Shown here: positions 1 to 64,000 of the stretch, in pieces
How the letters are laid out: every line of letters starts with the position of its first letter
Numbering within the stretch: position 1 is the stretch's first letter
DNA from: Euborellia annulipes
Taxonomy: Eukaryota; Arthropoda; Insecta; Dermaptera; Anisolabididae
Assembly (NCBI GenBank): GCA_023213315.1
Contig: JAKCPI010009497.1
Location: 1 to 64,000, forward strand
Direction of reading: 5' to 3'
DNA: 64,000 nt
Made by a program: the position numbers and the translations under genes
The notes under the pieces: model-generated
Database searches by the model: none
What the model was told of the DNA's origin: nothing
Seen by the model: only the letters and a program-made list of their open reading frames with translations

Positions 1-639
1 GAAAATATTTTTAAAATAATAATTTGATAACAGCAATAAAATTTCAACGAGCTTTTAGGGGGTAATAATAAAAAAAAGCAATAAGATATGAAAAGAGCAA
101 ATATTTTTAGAAACCGCCTTTTATTATTATATTTGTGAAAATATTATTATTTTAATTAAACATGGTCCATTTATTATGAAAGATGCAAGTTCATTTCTTT
201 CTTTTCTTTGAATTTTAACAGATTAAACTTTCTGAGAATTTCAAAGCGCACAAGGGCAAAGAGTAAATTTAATAGAGACCGTACGGTGGCGCCATACTGG
301 CGGTGAATTGGATGAACTAATTAACCTTTATTTTAAATTTTATTTACACATATCATAGACTTGTATTTTTATAATAAATGGTCCAGATAAATAAATAATA
401 ATATAAATAAATAATAAAATAATGCTTTATTATAAAAAATCTTTCCTTACAGTACATACATAATATCGTACATATTTTTATTTTTTTTTTAATTAGAGGG
501 AATATAGCAAATATATAGATAAATAAATAATATTAATTTTACTCACTATTAAATGAGAAGAGATGAAATGAAGGGGTTGACTTGATACACACACAATCAC
601 AAACACACAATGTTAACACTACACTGTCTCAAAAACAAC

Positions 640-770
640 TAATAAAGGAGATGTCGACCAGACTGAAATCCCGCTTGTTGAGTGACGTAACAATTTTCTC
701 GGCTTCTGATTGGTCAGAGCCTTTCTTGTTGATAGCTTAGCCCGCCAAGCATCAAGGGATCCCGCCAATA
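640..770. promoter_or_regulatory. Promoter-like patch with CCAAT and CRE-like sites
   Basis: This GC-richer island in AT-rich DNA holds an inverted CCAAT box (GATTGGTCAG) and a CRE-like TGACGTAA. A second patch near 1180-1330 holds a full TGACGTCA. No coding exon can be tied to either, so a promoter role for a gene lying partly outside the window is only an inference. Confidence 0.25.
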
Positions 771-1919
771 TTATTCACTAATAATTATTTTTTATTATAA
801 TTATATTAAAATTATTCTCCGGAGGGCCTGGAAAGCCCCATATTTTCTCAATTTTTCTTGGGGAGGTGGGCCTCGAGCCTTCTCGATCCTTCTGGGGGGG
901 GGGGGGGGCGAATTGAATAAAAACAGACAGCCTTGCAAGCAAATAATTATAAGGCACCGCCGGCAAGTGCTGCCACCTGGTGTCCATTCTATAAACCCTT
1001 TTGTTAAAATGAAATTAATTTTTAATTTAATCAAACAAATTTCATAAAATTAGTATAAATATCACGAAGGGGACAACCTAAAGGGGAGGGGAGGGGGCCT
1101 AAAAGGCGTCCCCCTCCTCGAAAAAGCAAAAATTCAAATATTATGGTCTATAAGAGGTGATAAGAGGCTCTGGAATGGCATTTGAGTAGAAAGGGAGCGA
1201 AGGTAATGAGTGCGAGTGAGATGGATAGAGTCGCTTAAAGATGCTGAATCTCCGTTCTTGGTGCACATGAACCGGATTCCAAACAATACGCGTGACGTCA
1301 TCTTTTCTAAGAATCTATAAAAGACAGAAATAAAAAAAAGTAATAAAATTATTTGTTTTTTTTTTTATATTCATCAAATCAGAAGAAAAAACAAATTGAA
1401 TAATTTAAAAAAAAATGAATAGGAAAAAATTATTTTAATAAAGGAAATAAATATATTCTAACTTTTGATTGATTATTGAGGTGGGATTTATTTATTTTTC
1501 TTCCTGAGACGGGTGTTAAAGTTAATTGTATTTTCAAATTATATTTCGGCCTCTAAGATCATTTGACTTTTGGGAAATTAAATAAAATGGCTTCCAGCAG
1601 GTGAGAGACTCAACACTCAGCGGGTCACCTATCCACGGTCCAGCAGTTCTTAGCCTTGCTTAACCCGAATTTTCTCGATTTTTTTCTGCCTTTTCTCTGA
1701 AGCTATTAAATTTAAAAAAGTTATTTTTTTTTATACTCAACAATTAAAAAAAAAAAATATCAAACAATTAAAAAAATTATTTTAATACTTACCTTCGATA
1801 ACTAAAAATCTATTCAGTTTTTGAAAAAATGTCAAAGAATAAAAACTTTTTAAAATAGAGTAATTTATCACAATATGATAAAAAAATTGAAAATTTCGAA
1901 ATTTCTGAAAAAACTTATT

Positions 1920-2175
1920 AGGTTTCCAAGTGACGTATTTACTCCAAAAGTTGATAGAAATCTACAATTTTAGTGTAAGGAGCATATACCAAATTTCATC
2001 GATCTAGCTACTTTGGTTTTTAAGCAATCGTGTTCACACACACACACGGACACACAGACATAATGCCCAAAATGGTATTTTTGGACTCAGGGAGGTCTAA
2101 AACGTGGAGAAACATCAAAATCTCGAAGTCCAATTTTTTTACGATTACAATACGAGAAAGTAAAAAAAGGGGGCC
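1920..2175. repeat. Dispersed repeat with CA-rich core
   Basis: The segment contains a phrase about a possible cis position (ATCGATCTAGCTACTTTGG), then a short (CA)n run, GGACACACAGAC, and GGACTCAGGGAGGTCTAAAA. I recognise this pattern as a repeat unit common in arthropod genomes. A degraded relative with a similar order (TCAGGGGATCTCAAAACG) is at about 39480-39600, and CGGACAGACAGACGG-type runs occur near 33270-33300. It has no coding capacity. Confidence 0.5.
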
Positions 2176-3429
2176 GTGAGATCTTTATTTATTTCCCAAC
2201 GGGGCTGCGACTCAAAAAGTTTAACAAGCACTGAACTAAAGGTCTAAAGGGACGGATTTTATTATTTAATATCAATATATTTATGAGAAATAAGCATCTC
2301 TTTGATTGAAGACAAAATATTTTGAAATTTTATTTTTTCCCAAAGGATTGAATTCTTTAAAGATAAATATGCATTCTTTTATTCTTATAGTTAAATAAAG
2401 TTTCGAATAAAATTTTATAAAAGCATAAAAAGATGAAATCAATCAATTTGGCGATTATTTCAAATGCTGGGAGAGCATCAATTTGTTTTTTCTAATTCGA
2501 TCGGCGCCCAGAGTGCAGCCAGGGAGCCTCGCTTCACTCTCGTCTAGGCTTTTCTTCACGCGCACATTCGCTTTTCAAAAACTCGCTCTATCTCTCTTAT
2601 TTGTCGTTGGATTTGAGGAAAAATGCAAAACTGGTCTTTTCAATCAATTATAAAGCTATAGACATTTTTTTATTTAACTACGACCACATAAAATGGGGGT
2701 TTATTTATTGTCTTTTACATCTTCAAATTTCAACTCTCTTTCATTTTCTAATTTATTGTTTTTAATTAAATAAACACATTTAGGCCTTGATATTGATTGA
2801 ATAACTTAGTATATAAAATATTCAACCAAAAACAATCAAATTTTAGTCTCAAAACGTTCTGAAAATGATTAAAAATCGATTTTCCAAATTTATTTTGACA
2901 TATTAATTTTTACTTTCTCTTAATCAATTATTTTTTAGATGATCTTTAAATTGTATATTCACATTTTGCCCTCAAAATTGTTTGAAGCACACGAGTAAAG
3001 TACTTTACTTCTGTACTTCATAGCAAAGATAGGAGAAATGGTAACAAAATATAAATATTTTTCTCTGCTTATAAATTTGACATCTTCGGCGGACTTCACG
3101 CCTAGACAGGGGGGCTAGGCCCCCGGGACCCCCCCTCTACTGGCTCGATTGTGTTCTGTGCGCCAGTCACACCATATTTTTTAGAATTTTTTCCTAAAAT
3201 TTCAAATTGTAACGGAAAAAATTTGTCAAAATTACACTGAGAAGCAGGGCCGTAACGAGGGCGTGGCAAAACAGGCGCCCGCCACGGGCGCAACTGGGCT
3301 GGGGGCGCAAAACAAAGGGGACCGACCTAGTTGTGAGCTGCACGAGGTTTTTATTAATTTAGGAATTAAATTTTATTTTGAGTATAAAATTTTAAAAATT
3401 AATACGCCAGCCCTCCTCCCCCTCACATG

Positions 3430-3565
3430 AGGTATAAAAAACAGTTAAGAATAAAAAAAAAGTGCAGGAGGTGGATTTGAACTCGCGAAGTTTGGTTACG
3501 TGAGAGTGGAAAAAAATATAGATTGCTTGAGGACGAATTAACCACTTGAACCACGATTTAATTAA
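3430..3565 (-). repeat. tRNA-derived SINE remnant
   Basis: Read on the minus strand this shows a tRNA-like box A region (GGTTCAAGTGGTTAATTCG) and, after an anticodon-arm-like stretch, a box B (GAGTTCAAATCC), the order of an RNA polymerase III internal promoter. A similar box B with the same TCCACCT continuation occurs on the minus strand at 9553-9622. It does not fold as a clean tRNA, so a degraded SINE head is the better reading. Confidence 0.45.
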
Positions 3566-4467
3566 TTTTTTAAAGGAAAATAAGCCATATAAGAAACATG
3601 AAATAAAAGAAGTATTAAAAAAATTTTAATATTCCACATATGATATATCATTTTTCATTACTTTTTATGCAAATTAATAATTTATAATCTAAATGTCAAT
3701 AGCATGGATAGTTTTCAAATAATTCAATGGACAAACGTCAGATTGTTTATGCCTTGATGTAATTAAACTAAAAACTCTATCTAACATATGATACATGTCG
3801 ATAATTCTTGAATTTCTCCTGATTCCAGAGAACTAAAGCCCTTTTAATTATATGATCTAATTTGGGAGTTATTGGCGCCTCGCCCCCCACCCCCCCCTGG
3901 TTACGCCACTGCGTAGGCGGTAAATTGCTCGCCAGCGGGCTCAGCTTCCTAGCTAGTTGGAAAGCCCGCCGAAGGCGTCTATTTAAATAATATTCATATT
4001 AAATTATATTCTGAATTGAAGAAAAGGCGTGAGGAACTTAGTTCCTGCCGGGGGTCCAACAACCCCACACGTTTGCTTTTTTTTTCTTGGGGTGGGGAGC
4101 CTTCTGGGGGGGGGGGGGCGACGGACTTTCTGGAGGGTGCCCCCCCCTCGGGACCCCCTAGTTACGCCCATGCTCTTGCCTTCCATTTTTATTAATAAGA
4201 ACTTCTTCAATTATAAAAATACAAACATTTAAAAATAAGAGTATAGAAAAAAAGGAGGGAAAATATATAGGAGAAAATTTGATATTTAAATATCGCGGGC
4301 ATAAAATAAATTATTCTATTAACACTGTTAATAAAAATAGTAATTAAGAAAATATGGTTTAATTATTTACTCTATTATTTTTATTATTGTTTTATTTAAA
4401 TAATATTTTTTATTGAATTGTAATTTTTATGGTTAATTCAGTTGGCAGCCTTGATTAATTATCGAAA

Positions 4468-6500
4468 ATGGCGGCCACCAACAAGTCAACATTTCAACCT
4501 GTAAATTAATTAAAATTAAAATATTTATATTTTATAATTTAATTTAATTTTGAAATCAATGTTTTAGGATTCCGATGTTCATATTACATTTGAGGATCAA
4601 CAAAAAATTAACAAATTTGCAAGACACAATGCCAAACTCGAAGATTATAAAGAGGAATTAAAACTCAAACAGGTAAAAAGTAAAAATAAAATTTACCCTT
4701 GAAATGCTTGTATATTTATGAATTTGATCATTTTTAGAATGAATTAAAAAATATCGAAGATGCCTGTGAGGAATTGGAATTAGCCGATGATAGCGAATCT
4801 ATTCCATATTATATGGGCGAAATTTTTGTTCATCAAGATTTGGAAACGGCTCAGGTATAAATCCATTTAGAATACATAAAATTTCATGCCTAAATCCTAT
4901 TTCTTCTCAAAGAATCAATGTATGATCTTTTGTTTTGGGATAGCTGAAATTTTACTTTCACACATATATATATATATAGTGTATTTCAATATTAATTCGA
5001 TTCCTCAAGTCTGAATCTTTTAGTTCCGGCTCTACTATTAAATTCACTTCTTAATGAGTAAAGAGATAAAAAGCCTTCAAAGAAATTCATATATTAACAT
5101 TTTACTTTATCATTCTGTTATAAAATTTCAAAAAAGATCCTAACTCATATCCATATACAGTAGAGTCCCGGTAATCCGAACCTCGCTAATCCGAACTCTC
5201 TGCGTACGATTTTTTTTTTTTTAAGAGGAATATAAATGAAAATTAGACATTAAAGGAACTTTATTTTATTTATATATTATGAAATATTTATTTAGAGTTT
5301 AATATCACCGACAAGTTTCACGGTTTACAACGTTATAAATACGACTTTATTATCAAAATTAACTAATTCAAGCTTACAATTCCGGTTAATCCGAACTTCT
5401 CGATAACCCGAACGACCCTCGGTCCCAATTAGTTCGGATTAACGGGACTCTACTGTATTAGTTTATTTATTTTATTATTCTCTGCTTATATAGATTGCTT
5501 TTCATTAAAGTGACACATTGTTTTATTAATAAAATGTATAACATTTTTATTTAACTATCTTTAGTTAAAAAAATTAAAAAAGAATGATCTCTGTATATGG
5601 AATACCGAAACTCTATTTTTTTTATATATTTAAATGTAATATCTGAAGTGGTAGTTGCTGTTGTATTCAAACAATGACTACCCGGTCTGTCATCCATTGT
5701 TTATATATCTGCCAGCCCAGTGAAAAAGTGGTTAGGTCGATTTTGTCCAAAAGAGAAGAAGGGTTGTATATCAGTGAGCAAGTCAGGGGCACTACGTTTT
5801 TGGAAGTTAATCTAAATCTTCAATTTTGTAAACTTTAAGTCGTGCCATGAAAAGTAAACAAAATGGACCTAACTATTTATTCGCCGGGCTGATCGATATA
5901 TAATACAGGCACTTGATCAACAAGCCAGTCAAAAATAAATAAAAATTGTTGTGTCCTTAACAAACTAATAGAAATTGCATTACTCTTTTATTTCTTGCAA
6001 TTATTCGTTTGTTTGTCAAAATGTTACACATTTGTCACTTGAACGAATAGCACTAAAAATAAGCTGAAAAGCGTTTGATAATTTTATATATATACAGTGA
6101 GGGACAATATTAAGTCCCACCCATGCGTTTTCTACTTGAGATTATTTCATTGTTTTAAAAAAATATATATTTTCTAATGGAAACTTTCATGGTTCAAACC
6201 TAGAAAATTTCCATTAAAGATTTTCATTTTCTTTTATAAAAACAATGAAATAATCACAAGTAGAAAACACATGGGTGGGACTTAATATTGTCCCTCACTG
6301 TACAAGCATGATTTGTATATTATTAATATTTTTTTGTTTTTTTTTAGAAAACACTCGAAGAGGCGAAAAATAATTGTCACAATGAAATCTCAAAGCTCCA
6401 AGAGAATTGCACAGAATTAAGGAATGTAATGAGCGATTTGAAGAGCCAATTGTATGCAAAATTTGGAACACATATTAATTTAGAAGCCGAAGAAGAATAA
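4468..6500 (+). CDS. PFDN4: Prefoldin subunit 4
   Basis: Four exons (4468-4500, 4568-4672, 4738-4854, 6348-6500) join in frame to 135 residues; human PFDN4 has 134. Prefoldin is a cytosolic jellyfish-shaped hexamer that hands unfolded actin and tubulin to the chaperonin CCT; subunit 4 is one of its beta-type subunits. The product has the beta-prefoldin layout: a helix around FEDQQKINKFARHN, a central beta hairpin (SIPYYMGEIFV), a second heptad-rich helix, and the family-typical end YAKFGTHINLEAEEE. All introns are phase 0 with GT-AG ends. The last intron, 1.5 kb, carries a pogo MITE and a Tc1/mariner MITE. The start ATG sits in AAAATGG. Polyadenylation signals (AATAAA) follow within about 100 bp of the stop. 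Confidence 0.95.
5158..5455. mobile_element. pogo/Tigger-like MITE
   Basis: This 298-bp non-autonomous element in the last PFDN4 intron has terminal inverted repeats beginning CAGTAGAGTCCCG and ending CGGGACTCTACTG, with subterminal TAATCCGAAC repeats, flanked by TA on both sides. The termini match the pogo/Tigger type of the Tc1-mariner superfamily as I know it. It has no open reading frame. Confidence 0.85.
6095..6300. mobile_element. Tc1/mariner-type MITE (copy 1)
   Basis: This nearly palindromic 206-bp element has arms of roughly 90 bp starting CAGTGAGGGACAATATTAAG and is flanked by TA. A second copy lies at 42151-42342 in an XRCC1 intron, and a fragment of one arm is near 10995-11065. 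TA target duplication and a CAGT start indicate Tc1/mariner mobilisation. Confidence 0.85.
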
Positions 6501-7909
6501 AAGCAAATAAAATCGCCCGCGTTGTTCTGAAAATTTTTATGTTAACGATTTTAATTTTTTAATTAATTTAATTATGCTTTCATTAATTAATTCAATAAAA
6601 GCATATTAACGAATTCAAATATTATTTAATATCTTAACGTTTTTTAAGATTATAATTAAAAACTTAATAATTTTCTATTAATTCAATGTTTTTTTTTTTT
6701 TTATTATAGATGTTAATGTAAAAAACTCTATATGTATATTGTTGATAGATAAAGAGAGAACTGACTGAAAGACTGACTGTAAGTCATCGCACAGCCTAAA
6801 CTGTAAGGCCTAGAAAGCGGTAATTGCCATGCAGATTACATTTGAGCCCCAGGCGTCATTAAAGAAGGGATTCTTCTAAATTCCAATTTTTAGGGCCCTA
6901 AATATTGGGGTCCAGGCCTTCTTATTTAAGCCATTTGGTATCCAAATGCCTTAAATAGAACATTTTAAATGGTTATTCAACGGTATAATTAAACGACTTT
7001 ATTTGGAGCTAGAAATTTAATTAAAAAATACTGTTGAATTAGTAATTCATTTCATTTGAGATGGTTTTAAAAATCTTGTTTCGGTCGGACCCTAATTTTT
7101 ATGACACAAATGAATTTAAGAAAAAATTCTCACACTATTCCGAAAAAAGTGAAATATATGTTCTTGGTTACTAGTTGTTAGAATAAATATTGTAATTCAC
7201 TCAGAGCATCACATCTTGAGATTATGTGGACCAAAATTTACCCGAGCTTGCTTTTCCCCACCTATATATTCGCATTTTCTCCATTTCTTTTTATCAAGCC
7301 AACTACTGCTATATTGGAAAAGAAAAAGATTCAACTCTAAGGATAGAAAAAAAATGTAAGTAATTTAATATTCATATTCAAATTAGTAATATGAAAGTAA
7401 TGAATGAAAATTGATATAGAATTGAACTATAAAAACATAGAAGAAATAAGTAGCAGAACAACAAATTTCCCGTCCCTTCGCAAAATTTAATTTCCCATCC
7501 AGAAAAAAAAAACGATATTTAGTTATAGTGGAAAATTTATCGGGTGGGTCGATAAAAATTAATATTTGTGAATAGAAGTTAAGGGAATTAAAAGAAAATT
7601 TCAAATTTGGCACCTATGAGAGAGAATCTGACATTTCACAAATTGTTTTCAAATATATATTAAATATTGATTTAATTTAATTTTTTGAATAGAATAAATT
7701 ATATTTAATTATTTTTATATAAATTATAATAATTTTTTTCAATAGAAGTAATAAAATCGAGAAACTGATCAATTTTGAATTTTTTTTTTTTTAGATTGTA
7801 GTGCTGCTCTCTAGCGGATATTTTCTTAAACAACTTGTCAACAAATCGTCATTTTCATTCCTTCTTCCACGTGTTTAATATTTTTAAGAACTTAATTTAG
7901 ATTATCGAA
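6501..7909. other. Intergenic DNA between PFDN4 and CCDC86
   Basis: This holds the PFDN4 3' untranslated region with AATAAA signals, then AT-rich DNA with no exon chain I can support. The short minus-strand reading frame near 7383-7613 is low-complexity and shows no recognisable domain. Confidence 0.5.
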
Positions 7910-9855
7910 ATGTCTGTTTTAAAATTAGAAGATATTCTCAATAAAAAAGAAGATGAAAATCAGGATGTAAATGCCAGTAGTTCAGATGGGGAAATAGAAT
8001 CTAATAAAAATGTAAAAGGCCGGCCAAAATCAGGCAGGATTTGGAAAGAACCAAAGAAAAGGTAATCATTTACTCGCCATAAAAGGCTTTTTTAATAAAT
8101 AAATAAAATCACTTTTTTGTTCTCTAAAATATACTCAAAGATGCTTTATATTTGATGCTATAAATGATGATATAAAGGTGCTATATATTTGTTGCATGTT
8201 ATTATAAAAGAAAATCCTTATTTGATTCACATACTTAATTCTTTTCATTTGTTAATAATTTTTTAGGGCCTCTTCAATCGTTAAAACAAGAGGGATTCGT
8301 CTCACAAAAAATTTAGACAAAAGAAGAGCCATAAAATTGGAAATAGAGAAGAATAAACGGCTTTCGCGAGAAATTAAAGAGGAGAGACAACAGAAAAGAC
8401 TGGAAAAGAAACAAAGAACAGAGGAGAATTTGAAACGACGTGAGGAAAATAGAAAAAAAGCTGAAATTGTTCAAATTGTAGGTTTTTTTTTATCATTAAT
8501 TCGCCCATTTTTAAAATATGTTCTCATATATTGAAATTAAAATTAATCAACTACTTAAATGTGATTATATTGCTAATCGTCGTCTCCTGGCGCCCGAAAA
8601 TCGAGACCCGCATCTCGGCATTACAGCAAAAACTGACATGCCTAACATCTACACTACTTAACTCCTTAAATAAAACAATTTTTCGAAATTGTTGTAGATA
8701 TAGTAAAAAATTATTCATTTGTAAGAAAATAATTTTTTTACATACACTAAAAATTCAAAAGACAGTCAAATTGTAGAGTTGTAGTCCCATTCTTGACTAT
8801 TAATAAAGGATAATTCTTTATGTAGTTTACAACTTGAATAATTTCTAATTATTTATTGAAATGACTTACAGACTTGGTTTATATTATATTGCAAAACACT
8901 TTTTTCTGACATCCATTACGACTCAAATGTGCGCATCATTTGTCCCCCTGGATACGTCTCAACACAAGTCGATTTCCTGCCAAGTATCGACCAGCATTTC
9001 CGAGGTAGCAGAAGCGATGGCTGTTGCGATGCGATGTCTCGGTTCATCAACATTTTCAGGGGTGTACGCCTTATCTTTCACAAAGCCCCACAGATAGAAC
9101 CGCCGGGGAATTCCTTGATTAACGTTTCCCAGAAACGTGGATAGACCCTGCTGGACCAATTGCCTGGCTGCCCCGGTCTCCAGTATTTTTACCACTGGTA
9201 TCTATATCAATACCCACGAATGGACAACTCAACAATTTGACTCAATGCGCTGTCATTTCAGTTTATACTGTTTGTAAAAAAAATTTTCTTGTACTATTAC
9301 TACTCCGAATAGTGGGAGTTTCATTTCGTAGAGGTTCATTTCCTGGTTGCCCGCTCCTTAATAGTAATAAATTAAACGATTATCAAACTCCCTTAGGGAA
9401 CATTGCGATATATACTAGGATTTAGGTTATTAATTCATTAGTATCAGAAGTGACACGTTGTGATTACTCTGAGGAGCTTAATAATAGTGAGGTGACTTTC
9501 CGTTTCTTTCCTCAGGAGGAGGCATCTCAAATAGAGTTTGATAATATTTTTGCCTTGAGGTGGATTTGAACTCGAGTTGTCTTCAACTCAGAATTTAAGC
9601 TTAACTGCTAATCGCCTGTTTAGGTTACATATATCTGGTCGTAATAACTCGAAAATTGAAACTCTTTTTCAATAAAGGGATGATTTTAATTTCAATAAAA
9701 AAGATAAAATAAACAACTTTTGAACCTTTCCAATTTACTCATAAATTATATATATATTTTTTTAGATTACAAACACTGCAAAACTCAAGAAGATGAAGAG
9801 GAAACATTTGAGATCAATTGAGAAAAGGGATACAAATGACATGAAATCTAAATAA
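7910..9855 (+). CDS. CCDC86: CCDC86/Cgr1-like nucleolar protein
   Basis: Three exons (7910-8061, 8267-8477, 9766-9855) join in frame to 150 residues. The family (vertebrate CCDC86/cyclon, yeast Cgr1) acts in the nucleolus in large ribosomal subunit processing. The product has an acidic, serine-rich N-terminus, then GRPKSGRIWKEPKKR, a long Arg/Lys/Glu coiled coil (about residues 65-125), and the diagnostic C-terminal motif NTAKLKKMKRKHLRSIEKRD. It lacks the long variable N-terminal half of vertebrate CCDC86, so it is closer in size to Cgr1. The 1.3-kb second intron holds a broken transposase fragment and a tRNA-like remnant. The stop codon is only 78 bp from the stop codon of the convergent CPSF4 gene. 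Confidence 0.92.
8880..9200 (-). pseudogene. Mariner/IS630-type transposase C-terminal relic
   Basis: On the minus strand a decayed frame reads RRFYLWGFVKDKAY, then a leucine/arginine helix and DTWQEIDLCRDVSRGTNDAH. This is the C-terminal end of an IS630/Tc1-mariner superfamily transposase (the LWG.VKD.VY block follows the last catalytic acidic region). No catalytic DDE/D core is left, and it lies antisense inside the second CCDC86 intron. Confidence 0.6.
9553..9622 (-). repeat. tRNA-like box B remnant
   Basis: The minus strand shows TAGCAGTTAAGC followed by GAGTTCAAATCCACCT, matching box A and box B spacing of a tRNA-derived SINE. It is a short and degraded copy within the CCDC86 intron, similar in its box B to the copy at 3430-3565. 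Confidence 0.35.
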
Positions 9856-9933
9856 TATAATAAATGTATATTTGTTTATATATAATAATAATTTATAATA
9901 AAAAGAACAAAATCAGATTAATTGCATTCGTTA

Positions 9934-12461
9934 TTATCTCCTATAACCTCCCGGAGGCGGTGGGTTTTGACTTTGGCTTAAAAATGCCAAATGGCCCTTG
10001 GGGCATTTGTTCGCGTAATGTCCTTTGCATCCACACTTGAAACAAGTCACCTCCTCAAGAGGCTTCTGGGGTCCTTTCATCATAATTGGGGCAGGAGGCG
10101 GCGGCCCTTCCGTCTCGCCGCAGTACATGAGATTTTTTGACTGAAAAATTAACACAAATAAGTGGACATGTTCAAAATAGAGGAATAAATAAATAATTAC
10201 TCTGAAATCTTCTTGCTTCGTTTGGACATCTTTCATCTCTGGTGGCATTTTATTGCAATACATTGCTTTGTGTCCGCTTTCTCCGCAGAAATGACAAGTG
10301 ATTATCACCTTTTTCCCATCTTTTTGTTGGATATCGGTTGCAGGCAATTCAAATCTTGGACTAAAATTTTAAATTTTTTTATGAGTATACGTATATATAT
10401 CTACATGTGTATATGGCGATTTAAATTAGATTATATCAAATACTTTATGTTATTTAAATTGGTAGAAAAAAATGAGCAACACAGCTAGTTTTTTTATTAA
10501 CACCAGGGCCGACGTTTCGGTCACATCTGGGACGATCTTCAGGGCCAGGTTAACGTCTGAAATAAATGTATATGCCCAAATTTTTTCATTTTCTTATACT
10601 ATGGACAGAGAGTGGATTAATAATAAAATGAAATAAAACAAGCTGCGTTGTTCATTTTTTTTCTACCAATTTATACGAACATTCAGCTATATACCTCTTT
10701 CAAATAAACTTTATTTTATATTTATTTACACTGTTCAGTTATCATTTCGAATTCTGGAGTAGGAATATTAAACCTCTCTAATGTGATTATTTATGTTTAA
10801 AAAAAAATATGAAAAATTTTTAATATAAATCAAACCCAGAAGAGAATTTCAATAAAGATTTCCATCTTCCTTTATTTTTAAACCTTGACTACAGAGGCCA
10901 TTTGGGGGGTTTTATTTATTAATATGTTTTTAAAATACATAATATCGATGGATAGGGGACGTTCCACACGCTGATTGCTCGGGGTCACCAATCCCGAGCT
11001 TATCTTCCTTTATAAAAACAATGAAATAATCACATGAGAAAACGCAATATTGGCCCTCACTGTAGGGGTGTTTGATTTTTTTATCATTGAAGTGATTAAT
11101 CATCGTGTGTTGATCCACAATGTAAACAGTCTAAAAACGCGAAGACTTCAGAAATTAAAAAACCGAACACCCGTACGTACGTCTCAGGATTAAATAAACT
11201 AAAGGAAAAGAATTTTATTTATTCTTTTGTTTGTTAAAAGTTTTATCGGCTTTAATAAAGAATAGCAATGCAGAAAACTTGTTTTTACCTAAATAAAGCT
11301 TGACAAAATTAGCTGATCTAATAAAGAATACAAATAAAAGTTATATGTAAGTATAAGTCCAGAGGCAGACTCCTGAATAAAATTTTAATTGATACTAATA
11401 ATGAGAAAATCTGAAAAAAAAATTAAGTATTGTGCAGGCAATTTTATAATATACAAACAAATTCAGGGCCTCCCCGTTGAAGTTTCGGCTCCAAAAAAAA
11501 GCCATCTTCAGCTGGAAATAACCCATAATTTTAACAGCAATAGTAGGCTATTTAGCATCTGAGATCTGATCTCCACAATCTTAAAGAAATGATTCATACT
11601 AATATAAATTTGGTATTATTATTATTCAGTGAACATCAAACCAATTCCCGCAAGCAACCCGATGTCACCCATAAGTTGATATTTTAAGGGGACTGGCAAA
11701 GCTTATTTTAGAATACATACTGCATAAATTTGCATTCGGGTCCATCCAAGCAAAATCCAGCTACATAGTTCATACATAGAACTCTCCTGACGTGTCGATG
11801 TCGACAGTTAGGCCCATGTCGGCAGAAACCCCGGTCATACCAGGGGCAGTCTTTTATTTTACTTTCCGGGTCAATGTGTAAGAAGGGGCATTCTTTATTG
11901 TGACAAGCATCTAAGGGAAAAATATGAACGCTTTAAAAGCAAATCACAATATTTATAAAAGAATACTTACTAAATCTTGAATAAAAATAACATTCTGGCA
12001 TTTTAGTCATGTCATATTCATGTAAAAATTCACATTGATCGCCTTTCTTGCATAGGCCTCTTAGCCAATGTTTACAAACTATAGTTCTATCTCCTCTGAC
12101 ATGTCGAAATGGACATGCCGAACTTTTAGTGCATGTTCCTTTTGGGTAAAATTCACAGACGGCAGCAATAGATTCTGAAAAAAAAAAAAAAAAAATATTA
12201 ATAAATTAGTGAATGACATTGCAGTGTTAACGGAGACAATATTATAAAAATTATTTTATTTAAAAAAAAAAACAAGACCAGCATCTAATCACAAGAATAG
12301 GAGATATTTTATTTTAGGTTATATATATACTGTATATATATATATGTACTATACTTACTGTCCATTCCAGCAAAAGGCAATGGTAAAGCTCCATATTGCT
12401 CTTCCAATTCAATTTCAATTTCAAATTTAACATTATTTACACTGGCAACTATAAATTCCAT
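9934..12461 (-). CDS. CPSF4: Cleavage and polyadenylation specificity factor 30 kDa subunit
   Basis: Five exons (12359-12461, 11971-12174, 11721-11910, 10201-10360, 9934-10140) give 287 residues. CPSF30 sits in the nuclear mRNA 3'-processing complex and contacts the AAUAAA signal. Five CCCH zinc fingers are intact at about residues 41-59, 68-86, 96-114, 124-142 and 148-166, including KHWLRGLCKKGDQCEFLHEY. Two CCHC zinc knuckles follow, at 188-201 (CHFCGESGHKAMYC) and 252-265 (CFKCGCKGHYANKC). Two knuckles match insect Clipper; human CPSF4 has one. The protein ends with GHLAFLSQSQNPPPPGGY. The start gives the family N-terminus MEFIVASVNNVKFEIE. Introns of 60 bp alternate with one of 1.36 kb that is full of fold-back repeat DNA. 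Confidence 0.96.
10457..10674. repeat. Fold-back repeat with hammerhead-like module
   Basis: Arms beginning AAATTGGTAGAAAAAAATGA and the inverted copy ending TTCTACCAATTT enclose, on the minus strand, CTGAAGATCGTCCCAGATGT followed by GACCGAAACGTCGG. It lies in the third-to-fourth exon intron of CPSF4. See the findings for the shared module. Confidence 0.6.
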
Positions 12462-12814
12462 TATGAAAAATAAAATTAAAATATCAAATTTGAGTTTTTC
12501 TTTTTAGTGACAGATTTTATTAAACATTTAGTAGTATTTAGAGAAAAATGTTTTATTTTTAAATATATATATATTTTCACTAATATCAAAAATATATTTT
12601 TTATTTAATAAAATATATCATAACAAATTATATTTACAATTAAATATATTTTATAGTCACACTTTTGGGCTTTTATAACCCTTTTAATTCCCTGCCTGTT
12701 TATAACATTTACCAATGTAGCCAACTTATGAAAAAAATGAAAATAGCCACACATAAATTTAAAACTTATATAAAACCCGTGATTTAGGATATATCGAATG
12801 AAAGACGAAATCAC

Positions 12815-12851
<37 letters not shown>

Positions 12852-13323
12852 TTAGGATTCTTGAAATTTTCTAAAAAATTTTCAAAATTTGATGAAAATC
12901 TATTCCCTTTTTGACAAAATAAATTCAATTCAATGTTACATAATTTTGTTTTCTCCACTTTTTCTAAATTAGTTAACCAACTTTAATAATTATAGTCGGC
13001 CTTTGGCATATAATTTATCATTTAAAATCAGATTTAAAATATAGCGCTATAATCTCGATGACGCCCCGATTTTAAAATAATTAAGTCACTAAAAAGTCAC
13101 TAAATTGTAAGCGGAGTTTTTTCTCATCGTTCCTATCTTAAGATTAATTCAAAAATTGAAATTGAAAGGAGAAAATTAACCACACACTCTTATAAATCTA
13201 TCCATTTTTATATTATATTCTTGATTAATTATTATTAAAAAAAAGTAAGTTAATTAGAATATCTTATTTAATAAATATGTATTCATTTATAAAATAAACG
13301 TTTATTTTTTCCTAGGCTCGAAG
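12462..13323. promoter_or_regulatory. Divergent intergenic region CPSF4-SNRPF
   Basis: The two genes are transcribed away from each other, so this 862-bp AT-rich stretch should hold both promoters. It contains a long (AT)n run at about 12820-12848. A likely SNRPF 5' untranslated exon ends near 13243 (AAAAGTAAGTT donor) and rejoins at about 13316, just ahead of the ATG (TTTTTTCCTAG acceptor). No further gene is visible. Confidence 0.5.
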
Positions 13324-13590
13324 ATGTCGACTGCTATGCCAATTAATCCTAAACCTTTCCTGAATAGTTTAACAGGTAAAAGCGTTCTTGTTAAACTTAA
13401 ATGGGGCCACGAATATAAAGGTTTTCTAGTTTCTGTCGACGGCTATATGAATTTACAATTAGCAAATACTGAAGAATACATAGAAGGATCACCGACTGGT
13501 AACTTGGGTGAAATTCTCATTCGATGCAATAATGTTTTATATATAAGAGGAGTCGAGGAGGAAGATGAAGAGGGAGAAATGAAGGACTGA
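13324..13590 (+). CDS. SNRPF: Small nuclear ribonucleoprotein F (SmF)
   Basis: A single 88-residue coding exon. SmF is one of seven Sm proteins forming the ring around the Sm site of spliceosomal U snRNAs. The whole Sm fold is present: Sm1 motif with [20 protein letters not shown] and [14 protein letters not shown], and Sm2 motif [17 protein letters not shown], followed by the usual acidic tail. Length matches SmF in other animals (86-88). The 5' untranslated region seems to contain a short intron of about 70 bp. The neighbouring convergent gene, TGS1, hypermethylates the caps of the RNAs on which this protein assembles; that proximity may be coincidence. Confidence 0.97.
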
Positions 13591-14021
13591 GAATTTACTA
13601 TTACTTATTGGATTTATTTATTAAACAGTTTTTAAGAAACAATAACCTAAAGAAGAAATTTGATGGAAAATCCACTCTTCTTTAAACTCCATAAATATAA
13701 ATAAATGTAATTGTCTATTTTAAAATGAATTCTGATATCTTAATCAAAATAAATATTTGAAAGAAATATATTTTCTATAAAAGTTCACCTTTTGACTCAC
13801 GTGCTCTTATATACTTTGTAAAGTAATTTTTGTAATCTTATAACATTAAATAATTAGTAAAGTTCTCTTTATAACAATTAAAAAATTATTTATTCCAGTC
13901 AAACTCTTCAAATAGAATTTATTTGGGGTTGTTCATCCTAGTAACTTGAAATTACTTTGATGGATTTTCCTTGCATTATTGAGGAAATCCAAATTTTGAT
14001 TTGCTTTCAAATCAGGATTGC

Positions 14022-14421
14022 GAGATGATGGTTTAAGTAGAAGAAATTCGATGGCTGAGTGGTAATTATTAGGATTAGGTGGATGTAGGCAGCCAGCAAG
14101 TGATAAAAAAAAACTATTTAATTATCGTCGACGTTTCGTCTTTCAATCTTGGCCAGTGCTGTCGTTTCATTTGCCACAAAATAAAAATTCTGCCCATGCA
14201 CCTACGGCAATTCTCATATACATCTAATGGTATATGCAAATTTAATCATTTATTTTTGTATGAACCGAAATTGCATCTATCTAAGCAACAATAACAGTTT
14301 ATCGTCCTGAAGATGGGATCGATGTGATTCCGAAACGTCGATGATAATTAAATAGAGTTTTTTTTTTATCACTTGCTGGCTGGCTGTCTACATCTACCTA
14401 ATCCTAATGAGATGATGGTTT
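14022..14421. mobile_element. Fold-back element with 13-bp target duplication
   Basis: Two inverted arms (from about 14066 and ending 14408; sequence ATTAGGATTAGGTGGATGTA at one end) flank an interior. The whole insert, 14035-14408, lies between direct copies of GAGATGATGGTTT at 14022-14034 and 14409-14421. The right arm shows CTGAAGATGGGATCGATGTG then ATTCCGAAACGTCGATGATAA; the left arm carries the inverted counterpart. Two arms with a module of this kind and a variable-length duplication fit a Penelope-like retroelement remnant. Confidence 0.65.
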
Positions 14422-14452
14422 GTAGTTTTAGAGAAATTAAACGTCAACTTGC

Positions 14453-14520
14453 TAGGAGTCGAGGAAGAAGATGAATGCAATGAAAAAAAAAAGTGATTTG
14501 TAATGGATTTATTTATTATG
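14453..14520 (+). pseudogene. Partial duplicate of the SNRPF 3' end
   Basis: AGGAGTCGAGGAAGAAGATG here matches the end of the SNRPF coding region (AGGAGTCGAGGAGGAAGATG at 13548), and both are followed shortly by TGGATTTATTTATTA. It covers only the acidic tail codons and start of the 3' untranslated region, with the normal stop region lost, so it is a non-coding duplication fragment about 900 bp downstream of the parent. Confidence 0.5.
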
Positions 14521-14641
14521 AACACAATTAAAATGATGTCTTAATTAAGAAATAGAGCTAAAAAAAATAAAATAATGAATGAATTTATATTAAAAATAAA
14601 GTTTATAAATAAAAAAATTCATCATTTATGTGAATTAAAAT

Positions 14642-20840
<6,199 letters not shown>

Positions 20841-20975
20841 CTAAAAAATGAAAATATAAGAAAAATTAGTGAAATAAGCATTTTTAAAAATGTATAAAGG
20901 ATTATTATTTAAAGTAGAAACGAAACAATTTTCTCAACATATACAGTTTATTATATATATATATATATATATATA

Positions 20976-21375
20976 TAGTGTATCAGGAGGAAGAGTGAAT
21001 ATTAAATGGTAGTTATAGACGAATTGCAATAAAAAATTCCTTATAACATGTGTCCAGCTTTTAATCAATTCATAGATACAATTTTTGGTATTTAACTAGT
21101 ACCTAGTGCAGTTTTTGTTGTTTTTTCTCCGAAGAGCAGCTACACGTGGTCTTATCAAGAGAAGTGAAAAATGCATTGCAGTTGGTGGTGGAATTAGTGA
21201 AAATCTATTTCGAACGTCCTCATTTGCCTTTGCTTTCAATGTGCTGGGATTAAACAGTAAAAGCTCTCTGGATTCATTAAAAATAGGACCCTGTTATATG
21301 GAATTTTTTATTGCAATTCGTCTATACTACCAGCCCCTAAAATATTTACTATTCCTCTTGAAACACTCTTATGTT
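20976..21375. repeat. Terminal-inverted-repeat element
   Basis: Ends of about 80 bp are inverted copies sharing TAGACGAATTGCAATAAAAA, GTAAATATT/GAATATTAAA-type blocks and a GAGGAA(G/T)AGT start. The interior has a 99-codon open frame without a recognisable domain. Probably a non-autonomous DNA element. Confidence 0.55.
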
Positions 21376-21379
21376 CTGG

Positions 21380-21750
21380 AAGCTTCCCTGGTTGGATACA
21401 AATAAAGAAAAACATTCTTCGAATTAACTTGTTGAGAATTACTCTGCTTTTGGAGCCATTTCCAAGAATGTAGAATTGGGAGGTAATTGAGGAGATGGTT
21501 TGTTTTCAGGGTCGCAGTATTGTGATGATCCTCAAGTCTGGGCAGTGGATGTCTCAGAGGTTTGGATTTGGAGGAGGTTGGTTGTGTTTGTGTTGAGATA
21601 AATCCAAACAACCCACCTCTACTATCACTTCCTAATCCAACACTCTTCAAAAGGGAAACCGAAACGTGGAGTAAACTAACAACCAAAGCGACTCAACCCG
21701 AGAAAATTTATCTTATGATGCTTTTTATTTATATATATATATATATGAAA
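21380..21750. repeat. (AT)n-linked GAAACGT repeat (copy 1)
   Basis: The stretch holds GGTCGCAGTATTGTGATG, CACTCTTCAAAAGGGAAACC and CCGAAACGTGGAGTAAACT, then CCCGAGAAAATTTATCTTAT and a (TA)n run. The same order is found at 33600-33790 and, inverted, at 40620-40985. See findings. Confidence 0.55.
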
Positions 21751-23162
21751 AATTTATTCGAATATATCATCAAATGAGGAATATATTTGCAAAAGGTTCA
21801 TAGGATATAATGGTTTAAATGAATGTGTTAGTCCGAAAAAAGATTTCACTATATTTAAAAGTGTATATATGTGTGTGTGAAGATAAATTTTCTCGGGTTT
21901 GTTCGTTGAGATTTATTCGATGTTTCGGTTCTACTTTATATATATATATACTGTATATTGGCAGAAGTCTTCGAGAGCATGTATATACAGAGGATGTATC
22001 TGCAAATAGGCACATATTCCCCATTTTTAGGTGAAATGTGTTTTTTTTTTTTGTTTATCCTGCTATATTATGATCTCCATAGGAATCAAGTTAATTTTAA
22101 CTGTCATTCGCCTACAGTAAAGAAAGGAGAATTGGATGTGGTTGAGAAACTCACATGCAAAGTCAAATTAAAGCTGTTTTTCTATTAAATAAATTATAAT
22201 AGTGATTGATAGTAAATTTTAATAAATCATTTTATGATTAAAATGTTTCAAATGCAAAGTTTTGGCGAGTTAAATGGTATATAAATTTAAAAGTGAAAAA
22301 TGATTATTGAATGAGTGGCAAAAAATTTGTATATTGCACATGTTTATAAATGTACAGAAAATTCAAAAAATTCATTTGTTTTGTGGAAAGTTGCTTCAAT
22401 TCGAAAATATCTTTCTTTAAAAATTGGTAAATATTATAATCTATTTATATATTCTAACCTAAATAATAATAGAATCCATATTTTTTTTTTTTTTTTATTT
22501 TAATGTCTCTATTCTAAATAATTATTTATGTGAAGAAAAATAGAAAATGTCAAGAAAAAAAAATATTTTTATATGGAAATAAAATCAAAAAATGAAAGTA
22601 AAATTGTTTTCCTTATAAAAAATTTTTAGAATTTAATATAAAAAATATTTTTTTTTTTTTTAATTTCAGGTGGGTATGAGAAAATAAATAAATATTATAA
22701 AAATTAACCTTAAAGCAGTTCGGGTGCAAATGCAATGTATAAAACAATTGTCAAATTCGATATTTAATTCAGCAATGAGTATTTTGGCTGGCTCATACAT
22801 TTTATTAGTCTGTGAAAGAGAAGGACATGGCTTGTGAGCGTCCAGATGAAAAGGGCAAGGTCACACTCACACAAACACACACTGGGTTGAGTATTGAACG
22901 GGGCGAGAACCGAGAAAACGGGGCTAGGGGCTGGGGATGCACTCACTGCGCGAGTGCAAGCACAGCAAACACTCCAACTCCACTCTGTCAACTTTAAACT
23001 GGCTGGCCTGGCCTAGAGAATGTTTGCTGCCAATGGAGGAAACGAGCACTCGGACCCAAATCCCAACCCAATGGGATCCCGCTAGATTCGAAAATTCATT
23101 TGCTCTCTATCTACATCACAAGCCTACAGCCTTCGTTTAAATGAAATCCACGAATCGATCAA

Positions 23163-26100
23163 ATGAAGTTTACAGAGCATTTATTAGCTCATATTACCCC
23201 AGAATGGAGAAAACAATATATCCGATATGAGGTAAACAATTCCTCTCTCTTTAATATCCATTTCCTTATTTTATTTTTTTATTTCCTAAAATTCTTATTA
23301 TATAGAGATTAACTTTTATAATATTAAAAACCCGAATATAATCCTATATCATCCTGGATAATCTCTTCAATTTTTATCTATTCATATCATAGTCAAGTGG
23401 GATAAGATCACTTTTCAAAATTACTCAAGAGAGGCCAGAAACATATTATTTACTAAATAGATCTGTAATTTAGCATGTTTTTTGATATTTAAGTTAAAAA
23501 AATAAATAAATAGATCTTGTTTTCTTCATCTGCTCTTTAAGGACAAAATACAATTTTTTAATAAAATGAAAATTTATTATTCATTCTGATTACAGAATTT
23601 AGAAAAAATGAGATATTTGCTTCGATTTTACTCATAATATTTCATCTCCCAATAATATTATATCCTTATACAAGGACCTAATATCTGAATACTCTTTTGG
23701 GAGTTAGTTCAATTATATATATCTTTTTTTTTTTTTTAATTTGTTTAAGGTCTTTTTCGGCATCTGATGCCATCTAGACTCCTTCTTCTTCTTTCACTGT
23801 CGTTTACCCCTTTTTTTTAGAGGTCGCTCATTTTTATTTTCATTCTTCATCATGCTCTATCCTCCGCGTCCTCACCTTCCAATCCCTTCTAGAATCCATC
23901 TTCTTTTGGGCCTTACCCTCCACCTTCAAATCTAACATTCTTTTTCCCACATACTCCTTTTCTCTTCTCATCACATGACCAAACCATCTCACCCTACTTT
24001 CCTGGATCTTTTTCGATGCTTCCGCCATTCCTCGGATCTTCTCATTCTCATTCCTTCTTGTCTTTCTCAATGTCCATGTCACCATTCTCATTTCCGCCAC
24101 ATCCAACTTTCTTTATCAGTCAGATCTCACTGCCATAAATCATTTCGGGTCGCGCTACCCTTTTAAAAATGTTTCCCTTCGCCTTGGCATTTACCTTTCT
24201 ATCGCATAGGACTCCAGACACCCTTCTCCAATTCATCTAACCAATGCTATTTAGACCCCATCCCTAATTTTAGTAAAAGAATTTGATTTTCGCTTTAACT
24301 GTGGTTTATTTACAACTGTGGTTTATTACAACGTTTCGCCCACTCATTCTGTGGCTTTCTTCAGGTACAATTCAGCTAAGATTATAAAGGTTGTTACATC
24401 TATGACAATTTCTGTCATTGTCACAGATTATAATCTTAGCTGAATTGTACCTGAAGAAGTGACCGAAACTATGTAATTTTTACAAATAAACCACAATTAA
24501 ACCGAAAATCAAATTCTTTTACTAATGATAACAACAGTGAAAGCCTAAACTCCAAAAAACCCAATCCTATTCCCCTATTTCAAATGATTTGTCGCCAATT
24601 CAAATGAAATAAATTTTTCTCGCTTGGGACGGGAAGCGTACTCGAGAACTACCACACACTAGAAATTAATGTTTTCTCTCTGAGCCACGGGTCACGGGCT
24701 GTTCAATTATTAAAAGTAATTTTGAAAGCACAAAAATTAATAGGAATTTTCACCTGGTGAATATATAGATTGGGACTAAAAGTTATCCATACTAAGTTGG
24801 AGATTTCTTCCTCTTCCTTAATTCACTGTGTGTTTTCGTAGCTTCCTCACTAACATCCACAATCAGAGAGCAGGACTTAATGGTTTAAGTTCAGAAGACC
24901 AATAATCTGTTAATTAATAAAAAAGAAAATCAAGTTATGGAGTATTTTAATTAATATTAAAATGAATCTGCTTTCAGGAGATGAAATCGCTCCTGTATGG
25001 AGCAATCGAGCAATCTCCATCAGCTGAGCTCGTGGAGCCCGATGTGTTGACCAAATATTTTGCTAAATTCGACGAACAATTTTTTCAATATTGCGATAAG
25101 GAATTGGCAAAAATTAACACTTTCTATTCTGGTAAGGAATTATCAATATGGCTTTATTAAATTAGAGGTGCATGAGTAGAGAAAAAAATCGTCGAGAGCT
25201 GTGGTTTCTGAGAGGAGGATCCAAGCTAAATATCTGTATTTAATTTATTTACAGAAAAATTAGCCGAAGCAACGAGGAAATTCGCGAGTTTATCAAGTGA
25301 GTTGGCAAATGCAGAGGAATCGGACACCATCAAGAGAAACACATATAGATCAAGATCGAAAATATTGAAAACACATCGGGCTTCAGGAAGAAAAGTTCAA
25401 GAATTGAAACTGGCCTTTAGTGAATTTTATTTAAGTCTCATTTTATTACAAAACTACCAAAATCTAAATAATACAGGATTTAGGAAGATTTTAAAAAAAC
25501 ATGATAAGGTATAAATATATTATTATTATATTTTTGAAAAAAAAAAAGATGAAAACATTTTATTTCTAAAAACACAAAACTTGGCTTGCTTCAATCGAAG
25601 CCCAAAAATCGATATTTTTGACCTAATTCGACTAAAATGCCCGTACCGATAATTTTACTTCGCCGACAAGAGGTCTCTCATCACATTTTTTTAACACTGT
25701 TCGTCAGTCTCAGAAGTATAGCATTTTAATATTCTAATTTTCTTACAGTTATTATCTTCAGATTGCGGCGCCAAATGGCGTTCAGAATGGGTGGAGACAT
25801 CTCATTTTGCGACGAACAGTGACATCGAACGTCTCATTCGCGAAACGGAAACGTTGGTGACCCAGGGCCTCGATGGCGGTGATCGACAACGTGCCATGAA
25901 GCGCCTTCGGGTGCCGCCACTTGGCGAACATTCCACAAAGCCTTGGACCACATTCAAATTGGGCCTCTTCAGTGGCAGCTTTCTTGTTCTTTCTGCCATC
26001 GCTCTCATCACCGGTAAGAATTTTTGTTTGGGGCTCTAAACCCAGAAATAAATTGAATATAATGTCTTTAATTTTCTAGCCCTTATGAAACAACGCTCAG

Positions 26101-28632
26101 ATTGGCCTCTTGTCTTCCGTCTCTATCGTGGCCCCTTTCTTGCTATTGGATTTCTTTTTTTAATGGGAGTTAATGTTTATGGTTGGCGCAGCTCCGGAGT
26201 CAACCATGTTCTTATCTTCGAATTGGATCCTCGAAATCATCTATCTGAACAAGTAATGTATTCATATATACGTGGGAAGTTCAATAAGTAATGTAAGACA
26301 TTTTTTTTCTGAAACAGAGGCTGTTTTATTCAGCATTCAAATACACCATGTTATTCCTCAATCTTTTAGCTACACAACATAATCTCCTCCATTCAATACT
26401 ACGGCATTACGCCACCTTAAAGTGAGGGCATGTATGACTGCACGGTACCATTCCATTGGTTGATGTTGGAGAGATCTTCATTGGGTCAAACAGATGAAAA
26501 TCCGACGGTGCGAGATCGGGGCTGAAGGGTGGATGAGGAAGAACAGTCCACAAGTCTTCGTACCCGAGAGGAGCTCACAAAACTTCAGTGAACTGTTCTT
26601 CCTCATCCACCCTACACCGATTTTCATCTGTTTGGCCCAATTAAGAACGCAATCCGTGGGACGCACTACGAGAATGATGAAGCACTTATTGATGCAGCAC
26701 GACGTTGGCTCTGACATCAACTAGAGGAATGGAACCCTACAGGCATATGGGCCCTCACTTCAAGGTGGCATAAAGCTAGGCATTGAATGGAGATTACGTT
26801 GAAAAATACTATTGTGTAGCTAAAAGATTTGGGTGTATTTGAATGATGAATAAAACAACCCCTGATTCAGAAAAAAATGTGTTGGATTACTTATTGAGCT
26901 CCCCTTGTAATTGAACAAATTTTAGAATGTTTTTTAAAATAACTTAAAAAGCGACCGACAGAAAGAAGTTATTTTGGTTATCCTATTGACTTGGTATCTT
27001 GAGAAGAGAGAGATAAAAAGTTCGTATTTATTTTTTGTATTATATTAATAATAGTAATTCCTTTTCTAGGATATCATGGAGCTGGCAGCAGCTCTGGGAG
27101 TGGTTTGGGCTCTCAGTGTTCTCTGTTGTCTCTATTCCCAAGGCCTGGGAGTCTCGTCTTATGCACATCCATTCATTTTGCACATTTTACTTGCTCTCTT
27201 TCTTCTTAATCCCACAAGGACATGTCGTCATGCAGCACGTTTTTGGGCTTTAAAGGTAGATCTCTAATTTTTTTTTCTCTATTATTTGGATAGAACAAGA
27301 GTCTACTTACTTTTCTGAGAACTGGTGAAAAATATTCAACAAGTTTAGATTAGTCTTAACAACAAAACCACGCGGATATTAAATCATAGAATTCAAAGAG
27401 TACTAACGTGTTTTTTGACTTAATAAACTGTTTGCCCTTGTCTGCGCGTTCTCGAGATATTTGAAGAATTTATATATCAAGGGAACAGGTGGTCGAGGAC
27501 ATGACTCATGGGTCAAAAACACTTATAACTTTTAAGCTGGTTTTTAGATTATTCTCATTATTATACTAAGGCGTGGTTAAATATTCCTTGCTTTGTATTT
27601 GCAGATATTATGTCGGATCTTCCTTGCGCCGGCATTTCGCGTTCAGTTTGCCGATTTCTGGGTGGCAGACCAACTGAATTCGTTATCAGTGCCACTAACT
27701 GATCTCCACTTCACCATTTGTTTTTATGCTCGTGGCAGTGGAAAAGAAGCTGAGGATACATGTCTTGAGGCTCCTTGGGCCATGGCTTCTAGAGCCCTGG
27801 TAGCAGCCCTGCCAGCTTGGTGGCGAGCTACTCAGTGTCTACGCAGATACCGCGACAGCCGAGAGGCATTTCCGCATCTAGCTAATGCTGGCAAATACGC
27901 CTCTACTCTTCTCGTTGTCATCACACTCGCATTCTATCATCAATACCAGGTATCTATTTCTCTTCATTTTCTTCTAATTATTTTTATTACGAAATTTCAT
28001 TCTTTTAATCATTTTTCCAGAGTCCATGGCTTTTTTATGTTTGGCTTATCACTGCGTTGGGAAACGCTGCAACCGCCTATACTTGGGATGTTAAAATGGA
28101 TTGGGGCCTTTTAGAAACAGGCCATCCACAATTGCTACGAGATGAAACTGTCTACGCTTCGGCTGCTTATTATTATTTTGGTATTATTGAAGATTTGGGC
28201 CTCCGATTCGGTTGGGTGGCGGCTGTCGCGGCTAACGAGCTTGGTTATATTCATTCCGATTTATTACAAACATGCGCAGGCCCTTTAGAAGTTTTTCGAC
28301 GTTTCATATGGAATTTTTTCCGTTTAGAAAATGAACACTTAAACAATTGTGGAAATTTCCGTGCCGTTCGTGATATAAGCGTTGCTCCTTTAAACGATGG
28401 TACTTCAGATTTAATTGATATTATTCGCATGATGGATGAGCCAGACGGGGTAATTATTAAGAGATCAAGGCAAAAACACAACAAAGCAGCAGCAGCAGCA
28501 GCGACAGCTGTGCTAACTGAAGAGGGAATGGCCACTTTAAGTTCTCAACCTCAACCTCTTCATCCTCGGAGCCTAGCATACGCTCTCAAACATCTCACAT
28601 TCCATTCTGAATCTACAATAGATTTTAATTAG
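23163..28632 (+). CDS. XPR1: Xenotropic and polytropic retrovirus receptor 1 homologue, phosphate exporter
   Basis: Eight exons (23163-23231, 24978-25131, 25255-25508, 25749-26013, 26080-26252, 27070-27255, 27605-27949, 28021-28632) give 685 residues; human XPR1 has 696. XPR1 is the plasma-membrane inorganic phosphate exporter regulated by inositol pyrophosphates. The N-terminal SPX domain (about 1-160) starts [20 protein letters not shown], and contains [19 protein letters not shown] and the basic KILKKHDK that binds inositol pyrophosphate. Then come several membrane helices and the C-terminal EXS domain: [45 protein letters not shown] and [20 protein letters not shown] followed by [12 protein letters not shown]. 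The C-tail has an alanine run. Intron 1 holds a LINE relic and intron 5 a mariner MITE. Confidence 0.97.
23738..24237 (-). pseudogene. LINE reverse-transcriptase C-terminal relic
   Basis: On the minus strand, broken frames read [22 protein letters not shown] and then [20 protein letters not shown]. This is the C-terminal end downstream of the reverse transcriptase domain in RTE/Jockey-like non-LTR elements. A stop and a frameshift interrupt it. The element's 3' end, GATGCCGAAAAAGACCTTAA, is shared with the tRNA-derived SINE at 47728-47875. It lies in XPR1 intron 1. Confidence 0.7.
24276..24533. repeat. Fold-back repeat with GAAAC module
   Basis: Arms share AAAGAATTTGATTTTCG, TAACTGTGGTTTATTT and GTACAATTCAGCTAAGATTA. 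One arm has ACCTGAAGAAGTGACCGAAAC; the other has the inverse (GTTTCGCCCACTC..TTCTTCAGGTAC). It lies between what look like two parts of a SINE in XPR1 intron 1. A one-armed relative is at 55050-55140. Confidence 0.6.
24590..24715 (-). repeat. tRNA-derived SINE head (copy)
   Basis: The minus strand reads GCCCGTGACCCGTGGCTCAG, then AGAGAAAACATTAATTTC, then a box B-like TACGCTTCCCGTCCC and ATTTCATTTG. The copy at 47728-47875 has the same order with better preserved sequence. Confidence 0.5.
26271..26907. mobile_element. mariner-type MITE
   Basis: This 637-bp element in XPR1 intron 5 has inverted ends (CGTGGGAAGTTCAATAAGTA and CAAGGGGAGCTCAATAAGTA on the other strand), flanked by TA. Subterminal arms extend about 140 bp inward (TTAGCTACACAA.. 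and inverse). The interior is itself an inverted repeat around CTGTTCTTCCTCATCCACCC. No transposase frame survives. Confidence 0.8.
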
Positions 28633-29009
28633 AATTCGCCAAAGAATTAAGCTATTACCCTTTCGATATAAAAAAAACTCTTGTCTCTTAGAAAAGGATA
28701 ATCAGAGTCCTCCTGTGTGGATGCTTGAAATAGAATTCCAATTTCATAAAAGCTTAGTTTATAGCGAGCAAAGATTATTTATATTCCACATTGGAGTCTT
28801 TGTGAATCCTGGTCTAATATTGTAAGGGCAAAAGAAGAATCTAAACTAGAAAGCCTATTTACCAATTATTTTGTTGAAAATAAGGAAGAATAAATCATGT
28901 TTAGAGTCAGGATATCGAAATTTTGTCCTCCATCCATAATAGAAATGTGCTTTCTTTTATAGTAAAAGATTAGATAGAAAATATTCCTCACAAAATAAAA
29001 TATTATTTT

Positions 29010-29041
<32 letters not shown>

Positions 29042-30137
29042 TTCGTATTTCACATCTTCCTTATTCTTAAATAAATAATTTTATCTAGTCAAATTTTCCC
29101 CAATATCTAGTCAATTATGTGCCATTTTATTACTCGTAAATGCGGAATATTACTTAACTGATCATAGATATTTTTCATCTTATTTTATTTAAAAGAGAAT
29201 AAAGATAAGATATATATGTATACTTCCACAAATAACTATCGAATTCAGAAATTAGTGTGTTTCTGGAAGAAGACCAATCCAGAGTTTCTCCTCTTGAGCA
29301 CTTGTTAAATTACCTCGAAATTTATTATCAACTCGCGAGTGATTTGCTCTGGAGCAAAAGTCGGAAACATATGGTATCATAATACAAATAAATTCATGTT
29401 TTTTTATTAATATTTAATAAATCAAATTTTTTCAGATTAAACTGAAGAAATGCGTAAATAACAAAAAAAAATTGCTTTGATTTTTTAACTTTTAATTAGA
29501 AATGCTAGAAATGGATTTAGAATCTCAGGTTTTCTAAGGCACAACATCCCATTATCTCCCTCCGCTAAATTAAAATAATCCTAAAAAATATTTTATGTAA
29601 AAATTAGAGCCGGCCTTAGAATTTGATAAAAAGGAAAATAAATATTTTTACTAAGAATTCATTTTAAAAAAAATATAGAAAAGCAAATTAAATTTCAAAA
29701 TTTTATACAAATAACCATCATAATTAAAAACCATGCTCATATAATAATAACTTGTGATAAAATAAGGTCTGAATTATGAAAATACAATCTGAATTCTTGT
29801 GGTCGGCTCTGTTTAAAAGTTTTTTGTATTAGAGCTAAACAAATAATTTTTTAAAAAGCATTTTCCAAAAAAAAAAAAATTTAAGAATTTCTGAATAGCA
29901 GATCGTGGCTGTAGATAATATGCTTGGAGTGAACGAGGGTGCAGCCAATAATTGAGCTTCTATTTAAAAATAAAACACTCTTTATTCGGAAGGTGGATCC
30001 TTGCCGAAACGTTGCTTTTTACTTTTAAATAGAGGCTCCATTAATGACCGCAACCTCTTTCAATTCAAGCAATTAAGAATTTCTGTGAACAAGGTCATTT
30101 TGAACGGAATGTAAATTTCCTGTTTTGGTTAATAGGT

Positions 30138-30472
30138 GCTAGGAGTTATTATTATGGGAATTTTTAATTATAGACCAGATTTTGTTATTAATTATTTATT
30201 AAAAATATAAATACTGTACAATGTTTTGACTGCTTATTATGTAGTCGTTTTTAAGTACTGTGTACTGGTTCTGACTTTAGTGAACTAACTTCTAAAGGAC
30301 CGTTACGTGCATTTTATATACGACGTCAGCACCATCTACAGTCATTCTTATGAAATTAGACACTAACTTCAGCGCCATCTAGACTCATTCATATGAAGTT
30401 AGACACAATCATCAAAGAAAGTGTTTACATAAAAATGTGATCTATAATTAAAAACTCTCATAATAATAATAT
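30138..30472. repeat. GTACTGTACAACG repeat family (copy 1)
   Basis: The ends (ATTATTATGGGAATTTTTAA and TTAAAAACTCTCATAATAAT) are inverted. The interior holds AATACTGTACAATGTTTTGA and AGCGCCATCTAGACTCATTC-type phrases. The same family is at 51905-52420 (both arms complete) and about 42045-42360 (interrupted by a Tc1/mariner MITE). Confidence 0.65.
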
Positions 30473-30488
30473 ATAATATTACAAACAG

Positions 30489-30910
30489 CCTTCGGGCCTT
30501 GGTGTAGGGGTTAGCGCGCTGGCCTTCTGTGCCAAGGGTCGCGGGTTCGTATCCCGTCTCATGCGACAATTTATTTCAATTTAATTGGCTACCTTCTTCT
30601 TCTTCTTCTGTCCTCGCCCTTATTATTCCCTTGGTGCGGGGTCTGCGTAGAAGAATTTTTGCGACCGGAAGAAAAAGGAGAGGCCGGCCCGTCGCACGGT
30701 CTGACGCCTGTTGAAAAGAAGAAGGAAGAGACAGACATACAAAAAACTGAAGGACTGCCTGTCTCAGCTCGGGCAGCTCGTGGTCGCCATCCACGTACCC
30801 ACAAGATGTGGGCCCCTGAGCGAAATTTAATTGGCTACCAATAAATTGAAATAAATAGAGACTGGGTCTAAATGGCCTCCGTTGCTGAAAAATACCTTAA
30901 ATAAATTTTA
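30489..30910 (+). repeat. tRNA-derived SINE, interrupted by another SINE
   Basis: The head (30497-30568) has box A GTGTAGGGGTTAGCGCGCT and box B GGGTTCGTATCCC in tRNA spacing. The tail after 30840 reads GGGTCTAAATGGCCTCCGTT and GCTGAAAAATACCTTAAATA, matching the tail at 47728-47875. The body is split by an insert (30594-30823) bordered by direct copies of AATTTAATTGGCTACC. Confidence 0.75.
30594..30823 (-). mobile_element. Second SINE-like element nested in the first
   Basis: This 230-bp insert is flanked by 16-bp direct repeats (30578-30593 and 30824-30839). Read on the minus strand it starts CTCAGGGGCCCACATCTTGT and ends in an (AAG)n tail, as expected for a retroposed element. A relative lies at 44715-44944. 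I do not recognise the parent RNA of its 5' end. Confidence 0.75.
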
Positions 30911-33575
30911 AAAAATAAAATAAAAATATTACAAACCACAAAAGCTTTAAAAAAAAACACAGATGGTAGAAGATGTAAATGAATATAATTTCATTTTTAG
31001 ACATGAGCTTCCCTTTGCTGTTACCGGGATGTGAAGAAAAAAAAGATTTTAGCCTATAGGAAATGTTCAAATTTTGATTAGTACAACGTAAAAAAAGAAC
31101 GAGCTATTTATTATTAATGTTAAAACTTTTAAATTTTATTAAATTAAACAAAGAAAAAAATATAATATTTTTCTTAATGTTTTTAAATGATAATATGTAT
31201 TGTATTTTATTTATTTACTAACCATGGCTCTAAATATAAAATATTTTTCATGTTGAATTGTGATATAAAAATTAATTTTAGCCTCTTTCTTGTTGAAAAA
31301 TAAAAAAAAGATACATTTCCGTAAAAAAAAAAAAAACTAAAAGCAATATATTATTTTATAAAAATAAATAAATAAAATAAACCCTAATTGTAATTAATTA
31401 GTGACAATAATACTATTTTAATAGAATGTCCTATAAATGTATTTATTAGGTTTTTTCTTTGAATCAAGGGCTGGCCCAATTGAATTCCAAAGAAGACCTA
31501 TCTTAGGAAATAATGCCTCTGTGAGGTCAAAAACGAAGCATGCAGTTTCTAAAATTATATCACATTACTTTCCTATACACTCGATATTATTATTATTTTA
31601 TGTAAATGAAACAAAATAAGCAGGCCTTTATTAAAATTTAAACTAGTGGAGCAGAAACGTCTCCTTCAGAACTAGACAAAGATGGATTTTCATTTATTAA
31701 AGGCCTGCTTTTTATTCCCTTAGAGAAATTTGTTTTCCATTGAAATCTTCTGAAGACCACTTTACTCTTGGCTTCATAGGAAAGTTTGAAGAAATGATGG
31801 TCATGGTAACAAAATATAAGTATTTTCTCTGGTGTGCAAAGAAACAACTTTCGATTACTGAAGGTAAGGGAAAGTTGTGTGCATTTTGACCAGTTGCCCA
31901 GATCTTGAGTTGGGAACTTCATTATTCCTATTTATATTTCTTTCGCTTTGAAATTCTTCGTCGTTTTATTTATTTCCTCTTAACCGATGATTGAGTGTAT
32001 AGCTAAGTAAACGAAAAAAAATATATATAATTTCATTAATGGCTTTAATTCTTAGTAATATTTTAAAATAAAACCCAAAAATACATTAGAATCTTTATAG
32101 AGCCTTGTTTTAATTAAAACAAAAAAACAATTGTTATTGTTATAACAAAAATATATTCTGCATGATTCGAAATTTTTATTCAGAGCACTTAAAACAAATA
32201 CTCTTACATGATAGTATCACGAAATGTTGAAATTTTATTGGAAATATATATACATAGAGTTGACTATATATTAAAATAAATAAATATTATGTTTGATGTA
32301 TGTATTTCTTTTAATTGAATTATTTCCTCCGCAGAGGAGGGTGTGGGGTAGATGATCGGCAGCAAATGACCTCTTTAGAAAGCCTTTGTTTTTTGGTGCT
32401 AGTCTTCGAAGTACCCTCCGGTGTCAGCATATTTTTTTTAACTTTCTCGAAGCTCCTGGTGTCTTTATCAAAAAGATTTGGTTGCCGAACAGTCAGGAGG
32501 CTTATGAGGTTCATTCCAATCAGCCCGCAGCCCACGGGTTGGGAACCGCTGCTCTACACCATTAAAAAACATGGGTCCGAGAGTGACGCTTTTCTCCATA
32601 TTATTTGTTATTGGAGTTTGTGGTGAATTTTGTTACTTCATTGTGGCATGGAGAATGAACAGCATAATCCGTTTGGAAACCAAAATTATTTTGTGAAAAA
32701 GGCATCAGGATACTTCTAGTGTTTATAAAAATATATAGGCCTATTGACTTTGGATAGGAGTTCTTCGAAGATTGAAATTGCAAATGCTTGATAATTAATA
32801 ACTCTCGATCGATTTGAACTTCTACTATGAAAATAGAGGCACAAGCCCACAATGTCCAAATGAAGTCAAGATCGAGATCTGAATTCTCCATTACATTGGC
32901 CTTATGAAGCATTTGATTAATTTCACATATAAATACTTTAGCCAACTTTATAAAGCTTGTGGCGTTTACCATCCTAGCGCTCTATCCAATCATCTCCCGA
33001 CAGTCCAGGTGCTTCCTAACTCATCCAGATGTGTTTTTGCCAGTTTCTGAGTGGACGACCTCTCTTTTTCCTCTGATTAAGCAAGCCACTGACAGATGCA
33101 GGTGTGGAGGAAGCAAAAGTGGGCTCCATGAAAATTATCAAGTCCCTGCGTTACAAAAAGGCAGACAGATCGACAGACAAAAATGAAAATAATTTTCCTC
33201 TAATCCCTAGAAGGTCCTAAAAAATTTCGTTACAAAATTCCAACGGGAAGTTGCCCAAATAGAGCGTGACAGACGGACAGAGGGACACACGGACAGACAG
33301 ACGGACTTTTGCAAATTATATAAATATTAATAGATTACCCATTAAAACAAATGAGATTTTGATGTTGAAAATGGACAAGATTTATTCTTAACAATTTTTA
33401 AAAATGATTCTGTACGTTAACTCGACTTTTGAATCTATTTTCCAATGACTTATTGCTCTCCAACTTGTTTAAATTAACAGTAATAATTTTTCTATTTAAT
33501 GTTCTTTTTATTGGATCTTGTAAGTATGAAATGATATCACATATGATATCCAAAACACACTACACTATTATCATT

Positions 33576-34140
33576 ATATATATATATATATATATATATA
33601 TGCGAAGATAAGTTTTCTCGTGTTGTGTCGCGTGTGATGTTGAGATTTACTCGACGTTTCGGCTCTCCTTTTGGAGCCATTTTCAAGAGTATGGAATTAG
33701 GGGGAATTGTTGGGGTGGTTTGTTTACGGGGTCGCAGTCTTGCTGGTCCCCAGGTCAATTTGGATGCCTCAGAGGCTTGGTTTGGTCTCTGAGAGCAGGA
33801 GGAAGGTTGAGTGTGTGTAATTGCGTTTGTGTTCGGTTTAGGTTGACTACGGGGCCTCAGTCTGCCTCCCCAAGTCGATGTGTTATTGGTTTGGTTAGTG
33901 GATGTGTTAGGAGATTGGGTTTGTTTCTGAGATTTGGATTGGGTGTGTGATCGTGTCTGTGTTTAATTTAGGTTGACTTTGGGGCCTCAATCTGCCTACT
34001 CCCCCAGTCGATGTATTGCTGGATGTTTCCGAGGCTTGTGTTTGTCTTTGAGATGTGTTGGGTTGTGTGGTGGCGGTTTGCGTGTTGATGGTCGAAGTGA
34101 TTTGTGTTTTGGTTTGTCTTACTGCTATGGCGCTCGAGGT
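33576..34140. repeat. (AT)n-linked GAAACGT repeat with G/T-rich tandem units
   Basis: After a (TA)n run, GAAGATAAGTTTTCTCG and TACTCGACGTTTCGGCTCTCC appear, then GGAGCCATTTTCAAGAG. From 33840 there are two diverged units about 130 bp apart, both with GGTTGACT..GGGGCCTCA.TCTGCCT and AGTCGATGT.TT. The plus strand is strongly G/T-biased. On the minus strand the module reads CTTGAAAATGGCTCC, hairpin, GAGCCGAAACGTCGAG. Confidence 0.55.
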
Positions 34141-34838
34141 CTTGATATATATATATAATTTCCGGGCTGCTGGCATAATTTTTTCCAATAATATTTTGTA
34201 CTTTGTCTCGCCGAATTATTGTGGTATAGTAGACACCAAGTCATGACAATTTCTCTCCTTAACGAGATTAGAAGCTAAATCTTCAAGCTTTGGGCATGTT
34301 GGATGCCAAGGCGGAGAATCTTCATTTTTGAGGAAATTTTTGCAGCAAATTCATCTACCATCTAAAAATGTCAATTTCAATAACAATATAAAGAAAATTG
34401 ATTTTGATTTATTAAACTATTATACTATATTATTGTGTTTACTAAACAAGTAGAAGTTCTAAAAAAAAAAAAAATTATAGAAATAACATTGGGCATACGA
34501 TTCCTGGAATATTTGGGCTTAAATTTAAACTTGCCACTATAAAATAAAAATAAAAATAGCACTATTATTCTACAAATTTGATATTTAAAAAATACTTGGA
34601 TATCATTTTTAATCTTTGTTTGAAACAAATTTCAACAACAATTGGAGAAAAAGCAATTGTTGCTTCTCTATTCTGCTGCTAATTTCAGACTAGTTCAGTC
34701 ATGTTTCTTATCTTCACGCTTATCGTTTGACAATTTTTGAATAACTAAAATAATTATTAGATAAAAGATATGTTTTTAATTTTATAATTTTCTTATTATA
34801 AATGTAAATTAATTGAAGATTCAAACCCAAGAGTAATA

Positions 34839-37800
34839 ATGGGAAATTTAGATCAATCTAGTCAAGGTATAATTATAAAATATATAATCCATACATATAT
34901 ATATACAAGTACATATTAGTCAAGTATAAGTTCCTCTACCCCACCCTGAAAAATAAATTTTTTATCTCAAATTCTTTTTTCATTTAATTTTTGAAAATCT
35001 AAATACCGGTACATTCAAGAATTTGAGGTAAAATTCAAAACTATCTTTTACAAATTCATCTCAAAAGTCATTACTGACAGGTATTCATGGGATTCAAAAA
35101 GGGGCAGATTGAGCAAACAAAAGGGGCCTGAGCACAGGGCCATGGGCGTACCCAGCGAGGGGCAGCTGCCCCCCCCCCTCCCCCTAGAGGCAAGAAAAAA
35201 AATTAAATGTTTATAAAGTGATGAAACGAAACAAAATTAGGTAGGGCGATAGCAACGGGGACTAGTTAGGACTCGAGGGTTTTTATGCCTTTAATTCGAA
35301 GGCCGCTATATATATATAAAAAAAAGCTATGTCACAATCTGGACGGCAACGATCTGCCCCCCCCCCCTGGACGACCATAATCTGCCCCCCTCTAGATTTG
35401 ATCCTGGGTACGCCCTTGCACAGGGCAATGAGGAATTTTTTCTCCCTCAGTTAGCAAAGAATTTCAATTTTTTTGCTCACAACACGCTTGCAATTTAAGG
35501 TCTAATTTTCAATTTTTCTTATCGTTAAAGAACGTCTTCGGGCGTATGCAGCTATCTCATTCATCGTAATCTTAATAATTTTGGGAGTGCCCCTTTGGTG
35601 GAAAACCACCGAGGTTTACAGAGTGGCATTGCCATATTCACAAATCGATGAACTCAACGAAATAGAACTCAAGCTGAACACAACTATTTGGATTTCCACA
35701 CTAGACCAAGCAAGGGGTGAAAAACTCGTTTCGGAATTAAGTGAGATCTTTAAAGTATCAAGTAAGTGATTCCCTTGTTTTTTATAGTACAAATTACTAA
35801 TTTGTTCTAAGATTTATTTTTCATTATTTCAGATCTTTTTAAGATAAACTTTGTATATAAAGTTATCGATAAGAGAATTTTGGCATCTCACAAAACGATA
35901 GCAGAATTAGAAGAAGCCTCGTTCCAGCCAAAGATCATCGGGCAACTATTCTTTTTAGAGGTGCCTGGTCTTGCTAGGTTGAGTCCAGGGCAACAAGTCC
36001 TTGTCGGCGCTAAAAGAACCGTCTACTTCAGCACAGATACTTGTAAGGCCGTCTTAAGGGAATGCGCATTAAATCTTTAGTCCGAAACTATTGAGTTTTT
36101 TATCTTTTTTTTTAATAATTTAAATTCGTGAGCATTTTACATAATAGAATGCTTTTTTTTTAATTACAATTAATTAAAAAATATTTTTTATATACTTATA
36201 GAAAATGCAAAAAACATTCTATTATGAAAATTGTTATTTTTTTAAATTTAAAAATGTATAAATCATTAATATCCAACCTATAATAATTAAATAAAGTAGT
36301 GACCAAGTCAAAAATAGGAAAAATATTAACGGCCAAAATAGTTGAGCACTCTTGCAAAAGATGGCAGGCTAGTCTAATAGCCAGCATTATCAGATCACCT
36401 ATAAGCCTATATTTATATATTTTTATGCTTTTATAAATGATATATAATTATATAATAATATTTAAAAACTATCATTATTAAAAGATCAACGAAAATTAAA
36501 CAAATACATGAGATTAAATATAGCCCTACCATCCTGCCATCTGTTGGCAAATTTTGGTAATAGTTGGGCTTTTTGGCTAAATATTTAAGACCCCTAACGC
36601 CATCTTATCGGCAAAAAAATGCGAACAGCTTTCCTTCTGAACCACCTTAAACCTTTTAACTCTATTTAATTGTTCAACTTTAAACTATTTTGTTGTCATT
36701 TATATTGCAGCTTCATTGAAACTAGCAGAGGTGCTTGATCGTTGGTTGCTTGGCGAGTCCTCCTTGGCAATTACAATCTCCTCGATCATTTCTCCGACCG
36801 AAACTTCTTCAGCTAATGATCCGGCCTTGCATAGGAGGGTTCCTCCTTCTGCTGCTGGTGGTTATGATGTCCTCTTGACTCTGGTCAATCCGGACCCATC
36901 AAAAATTGATGTTCAATGGAATTTGAAACAAGCAACTGAAGGTGGTTTATTTTAAAACAATTATTCTGTTAGCCAATGAAATTCATGTCTGATTGATTTT
37001 TTATCAGAATATTTGAGTCCGTTGACGGAGGCTCTTCGGCCGGTAATTCGACTTTCGCTTCGATCTCAGCAATTGTTCCTCGTCTCATTGGATATTCAGC
37101 CACTACCAGTAACAGGCCGTCACGGCAATCATTGGGCTGTTCCCCATGATCTCCTTTCTCAAGTGATAACACCTCTAGAAAAAAAACTCGGAGCTCATGC
37201 AGTAGCAGCTCAGCCAACTATCAACTTTGTTGTGTAAGTATTGTACAATATAATGTTCTTATTATTTAAAAAATAATGGATTTTTATTCTTAAATGACAG
37301 ATACGTGGCCTCATGTCAACATGCACCGTTGCATCTTTATGACCGCGAAGGTGCCAGAGTTGGAGGTGACATTGATGCTTGGCTGTCCCCTCGTTGGGGT
37401 GGAATCGCCATCTTAAACCCTCCTCCAGAACTCTGTTCAACGGGCGAGTTAGGGCAGTTTTTGCCACCTAGTGAGAAAGCCATGGCTGTTTTTGCTCTTC
37501 AACTCCGGCAAATTGTTGGCATTTCCGATAAAGTAAATGTTAAAATTATTTCTTGGAATTTCTCGGCATTCCGTTGATTTAATTTAAAAAAATCATCCTT
37601 TTTCTCATTTGAAGGAACACATACCATACGTTCAAATGACAGAAATTCCTGGCAATTCGATTCGCCAATGGGAACTGGATTCACTGATCCGAACAAGGGC
37701 CTTGGAACAACTCACTACTGCTAGAATTACTCTCCAGGTACAGTAATTACCGGACTGCACTAAAGACTTTTTAAATAAAAAATTGTAACTGCCGTCTATA

Positions 37801-38383
37801 AACATTTGAACAATATGTTATGCAATTCAATGTTGATAAGGAACCAATTGAATTGTTTTCAGTCTCTATCCCAACTACTGGCAAGGATTGGCACTATTGT
37901 GATCGGCGATGAAGTGGGCCAGAGTGTCTACACAGCGACTCAGGCCACGCATCAGGGTCTCCAAGCTCTAAATAGAGGAGCTCTTAAAGAAGCCTTCGTA
38001 CACAGCAGGGAGGCATTCCGTCAGGCAGAAACCGCCTTCACAGACCCCTCACTGCTCGCTCTGCTCTACTTTCCCGATGACCAAAAGTAAACAAATTACT
38101 TTTTTTAGAAATTGGGAAAAAATTTTCATAAGTCTTTTAAAATTGAAGTTTAAAAGGTCCCGTCCCGGTGACTTATCCTCCCCTTCCTGCCTTAGTAAAA
38201 GGAGAAAATAATATTATAAGGGTTACTGACATAGTTTACCCTTATAAAAATATCCGAGGATGTATAAAGATTTTATTTTTATTTTCCAGATATGCGGTCT
38301 ACATTCCTTTGTTTCTACCAATAATGATCCCCGTCGTCATGTCTCTAAGACATATAGGCAAATGGTGGAGAATTCTATTCTAA
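34839..38383 (+). CDS. PIGS: GPI transamidase subunit PIG-S
   Basis: Nine exons (34839-34866, 35531-35761, 35833-36042, 36711-36941, 37008-37233, 37301-37532, 37615-37737, 37863-38086, 38290-38383) give 532 residues; human PIGS has 555. PIG-S is a subunit of the endoplasmic reticulum complex that attaches GPI anchors to protein C-termini. A membrane helix lies near residues 14-31, followed by LGVPLWWKTTEVYRVALPYS. The large lumenal part includes LVNPDPSKIDVQWN, SPRWGGIAILNP and LLALLYFPDDQKYAVYIPLF. A second membrane helix is at the C-terminus. Every exon junction keeps frame. The intron after 36042 is almost entirely one TTAA MITE. Confidence 0.96.
35141..35418. mobile_element. hAT MITE with 8-bp target duplication (copy 1)
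   Basis: Ends CATGGGCGTACCCAG and CTGGGTACGCCCTTG are inverted, and the element is bordered by CACAGGGC on both sides (35133-35140 and 35419-35426). An 8-bp duplication is the hAT hallmark. It contains long C runs near each end. It is in PIGS intron 1. Confidence 0.85.
36054..36650. mobile_element. TTAA-flanked MITE (copy 3) filling a PIGS intron
   Basis: It starts TTAAGGGAATGCGCATTAAA and ends TTCTGAACCACCTTAA. It lies 11 bp inside the 5' splice site of a 668-bp intron and ends 60 bp before the 3' splice site. Internal arms share TTGAGCACTCTTGCAAAAGA with copies 1 and 4. Confidence 0.75.
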
Positions 38384-39215
38384 AGTAAAAAAAAGCTTAT
38401 TTGATCTCAAAGATATAGCAATTGAATAATTGGTACAAATAATTATTATAAATATTCAGTATTTTAACTTTTAAATTATAAAATAGTAAAAAGAATTATG
38501 ATTTTATCTTTTATTTAATATATTCCTAATTTTAAAATGATTCCTGTATAATAAAGTTGAGTATTTAAACTGATTTTTATTTTTTAAAAGGTGTGATAAC
38601 AATCTGGTTAAAGGGTTAGAGATCTCTAGCTATCAATAAAAAGTTAACATAAGAGTCTTAATTATAAATAATTAGGGGAAGCTCTTGTATATTAATATAT
38701 AATTTTATATATATTTTTTAAATCTTGGGAGGGGGGGCGAAATGCCCCTTTTTGAAATGCATAATACGTTGGTTCGATTTGGTTCCCTTAGGAAATATTG
38801 TAATCACGGGCGTATATAGAAATTTTTTTCGGGGGGGGCCCGAACTCAAAAATTTTTCTGGGGAAAATTTTTTTTTAAGAAACTATACTTTTTTTCACAC
38901 GAAATTTTTTGAGGAACATTTTTTCTATTGCGGAACCAAAGTTGTCCATCCTGCGGAAAAATTTGTTGCGCTGATGTCTGTATATCCCTATATATGTATA
39001 TGTGTTTGGGAAATTTCGGGGGGGGGGGGCCCTCGGCCCCCCTTAAATACGCCCCTGATTGTAATTAATTTCACCAGGTTAGATATTAAAAAAATAAATA
39101 AATCAAGGCGAAAAATAAACTTTACTGATTCAATCAAATCATACATAAACTTAATAAAAATTTTTTTTTGTTGATTTATTATAAAAATATATAATAGAGA
39201 AAAAGAACAAACAAT
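38384..39215. other. Convergent intergenic DNA PIGS-XRCC1
   Basis: Both genes end here. It contains AATAAA signals for PIGS near 38550 and a hAT MITE at 38805-39057. Nothing else is visible. Confidence 0.5.
38805..39057. mobile_element. hAT MITE with 8-bp target duplication (copy 2)
   Basis: Ends CACGGGCGTATATAG and TAAATACGCCCCTG are inverted; both flanks carry ATTGTAAT (38797-38804 and 39058-39065). Length 253 bp, with long G runs (38830, 39018) inside both ends. Confidence 0.85.
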
Positions 39216-40937
39216 TTATATTTTGTATTTTGTTATCGGATGCAATTTTTTCTCTAAGGCACATTCCCAAATCCAGTCACTGAGAATAACATTTGGCTGA
39301 AAAAAAAAAGAAAAATTGATATTATATTTAAGAATAGTTAAAAATAATTATTACTTCTCCCCGTGACTAGAGTGAAACCCACGAGGCGTTTTACATCTAA
39401 TCTCTTTACTCGATAAGCACATTTCTAAAAATTGTATTTAATTAAATATAAAATTTCAGCCTCGTAGCTCAATTCCTTCATGCTTTAAATTGAATACACA
39501 TACACATACAGACTTTAGATTCAGGGGATCTCAAAACGTGTATATCCATCAATCTCGACAGCGAATTTTTGACATGAATCCAATACTTTCTCTTTCTATA
39601 TATATTAAATATATGTATGCTAATCTTCATTAGCATTTCGCCACAGTTTAAAGGCTTAATTTGAGGGCTTTTACCATTGCAATCTTTATTCTGAATTGAA
39701 TGATTTGAGGGCGAACCGTTCAGAATTTTAAGTCTGGATATATATATATAGTGAAATAAATTTTATTGCTCGAGAGAACTTTCTACCCGTATTGTGCGAC
39801 TCGATGTAATCTTAAACTAGTTTTTCCGAAAATATACTTACATGTTTTTCCTGTACATTGTGTGATGAAATTACATACGTAGCCGAATCAATATCGTCAG
39901 TCAATTTTCTAAAACAATAAAAATGAAAAATAAAAAACAATAAATTTCATTCGTCAAATATAAAATGCATGCATACCCCTTAAAAGCAATTATAAGACGC
40001 TTAAGATCATTGGTCTGATTAGAATCTAATCTTTTTAAATAGAAAGTAATATTTGCAAAAAGGTCTGTAAGTTCAGGAATACTTGAGTCTTCAGTTTCCA
40101 CCATCAATTCGTCCTCAGTGTCTATCTCGTTTTGATTATCATTATCGTGATCACTTTCAAGCTCATTTTTAGTTTCAATAGCAGAGCCATTTTTAGTTGG
40201 TTCATTAATAATTAAATCATTATCACCCTCACTTTCGTCGTCTATAAAAATAAGTGAATTGTCAACATTTCGATTAATAAAATAAAAAAACCAAGTTCAA
40301 TTCAATTGTGGTGATATTTTGTATATTAAATTAAAAAGAATAAAAGCGGCGATGTTCAAACCCCATTCTAGGCATTTAAATAAAACGGGTCAAAATCTCA
40401 AATTGGTGCGATATCAATTTATATATATATATATAGTGCGTTTCATATTGAAATTTTCAAATAAAATTAATGAAATAAATATATTTATGGCTTAATTCTA
40501 ATGCAAATATAAATGAGGAATATTTTCTATATAATTTTACTATAAATTATTTCAATATATTACAATTTTTGGAGAAATGAAGAAAAATCGTCTTTTTTGG
40601 GCGTTGCATATTTAATGCCCACTCGCTGTTCTCTCCAATTATAGGGATGAGAGACCCGAAAGTCAACACAGAGCCAAACAGGAACACACACAGACCGCTT
40701 CTTACGAGCAAGAACAAGCCTCGGAGACTCCAGCAAACACAAACACGATTACATACAACCAACGTTCCTCCAGATCTCAGAGACAAATCCATCTGAGGCA
40801 TCAACCAAACAGTCCTGGGCACCAGCAAAACTGCGACCCCGTAAACAACCCTCCTCCACCATTAGCTCCTAACCCCTCTCTTGAAATGACTCCAAAAGGA
40901 GAGCAGAAATGTCGAGTTAATCTCAACAACCAACGCA

Positions 40938-40988
<51 letters not shown>

Positions 40989-43900
40989 TGTACGATACAA
41001 GATAACAACTTTTCTAATAGTCCCCAAGGAGGACGTTAAAAGGACGTCGTTTCCAAATCACAGAGGAGATATATATAGGCCAATGCGACGAGAAACCTAC
41101 GAGCTGTCCCACAAAATGTGTTCCAGGAGGCATTCCAAAAATGGAAGAAACGATGGGAACGGTGTAATACCAGTAGAGGGGACTATTTTGAAGGGGACAG
41201 TGCTTAAAATGTTGTACAATAAGCAATAAAGATGACACAGAAAAAGTTCGGTTTCTTTTTTGTATATAAGATAATTAAGAGAAAGTAAAAATGTCTCGAA
41301 ATGATAAAATATAAGAGGCCTCTTAAAATTTATAGTTTTTCTAAATTATTAGACGAAAAAAAGAATAAGCTAAAGAAGTGAGAGATCGGTTCGACTCGTG
41401 GTCGCTCTGGCCCGAGTTTTTTGTTAATTGATTAAATAAATGGAATTTTAAATATGATAAACGGTCCTAGATGTTTGACAAATGAAGAATGGAATTCGAA
41501 AGTAACTTGGATAGATTGTGATGGTCGAAGTCTAATAGTCCAAGTCACCTGCCTGAGCGAATTACTTGCGATAAGAGAGAGTGTGAACGTCGCTGCCTTT
41601 TTTTTCTTACCCGATATTTTCTCAATTATTTCATCTTCACTTTCAGGTTTTCCTTTATCTGAATTATCCAAAGCAAATCTAATAAAATCAGAAAAGAAAT
41701 TAATAACCTATTGAAATAAAATAATGCAAAAGTGAAATAAGTACCGTCTCCAAGGTATTTTTTTTCTTTTCCTATGACATTCCTCGATCCATTGTTTTTT
41801 AACTATTTTACCTTTTCCTTTAACTTGGTTAAATTTTGGCGTGTTGGCAAAAGCACATCTAAAATAAAATATTTATAAATTACTGTCATCGATTAATACA
41901 TTAAAATGAGAAGAAAACAAAATAAACAGGGATAGATTAACTTTTATATTTAGGCTATATACTGTATATATGTTTAATTTCCTGGATAATTGTTCTAGCC
42001 TCGTGGAATTTTATTAAAATCAATAAAGCTTTTGTGGTTTGTATTATTGTTATGGGAATTTTCAATCTCATTTTGTATTAAATATTTATTAAAAATATAA
42101 GTACTGTACAAGGTTTCGACTGCAGAATAAGCAGTCAACGTCTCGATGTACAGTGAGGGGCAATATTAAGTCCCACCCATGCTTTTTCTACTTGTGATTA
42201 TTTCAGTGTTTTTAAAAAAATATATATTTTTTATTAATGGAAACTTTCATGGTTCAAGCCTAGAAAATTTCCAATAAACATATTCATTTTCTTTTATAAA
42301 AACAAAAAACGCATGGGTGGGACATAATATTGTCCCTCACTGTACAGTATTTATGTTTTTTGAAGAAATTTCGTATAAATTGTTTGATAGACATATAAAC
42401 GAAATATTTTGTTTTCTTCTGATATTATAATATTGAATTATGTACATTAGGTGAGTGCATTGATTATCCCAATCCGCTTTATATTTAGCTCCCATTTCTA
42501 AAGCCTTAGAACGCAAATTAGCTCTTTCTGGATTTTGAATTCCACTTATAACAAAAACAACATCTTCTAATAATTGATAAAAAAATCGTGATGGGTTGTT
42601 TTTAATTTTTTTTTCATCGTCTGTTCTGGTTGTTCTTTTACTCTTTTTGTTCCTTTTGAAGTTTGAGGGGAATCTAAAAATTTTGAAAGAACAATAAGAA
42701 TTTATAAAAAATTTTATTATTATTTTTTTTTTTACCATTTTTTTTGTTTAAATCCTTCTGGACCATGGGACTTTGTTTTTTAGTTTTTTCCTGTTTATCA
42801 ATTATTTTTGGCGTTTTTACATTTTCTAATGAATTCCTTCTATCTTTAATTTTTGGAGTTTTTGGTGAGATATTTTTTGTGAAATCGTTTTGTCTTTCTG
42901 AAGATGAGCCTGTTGAAGTTGAAGGCTTGTCATAATTATTTAAAATATCTTGTTGGGCTTGTCTTATAGCTCCAGCTCCTAAAAAACATTTTTTTTAATG
43001 ATTAATCTGATTTGGCATTTGCTGTTCGATCGCTCGTGTCGTGTAAAGCAAAAACATTCTTACCAATAGGAGGTGCAGTTTGTTTATTCTTAAATTTGGC
43101 AAATATACTTCCAATTTTGATTTCAGGCTCTTGCTCTTCTTTTAATGAAAATCTGCCAAGAGAATTTTGACTTTCTGATTTTGACTCGGGAGCAGTTAAT
43201 TTGATAAATGAAAGGCCAAATTGAATTGTTCGATTGAATGGTTGACAGCAAACAATTTTTACACGATCCCAACTTTCATCGACAAATGGTTTTGTTAATT
43301 GATCATATTTGAAGATTCTCACTTGATTTCCTTTTGATTCAATCTTACTGTCATTTGGTGACATAAAAGCTGACGCTCCTAAAAGAGTCTGAAAATAATC
43401 CAAAAGAAATTATCAAAATGAAATAAAAACATTTTATTTTCTAAGCAAATATTCAGAACTAAACCCTTTGAAACTCCTCTCCTAATTCTATATATTTTAG
43501 TTATAAGAGAAATATAAAATGAAATATATATATATAAAATAAAAAAAGTTTGGCAAAAGAGATGCCATCAAGTTAGATATTTTGCGCCTCTGTGACTGAT
43601 ACTTTCATAGCAAAGGAGGGAAAAACAGGAAGAGCTTAATCTCATAATAGAGGAATCGAAAACAAATCTATATTAAAATGTGTTTAATCTTAAGAAAACG
43701 GACATTTCGATGAGATAAAATTTTGTTATAATCAAATGATAATAGCTGAGTATATCAAAGTTTAAAAGGTGTTGTAGCCAAATAAAAAATTATAAATTCC
43801 GGACAAAATTTATTTGCCCATCTTCAGACATTTCTAATGGGAGAGACATTAGTCTGCTTATATAGAACTTATATATACACTGGATTTATACATAGTTGCT

Positions 43901-44441
43901 TAGTTGACATTTTGTTAAATTATATATTCTATAGCTATTTGTATATTAGTATTAGTAATCTATATACGGCCAAGTTTCATAAGGAAATGAGAGTTTTTTA
44001 TTTTGCTATCTGCCCCTATACCATCTAAACCTCTAAAATTTTAAGTGACAATAAAAAGATTTTGTCTGGGTCTTATTTGACATATATATGAAAGAATCGT
44101 TTGATTAAAAAGTAAATAAATTATGCTAATTACATGAAATGTGTCTGCAGATGCCGACCGTCCAACGAGAACTTCAATAAATGCCGAATTTTCATTTCCA
44201 ATATCAATGCTGTTAATTTTTGTTGAAGTGTCCATTTGTAAAATAACAGAAATTTCGGGCTCGTGTGATTTGCATTTCCATTTTAAAAAGCTGGACTCTT
44301 GAAGGAGATTTTTGGCTGGGAATGACTAAAGAAAATAACCTCAATTAAATTAGATTAAGCCAAAAGAATTGAAATATTATTAAAACTCACAGGATCTTCA
44401 CTTGAACAGCTAATCACTTGACTAAATTTTATCGATGTCAT
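39216..44441 (-). CDS. XRCC1: DNA repair scaffold XRCC1, with an internal one-base frame break
   Basis: Ten exons (44391-44441, 44134-44325, 43064-43388, 42736-42978, 42446-42673, 41745-41858, 41611-41678, 39977-40241, 39842-39908, 39216-39296) encode about 544 residues; human XRCC1 has 633. XRCC1 is the nuclear scaffold of single-strand-break and base-excision repair. The N-terminal domain has SCSSEDP, SIDIGNENSAFIEVLVG and WDRVKIVCCQPFN, the region that binds DNA polymerase beta. The central BRCT reads DVVFVISGIQNPERANLRS and continues with ICAFANTPKFNQV; the C-terminal BRCT, which binds DNA ligase III in vertebrates, ends with VILSDWIWECALEKKLHP. The exon 42446-42673 enters in one frame and leaves in another: the shift maps to an A9 run (minus strand; plus 42608-42616). 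One extra base would restore frame, so a sequence error is likely. Confidence 0.92.
40618..40985. repeat. (AT)n-linked GAAACGT repeat (inverted copy)
   Basis: The inverse of the 33600-33790 unit: GCATCAACCAAACAGTCCTG, GCAAAACTGCGACCCCGTAA, CTTGAAATGACTCCAAAAGG, GAGCAGAAATGTCGAG, then a long (AT)n run of about 44 bp. It lies in an XRCC1 intron. Confidence 0.55.
42151..42342. mobile_element. Tc1/mariner-type MITE (copy 2) inside another repeat
   Basis: This 192-bp copy has ends CAGTGAGGGGCAATATTAAG and inverse, flanked by TA. The sequence on either side, CGTCTCGATGTA and TACAGTATTTATG, rejoins as the GTACAGTATTTAT phrase of the repeat at 51905-52420, so the empty site can be read directly. It lies in an XRCC1 intron. 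Confidence 0.8.
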
Positions 44442-44714
44442 ACTTTATTATTTACTTAAAGAATGGAAACAATCAAATTTGTTTGTAATTTCTTTTGGTC
44501 TCGGCAAATATGCCGCCAGATATTCTATCAACTTGTGTTCACTTGTCAAGTGTCATCGGCATTTCGACATCAAAGCCCTCGAAATTTAAAAGGAAAAATG
44601 AAATGAATTTAAAAATTCCAAATTAATAAAAAGTAGTATTATTAAAAAAAATTCGAAAAATAAAAACCTTGTTTATATTTTTAATTCTAAATAAACATAT
44701 TGTATGAAAAATTT

Positions 44715-44944
44715 TAAAGTATATATATATATATATCTTCCTCTTTTTCTTTCTTAGCCTTATTTCCGGAATGGGTCTTTTGCGACCGGAAGAAATAGAA
44801 CAGGCCGGCCCATCGCACGGTCTGACGCATGTTGAAAATATAAAAGGTAGGGGGGACAGACATGTAAAGAACAGGACTGCCAGTCCCAGCTCGGGCAGCT
44901 CGTGGTCGCCATCCACGTACCCACAAGATGTGGGCCCCTGAGCA
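44715..44944 (-). repeat. SINE-like element (second copy of the nested family)
   Basis: On the minus strand it starts GCTCAGGGGCCCACATCTTG, continues GGCGACCACGAGCTGCCCGA and GGCCGGCCTGTTCTATTTCT, and ends in an (AT)n tract. The relative at 30594-30823 has the same order. It sits between AT repeats that may be its target duplication. Confidence 0.7.
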
Positions 44945-45167
44945 AATATATATATGTTAATTAAAAAGTGGCTGTAGCTTAGAGGCAAGAGACACCCTTG
45001 TTTAAAAGCCCTTTACCGTCCAGCCCTACTATCGGAAACTAAATATTACTAGAGAGAAAAAATCTTGTGGGTTAGCCCATCAGGCAACTAGATATTACTG
45101 AAATTAAGAGAGTGATGTACTTGCGTTAAGTCACACCAGGTTTTTTTCTTCGGCCATGGCCCCCCGG

Positions 45168-45420
45168 CATGGGCGTAGCCAGACTTCTTGTTAGGGGGGG
45201 GGGGGCAACAACTCGTTAGGGCGAAAGAGGGGGTTTGCAATTAATATATACATAGATTATTAATTATTTATTTAAATAAAAAAAAAAATTAAATTAATGT
45301 AGTGGATTGGGGTGTTAAAAAAATTCCCAATGGGAAAAATATATATTTGCTTGTTTTTTTTTTTAATTTTTAGGACCAGCCAGGGGGGGGGGGGCAACGG
45401 CCCCCCCTGGCTACGCCCAT
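45168..45420. mobile_element. hAT MITE (copy 3)
   Basis: Ends CATGGGCGTAGCCAG and CTGGCTACGCCCAT are inverted, with near-identical flanks rich in CCCCCGG. G runs of 12 or more lie just inside both ends. Confidence 0.7.
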
Positions 45421-45488
45421 GCCCCCGGAAACAATTGGCTGGTGCAAAAAATATGACTTTTATCCAATGTTTCTTATATCGCCTGCTA

Positions 45489-45585
45489 TGTGGCGAAAGT
45501 CAGAAAATTAAATTATTGAGTTAAGCCTAGCAAACGTTGTTAAAACGTCTTCTCTTTTGAGTGCCAAAGTGGCGAAAACAATTCG
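45489..45585. repeat. GTGGCGAAAGTC repeat (copy 1)
   Basis: It shares GTGGCGAAAGTCAGAAAATT, GAGTTAAGCCTA.CAAACG and CTTCTCTTTTGAGTGCCAAA with a copy at 58465-58555. The second copy belongs to a longer inverted repeat ending at about 58700 (TTTCGCCACTCAGCATTCTC). Confidence 0.6.
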
Positions 45586-47299
45586 GGGGGGGGGGGGGAC
45601 ACTATACATATAGGCTATAAATCAACAGGAAAAACTAAAAATTGAATTAAATTCAAAACTTTATGTTTAATTTATTATATTATCCAGGTGGGCAGATGTC
45701 ATTGCCGGGGGGCGCTTGTTCCCCCCTGGCTCCCCGTAGAGGGGGGTCAAACTCTTTAATTTTGATATATTATAAATAAGTTACAAACCATGATGCAATC
45801 TATTAGAAGAAAATAAACTCTTACTCATGAATGGCTGTTTATATGGAATAGGAAAAAATTTATTTATAAAATACTTTTTTCTTTTTAAATGAAGAGTGAA
45901 AAAATAATTTTCGTGCATTGATTATTTTGCTCACAATAAAAAGATGGATAAAAAATTTTAATTAAAAATATATTACTACAGTATTATAAATAAGTTAAGA
46001 ATAAAAGATAAATCCTGATTTTCTTTTGAATTTTTTATTTCCAATTATACAAAATTTCTATGGATATTTCGGCCGAAAGAAAATCAGGATTTTTCTTTTA
46101 TTCTCAACTTATTAATAATTATTTTTGCCAAAAAATTTTTTGAAATTTTTACTAATATACAGTATTGGATGTACAAAAGACAAACTACTGGTTTAAAAAT
46201 AAACTCAAGGCGTTTATTCCAATGGGTTGAGAATTTTTCAGGGATAAATTTAAGTTATGATTATTCCAGATTAGGAATAGGGAGAAAGGGAAATCTAGGG
46301 ATGATTAAAGAAGATAGGCCTAAATATTTATATTATTTATTTAAAAAATGATTAAAGTAATATTTAAATTCTCTTAAATTTTTATAACATGTTTTAGAAC
46401 GAATATAAAATACTCATTATCTTCCTTTAACAAACAATTTACTATAACAATAATTATATATATATGTTACGACTCATGTGCGAAATTCGGAATGTTGATG
46501 GAAAAGAATGGTTAGAATTTATTTCAATTTACAATAGCTAAAACCATATATAAGCTTATACCAAATTTAGTTAGTTATAGAGGAGGCCCCCCCCCCCCCA
46601 TTGGACCGACAAAAATTCAAAAGTTTTATTTAATATTTTAAAACTAAACAAAAAATTATAAATTTGCCCGAATGTTTTTTATTCTTCAATGTTATAAAAT
46701 TTATTTACCGTGTATTTCAATTTTTTAAATGAAATTAAAAGAAAAAAAAATTTGGGCCCCCCTTGACCAAGTTCTGGGACCGCCACTGTAAGTCACCGAT
46801 TCTGACGTGTTGCTATACACTGTTCCTGGTGTCATTTGGACTAAAAATGGTGGCTGCGAATACCTATCTACTCAGAGGTCTATTATTATTTATTAAATAT
46901 TTTTTTTTTATTTTACACATCGCTGGCAATACCAGAATTTCGGACTTGAACAGTAACATATACATTTATAACAAATATAGATAATTTAAAATTTTATTTT
47001 CATTTCTCTCTTCTCTCTCTCTCTAAATATATATATATTCCTTATAAATATAATAATTAATGAATGCTTTGATGAAATCAAAAAAATATAATGATAATAA
47101 AAAATAAAAATGTCTTGGATTTTTAAAAAATCATCAATTGTTAACATTTTAGAAAAAATTTTACAAATATTCACACTATTCTAATAAGGATCACTCTATG
47201 AGTGAATAAAATTCATTTGAAATGAAGAATTAATAAAATAATAATATACAATATATTACAGAGGTTATTATAATAAAATGGCTTGCCTTTATATATTTT

Positions 47300-50200
47300 T
47301 TATTTTGAAGGAGGGGGAGCTTCTTCATCTGTGTCTTCAGAATCGAAGACATGATCTCTACTATTTTCTGCTCCAGATTCTACAGATTTGGCTCTTTGAT
47401 GGCCTTTACGTCGGGGTCGAGAAAAAACTCGACTCTCTTCGCCGGTATTGCGAAATGAAATAAGTGGATAAAGTGCACTACGTAAACTCCAAAAAAGTTT
47501 AGGGAATAAAATCTCCTGTTGAGCAAGTAATTGTTTTGTACGATGGCGCTCTTTTGGTGCTTCAAAACATGCTGGGCAATTTTCAGGAATAATTGGAAGA
47601 CCACGAGACTCAGCAAATTGCCTAAGCGCTTTCTCGCGAACGTAAACAAATGGCCTGGAAATATAGAAAATATTAATAAATAGATCATACACGGTGACCA
47701 CCAACGAACTAGTTGATTTAAATTATTTAATTTATCTAAGGTCTTTTTCGGCAGCTAAGGCCATTTAGACCCCATCCCTATTTAGTAGCCAAATGAAATG
47801 GGACGGGAAGCGAAGCCGGGGACCCTAGGCAGAGGAAGCTAATGTCTTCTCTCTGTCCCTCGGGTCACGGGCATTTTATAAATAAAAGATTGATAGAAGA
47901 ATGAAATAAAAGATATGTTTTATTTTGAAAGCTGTAAACAGAAGTTTCGAAATTAGTTATAGTTTTTCCAATAGGCTGCACGCTTAAACAAATTAACATA
48001 CCATTTGTTTTATCTTTTATCATTCTTTAATTAATTTTTAAATCTGAACTTCTTTGGTGCAGGTGTGAATAAATTTCCTTTTAAAGTTTTGATTTTTTTT
48101 GATCCGATCTTCGAGAAATTTATTTTTTGGTTCCGTTTTGTTAGTCATTAAATAAATATTGTATATTTTGCAATGACAATTAAAAATAATACTGTTAATC
48201 TTGTATTCTAACAATTAATCGTCCTGATGAAGGTCGTGATTTGCGACCGAAACGTCAACGATTAATAATTAGATAGAAGTATTTTATTTAATTTCTTGGC
48301 TGCTACGTTTTCTATTTCCAACGTAAAAAAAGATTTTTGTTTTTTTTTTTGTGTGGTGTTTAATTTTTTTGGGAGTATTTTTTAATTTTCCATTTTATAT
48401 TAGTTCCCGATTAATCCTACATATTAGTAAATAATTTTATATATTCGTAATTTTTAAAAATTTATTAAGATTCTTCCTTTTTAATTAGAATTTTTATTTT
48501 TATTAATTAATATCGGCGGCATATGAAAAAATTTACCTTATGACACGCAAATCGCGTTCCTGAACATAATAATGCGCTTTCATTGAACGAAGACGTCCAT
48601 TATGAAATGTGGACATAAGAAATGATTCGGCCAGATCATCTAAATGTTGACCGAGAGCAAGAACATTGTAATCCCCTCGACGAGCTGAAGCGTATAGACG
48701 ACCTCGTTTTAACCGACTACAGAAAGAGCAAACACTACTGCACGATGCTGCCGACTTAGCTTGTTCCAAAATTCCTAGAAAATTTATATTTATGTTAGAT
48801 AAGAGTGAGAAAGTGCTAAAATGTTTTTTGATTTCTTACTTTGACGTTCATAAGCATAAGGAACACCTAAGGAATTCAAGTATGGAATAAGAGGGGATGG
48901 GTCATAAGCTGCACTTCCAGGATCGACGGTAGCTGCTCCAATTTCAAATCGGATTCCTAATTTTGATGCTGAATAACGTTGATATTGTCGAAGAGTGTGA
49001 AGTAATGAGAGAGAATCTTTTCCACCCGATAAACAAACTAAAATCCTGTCGCCATCTCGAATCATTTCAAATTCTTGGATCGCCTAAAAATTTAAGCCAT
49101 AAGGTAGATATATTAAAAATAAGGTGTGGAGTCAGATCTTAATTAAATAAATAAAAATTTATTGGAATAAATAAATGTGTCTAGATGTTTCGTTTGGGTT
49201 TATATGGCAGCAAATACTGAAAAATTTTTAAAAAAGAAACAATATTAATTTATATATACAGTATTAAGAGAAAAGATACAGTGTATATATCTTTATAAAA
49301 TATTAAGGTGCTTCAGGAGGGCTCATTGAATCTAGTCCAAAAGTACTGAGGAATTTTAAAGTATTTTTTTTTAATTTTTTTAAAAATTAACGGCCAAATA
49401 GTTCAGTACTGTTGCAAAAGATGGCAGCCTAGTCTAACAGCCGACATTATCAGATAAATCAATGAAGTCAGTGGCTGTATTTCTATAGACAGCAGAAGGA
49501 GCAGGTGCAGCCAAAAACAAAAGCCTCCGATTTAATACAATTTAATGAGACGTTTCGGGTGAATTTCATCTCCCCATCTTCAGTCCTTCAAAATTGTTAA
49601 AAGTCTCGGAGTTGGTCAATAGGGCAATACATGTAAATTTATTTAGTGAGAATAAATAAATATGGCGATGGCCCACATCGCCAAAACATATGATACATAA
49701 ATTTACATTGACCTACCTATTGACCAACTCCGGGACTTTTAACAATTTTGAAGGACTGAAGATGGGGAGAATAAAATTCACCCGAAACGTCTCATTAAAT
49801 TGTATTAAATCGGAGGCTTTTGTTTTTTGTTTTTTTTTTTTATTATCAGATAACTATCCTATATTTATATATTTTATGCTGTTATAAATGATACATAATA
49901 ATATATATTAACTATACATTATGAAAAGATCAACGAAAATTAAACAAATACATGATTTTAAATATAGCCCTACCATCCTGCCATCTGTTGGCAAATTTTC
50001 GTAATAGTTGGGCTTTTTGGCTAAATTTTTAAGACCCCTAACTCCATCTTATCGGCAAAAACATGGGAACAGCTTTGCCTTCCGAAGTAAAATTCGTAAA
50101 TTATTGCCATAGTGTATGATAAATAGAAAATACAGCAACTATTTTCAAATTTAGACCTAATAAAGAAAAAAATGATCAGAGTAATATTTAGATTTAAATA

Positions 50201-53200
50201 TTATTAATACCTCAACTGCAGGCTTCCAAATCGTTTTAGGAGGACAATGCCACTGTACTAATCCCTTCGACGTTGTGGATATTTCTGAAGATGTAGACTT
50301 ATTATTAGCTTTGATTCCATTTTTTGCAGGGCATGTATTATTTGTTTCTATTGTCGTCTCTAAATCAGGGCAGGTCATATTAATTCCAGAATCATGAGAG
50401 CTGCTTGTAGTGTGAGCCCGGACTCCATTTTTTGAATTAGTAACTCCATTCGAAATGTTATTTGCATCACAAGCTAAAACTTCGGTAACAATTCCTCTCA
50501 ATTCACTAGCCATTCCACGTGACACTTCTACGAGATATTCAGCAACATCAGAAGCAGAGACTGAATCACGATCTTGTCGGGATCGAGAACTAGATTCAAA
50601 ACCATCGCTACTGAGAACATCTTCTACAGTTGTTATCACTTCTCGAATTTCGGATTTAATTTCAGTAGCCAATTCCTTTAAATAATAAATAAATATATTA
50701 GTAAAATTAAATGGGGAAAATAATTATGAAAGGTGTTACCTTTGTTACTTCTTGAACGTAAGCTTGAAGATCTTCTGTTGGCTGAGGGGAATCTGGTTCA
50801 CTGAAGCTGGAAGAAGATTGTCTTGGCCTTAACGGAGGTTGAGGAGATGTCGCTGCACGTAATGGGAATTCAATTTCAGTGCAACTCATTATTCGCGGCC
50901 GAGAAAATTGTGATCTGTAAAGAACATGATTTAAAATAATGTCTTGTTTATATTTTATGAAAATAAATAGATATCTTACCCTCTAATAATCGAATCGGAA
51001 ATCAATCCTGGAGTTAGTGGTCGCTGAGGTGAGCCAGGCGGCAGAGATTTTGGAGATGGATAATCTATAGAATCTTTTGAGTTGTTTAATAGATTTTTTG
51101 GAGATAAATCCCGTGAACAATGGAGTTCATTATTAATATTAATAGGTAAACTGTGTGATTCACTTTCATTATAGCTCAATTGGCGAAGTCGAGAAACTGC
51201 AAAATTGCTTTCCTTGGAATTAGAAAGCAGACCAGAGCCTAGGCTAGAGCACCGCGGTCGACCTACGAAAGGAATAGGACTAGTAGTGCCTGGCTCAGGA
51301 GTAAGACTGAGATTTCGTGGAGATCCATGGTAGCCAATTGGTTCAAAAGGAACAGTGTGTTTCACCTATAAAAAAAATGTGTCATGTGAATTTGCTGTTC
51401 TCTTTAAAGGTGGAATTCCGAGAAACGCGACAGAGCGTCACTGAGGCCACGACAGTGACGCGGCGGCAGAGCGACAGTAGATGTCATGTGTAAATAAATG
51501 GAAGGCTATTCGAGTGTTGCGACACAGACGCCGCGGCACTGCCGTGACGTCATTGCCGCTCTAGAAGCAGCGACACTGCCGCGTTTGTTCTCGATCGGTC
51601 GCTGCCGCGGAGCGTTGTCATAACAAAATAAAAAACAAAATGGCGGCCTTCAACCAAAATGAAGATGAAATATTGATAGAATTCGTTTCTTAATTTAGGA
51701 CAATTGGTCGCGTTTGTTTACTGACGCCGACATCGGAAGCCACAAGCGCGACACTACCGCCGCGACACTGTCGCGGCTGCAGTGACGCTATTGAAGCTGC
51801 CACTCTGTCGCGTTGCTCGGAATTCCACCTTAACAGGAGGAAATTTGATAAGGGAAAATAAAATAATGTTAAGAATTTATTTATGGGATTAAAAGAAACG
51901 AATTACTATTATTATGGGATTTTTAATTATAGACCACAAATTATTTATTAAAAAATATAAATACTGTACAACGTTTCGGCTGCTTATTCTGCAGTCGTTT
52001 TTAAGTACTGTACACGTGCTCCTACTCGAGCTAACTAACCTCTAAGGGAAGAGCATTTTATATACGACCTCAGCGCCATCTACAGTCATTCCCATGAAGT
52101 TAGACACAATTATCAAAGCAAGTGTTTACATAACATCATGCTTTTTATGTAAATACTTGCTTTGTTGATTGTGTTTAACTTCATGAGAATGAGTCAGATG
52201 GCGCGAAAGTTTGTGTCTAACTTCATAGGAATGATTGTAGATGGCGCTGACGTCGTATATAAAATGCTCTTCCCTTAGAGGTTAGTTCACTCATATCGTA
52301 GTAAGTGTACAGTACTTGAAAACGACTGCAGAATAAGCAGTCGAAACGTTGTAGAGTATTTATATTTTTAATAAATAATTAATAACAAAATGTGATGAAA
52401 ACTCCCATAATAATAATACAAACCACAAAAGCTTTAAAAACATACGTGATAAATTAATTACTATCAATTTTTACAATTACAATTTTTTTTGTGCATTGAG
52501 AGAGGCCCTTAAAATGTCCCATTTCTACAGTCTGATGAAGAATTTATGTTAGTACCTTAGATGAATGGCCAAGAAGCAAATCTTGAGCTTCAGAAGGCAA
52601 CATGAACCAACGCAGAGGCTCAGTTCGCTCATCAAATAAGGCTCCTTGATCTGCAAGTGGGAATCTCTGAGCCATCCGACGAGCTCTATTAAATATATTC
52701 CGAGCAGTATGAAGTAAATCCGAATAGTCGTGAGGTGGCAATGAGCCTTGGCCAGAAATGCGACGCTCATGAACTGACATTTTACCATCGGTGTAAAGGA
52801 TAGCACCAAGCCAACGACGTTCCCTGAATACTGAATTGCTATGATGTCGCCATTCACCAGTCTAAAAAATTAATATTATAATAAGAGAATTTGTTAGCAT
52901 ATGTTGAATAATTATTTCCAAATCATTCAAATTTAACTTACTTCAGGATTAAGTATGTATTGAGGTAGCAATTTCCATGCCTCTGTAGCTACCATTTTCA
53001 CAGCTTCGAGTATAAATGCTACTTCTGCGTCGCTCATAAAATAAGGTAGAGATATACGAGCAAATCCAGGTCTTAACATTTCATAAGGACTATGCTCTTC
53101 TCGTCGACGCAAATGACGTCGATCTAATCTCGAATCCTCAAGTAAAATCTCTTCATATTGATTAGCAAGGGCTGGTCCGATACCTGTAAAAATATTCTTT

Positions 53201-56200
53201 TTAGATATGGGTGGGCTAACTTGTTTTTATTATCTATAATTAAACTTACCCAATAGATCAAGGGCATAAGGACCTGCACAAGCACAACCTCCACGAGCCT
53301 GAATTCCAAAAACATCATTAAGAACAGCGCAAACAAAATTATGATGAAGAAAAGCGCCTCTTGGGTGTCTGACAAGAAAAGAAAATACAGGCAAACGACG
53401 AGTAGATATTGCAGGGCCTAATAATACAATCTCGGGGATATTTCTCATATGTGAAACTACCATCCTAAAAATTAAATACCGGTATATAATAAATAAATTA
53501 AAGTAAAAATATTTTGATATTAAAATGATAAATATTTACTTGGAAATGCGCTCTTCTCTAGACATAATATTTTGAACACCTACTGCTTCTTTAAGTTGCA
53601 TAGCTAATCCGGCACGCACCGATTCAACAACAGCTGCTGTTCCTCCTTCTTCTCGAAGTTCCGTATCCTAAAACATAAAAAGATTCTAGTCTTACTCCTT
53701 CTATTTAATAAAATCGTTTGGCTATAAATATTTCTCACCTGCAGGTACCTATGAGAATCTCGGGAGACGAAAAAAACGGTTCCTCCTCCACAACCATTCG
53801 GTACCGTATTATTGAAAAGAGATTTTTTGGCAATTAAAACACCTGAAAAAATTAAACACCAATTAATAAGTGCAAATGAGATGGTCAAACTTCAAAATTT
53901 ATGAAAGGTATATATCATGATGGGCTTTAAATTAATTAATATTAAATTTTTTTTTTGTAAGTCAAAGCTAATGAAAATATACCTGGAGTTTGAACACCGC
54001 CAATAAACTTATGGACTGAGAAAAACATGGCGTCCTTGGAGACAGCGCGCTCATCAACGCCAGGAAGCACGGGGTTCATGTCCAAGGGCACATATGGCGC
54101 TGTTATTGGATAAAAAAGAAATTCATACTTTAAAAAAAAATCTTAAATTTATTATTTTATAAATGAATAAATTATTAAAAGTAAAGTCCTCAAAGAACTT
54201 GTGTGTCAGTAATAGTTATTGCCTATCCAATAAATATTTCTTGTTTAAAAAAAATCTGGTGTGTCTGGTCGCACAGCACACAACTTTCTCTTACCAAAGG
54301 TAAGAGAAGTTTGCTAAAAAATTTAAATAACTTTTCATAGGCCTACACCAAATAATCAACAATAGATGTAACAATTTTATTCTTTTAATAATAATAAATG
54401 AAATATTTATTTAATCCTTATCCTTTATACGGTAGAGTCAACGTGTCCTTAGAAGAAATGTTAATAAATCCCTCAGTGAAGTACAGTCGGTGCCACTATT
54501 AACCGGCAGCCTTAGTTTGAGTTTAGACAACCAAATCCAATTTGTAAAATCATTTTTTGAATAGAATTGAAGTGGAATTGCTTCTTTTGAGATAACACAC
54601 TCGACATTTAAGAATTAAGGCTCAAATCTCCCACCTGTTGGTTAATAGTGGCATCGACTGTACACAGCATCCGTTTTATATTCATATAGTAGGGAAATGA
54701 TATACCAAGTATAATTTAATATACCTGCGGTGGCATAATCCCAAAATGCTAGAGCCCCGTGTTGGTGCAATAGAAGCGTAGTGGCCACATCGTCTGCTAA
54801 TACGCCAGTGACATTACTAGCTGCACTAAAGCATCCTATCATGGTAAGACCGAGATCTCTATGTGCCACTAATTGACGTTCTAAATCTTCTAGATCAAGA
54901 TGTCCTTCTCGGGTTTCTGCTATCCGTATAATCTGTAAAATATATATATATATATATAAGCTTATATATACATTTATTTGTATCAATTGTATTTTTTTGG
55001 TATTAAACTTTCAAAGTTGATTTTAGTATTTGGTATTAGGCTCACAAAATACTTGTTTTGGTTTAACTGTGGTTTATTTGTAAACTCATTCTGTAGTATT
55101 CCTCAGGTACAATCCAGCTTAAGATCACAAAAAATGTTGCATCCCATCTGAAGATATGAGTCTTATTAAGGGTTATATGCCTTTTTTTTAATGATATTCT
55201 AAAAAATTTATTTCTTTATTTGCCTATTTATGAGAATTATCAATTGTGATGAGTATAAAGAGAACTATTCGACGTAAAGAGAACTATTAAATTAAAATAA
55301 AACAAATAGAATTTTCTTTCTTCTTTCATGCTATTTAGAAGTTGCAAAACTAAAAATAATTCAGTTGATTGGGAGCTCTTAAATTAGATACGTTCTATCA
55401 ATAAACTTATAAATGTGTTTGATAAACAAATTTTAAATATCAAAAAATATTTGATTACGCTCTTAAAACGAGTGAGAGGAAGCGAAATTGAAAGATTTTA
55501 TGGATATGGCTGGAGTGTTAAAGAAATTAAATAATTTTAGAGTGGTCAGAATACGTATAAAATAAAATGATTTATACCTCAGCACCAGTTTCTCTCCATG
55601 GCAAGAGATTTGAATGATGCTCACAAGGTCCCACGAAAACTATCGGTGGTTGCTCCAAGGCCAGTGCATGCAAAAGTTTATGAACTGCCCCTGTACACCC
55701 ATGTCCAGCAAAAATGACGGCATCGTGTTCTCCGGCGTGGCATGCATTTCGGAAAATATCTCGAGCTTCATGTCTGTAAAAATATTAAAGACAAATTATT
55801 TATTCATAGAGTATCAGTTTAATATCTTGATGGACTCCGCTTTATTTGAAATTTTTTAGAAGCAGGTGTCAATTTAGATTCTGCGTTTCTATCGTATTAA
55901 ATAATTATTTTTCAAATTATTTCTGGGTGGTCTAAAAGAATCTATTTAAGTGTCTCAAAATAACTCGATAGGTAAATATTTTTTTTTTTTTTCTGAGGGC
56001 AGGACACCGACTTCTTATTACACAACATGCAACGAAAACGAATGAATCTTAAAATAGTTTTTAATTAAAAATAACCAAAAGACGTAGGCAAAGTAATCAA
56101 CCAGAGAATTTACTATTTTAATATATAGTTTTGCAAAGAACAAAGTTGTAAAGAATTTCTGTTGACACCTTGTAGCGATAAATTAAAAATATAAAAAGAG

Positions 56201-57657
56201 GAATGGAATGGAAGAAAAAAAAAAATACTACTCGGGTTGAAAGGAAGAGAAAAATGAACTAAGCTAATTTTATGTTAATTGTATTTTTATGTCTAAAACA
56301 AAAAAAAATATTTCATATTTAAATTTGCTTATGAGTAATTATATAATATGGTATTTTCCCTTCCTAGAAATCGCTTGTTATTCACTGGGAACACTTGGTC
56401 ATTTGCCCAGAACCTACGTTAATAAAGGGAAACTATTAGGAAAAATACTTCCTTGAAGGTGAAACATCCCCTTTCAAGAAAAGGAAAAACAGTACGACCT
56501 AAGTAACAATTTGTAATTATTAGGGATTTTAAGTATATGATATGAATGATATTACTTGGGCGAATCAGGTATATTATTATTGAACCTGTCTGCTCTTTGT
56601 CTAGGTCTCATTCGCCCGGGAAGCCAAGCGTCACGCGTGAGGGATCAGACTTATTCTCCTGATCAAATTTGTTATTTATTAACTGGTTTTTGAGGAAGAA
56701 ATGTTGAATCTATTCGCCTGGATTACAGCCTTTTTAAAATTTGTTCCGTTCTGCAGACTAGCTCAAAGGAATAGAGGATTTCCCTTTGAAGGGAATAAAA
56801 CGATCGTGTGTAGTTTCACTTCAATTTGCTCACTTTATTTACTAAAAATAAATTTATGAGAAGATTTCAGTAACATAAGTCGTGGTACTGTCCGTTGCAT
56901 GAATAATGCCAATCATTAAAACTTAAAGGTGGAATTCCGAGCAACGCGACAGAGCGTCACTGACGCCACGACAGTGACGCGGCGGCAGAGCGACAGTACA
57001 TGTCATGTGTAAATAATGAAAGGCTATTCGAGTGTTGCGACACAGACGCCGCGGCACTGCCGTGACGTCATTGCCGCTCTAGCGGCAGCGACACTGCAGC
57101 GTTTGTTCTCGATCGGTCGCTGCCGCAGAGCGTTGCCATAACAAAATAACAAACAAAATGGCGGCCTTCAAACAAAATGAAGATGAAATATTGATAGAAT
57201 TCGTTTCTTAGGTTAGGACAATATGTCGCGTTTGTTTATTGACGCCGTCATCGGAAGCCACAAGTGCGACACTACCGCCGCGACACTGTCGCGGCTGCAG
57301 TGACGCTGCCGCTATGTCGCGTTGCTCGGAATTCCACCTTAAAAGTAAATTAGGAGGAGTTCTTTTCCTAACGAAAGATAAATCAAACTTTCAGAGAACA
57401 ATATGGGTATACAACCTGTCTGGAATTGCTGCTCAAAATTTTAACTCAAGAAGATTTTTAATTCGATTCAGAAATCATAATTATTTCCTCCAATTTTCAA
57501 TATTTGATAATAAATTCTTACCTAAAAAGTGTTGATTGAAGAGAAGTAATTGAAGTAGTTGTGTGTGTATTGCCATACGAAGGTAAAACTTCTTTTAAAA
57601 CAAAATCTTCAATGAATTGTAAAGAACGTCCTGAAGCTGCATAGTCGCAATAAACAA
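47300..57657 (-). CDS. Fused class-V aminotransferase (cysteine desulfurase-like) and TtcA-like tRNA thiolase (5' end not found)
   Basis: Fifteen exons (57522-57657, 55578-55773, 54725-54932, 53983-54099, 53739-53842, 53540-53667, 53250-53464, 52942-53183, 52556-52861, 50980-51365, 50740-50914, 50211-50675, 48840-49083, 48537-48774, 47300-47654) join in frame to at least 1170 residues; numbering starts at the first mapped codon. Residues 1-450 form a PLP fold: CDYAASGRSLQFI, YGNTHTTTS, FVGPCEHHSNLLPW, FSVHKFIGG with the PLP lysine (about 211), and a cysteine loop RGGCACAGPY (about 357-359). Residues 550-885 are a Ser/Pro-rich linker. Residues 885-1170 are TtcA-like: P-loop CLSGGKDS, CSFCSRLKRG, LALGQHLDDLAESF, PIIPENCPAC. 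Bacterial TtcA makes 2-thiocytidine-32 in tRNA using an iron-sulfur cluster. The TtcA fold begins in one exon (KPAVE) and continues in the next (AIQEFEMIRDGDRILV), so the fusion does not rest on a single junction guess. The start exon is unknown. Confidence 0.88.
47728..47875 (-). repeat. tRNA-derived SINE with LINE-like tail
   Basis: The minus strand reads GTGACCCGAGGGACAGAG, GACATTAGCTTCC, a box B-like CGGCTTCGCTTCCCGTCCC, ATTTCATTTGGCTAC, GGGGTCTAAATGGCCTTAGC and finally GCCGAAAAAGACCTTAGATA. The last part is the same as the 3' end of the LINE relic at 23738-24237. It lies in the intron between the last two exons of the desulfurase-TtcA gene. Confidence 0.7.
48205..48275 (+). repeat. Best single hammerhead-like module
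   Basis: The plus strand reads AATTAATCGTC, then CTGATGAAGGTCGTGATTTG, then CGACCGAAACGTCAACGATT. AATTAATCGT pairs with ACGATTAAT (stem I), and GGTCG pairs with CGACC (stem II) between CTGATGA and GAAA. A third helix is nearly absent, and one extra base sits before stem II, so activity is uncertain. It lies within the intron 47655-48536. Confidence 0.5.
49303..50090. mobile_element. TTAA-type MITE (copy 4) with nested fold-back
   Basis: It starts TTAAGGTGCTTCAGGAGGGC; the other end (CTTTGCCTTCCGAAGTAA) has decayed. Inside is a copy of the AACCCGAAACGT-family fold-back (49503-49837). It fills most of the intron between the linker exon and the first full TtcA exon. Confidence 0.65.
49503..49837. 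repeat. Fold-back repeat, AACCCGAAACGT family (copy 2)
   Basis: Arms start GGTGCAGCCAAAAACAAAAG and run inward to GAGACGTTTCGGGTGAATTT; the inverse arm has CTGAAGATGGGGAGAATAAA followed by TTCACCCGAAACGTCTC. GGG..CCC stems form the hairpin. It matches the copy at 19705-19982. Confidence 0.7.
51408..51830. mobile_element. PIF/Harbinger-like MITE (copy 1)
   Basis: This 423-bp element has ends AGGTGGAATTCCGAG and inverse, flanked by TAA. It is much more GC-rich than its surroundings. A 3-bp TAA duplication suits PIF/Harbinger. Inside, 51640-51693 encodes MAAFNQNEDEILIEFVS then a stop, which resembles the start of the MADF/Myb-like accessory protein of that superfamily. It lies in the intron 51366-52555. 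Confidence 0.75.
51905..52420. repeat. GTACTGTACAACG repeat family (full copy)
   Basis: Two arms begin ATTATTATGGGATTTTTAAT and inverse. Both contain a GTACAGTA.TT and GAAACGTTGTA module around a GACTGC..GCAGTC hairpin, and the inner parts share ATGGCGCTGACGTCGTATAT and GTGTCTAACTTCAT. It lies in the same intron as the PIF/Harbinger MITE. Confidence 0.7.
54484..54660. mobile_element. Tc1/mariner-type MITE, third family
   Basis: Ends CAGTCGGTGCCACTATTAAC and its inverse (GTTAATAGTGGCATCGACTG) are flanked by TA. Length 177 bp, in the intron 54100-54724 of the desulfurase-TtcA gene. No coding sequence. Confidence 0.8.
56937..57339. mobile_element. PIF/Harbinger-like MITE (copy 2)
   Basis: This 403-bp copy has ends AGGTGGAATTCCGAG and inverse, flanked by TAA. 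It is about 90 percent like the copy at 51408-51830 by eye, and has the same short open frame (57158-57211, MAAFKQNEDEILIEFVS). It lies in the first mapped intron of the same gene. Confidence 0.75.
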
Positions 57658-58439
57658 CTGAAAAGAAACAAAAACACGGAAGTTGAATATACCAAAATAG
57701 AAAAATCAGGTTAGTGTAGGGGATTTGCTTTCGTCAGCGAACAAAAACATTGATATTATTATTAATATAGAAAAGCAGAGAGCGGGGGGGGGGGGGGGGA
57801 TAAGAAATTGCCACTGATTTAAACTTGAATATGTAGCATAAAAAATCTTATTTATGGGGCAAAGGCTGGAACAAAAATAAAACTGCGATTAAATCACTGA
57901 ACCAAACGTTCTTGAAGAAAACGATATAAATATCCTAAAAAATTTTCCTATAGGAAATCTTAAAAAAAAATACTTGTAACTTTTTATTTATACATTTCTC
58001 AACTTATTTTTTTCTTTCGGGTTTAGAGGCCCGGGGTTAGGCGAAGAGGTTGAGCGTCCCCCTTGTGCCCCATCCATTCGTAATGACAAATCTTGAGAAA
58101 ATAAATTAGATCAATTTAGAAGATATCTTTTTGCCCCGGGCTCTTATACTAGCATGTGACTCGTATTCACCGAGTGATTAGTTCTGATTTGTCTCAAAGT
58201 ATGAGTCATTCAGGAAGCGAGAATCAGGATGAGACCTTTTTCCTAATCGGCTACTTCAATTACCTCTTTAATCTATTTGACAACTATAGGTCCTTTTCCC
58301 ACTGAGATCTCGTTACTTTTTTTTCTACTTCTTTTAAAAACTAAACTTAACAAGAGAATTTATTGTTAAGGAATTCTAGGATCAGAATTAATCTATAAAA
58401 TTTAAAGACTAGAAAATGCGGTTTTTATTTCCCTACCAA

Positions 58440-58700
58440 TATTTCGCCTGGCGAGAATACTGAGTGGCGAAAGTCAGAAAATTCAATTTTCGAGTTAAGC
58501 CTACCAAACGATGCTAAAACGTCTTCTCTTTTGAGTGCCAAAGTGGCGAAAATATATTTCCATTCTTTGCTATTGATTCTGGCCTATTCATTTGATGCCT
58601 GACTATTGAAATGTATGTTTATAAAACTTTCAATCGCCTTTTCTCGAATTGTTGAATTTCGGATTTTCGCCACTCAGCATTCTCAGCAGGATATAATTAT
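58440..58700. repeat. GTGGCGAAAGTC repeat (copy 2, both arms)
   Basis: The left arm carries CTGAGTGGCGAAAGTCAGAA and the right arm TTTCGCCACTCAGCATTCTC as imperfect inverses. The left arm and interior match 45489-45585. It looks like a decayed non-autonomous element. Confidence 0.55.
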
Positions 58701-61474
58701 TATCGTAAAAAATCTAATGACTCAATTTTTTTGGAAATGAACCCTGTGCCGTATAGATATGCATTTTTTAAATTTCTTTAAGCTATATTCTTTGGCGCTA
58801 CGGAGGGGGGGGGGCGGTTAAATTTGTAGTAATTTAAAGATTTATTTTGCATACTAGCGATACTTTTTCTGATTTTATGAACAAATACATTTTTAAAATT
58901 TCGAGGGAGAGGCCCCTAAAATAAGTTAAAAAAAAAATAATTTTTTATTTAAAATATTTAATGATATTTAAAATCTTAATGTGATATCGACCCGTTTTTG
59001 CTCCCTCCCACCTTATTACGCCTCTAATACTGCAGTATAAGACACACCTCTAAAAAAAATAAATCTAATAAAAAATTTTAATTCATCTGCCCCCGCTCCC
59101 ATCCTGCTAATGAGGAAATTAAAATTAACAAGTTACTAAATAAATGATGGGCTTTTATTTTGAATAACAAATTTTTAAATTTCATTATTCATTCATTTAA
59201 TATTCAATTTTATTATATAATATAAATTAAAAAAAAAAAAAAAAAAAAAAACAGGAAGTAGAGAACACCAGGGGGTGGGTGGACCGCTTAAGTAACCTGT
59301 TAGTACTGCAAATTATTTCAATTGAAAAAACTAGTATTTAGTCGATATGAAGCGAGTTGAGATGAGAAGAATAACAAGGTTGATGCCAAACGCAACATGT
59401 GGTTGCCAAGTTTACTAGAGTGTGGTGAGCCGTAAAGAATATTGAAACACACCTTGACAAAAAGTTGGGCTTGCCATTTTAATTGGTCTTCATTACAAAC
59501 CATAAGGATATTATTAATACAAAAAATATAAAAATAAAAAAAACAAAAGAGGTGAAAGAACTATCGAATGTGGAAGACTGCGTAGGCAAACTGGTCTGGC
59601 AAGGAGAATACAAGGACTAATGCAGGGGTGTGCAATTTGCTAAATCCATGAAACATATATGCATTATAAAATGGGGCCAGTTTTAAATCATAATTCCGTG
59701 GGAGAGAAATTGTGAAACCATAAACTAAGTATTTCTTGAGTCATATAAGTATTGTTGGAAATAATTCTTTACCAAATATTTGACAATCCTTGATTTAATT
59801 ATTTTTCACATTTCTTTTAATAATATAAGGAATGATCATGAAACTTACATAATTATTTTTCTCTGTATTTGCAACCCTTTCCGTGTTATAGGAAAATAAT
59901 AATAGATTCCCTTATACGTATTCAGAAAGTTTCATTGTTGAATATAAACTTAAAATTCATTTTCATTATTCAAGGTGCCTCTGATCCTCTAATTAAGTCA
60001 TTACCATTGCTAACTTCATTATTATTAGAGTTACGAGGTTGGTCAAATTAGCGACTAGAAACATTTATTTCGCTGATTAAAATGGCAAAAAAGGAAAAAT
60101 TATTAAACATCTCGTTTTTGGAAATATTTTTACTTTCTCTTACCTATATATGAAATATATGGAGAGAAAGTATTAGTTTCATGTTAAAAATTCGATGTAG
60201 AGATTTTGATGGATATAGACGTTTTGAGCCCAAAAAAGTGGGTCCCGCAAATTGGTCTGTCTGCTGTGAACATAATATCTCAGGAACGAAAAGAGCTAGG
60301 AGTTTGAAATTTTATATTTGAGTTAGGCACCCCCCCCCCCCCCAAGGGACGAAAATAAGTTTTTGAACAAAATCGGCCAAAAAGTACTAGTACTTTACTG
60401 ATGTACTTTTTCAGTTTTTTTGCGATTTTCTCAAAATTAGTTCCAACGATTTTGATTAACATTCATAGATCAAGTATTTTTTTGATACTCTTTAAAAAGT
60501 ATATAAGTAAAACCTTTCGTGAAAATTGTTTAGGAATTTATTTTCGAACGATAGAGAGATATCTTTTTTGTTGTTTGGAAATGGGTGCATAAGGTCCGAA
60601 GACCTATAATGTCCAGTTGTCACATGCAGCCAGGAAGAATATAGTTACAAAATAAATAAAGGAGAAGCATAAAAGGGGAACTCAACTGCGGGAACTGAGA
60701 AGAAGTCTGTTGAGATTAGACTTGAAAGTCTGAAGATTGTAGGTTTTGGAGAAGATAGACGCAGGGAGCTTGTTCCAATCACGGGAGGTCATGGGGACAA
60801 AGGAAGATTGGAAATGACAGTTCTGTTAGTCGTGATCTGAACAGCATAGGGATGCTGAGGAGAACTCTGCTGGGCTGCTTCAGTGATTTCAATTAATCCA
60901 TTAGTTTAACTCCCCAATAGCCTAATCTAAATCACTTATAGTCGCTAACCTGCTATAGCTGAGGCCACAATCACCCATATTTTTTTTTTAAATTTCCCAT
61001 TAATTAATATTTTAAGTTCCAATTAGCGTCCAAGCCATGTAACTTAAAGAAATATTTTGCTTTTTCAGATTTGAACTTTGAAAGGGTCAATTTTTGCCTC
61101 GTTTTAATAGAATTTCTAGCCATCAATATTCTATAATCTGATATTTTTTAAAGGAGTAATAGTTTTAAAATATTTTTATATAAATAATTAATCCATATTT
61201 GCGATATACGCTTATCTACTAGTATTTTTTATCATCTTAAAAAAAATTAGAAGTGATTATATAACGAAGAATTCAAGCTAGACATATTGTCGCCAGCAGT
61301 CAGTAAAAAAAAAAAATTATCCTCATCATGATTGACATGTTGATCTAAAACGAAAGGAGCGATTAATAACTGGTATGTTTTTTTGCCTTGAGACCTCAAT
61401 AGTTCCTTTGAAAGGCCAATGCTCCTCCTCTAGTCAAGTAGATAAAAAAAAAATACAGAAAATGTCTCGTCAAA

Positions 61475-61650
61475 TGATGTCATACGTCACGCGTGAGACA
61501 GTTGTCGAGGGTTCGCCACGCGTTCTATTTAGATGATGGCACGTGGATGTACGTCTACCGAGGCGAAGAAGACGGAAGACGAAACACCTGCTCACTTTAG
61601 TGGGAGGCTTTTCTAAAAACTGCACCTGGCTCACGCGGAAAAGCTACCAA
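61475..61650. promoter_or_regulatory. GC-richer promoter-like patch
   Basis: It contains TACGTCACGCGTGAGAC, CACGTGG and TACGTCTACCGAGGCG, that is, CRE-like and E-box-like sites in otherwise AT-rich DNA. It lies upstream of the first mapped exon of the minus-strand desulfurase-TtcA gene, which is the only reason to link it to that gene. Confidence 0.3.
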
Positions 61651-62346
61651 AAGTCTTATTAGTTTCGAAGAAATCTTAAAGTGTATTTTCAGGAATCCCC
61701 GAAATGAAATTTAGAACAGCCTATAGGTAAATTTGCTTTTACCGCTCTGTTCAAGAAAAAGGATTTTTGTTGAATAAAAACTATAATTCTCACAGTTCAG
61801 GAATAGTATTTAAGATTGACAATGGCATAAAAGGTGAGATAAGAGGCCAACGTTGATTGGTTGGCGGAATCACATGATCCTTTCTTTATCAATCAACAAC
61901 TCAAATGGTTTCTTTAACCTTTTCATTCAATGTCATATAAACAAGAAGGTCTACTTACTATTGATATAGTAATAAGTGTAAATATTATTTCATCAAGCAT
62001 TGTAGATAATATACCTATTAAATATTTACAATCCCCCTTCCTTGATAACTCGAATAATATTATTGGATAACTTATAAATAAAGCCTGGATTTTTATGCAG
62101 CAAAAATTCCTAAATATGCCATATACAATGCAGTAAAAAAGTATTAAAATATGTGACAAACATATCAAGTAAATGGCTTCCAATTAAAGGTAAATCATGA
62201 TTTCTACTGATGAAATGGAGTTTTATTTTTTTTAAATAAAAATTTTGCCGAAATATGATAAAAATAGTTTTAAATATGCAACTTTGTGCAATATAAAATT
62301 TGTACCATAGTTCTAAGGACGCATGATTCGGACGGGACGTACATGT

Positions 62347-62520
62347 CAGGGCCGGATCTAGGGGGGGGGGGGGGGCAGTGGGTCCATGTGCTCCGGGCGG
62401 CAAAGAAAGATTTACTAAAAAAAAGGTAAAAAGATATGAATTTTGTATAGAAAATTTTAAAGAGGGGGCGGCAAATTAAATTTTGCCCCCACTAAAAAAA
62501 ATCTCGTAGTTCCGGCCCTG
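62347..62520. mobile_element. hAT MITE with 8-bp target duplication (copy 4)
   Basis: Ends CAGGGCCGGATCTAG and CGTAGTTCCGGCCCTG are inverted. Both flanks carry GTACATGT (62339-62346 and 62521-62528). Length 174 bp, with a run of over 12 G just inside the left end. Confidence 0.85.
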
Positions 62521-62633
62521 GTACATGTTAGCAAATAGAATATGCAATTGCATAGAAATCCGGGCTTTATAAATATTTCTATTAAATAATAATGACGATT
62601 TTTATATATATAAATTTCAATTGATTGTTAAAT

Positions 62634-62882
62634 GGACCCTGTTATGCAATGGTGTGTCAAAGACCAAAAAAATTCAAAATTGAGTTAAGCACGGAATATT
62701 GTTTCAAATGCTATAATTAATAGTATTTTTAATGAAATATGTCCTAAAAAATTTATATTTAATGTTACTTGCACAATTGACAAACAAAATTATATATAAT
62801 CCAATGAAAACAAAAAACTTTAATGTTAATTTTCTCAAAACTCGATGGTTGGTCTTTGACACACCATTGCATAACAGGGTCC
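62634..62882. mobile_element. MITE with near-perfect 34-bp inverted ends
   Basis: Ends GGACCCTGTTATGCAATGGT and the exact inverse, extending to about 34 bp (through GTGTCAAAGACCAA). Length 249 bp. The flanking duplication is not clear (AAAT may occur on both sides). No superfamily assigned. Confidence 0.75.
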
Positions 62883-63438
62883 AAATTTTAGTGAGAAGCG
62901 AAAGTAAATAGACTTAAAATAAATTGTTAAAATTGTTTAAAATTTTTGAAAAATATGAACTTTTATCAAATATTTCAGGGAATTTTATTTCGATTCCCAT
63001 TAAATGAATAGTTAATGAATATTACACCAATGTCACTCCCTTTGGCAGTTAAAAAAGTAATTAATTAAATGTTGGCTATCTTATCAGAAGGGTAAAGCAC
63101 TTGTTTAAAAAACTAGTCGGCTTCTGAAATAAATATGCTTATGAAATAATCTATAAAATAACCATTTTGTAAATTAGGGTTTTTTTCCAAATAGATTTAG
63201 ATTATTCCAGATCATAAAATAAATGATAATGGAAATAAAATCGAGGCTGGAAAATATTATGAGAAATTATAAAATATGGAATGGCAGTATTTTAAAAGAA
63301 TATAAATTTAAAGCGAAGACTTAAATTTGGACCTGTGCCGAGTAGAAATACCAGAGAGAAAATCCAAGCTTATAGCAAAGTTAATAATCGAAAAGATTCC
63401 AGGTCAAGGGATGATGACTGGTTTTGAGAAAATATTTA

Positions 63439-63576
63439 TCAATTTATTGTAATAAAAATATTATTCATGGTCAAATTTAATTCTATTAAAAGCTTTCTAT
63501 TTCTACGATTATTAGGAACTAATTCAAATTTTAGATTGTCCTCTGGTTCACAATATTTTATGGATCGTTGCTCAGC
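63439..63576 (-). CDS. Possible terminal exon of an unidentified gene
   Basis: On the minus strand, a good acceptor (ATTTTCCCCATTAG) opens a 45-codon frame, AEQRSIKYCEPEDNLKFELV and onward, that ends in TGA with AATAAA overlapping the stop. If real, the gene would extend beyond the right edge of the window. I recognise no domain, and the exon is too short to be sure it is coding. Confidence 0.25.
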   Translation of the reverse strand, partial: AEQRSIKYCEPEDNLKFELVPNNRRNRKLLIELNLTMNNIFITIN

Positions 63577-64000
63577 CTAATGGGGAAAATATAATCACAA
63601 AAATTATATTGAAATAATCCTCACCTTCAACCCTAATTTATTAAAACGAATTTACAATAAAATGAATGAAAAATAGAAAAATCTTTACCGAAATTCGAAA
63701 ATTAAAAACAAAAATAAACCTAAGCTGTAGGCGGATTTAACAGATCAGATAAATGAATAATAATTCTAATGAATATCTTATCTAACAAATAATATCACTT
63801 TAGATTTGTAAATAAATTAAAACTAAAATGTTTTCTCTTCCGAAAGATTTAACAAATTAAAAGAGAGATTAAAAAATAATAATTAATTTGTCATTAATAA
63901 ATAAATTAAACTTTCAGTGAATAACAATAACAGCTAGAAATTAGATTTTCAAGTTAGTTTAATTGTTTTCGTTATGGGGGATATGTAAAAAATAAATTAA

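Follow-up and report, generated by a model that had tools for sequence, protein, structure and literature searches.

A single intron-rich nuclear gene of Euborellia annulipes may encode a bifunctional sulfur-transfer enzyme, in which sulfur from cysteine, carried as a persulfide, is supplied to an RNA-modifying Fe-S PP-loop thiolase of the same protein, a reading that we regard as evenly poised. The predicted product (1256 amino acids) can be divided into three regions: a cysteine-desulfurase-like domain of the SufS group (domain 1), a Ser/Pro-rich linker of about 330 residues, and a TtcA-like PP-loop domain (domain 2). Both halves are of known kinds.

The gene lies on the minus strand of a 64,000-nucleotide stretch of contig JAKCPI010009497.1 (the window), where 15 exons between positions 57657 and 47300 form a single open frame of 1170 codons that runs from VYCDYAASGRSL to a TAA. 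The one-frame model of the initial annotation is borne out, since AG is present at 15/15 acceptors and GT at 14/14 donors, and the sole stop of the joined frame is its end. That annotation missed a 5' exon (exon 0): the gene is incomplete within the window, where a first exon was sought and not found. Exon 0 is located on the same contig, beyond an intron of 34.4 kb. It joins in phase (...SGPYGRRK-V) and corresponds to the N-terminal ends of bacterial relatives, restoring the N-terminus of the family and giving 16 exons in one frame. Only 32 bases of contig remain upstream of the ATG chosen as the first, so this start is provisional. The exons are as follows, with residues numbered in the 1256-residue protein.

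Exon 0, C6685:92312-92057, outside the window: aa 1-86
Exon 1, 57522..57657, minus strand: aa 86-131, in-window beginning of domain 1, VYCDYAASGRSL
Exon 2, 55578..55773, minus strand: aa 131-196, desulfurase-like domain, EHHSN motif
Exon 3, 54725..54932, minus strand: aa 197-266, desulfurase-like domain
Exon 4, 53983..54099, minus strand: aa 266-305, PLP lysine K296 (codon 54010-54008) in FSVHKFIGG
Exon 5, 53739..53842, minus strand: aa 305-339, desulfurase-like domain
Exon 6, 53540..53667, minus strand: aa 340-382, desulfurase-like domain
Exon 7, 53250..53464, minus strand: aa 382-454, cysteine loop RGGCACAGP with C442 (53286-53284) and C444 (53280-53278), the latter aligned with SufS C364
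Exon 8, 52942..53183, minus strand: aa 454-534, carrying the Arg aligned with SufS R379
Exon 9, 52556..52861, minus strand: aa 535-636, C-terminal part of domain 1, LRWFMLPSEA, near which stand-alone bacterial relatives terminate
Exon 10, 50980..51365, minus strand: aa 637-765, Ser/Pro-rich linker
Exon 11, 50740..50914, minus strand: aa 765-823, linker
Exon 12, 50211..50675, minus strand: aa 824-978, remainder of the linker and lead-in to domain 2
Exon 13, 48840..49083, minus strand: aa 979-1060, PP-loop SGGKDS at aa 997-1002 (49029-49012)
Exon 14, 48537..48774, minus strand: aa 1060-1139, first CXXC, C1075 (48730-48728) and C1078 (48721-48719)
Exon 15, 47300..47654, minus strand: aa 1139-1256 and stop, second CXXC, C1165 (47578-47576) and C1168 (47569-47567); TAA 47302-47300

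The motifs named previously (FSVHKFIGG, EHHSN, RGGCACAGP, SGGKDS and two CXXC) are all present. A Pfam search with the product of the 15-exon in-window frame, as had been proposed, returned Aminotran_5 (PF00266; 3.7e-37, residues 1-362) followed by ATP_bind_3 (PF01171; 6.3e-12, residues 906-1073), the expected order, and no further family at E <= 0.001. Molybdenum cofactor sulfurase (MOCOS) is constituted by a NifS-like domain and then a MOSC domain; this identity was discarded because Pfam gives only the two families mentioned.

The linker exons 10-12 (342 codons) contain 0 stops in the used frame, whereas the two alternative frames have 22 and 38. Their pooled codon score, +0.137 bits/codon, is slightly over that of the top intronic open frame (+0.133; median -0.29) in a comparison set of 97 frames of at least 58 codons each. 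Exon 10 by itself (+0.035) falls inside the intronic range, as do the domain exons 1, 4 and 5 (+0.05, +0.01 and -0.09, respectively), and an intronic frame of 198 open codons exceeds every single linker exon in length. Two separate genes are disfavoured, since the linker exons maintain the phase and the used frame is the only one that stays open across them. The same property speaks against two overlapping products, that is, a lone desulfurase generated by retention of intron 9 or early polyadenylation and a separate TtcA-like protein initiated at an internal start, the full-length fusion being minor or absent. Reading through exon 9 does reach a stop after three codons, close to the ends of the bacterial relatives. 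AATAAA or ATTAAA motifs are present in introns 9 and 12, but they discriminate nothing because the introns that separate exons 1-9 also have such motifs, at a density of 6.1 per kb. We consider it quite unlikely that the locus works in this split manner. Splice sites, frame, coding statistics and homology all support the earlier claim of one gene with both domains.

The assembly also contains contigs of bacterial type that carry intronless TtcA and TilS, which might point to an artefact, be it contamination by bacteria, a mis-assembly or a decayed copy. However, the fused gene has 15 introns and no frame break, TGS1-like and XPR1-like exons adjoin it on the contig, and the bacterial-type TtcA copies are just 32-37% identical to it. 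Contamination was rejected for this contig in view of the introns, the intact frame and these neighbours, and the artefact explanation as a whole is mostly refuted and would be highly improbable.

Domain 1 aligns to entire stand-alone bacterial proteins, with 38-48% identity to 30 of them, which are annotated as 'aminotransferase class V-fold' (e.g., Streptantibioticus L024, Rhodococcus L025 and Aminobacter L029). The best PDB matches of the family profile are SufS-group cysteine desulfurases (8d8s, 5.5e-44). SufS residues H123, D200, S223, H225, K226, G277, T278, R359, G361, C364, R379 are conserved in domain 1 and in 30/30 bacterial relatives; thus the PLP Lys (aligned with K226), the catalytic Cys (C364) and the substrate Arg residues (R359 and R379) are found in 31/31 rows of the alignment of domain 1 with these relatives. 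The relatives share the CxC loop as well, colinearity spans GPYG to LRWF.LP in their long forms, and they differ from the gene described here in not being fused. Two positions occupied by Pro in 30/30 relatives are Val and Ala in domain 1. With respect to E. coli SufS, domain 1 has the PLP Lys, His, Asp, two Arg and catalytic Cys in common but is only 26% identical, possesses an extra CxC Cys, a C-terminal extension and the fusion, and carries Thr at the position of Gln203, a residue expected of the SufS group; Gln is found there in 0/30 relatives. The score against the SufS model TIGR01979 is 118.4 bits, below the cut-off of 475.1, and so domain 1 is filed as SufS-like and not as SufS.

Outside the fused gene, the domain 1 family was encountered solely as free-standing bacterial proteins. 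In viral contigs, a single stand-alone relative (29% identity) turned up in an alignment scan, and two single-protein scans gave no match. A match was also found in 17 phage records, with 26-29% identity in the 10 that were listed; these were rejected as family members for being too distant.

The neighbourhoods of the bacterial relatives indicate a possible function. A divergent Lrp gene is present in 15/31 regions, a persulfide-dioxygenase-like gene lies immediately downstream in 9/31, a TauE sulfite exporter follows it in 5/31, and an ATC hydrolase gene is found in 3/31. The actinobacterial relatives are the closest by identity, yet few of them have the sulfur neighbourhood. None of the 31 regions contains a TtcA gene or a fused relative, and the TtcA cut-off was reached in 0/9 actinobacterial genomes with a relative (best score, 71 bits). 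Cysteine-derived persulfide production is suggested by these neighbourhoods, and so is a function independent of TtcA. The sulfur-transfer explanation is weakened because domain 1 works apart from TtcA in bacteria; the missing Gln203, the two replaced Pro positions, the sub-cut-off scores of both domains and the scarcity of the sulfur neighbourhood among actinobacterial relatives also count against it.

The initial annotation proposed that the polypeptide mobilises sulfur; the conserved SufS residues and the neighbours of the bacterial relatives favour this, and desulfurase activity itself is to be taken as predicted. Alternatively, domain 1 might have ceased to be, or never have been, a cysteine desulfurase and might use another substrate (e.g. 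selenocysteine or a cysteine derivative), the fusion belonging to another pathway. The lack of the position 203 Gln in all 31 rows, scores far below the cut-offs of the desulfurase models, and Rhodobacterales operons combining a domain 1 relative with ATC hydrolase and amidohydrolase-type genes would fit such a role. However, the retention of the catalytic Cys, the PLP Lys and both substrate Arg in every row, and the persulfide-dioxygenase-like and TauE genes adjoining bacterial relatives, make it very unlikely.

The best NCBIfam match of domain 2 is the TtcA model (187.7 bits vs 38.6 for TtuA), although the score is below the equivalog cut-off of NF007972 (272), as is that of a Clostridioides protein annotated as TtcA (220.8). 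Its SGGKDS aligns with that of E. coli TtcA, the tRNA C32 2-thiolase, and C1075/C1078 and C1165/C1168 align with C122/C125 and C210/C213 of that enzyme. In an 11-row tree, domain 2 pairs with the Clostridioides TtcA (82/84) and falls outside the TtuA-like clade (99/98), in a topology with long branches in which 5/8 inner branches are open. The scores favour TtcA, as in the earlier assignment, over TtuA or CTU1/NcsA. CTU1/NcsA, the U34 thiolase, belongs to the same wider family of PP-loop tRNA thiolases; this identity was rejected, since domain 2 matches TtcA and its listings include no NcsA or zinc-ribbon match. In addition, separate CTU1/NcsA-type exons elsewhere in the assembly (C25120) match NcsA, a [4Fe-4S] U34 thiolase structure and zn-ribbon_14, indicating that the fused gene is not CTU1. 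A krill transcriptome names a TtcA-annotated transcript that could be a CTU1 (PMC3714250).

For the fused protein we infer desulfurase activity, intramolecular transfer and an RNA substrate. The N-terminal PLP domain would remove the sulfur of cysteine and carry it as a persulfide on C444, the second Cys of the RGGC[AS]CAG loop. This persulfide might then cross the long flexible linker, within the same chain or between the chains of a dimer, to the TtcA-type domain, whose CXXC pairs presumably hold a [4Fe-4S] cluster. This domain would use ATP to adenylate a base, into which the sulfur would then be inserted; the acceptor is most likely RNA, and homology suggests C32 of tRNA as a first guess.

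The acceptor could also be other than RNA. Domain 1 would then keep its role in cysteine breakdown, and the PP-loop domain would adenylate and sulfurate a small molecule or protein, or handle persulfide. This agrees with the gene context in bacteria, which points to breakdown of cysteine and persulfide and lacks TtcA. PP-loop enzymes such as LarE also modify non-RNA substrates (PMC9283937, in the portion available), and the accessible part of a review assigns s2C32 to bacteria and archaea but does not list it for eukaryotes (PMC5372739). Since domain 2 matches the tRNA-modifying TtcA best and keeps both CXXC pairs, we consider a non-RNA acceptor unlikely, though a serious contender.

For the preferred sulfur transfer to RNA, there are precedents of a desulfurase coupled to a sulfur-inserting partner, known to us from partial texts. 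In the metallopterin-dependent ergothioneine synthase MES of Caldithrix, a desulfurase domain is fused to a sulfur-inserting domain and both cooperate (PMC9516567); it differs in its C-terminal IscS/NifS-like desulfurase, metallopterin partner, ergothioneine product and occurrence in anaerobic prokaryotes. In YrvO-MnmA, a dedicated desulfurase is the direct sulfur donor of a PP-loop tRNA thiolase (PMC5372745), but these are two proteins, IscS-like and of MnmA type, acting on U34. Bacterial TtcA is a separate protein that receives sulfur from IscS (PMC5372739). No published account or laboratory-tested example of a desulfurase-TtcA fusion was found among the titles and abstract openings of open-licence literature, nor anything of this kind in the available part of PMC8300815.

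If true, the union of both halves in one polypeptide of an intron-rich genome would mean that a single protein covers the path from cysteine to a thiolated product. It is possible, although we hold it as tentative, that an animal lineage has a self-sufficient RNA thiolase, combining a bacterial-type cysteine-catabolic desulfurase with a TtcA-type Fe-S PP-loop domain and converting cysteine into a thionucleoside (s2C32 or other) not known from animals. This reading predicts a thionucleoside in a lineage for which the review, in the part available, lists none (PMC5372739). The bacterial neighbourhoods, in turn, provide a PLP family named by its fold only with a function open to testing, the release of persulfide as cysteine is broken down.

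On the minus strand, the 15 joined stretches between window positions 57657 and 47300 form one open frame whose sole stop is terminal, with AG at 15/15 acceptors and GT at 14/14 donors. The single frame of 15 exons described in the initial annotation therefore stands, but the gene is not whole inside the window, since a 5' exon lies farther along the same contig, C6685:

C6685:92312-92057, minus strand, exon 0, ending in ...KLVKYIDENIIGKNTTFSGPYGRRK, with an in-phase splice giving SGPYGRRKVVYCDYAASGRSL

The intron between exons 0 and 1 measures 34,399 bases and keeps the phase. The N-termini of bacterial relatives, for instance LVETIRSSIIGNDFAVPGPFGPRRVTYADYTASGRSL, resemble this spliced sequence. 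Counted from the first ATG of this exon, the predicted fusion protein has 1256 aa. Because C6685 (92,344 bases) ends just upstream, translation may begin earlier still. This contig end, together with an exon 0 coding score of -0.26 bits/codon, makes the first ~55 residues uncertain. Within this 34-kb first intron, a 96-codon open frame near C6685 83776 (minus strand; region L008) resembles an exon of another protein; a Pfam search with it gave no match.

The Ser/Pro-rich linker (exons 10-12, 342 codons) contains no stops in the used frame, whereas the two alternative frames hold 22 and 38. Its pooled coding score (+0.137 bits/codon) barely exceeds the highest value (+0.133) among 97 open frames of 58 codons or more taken from introns, and neither exon 10 by itself (+0.035) nor domain exons 1, 4 and 5 stand out; an intronic frame of 198 open codons also occurs. 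The introns are AT-rich, and the poly(A)-like motifs frequent in them do not discriminate between one gene and two. A separate desulfurase isoform from the fusion gene is possible, since stand-alone bacterial proteins terminate near the position of the exon 9 end and retention of intron 9 leads to a stop three codons on. Proteins fused in a similar way may also be annotated from other invertebrates, a point given no weight in our gradings. Other features of the window are:

window 15402-15857, minus strand, TGS1-like exon (Pfam family Methyltransf_15)
window 27581-28632, plus strand, XPR1-like exon (Pfam family EXS)
window 51409-51829 (intron 9) and 56928-57338 (intron 1), two copies of a ~410-420-base element with inverted ends GGTGGAATTCCGAG, by our reading a MITE-like repeat

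The desulfurase-like nature proposed for the first domain is supported by Pfam (Aminotran_5, 3.7e-37), by a PDB search with a 13-member family profile, where SufS-group cysteine desulfurases rank first (8d8s, 5.5e-44), and by the key SufS residues: H123, D200, S223, H225, K226, G277, T278, R359, G361, C364 and R379 (E. coli SufS numbering) are kept in the fusion protein and in 30/30 bacterial relatives. NCBIfam classes it as SufS-like at 118.4 bits, a long way short of the 475.1 that the model's cut-off demands. Gln203 of SufS is retained neither in the fusion protein nor in any of these 30 relatives, and positions 224 and 279 are Val and Ala in the fusion protein versus Pro in all the relatives. 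An extra Cys two residues ahead of the catalytic one (RGGC[AS]CAG) is present in 31/31 rows. The alignment omits one of the 31 bacterial regions (L030), whose YADYTTSGR falls outside the search pattern. Domain 1 shows 38-48% identity to the 30 relatives and 26% to E. coli SufS; in the tree it is a long branch close to the family base, of unsure placement. A 306-kb viral-collection contig also encodes a stand-alone relative (L075:7920-9266; 449-codon frame, 29% identity) that has HHSN and lacks the CxC loop pattern.

The P-loop and cysteines attributed to domain 2 were likewise recovered: SGGKDS is retained at aa 997-1002, and the CXXC pairs 1075/1078 and 1165/1168 align with C122/C125 and C210/C213 of E. 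coli TtcA. The Cys222 named in review PMC5372745 corresponds to no Cys in the MG1655 protein. Domain 2 scores 187.7 bits with the TtcA model (cut-off 272), 54.1 with TilS-N and 38.6 with TtuA. Its closest PDB sequences are TtuA (8.2e-8), with no TtcA-named chain among the matches listed. In an 11-row tree with long branches, 5 of its 8 inner branches being open, domain 2 and a TtcA from Clostridioides form a pair (82/84) that falls outside the TtuA-like clade (99/98).

The animal origin stated in the initial annotation is plausible. The assembly (903 Mb in 25,949 contigs) includes bacterial-type contigs. Three of them, C4091, C14219 and C2389 (L001, L003, L005), which may be Acinetobacter-like, carry TilS and intronless TtcA, the TtcA on C2389 being broken across two frames. 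Among the 16 candidates scored in the own-genome search, those outside C6685 comprise the bacterial-type TtcA copies, which are 32-37% identical, and one match of 27% identity on C14882; within these 16, the C14882 match apart, the fusion gene looks single-copy. TIGR00269 matches two contigs below cut-off, C25120 and C2444 (L046, L047), which share one set of three exon translations, on opposite strands, representing either allelic contigs or a duplication. NcsA and the [4Fe-4S] U34 thiolase structure are the nearest matches of the first exon; for the second they are TIGR00269 and NcsA, and the third contains zn-ribbon_14. Given these CTU1/NcsA-type exons, U34 thiolation is predicted to be served by a gene of its own, apart from the fusion gene.

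Relatives of domain 1 occur in 9/100 Actinomycetota genomes (E <= 1e-50), the centre genome included. The TtcA model gives some match in six of these nine (best, 71 bits), and none reaches its cut-off, a strict one that 1/14 control genomes attain; one match (L042) is TtuA-like at 228.7 bits. The Streptantibioticus protein, used as query, matched 210 plasmid records, and in 52 of these a match spans 80% or more of its length. Neighbours were counted by tblastn, each count taking in the query's own region, in 31 regions: 22 of 40 listed plasmid rows, picked for species spread, Streptantibioticus and 8 other actinobacterial genomes. A divergent Lrp/AsnC gene lies immediately upstream of the PLP-enzyme gene in 15/31 and a persulfide-dioxygenase-like gene immediately downstream in 9/31, followed by TauE in 5/31; an ATC hydrolase lies two genes downstream in 3/31, and TtcA was found in 0/31. 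Two arrangements recur:

L029:5351-8289, L050:4325-8192, L061:4341-8148, L062:4345-8152, rhizobial set: divergent gene for an Lrp regulator, then genes for a class V PLP enzyme and a persulfide-dioxygenase-like MBL protein
L026:750-10642, L048:1-9651, L049:1-9619, Rhodobacterales operon: ABC transporter, PLP enzyme, FAD oxidoreductase, ATC hydrolase, M20 aminoacylase

The rhizobial set, with TauE in three of the four, looks like a module for cysteine-to-sulfite breakdown; the Aminobacter (L029) dioxygenase scores 553.5 bits across the dioxygenase part of the Blh sulfur transferase/dioxygenase model, below the cut-off of 625. The Rhodobacterales operon perhaps serves to import a thiazoline or cysteine derivative and degrade it. 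An MBL-rhodanese protein lies ~1.2 kb downstream of the relative in L030. Of 10 actinobacterial neighbours examined by Pfam, three suit a sulfur/redox theme, namely a divergent TauE gene and a sulfocyanin-like one in L065 and a SelR gene in L071. The remaining seven do not, so that the catabolic reading leans mainly on alphaproteobacteria and its signal is weaker in the relatives closest by identity. The bacterial evidence is two-edged: it supports persulfide production, yet these relatives evidently function without TtcA, and a non-RNA acceptor for the sulfur of the fusion protein therefore retains a real share of the probability.

Pairings of a desulfurase with a sulfur-inserting enzyme have precedents in MES, where the two are fused (PMC9516567), and in the YrvO-MnmA pair (PMC5372745). 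For transfer to RNA, domain 1 would form a persulfide on C444, the second Cys of its RGGC[AS]CAG loop, the linker would let this persulfide reach the PP-loop domain, either within one chain or in its partner, and the predicted Fe-S cluster of domain 2 would hand sulfide on to an adenylated base.
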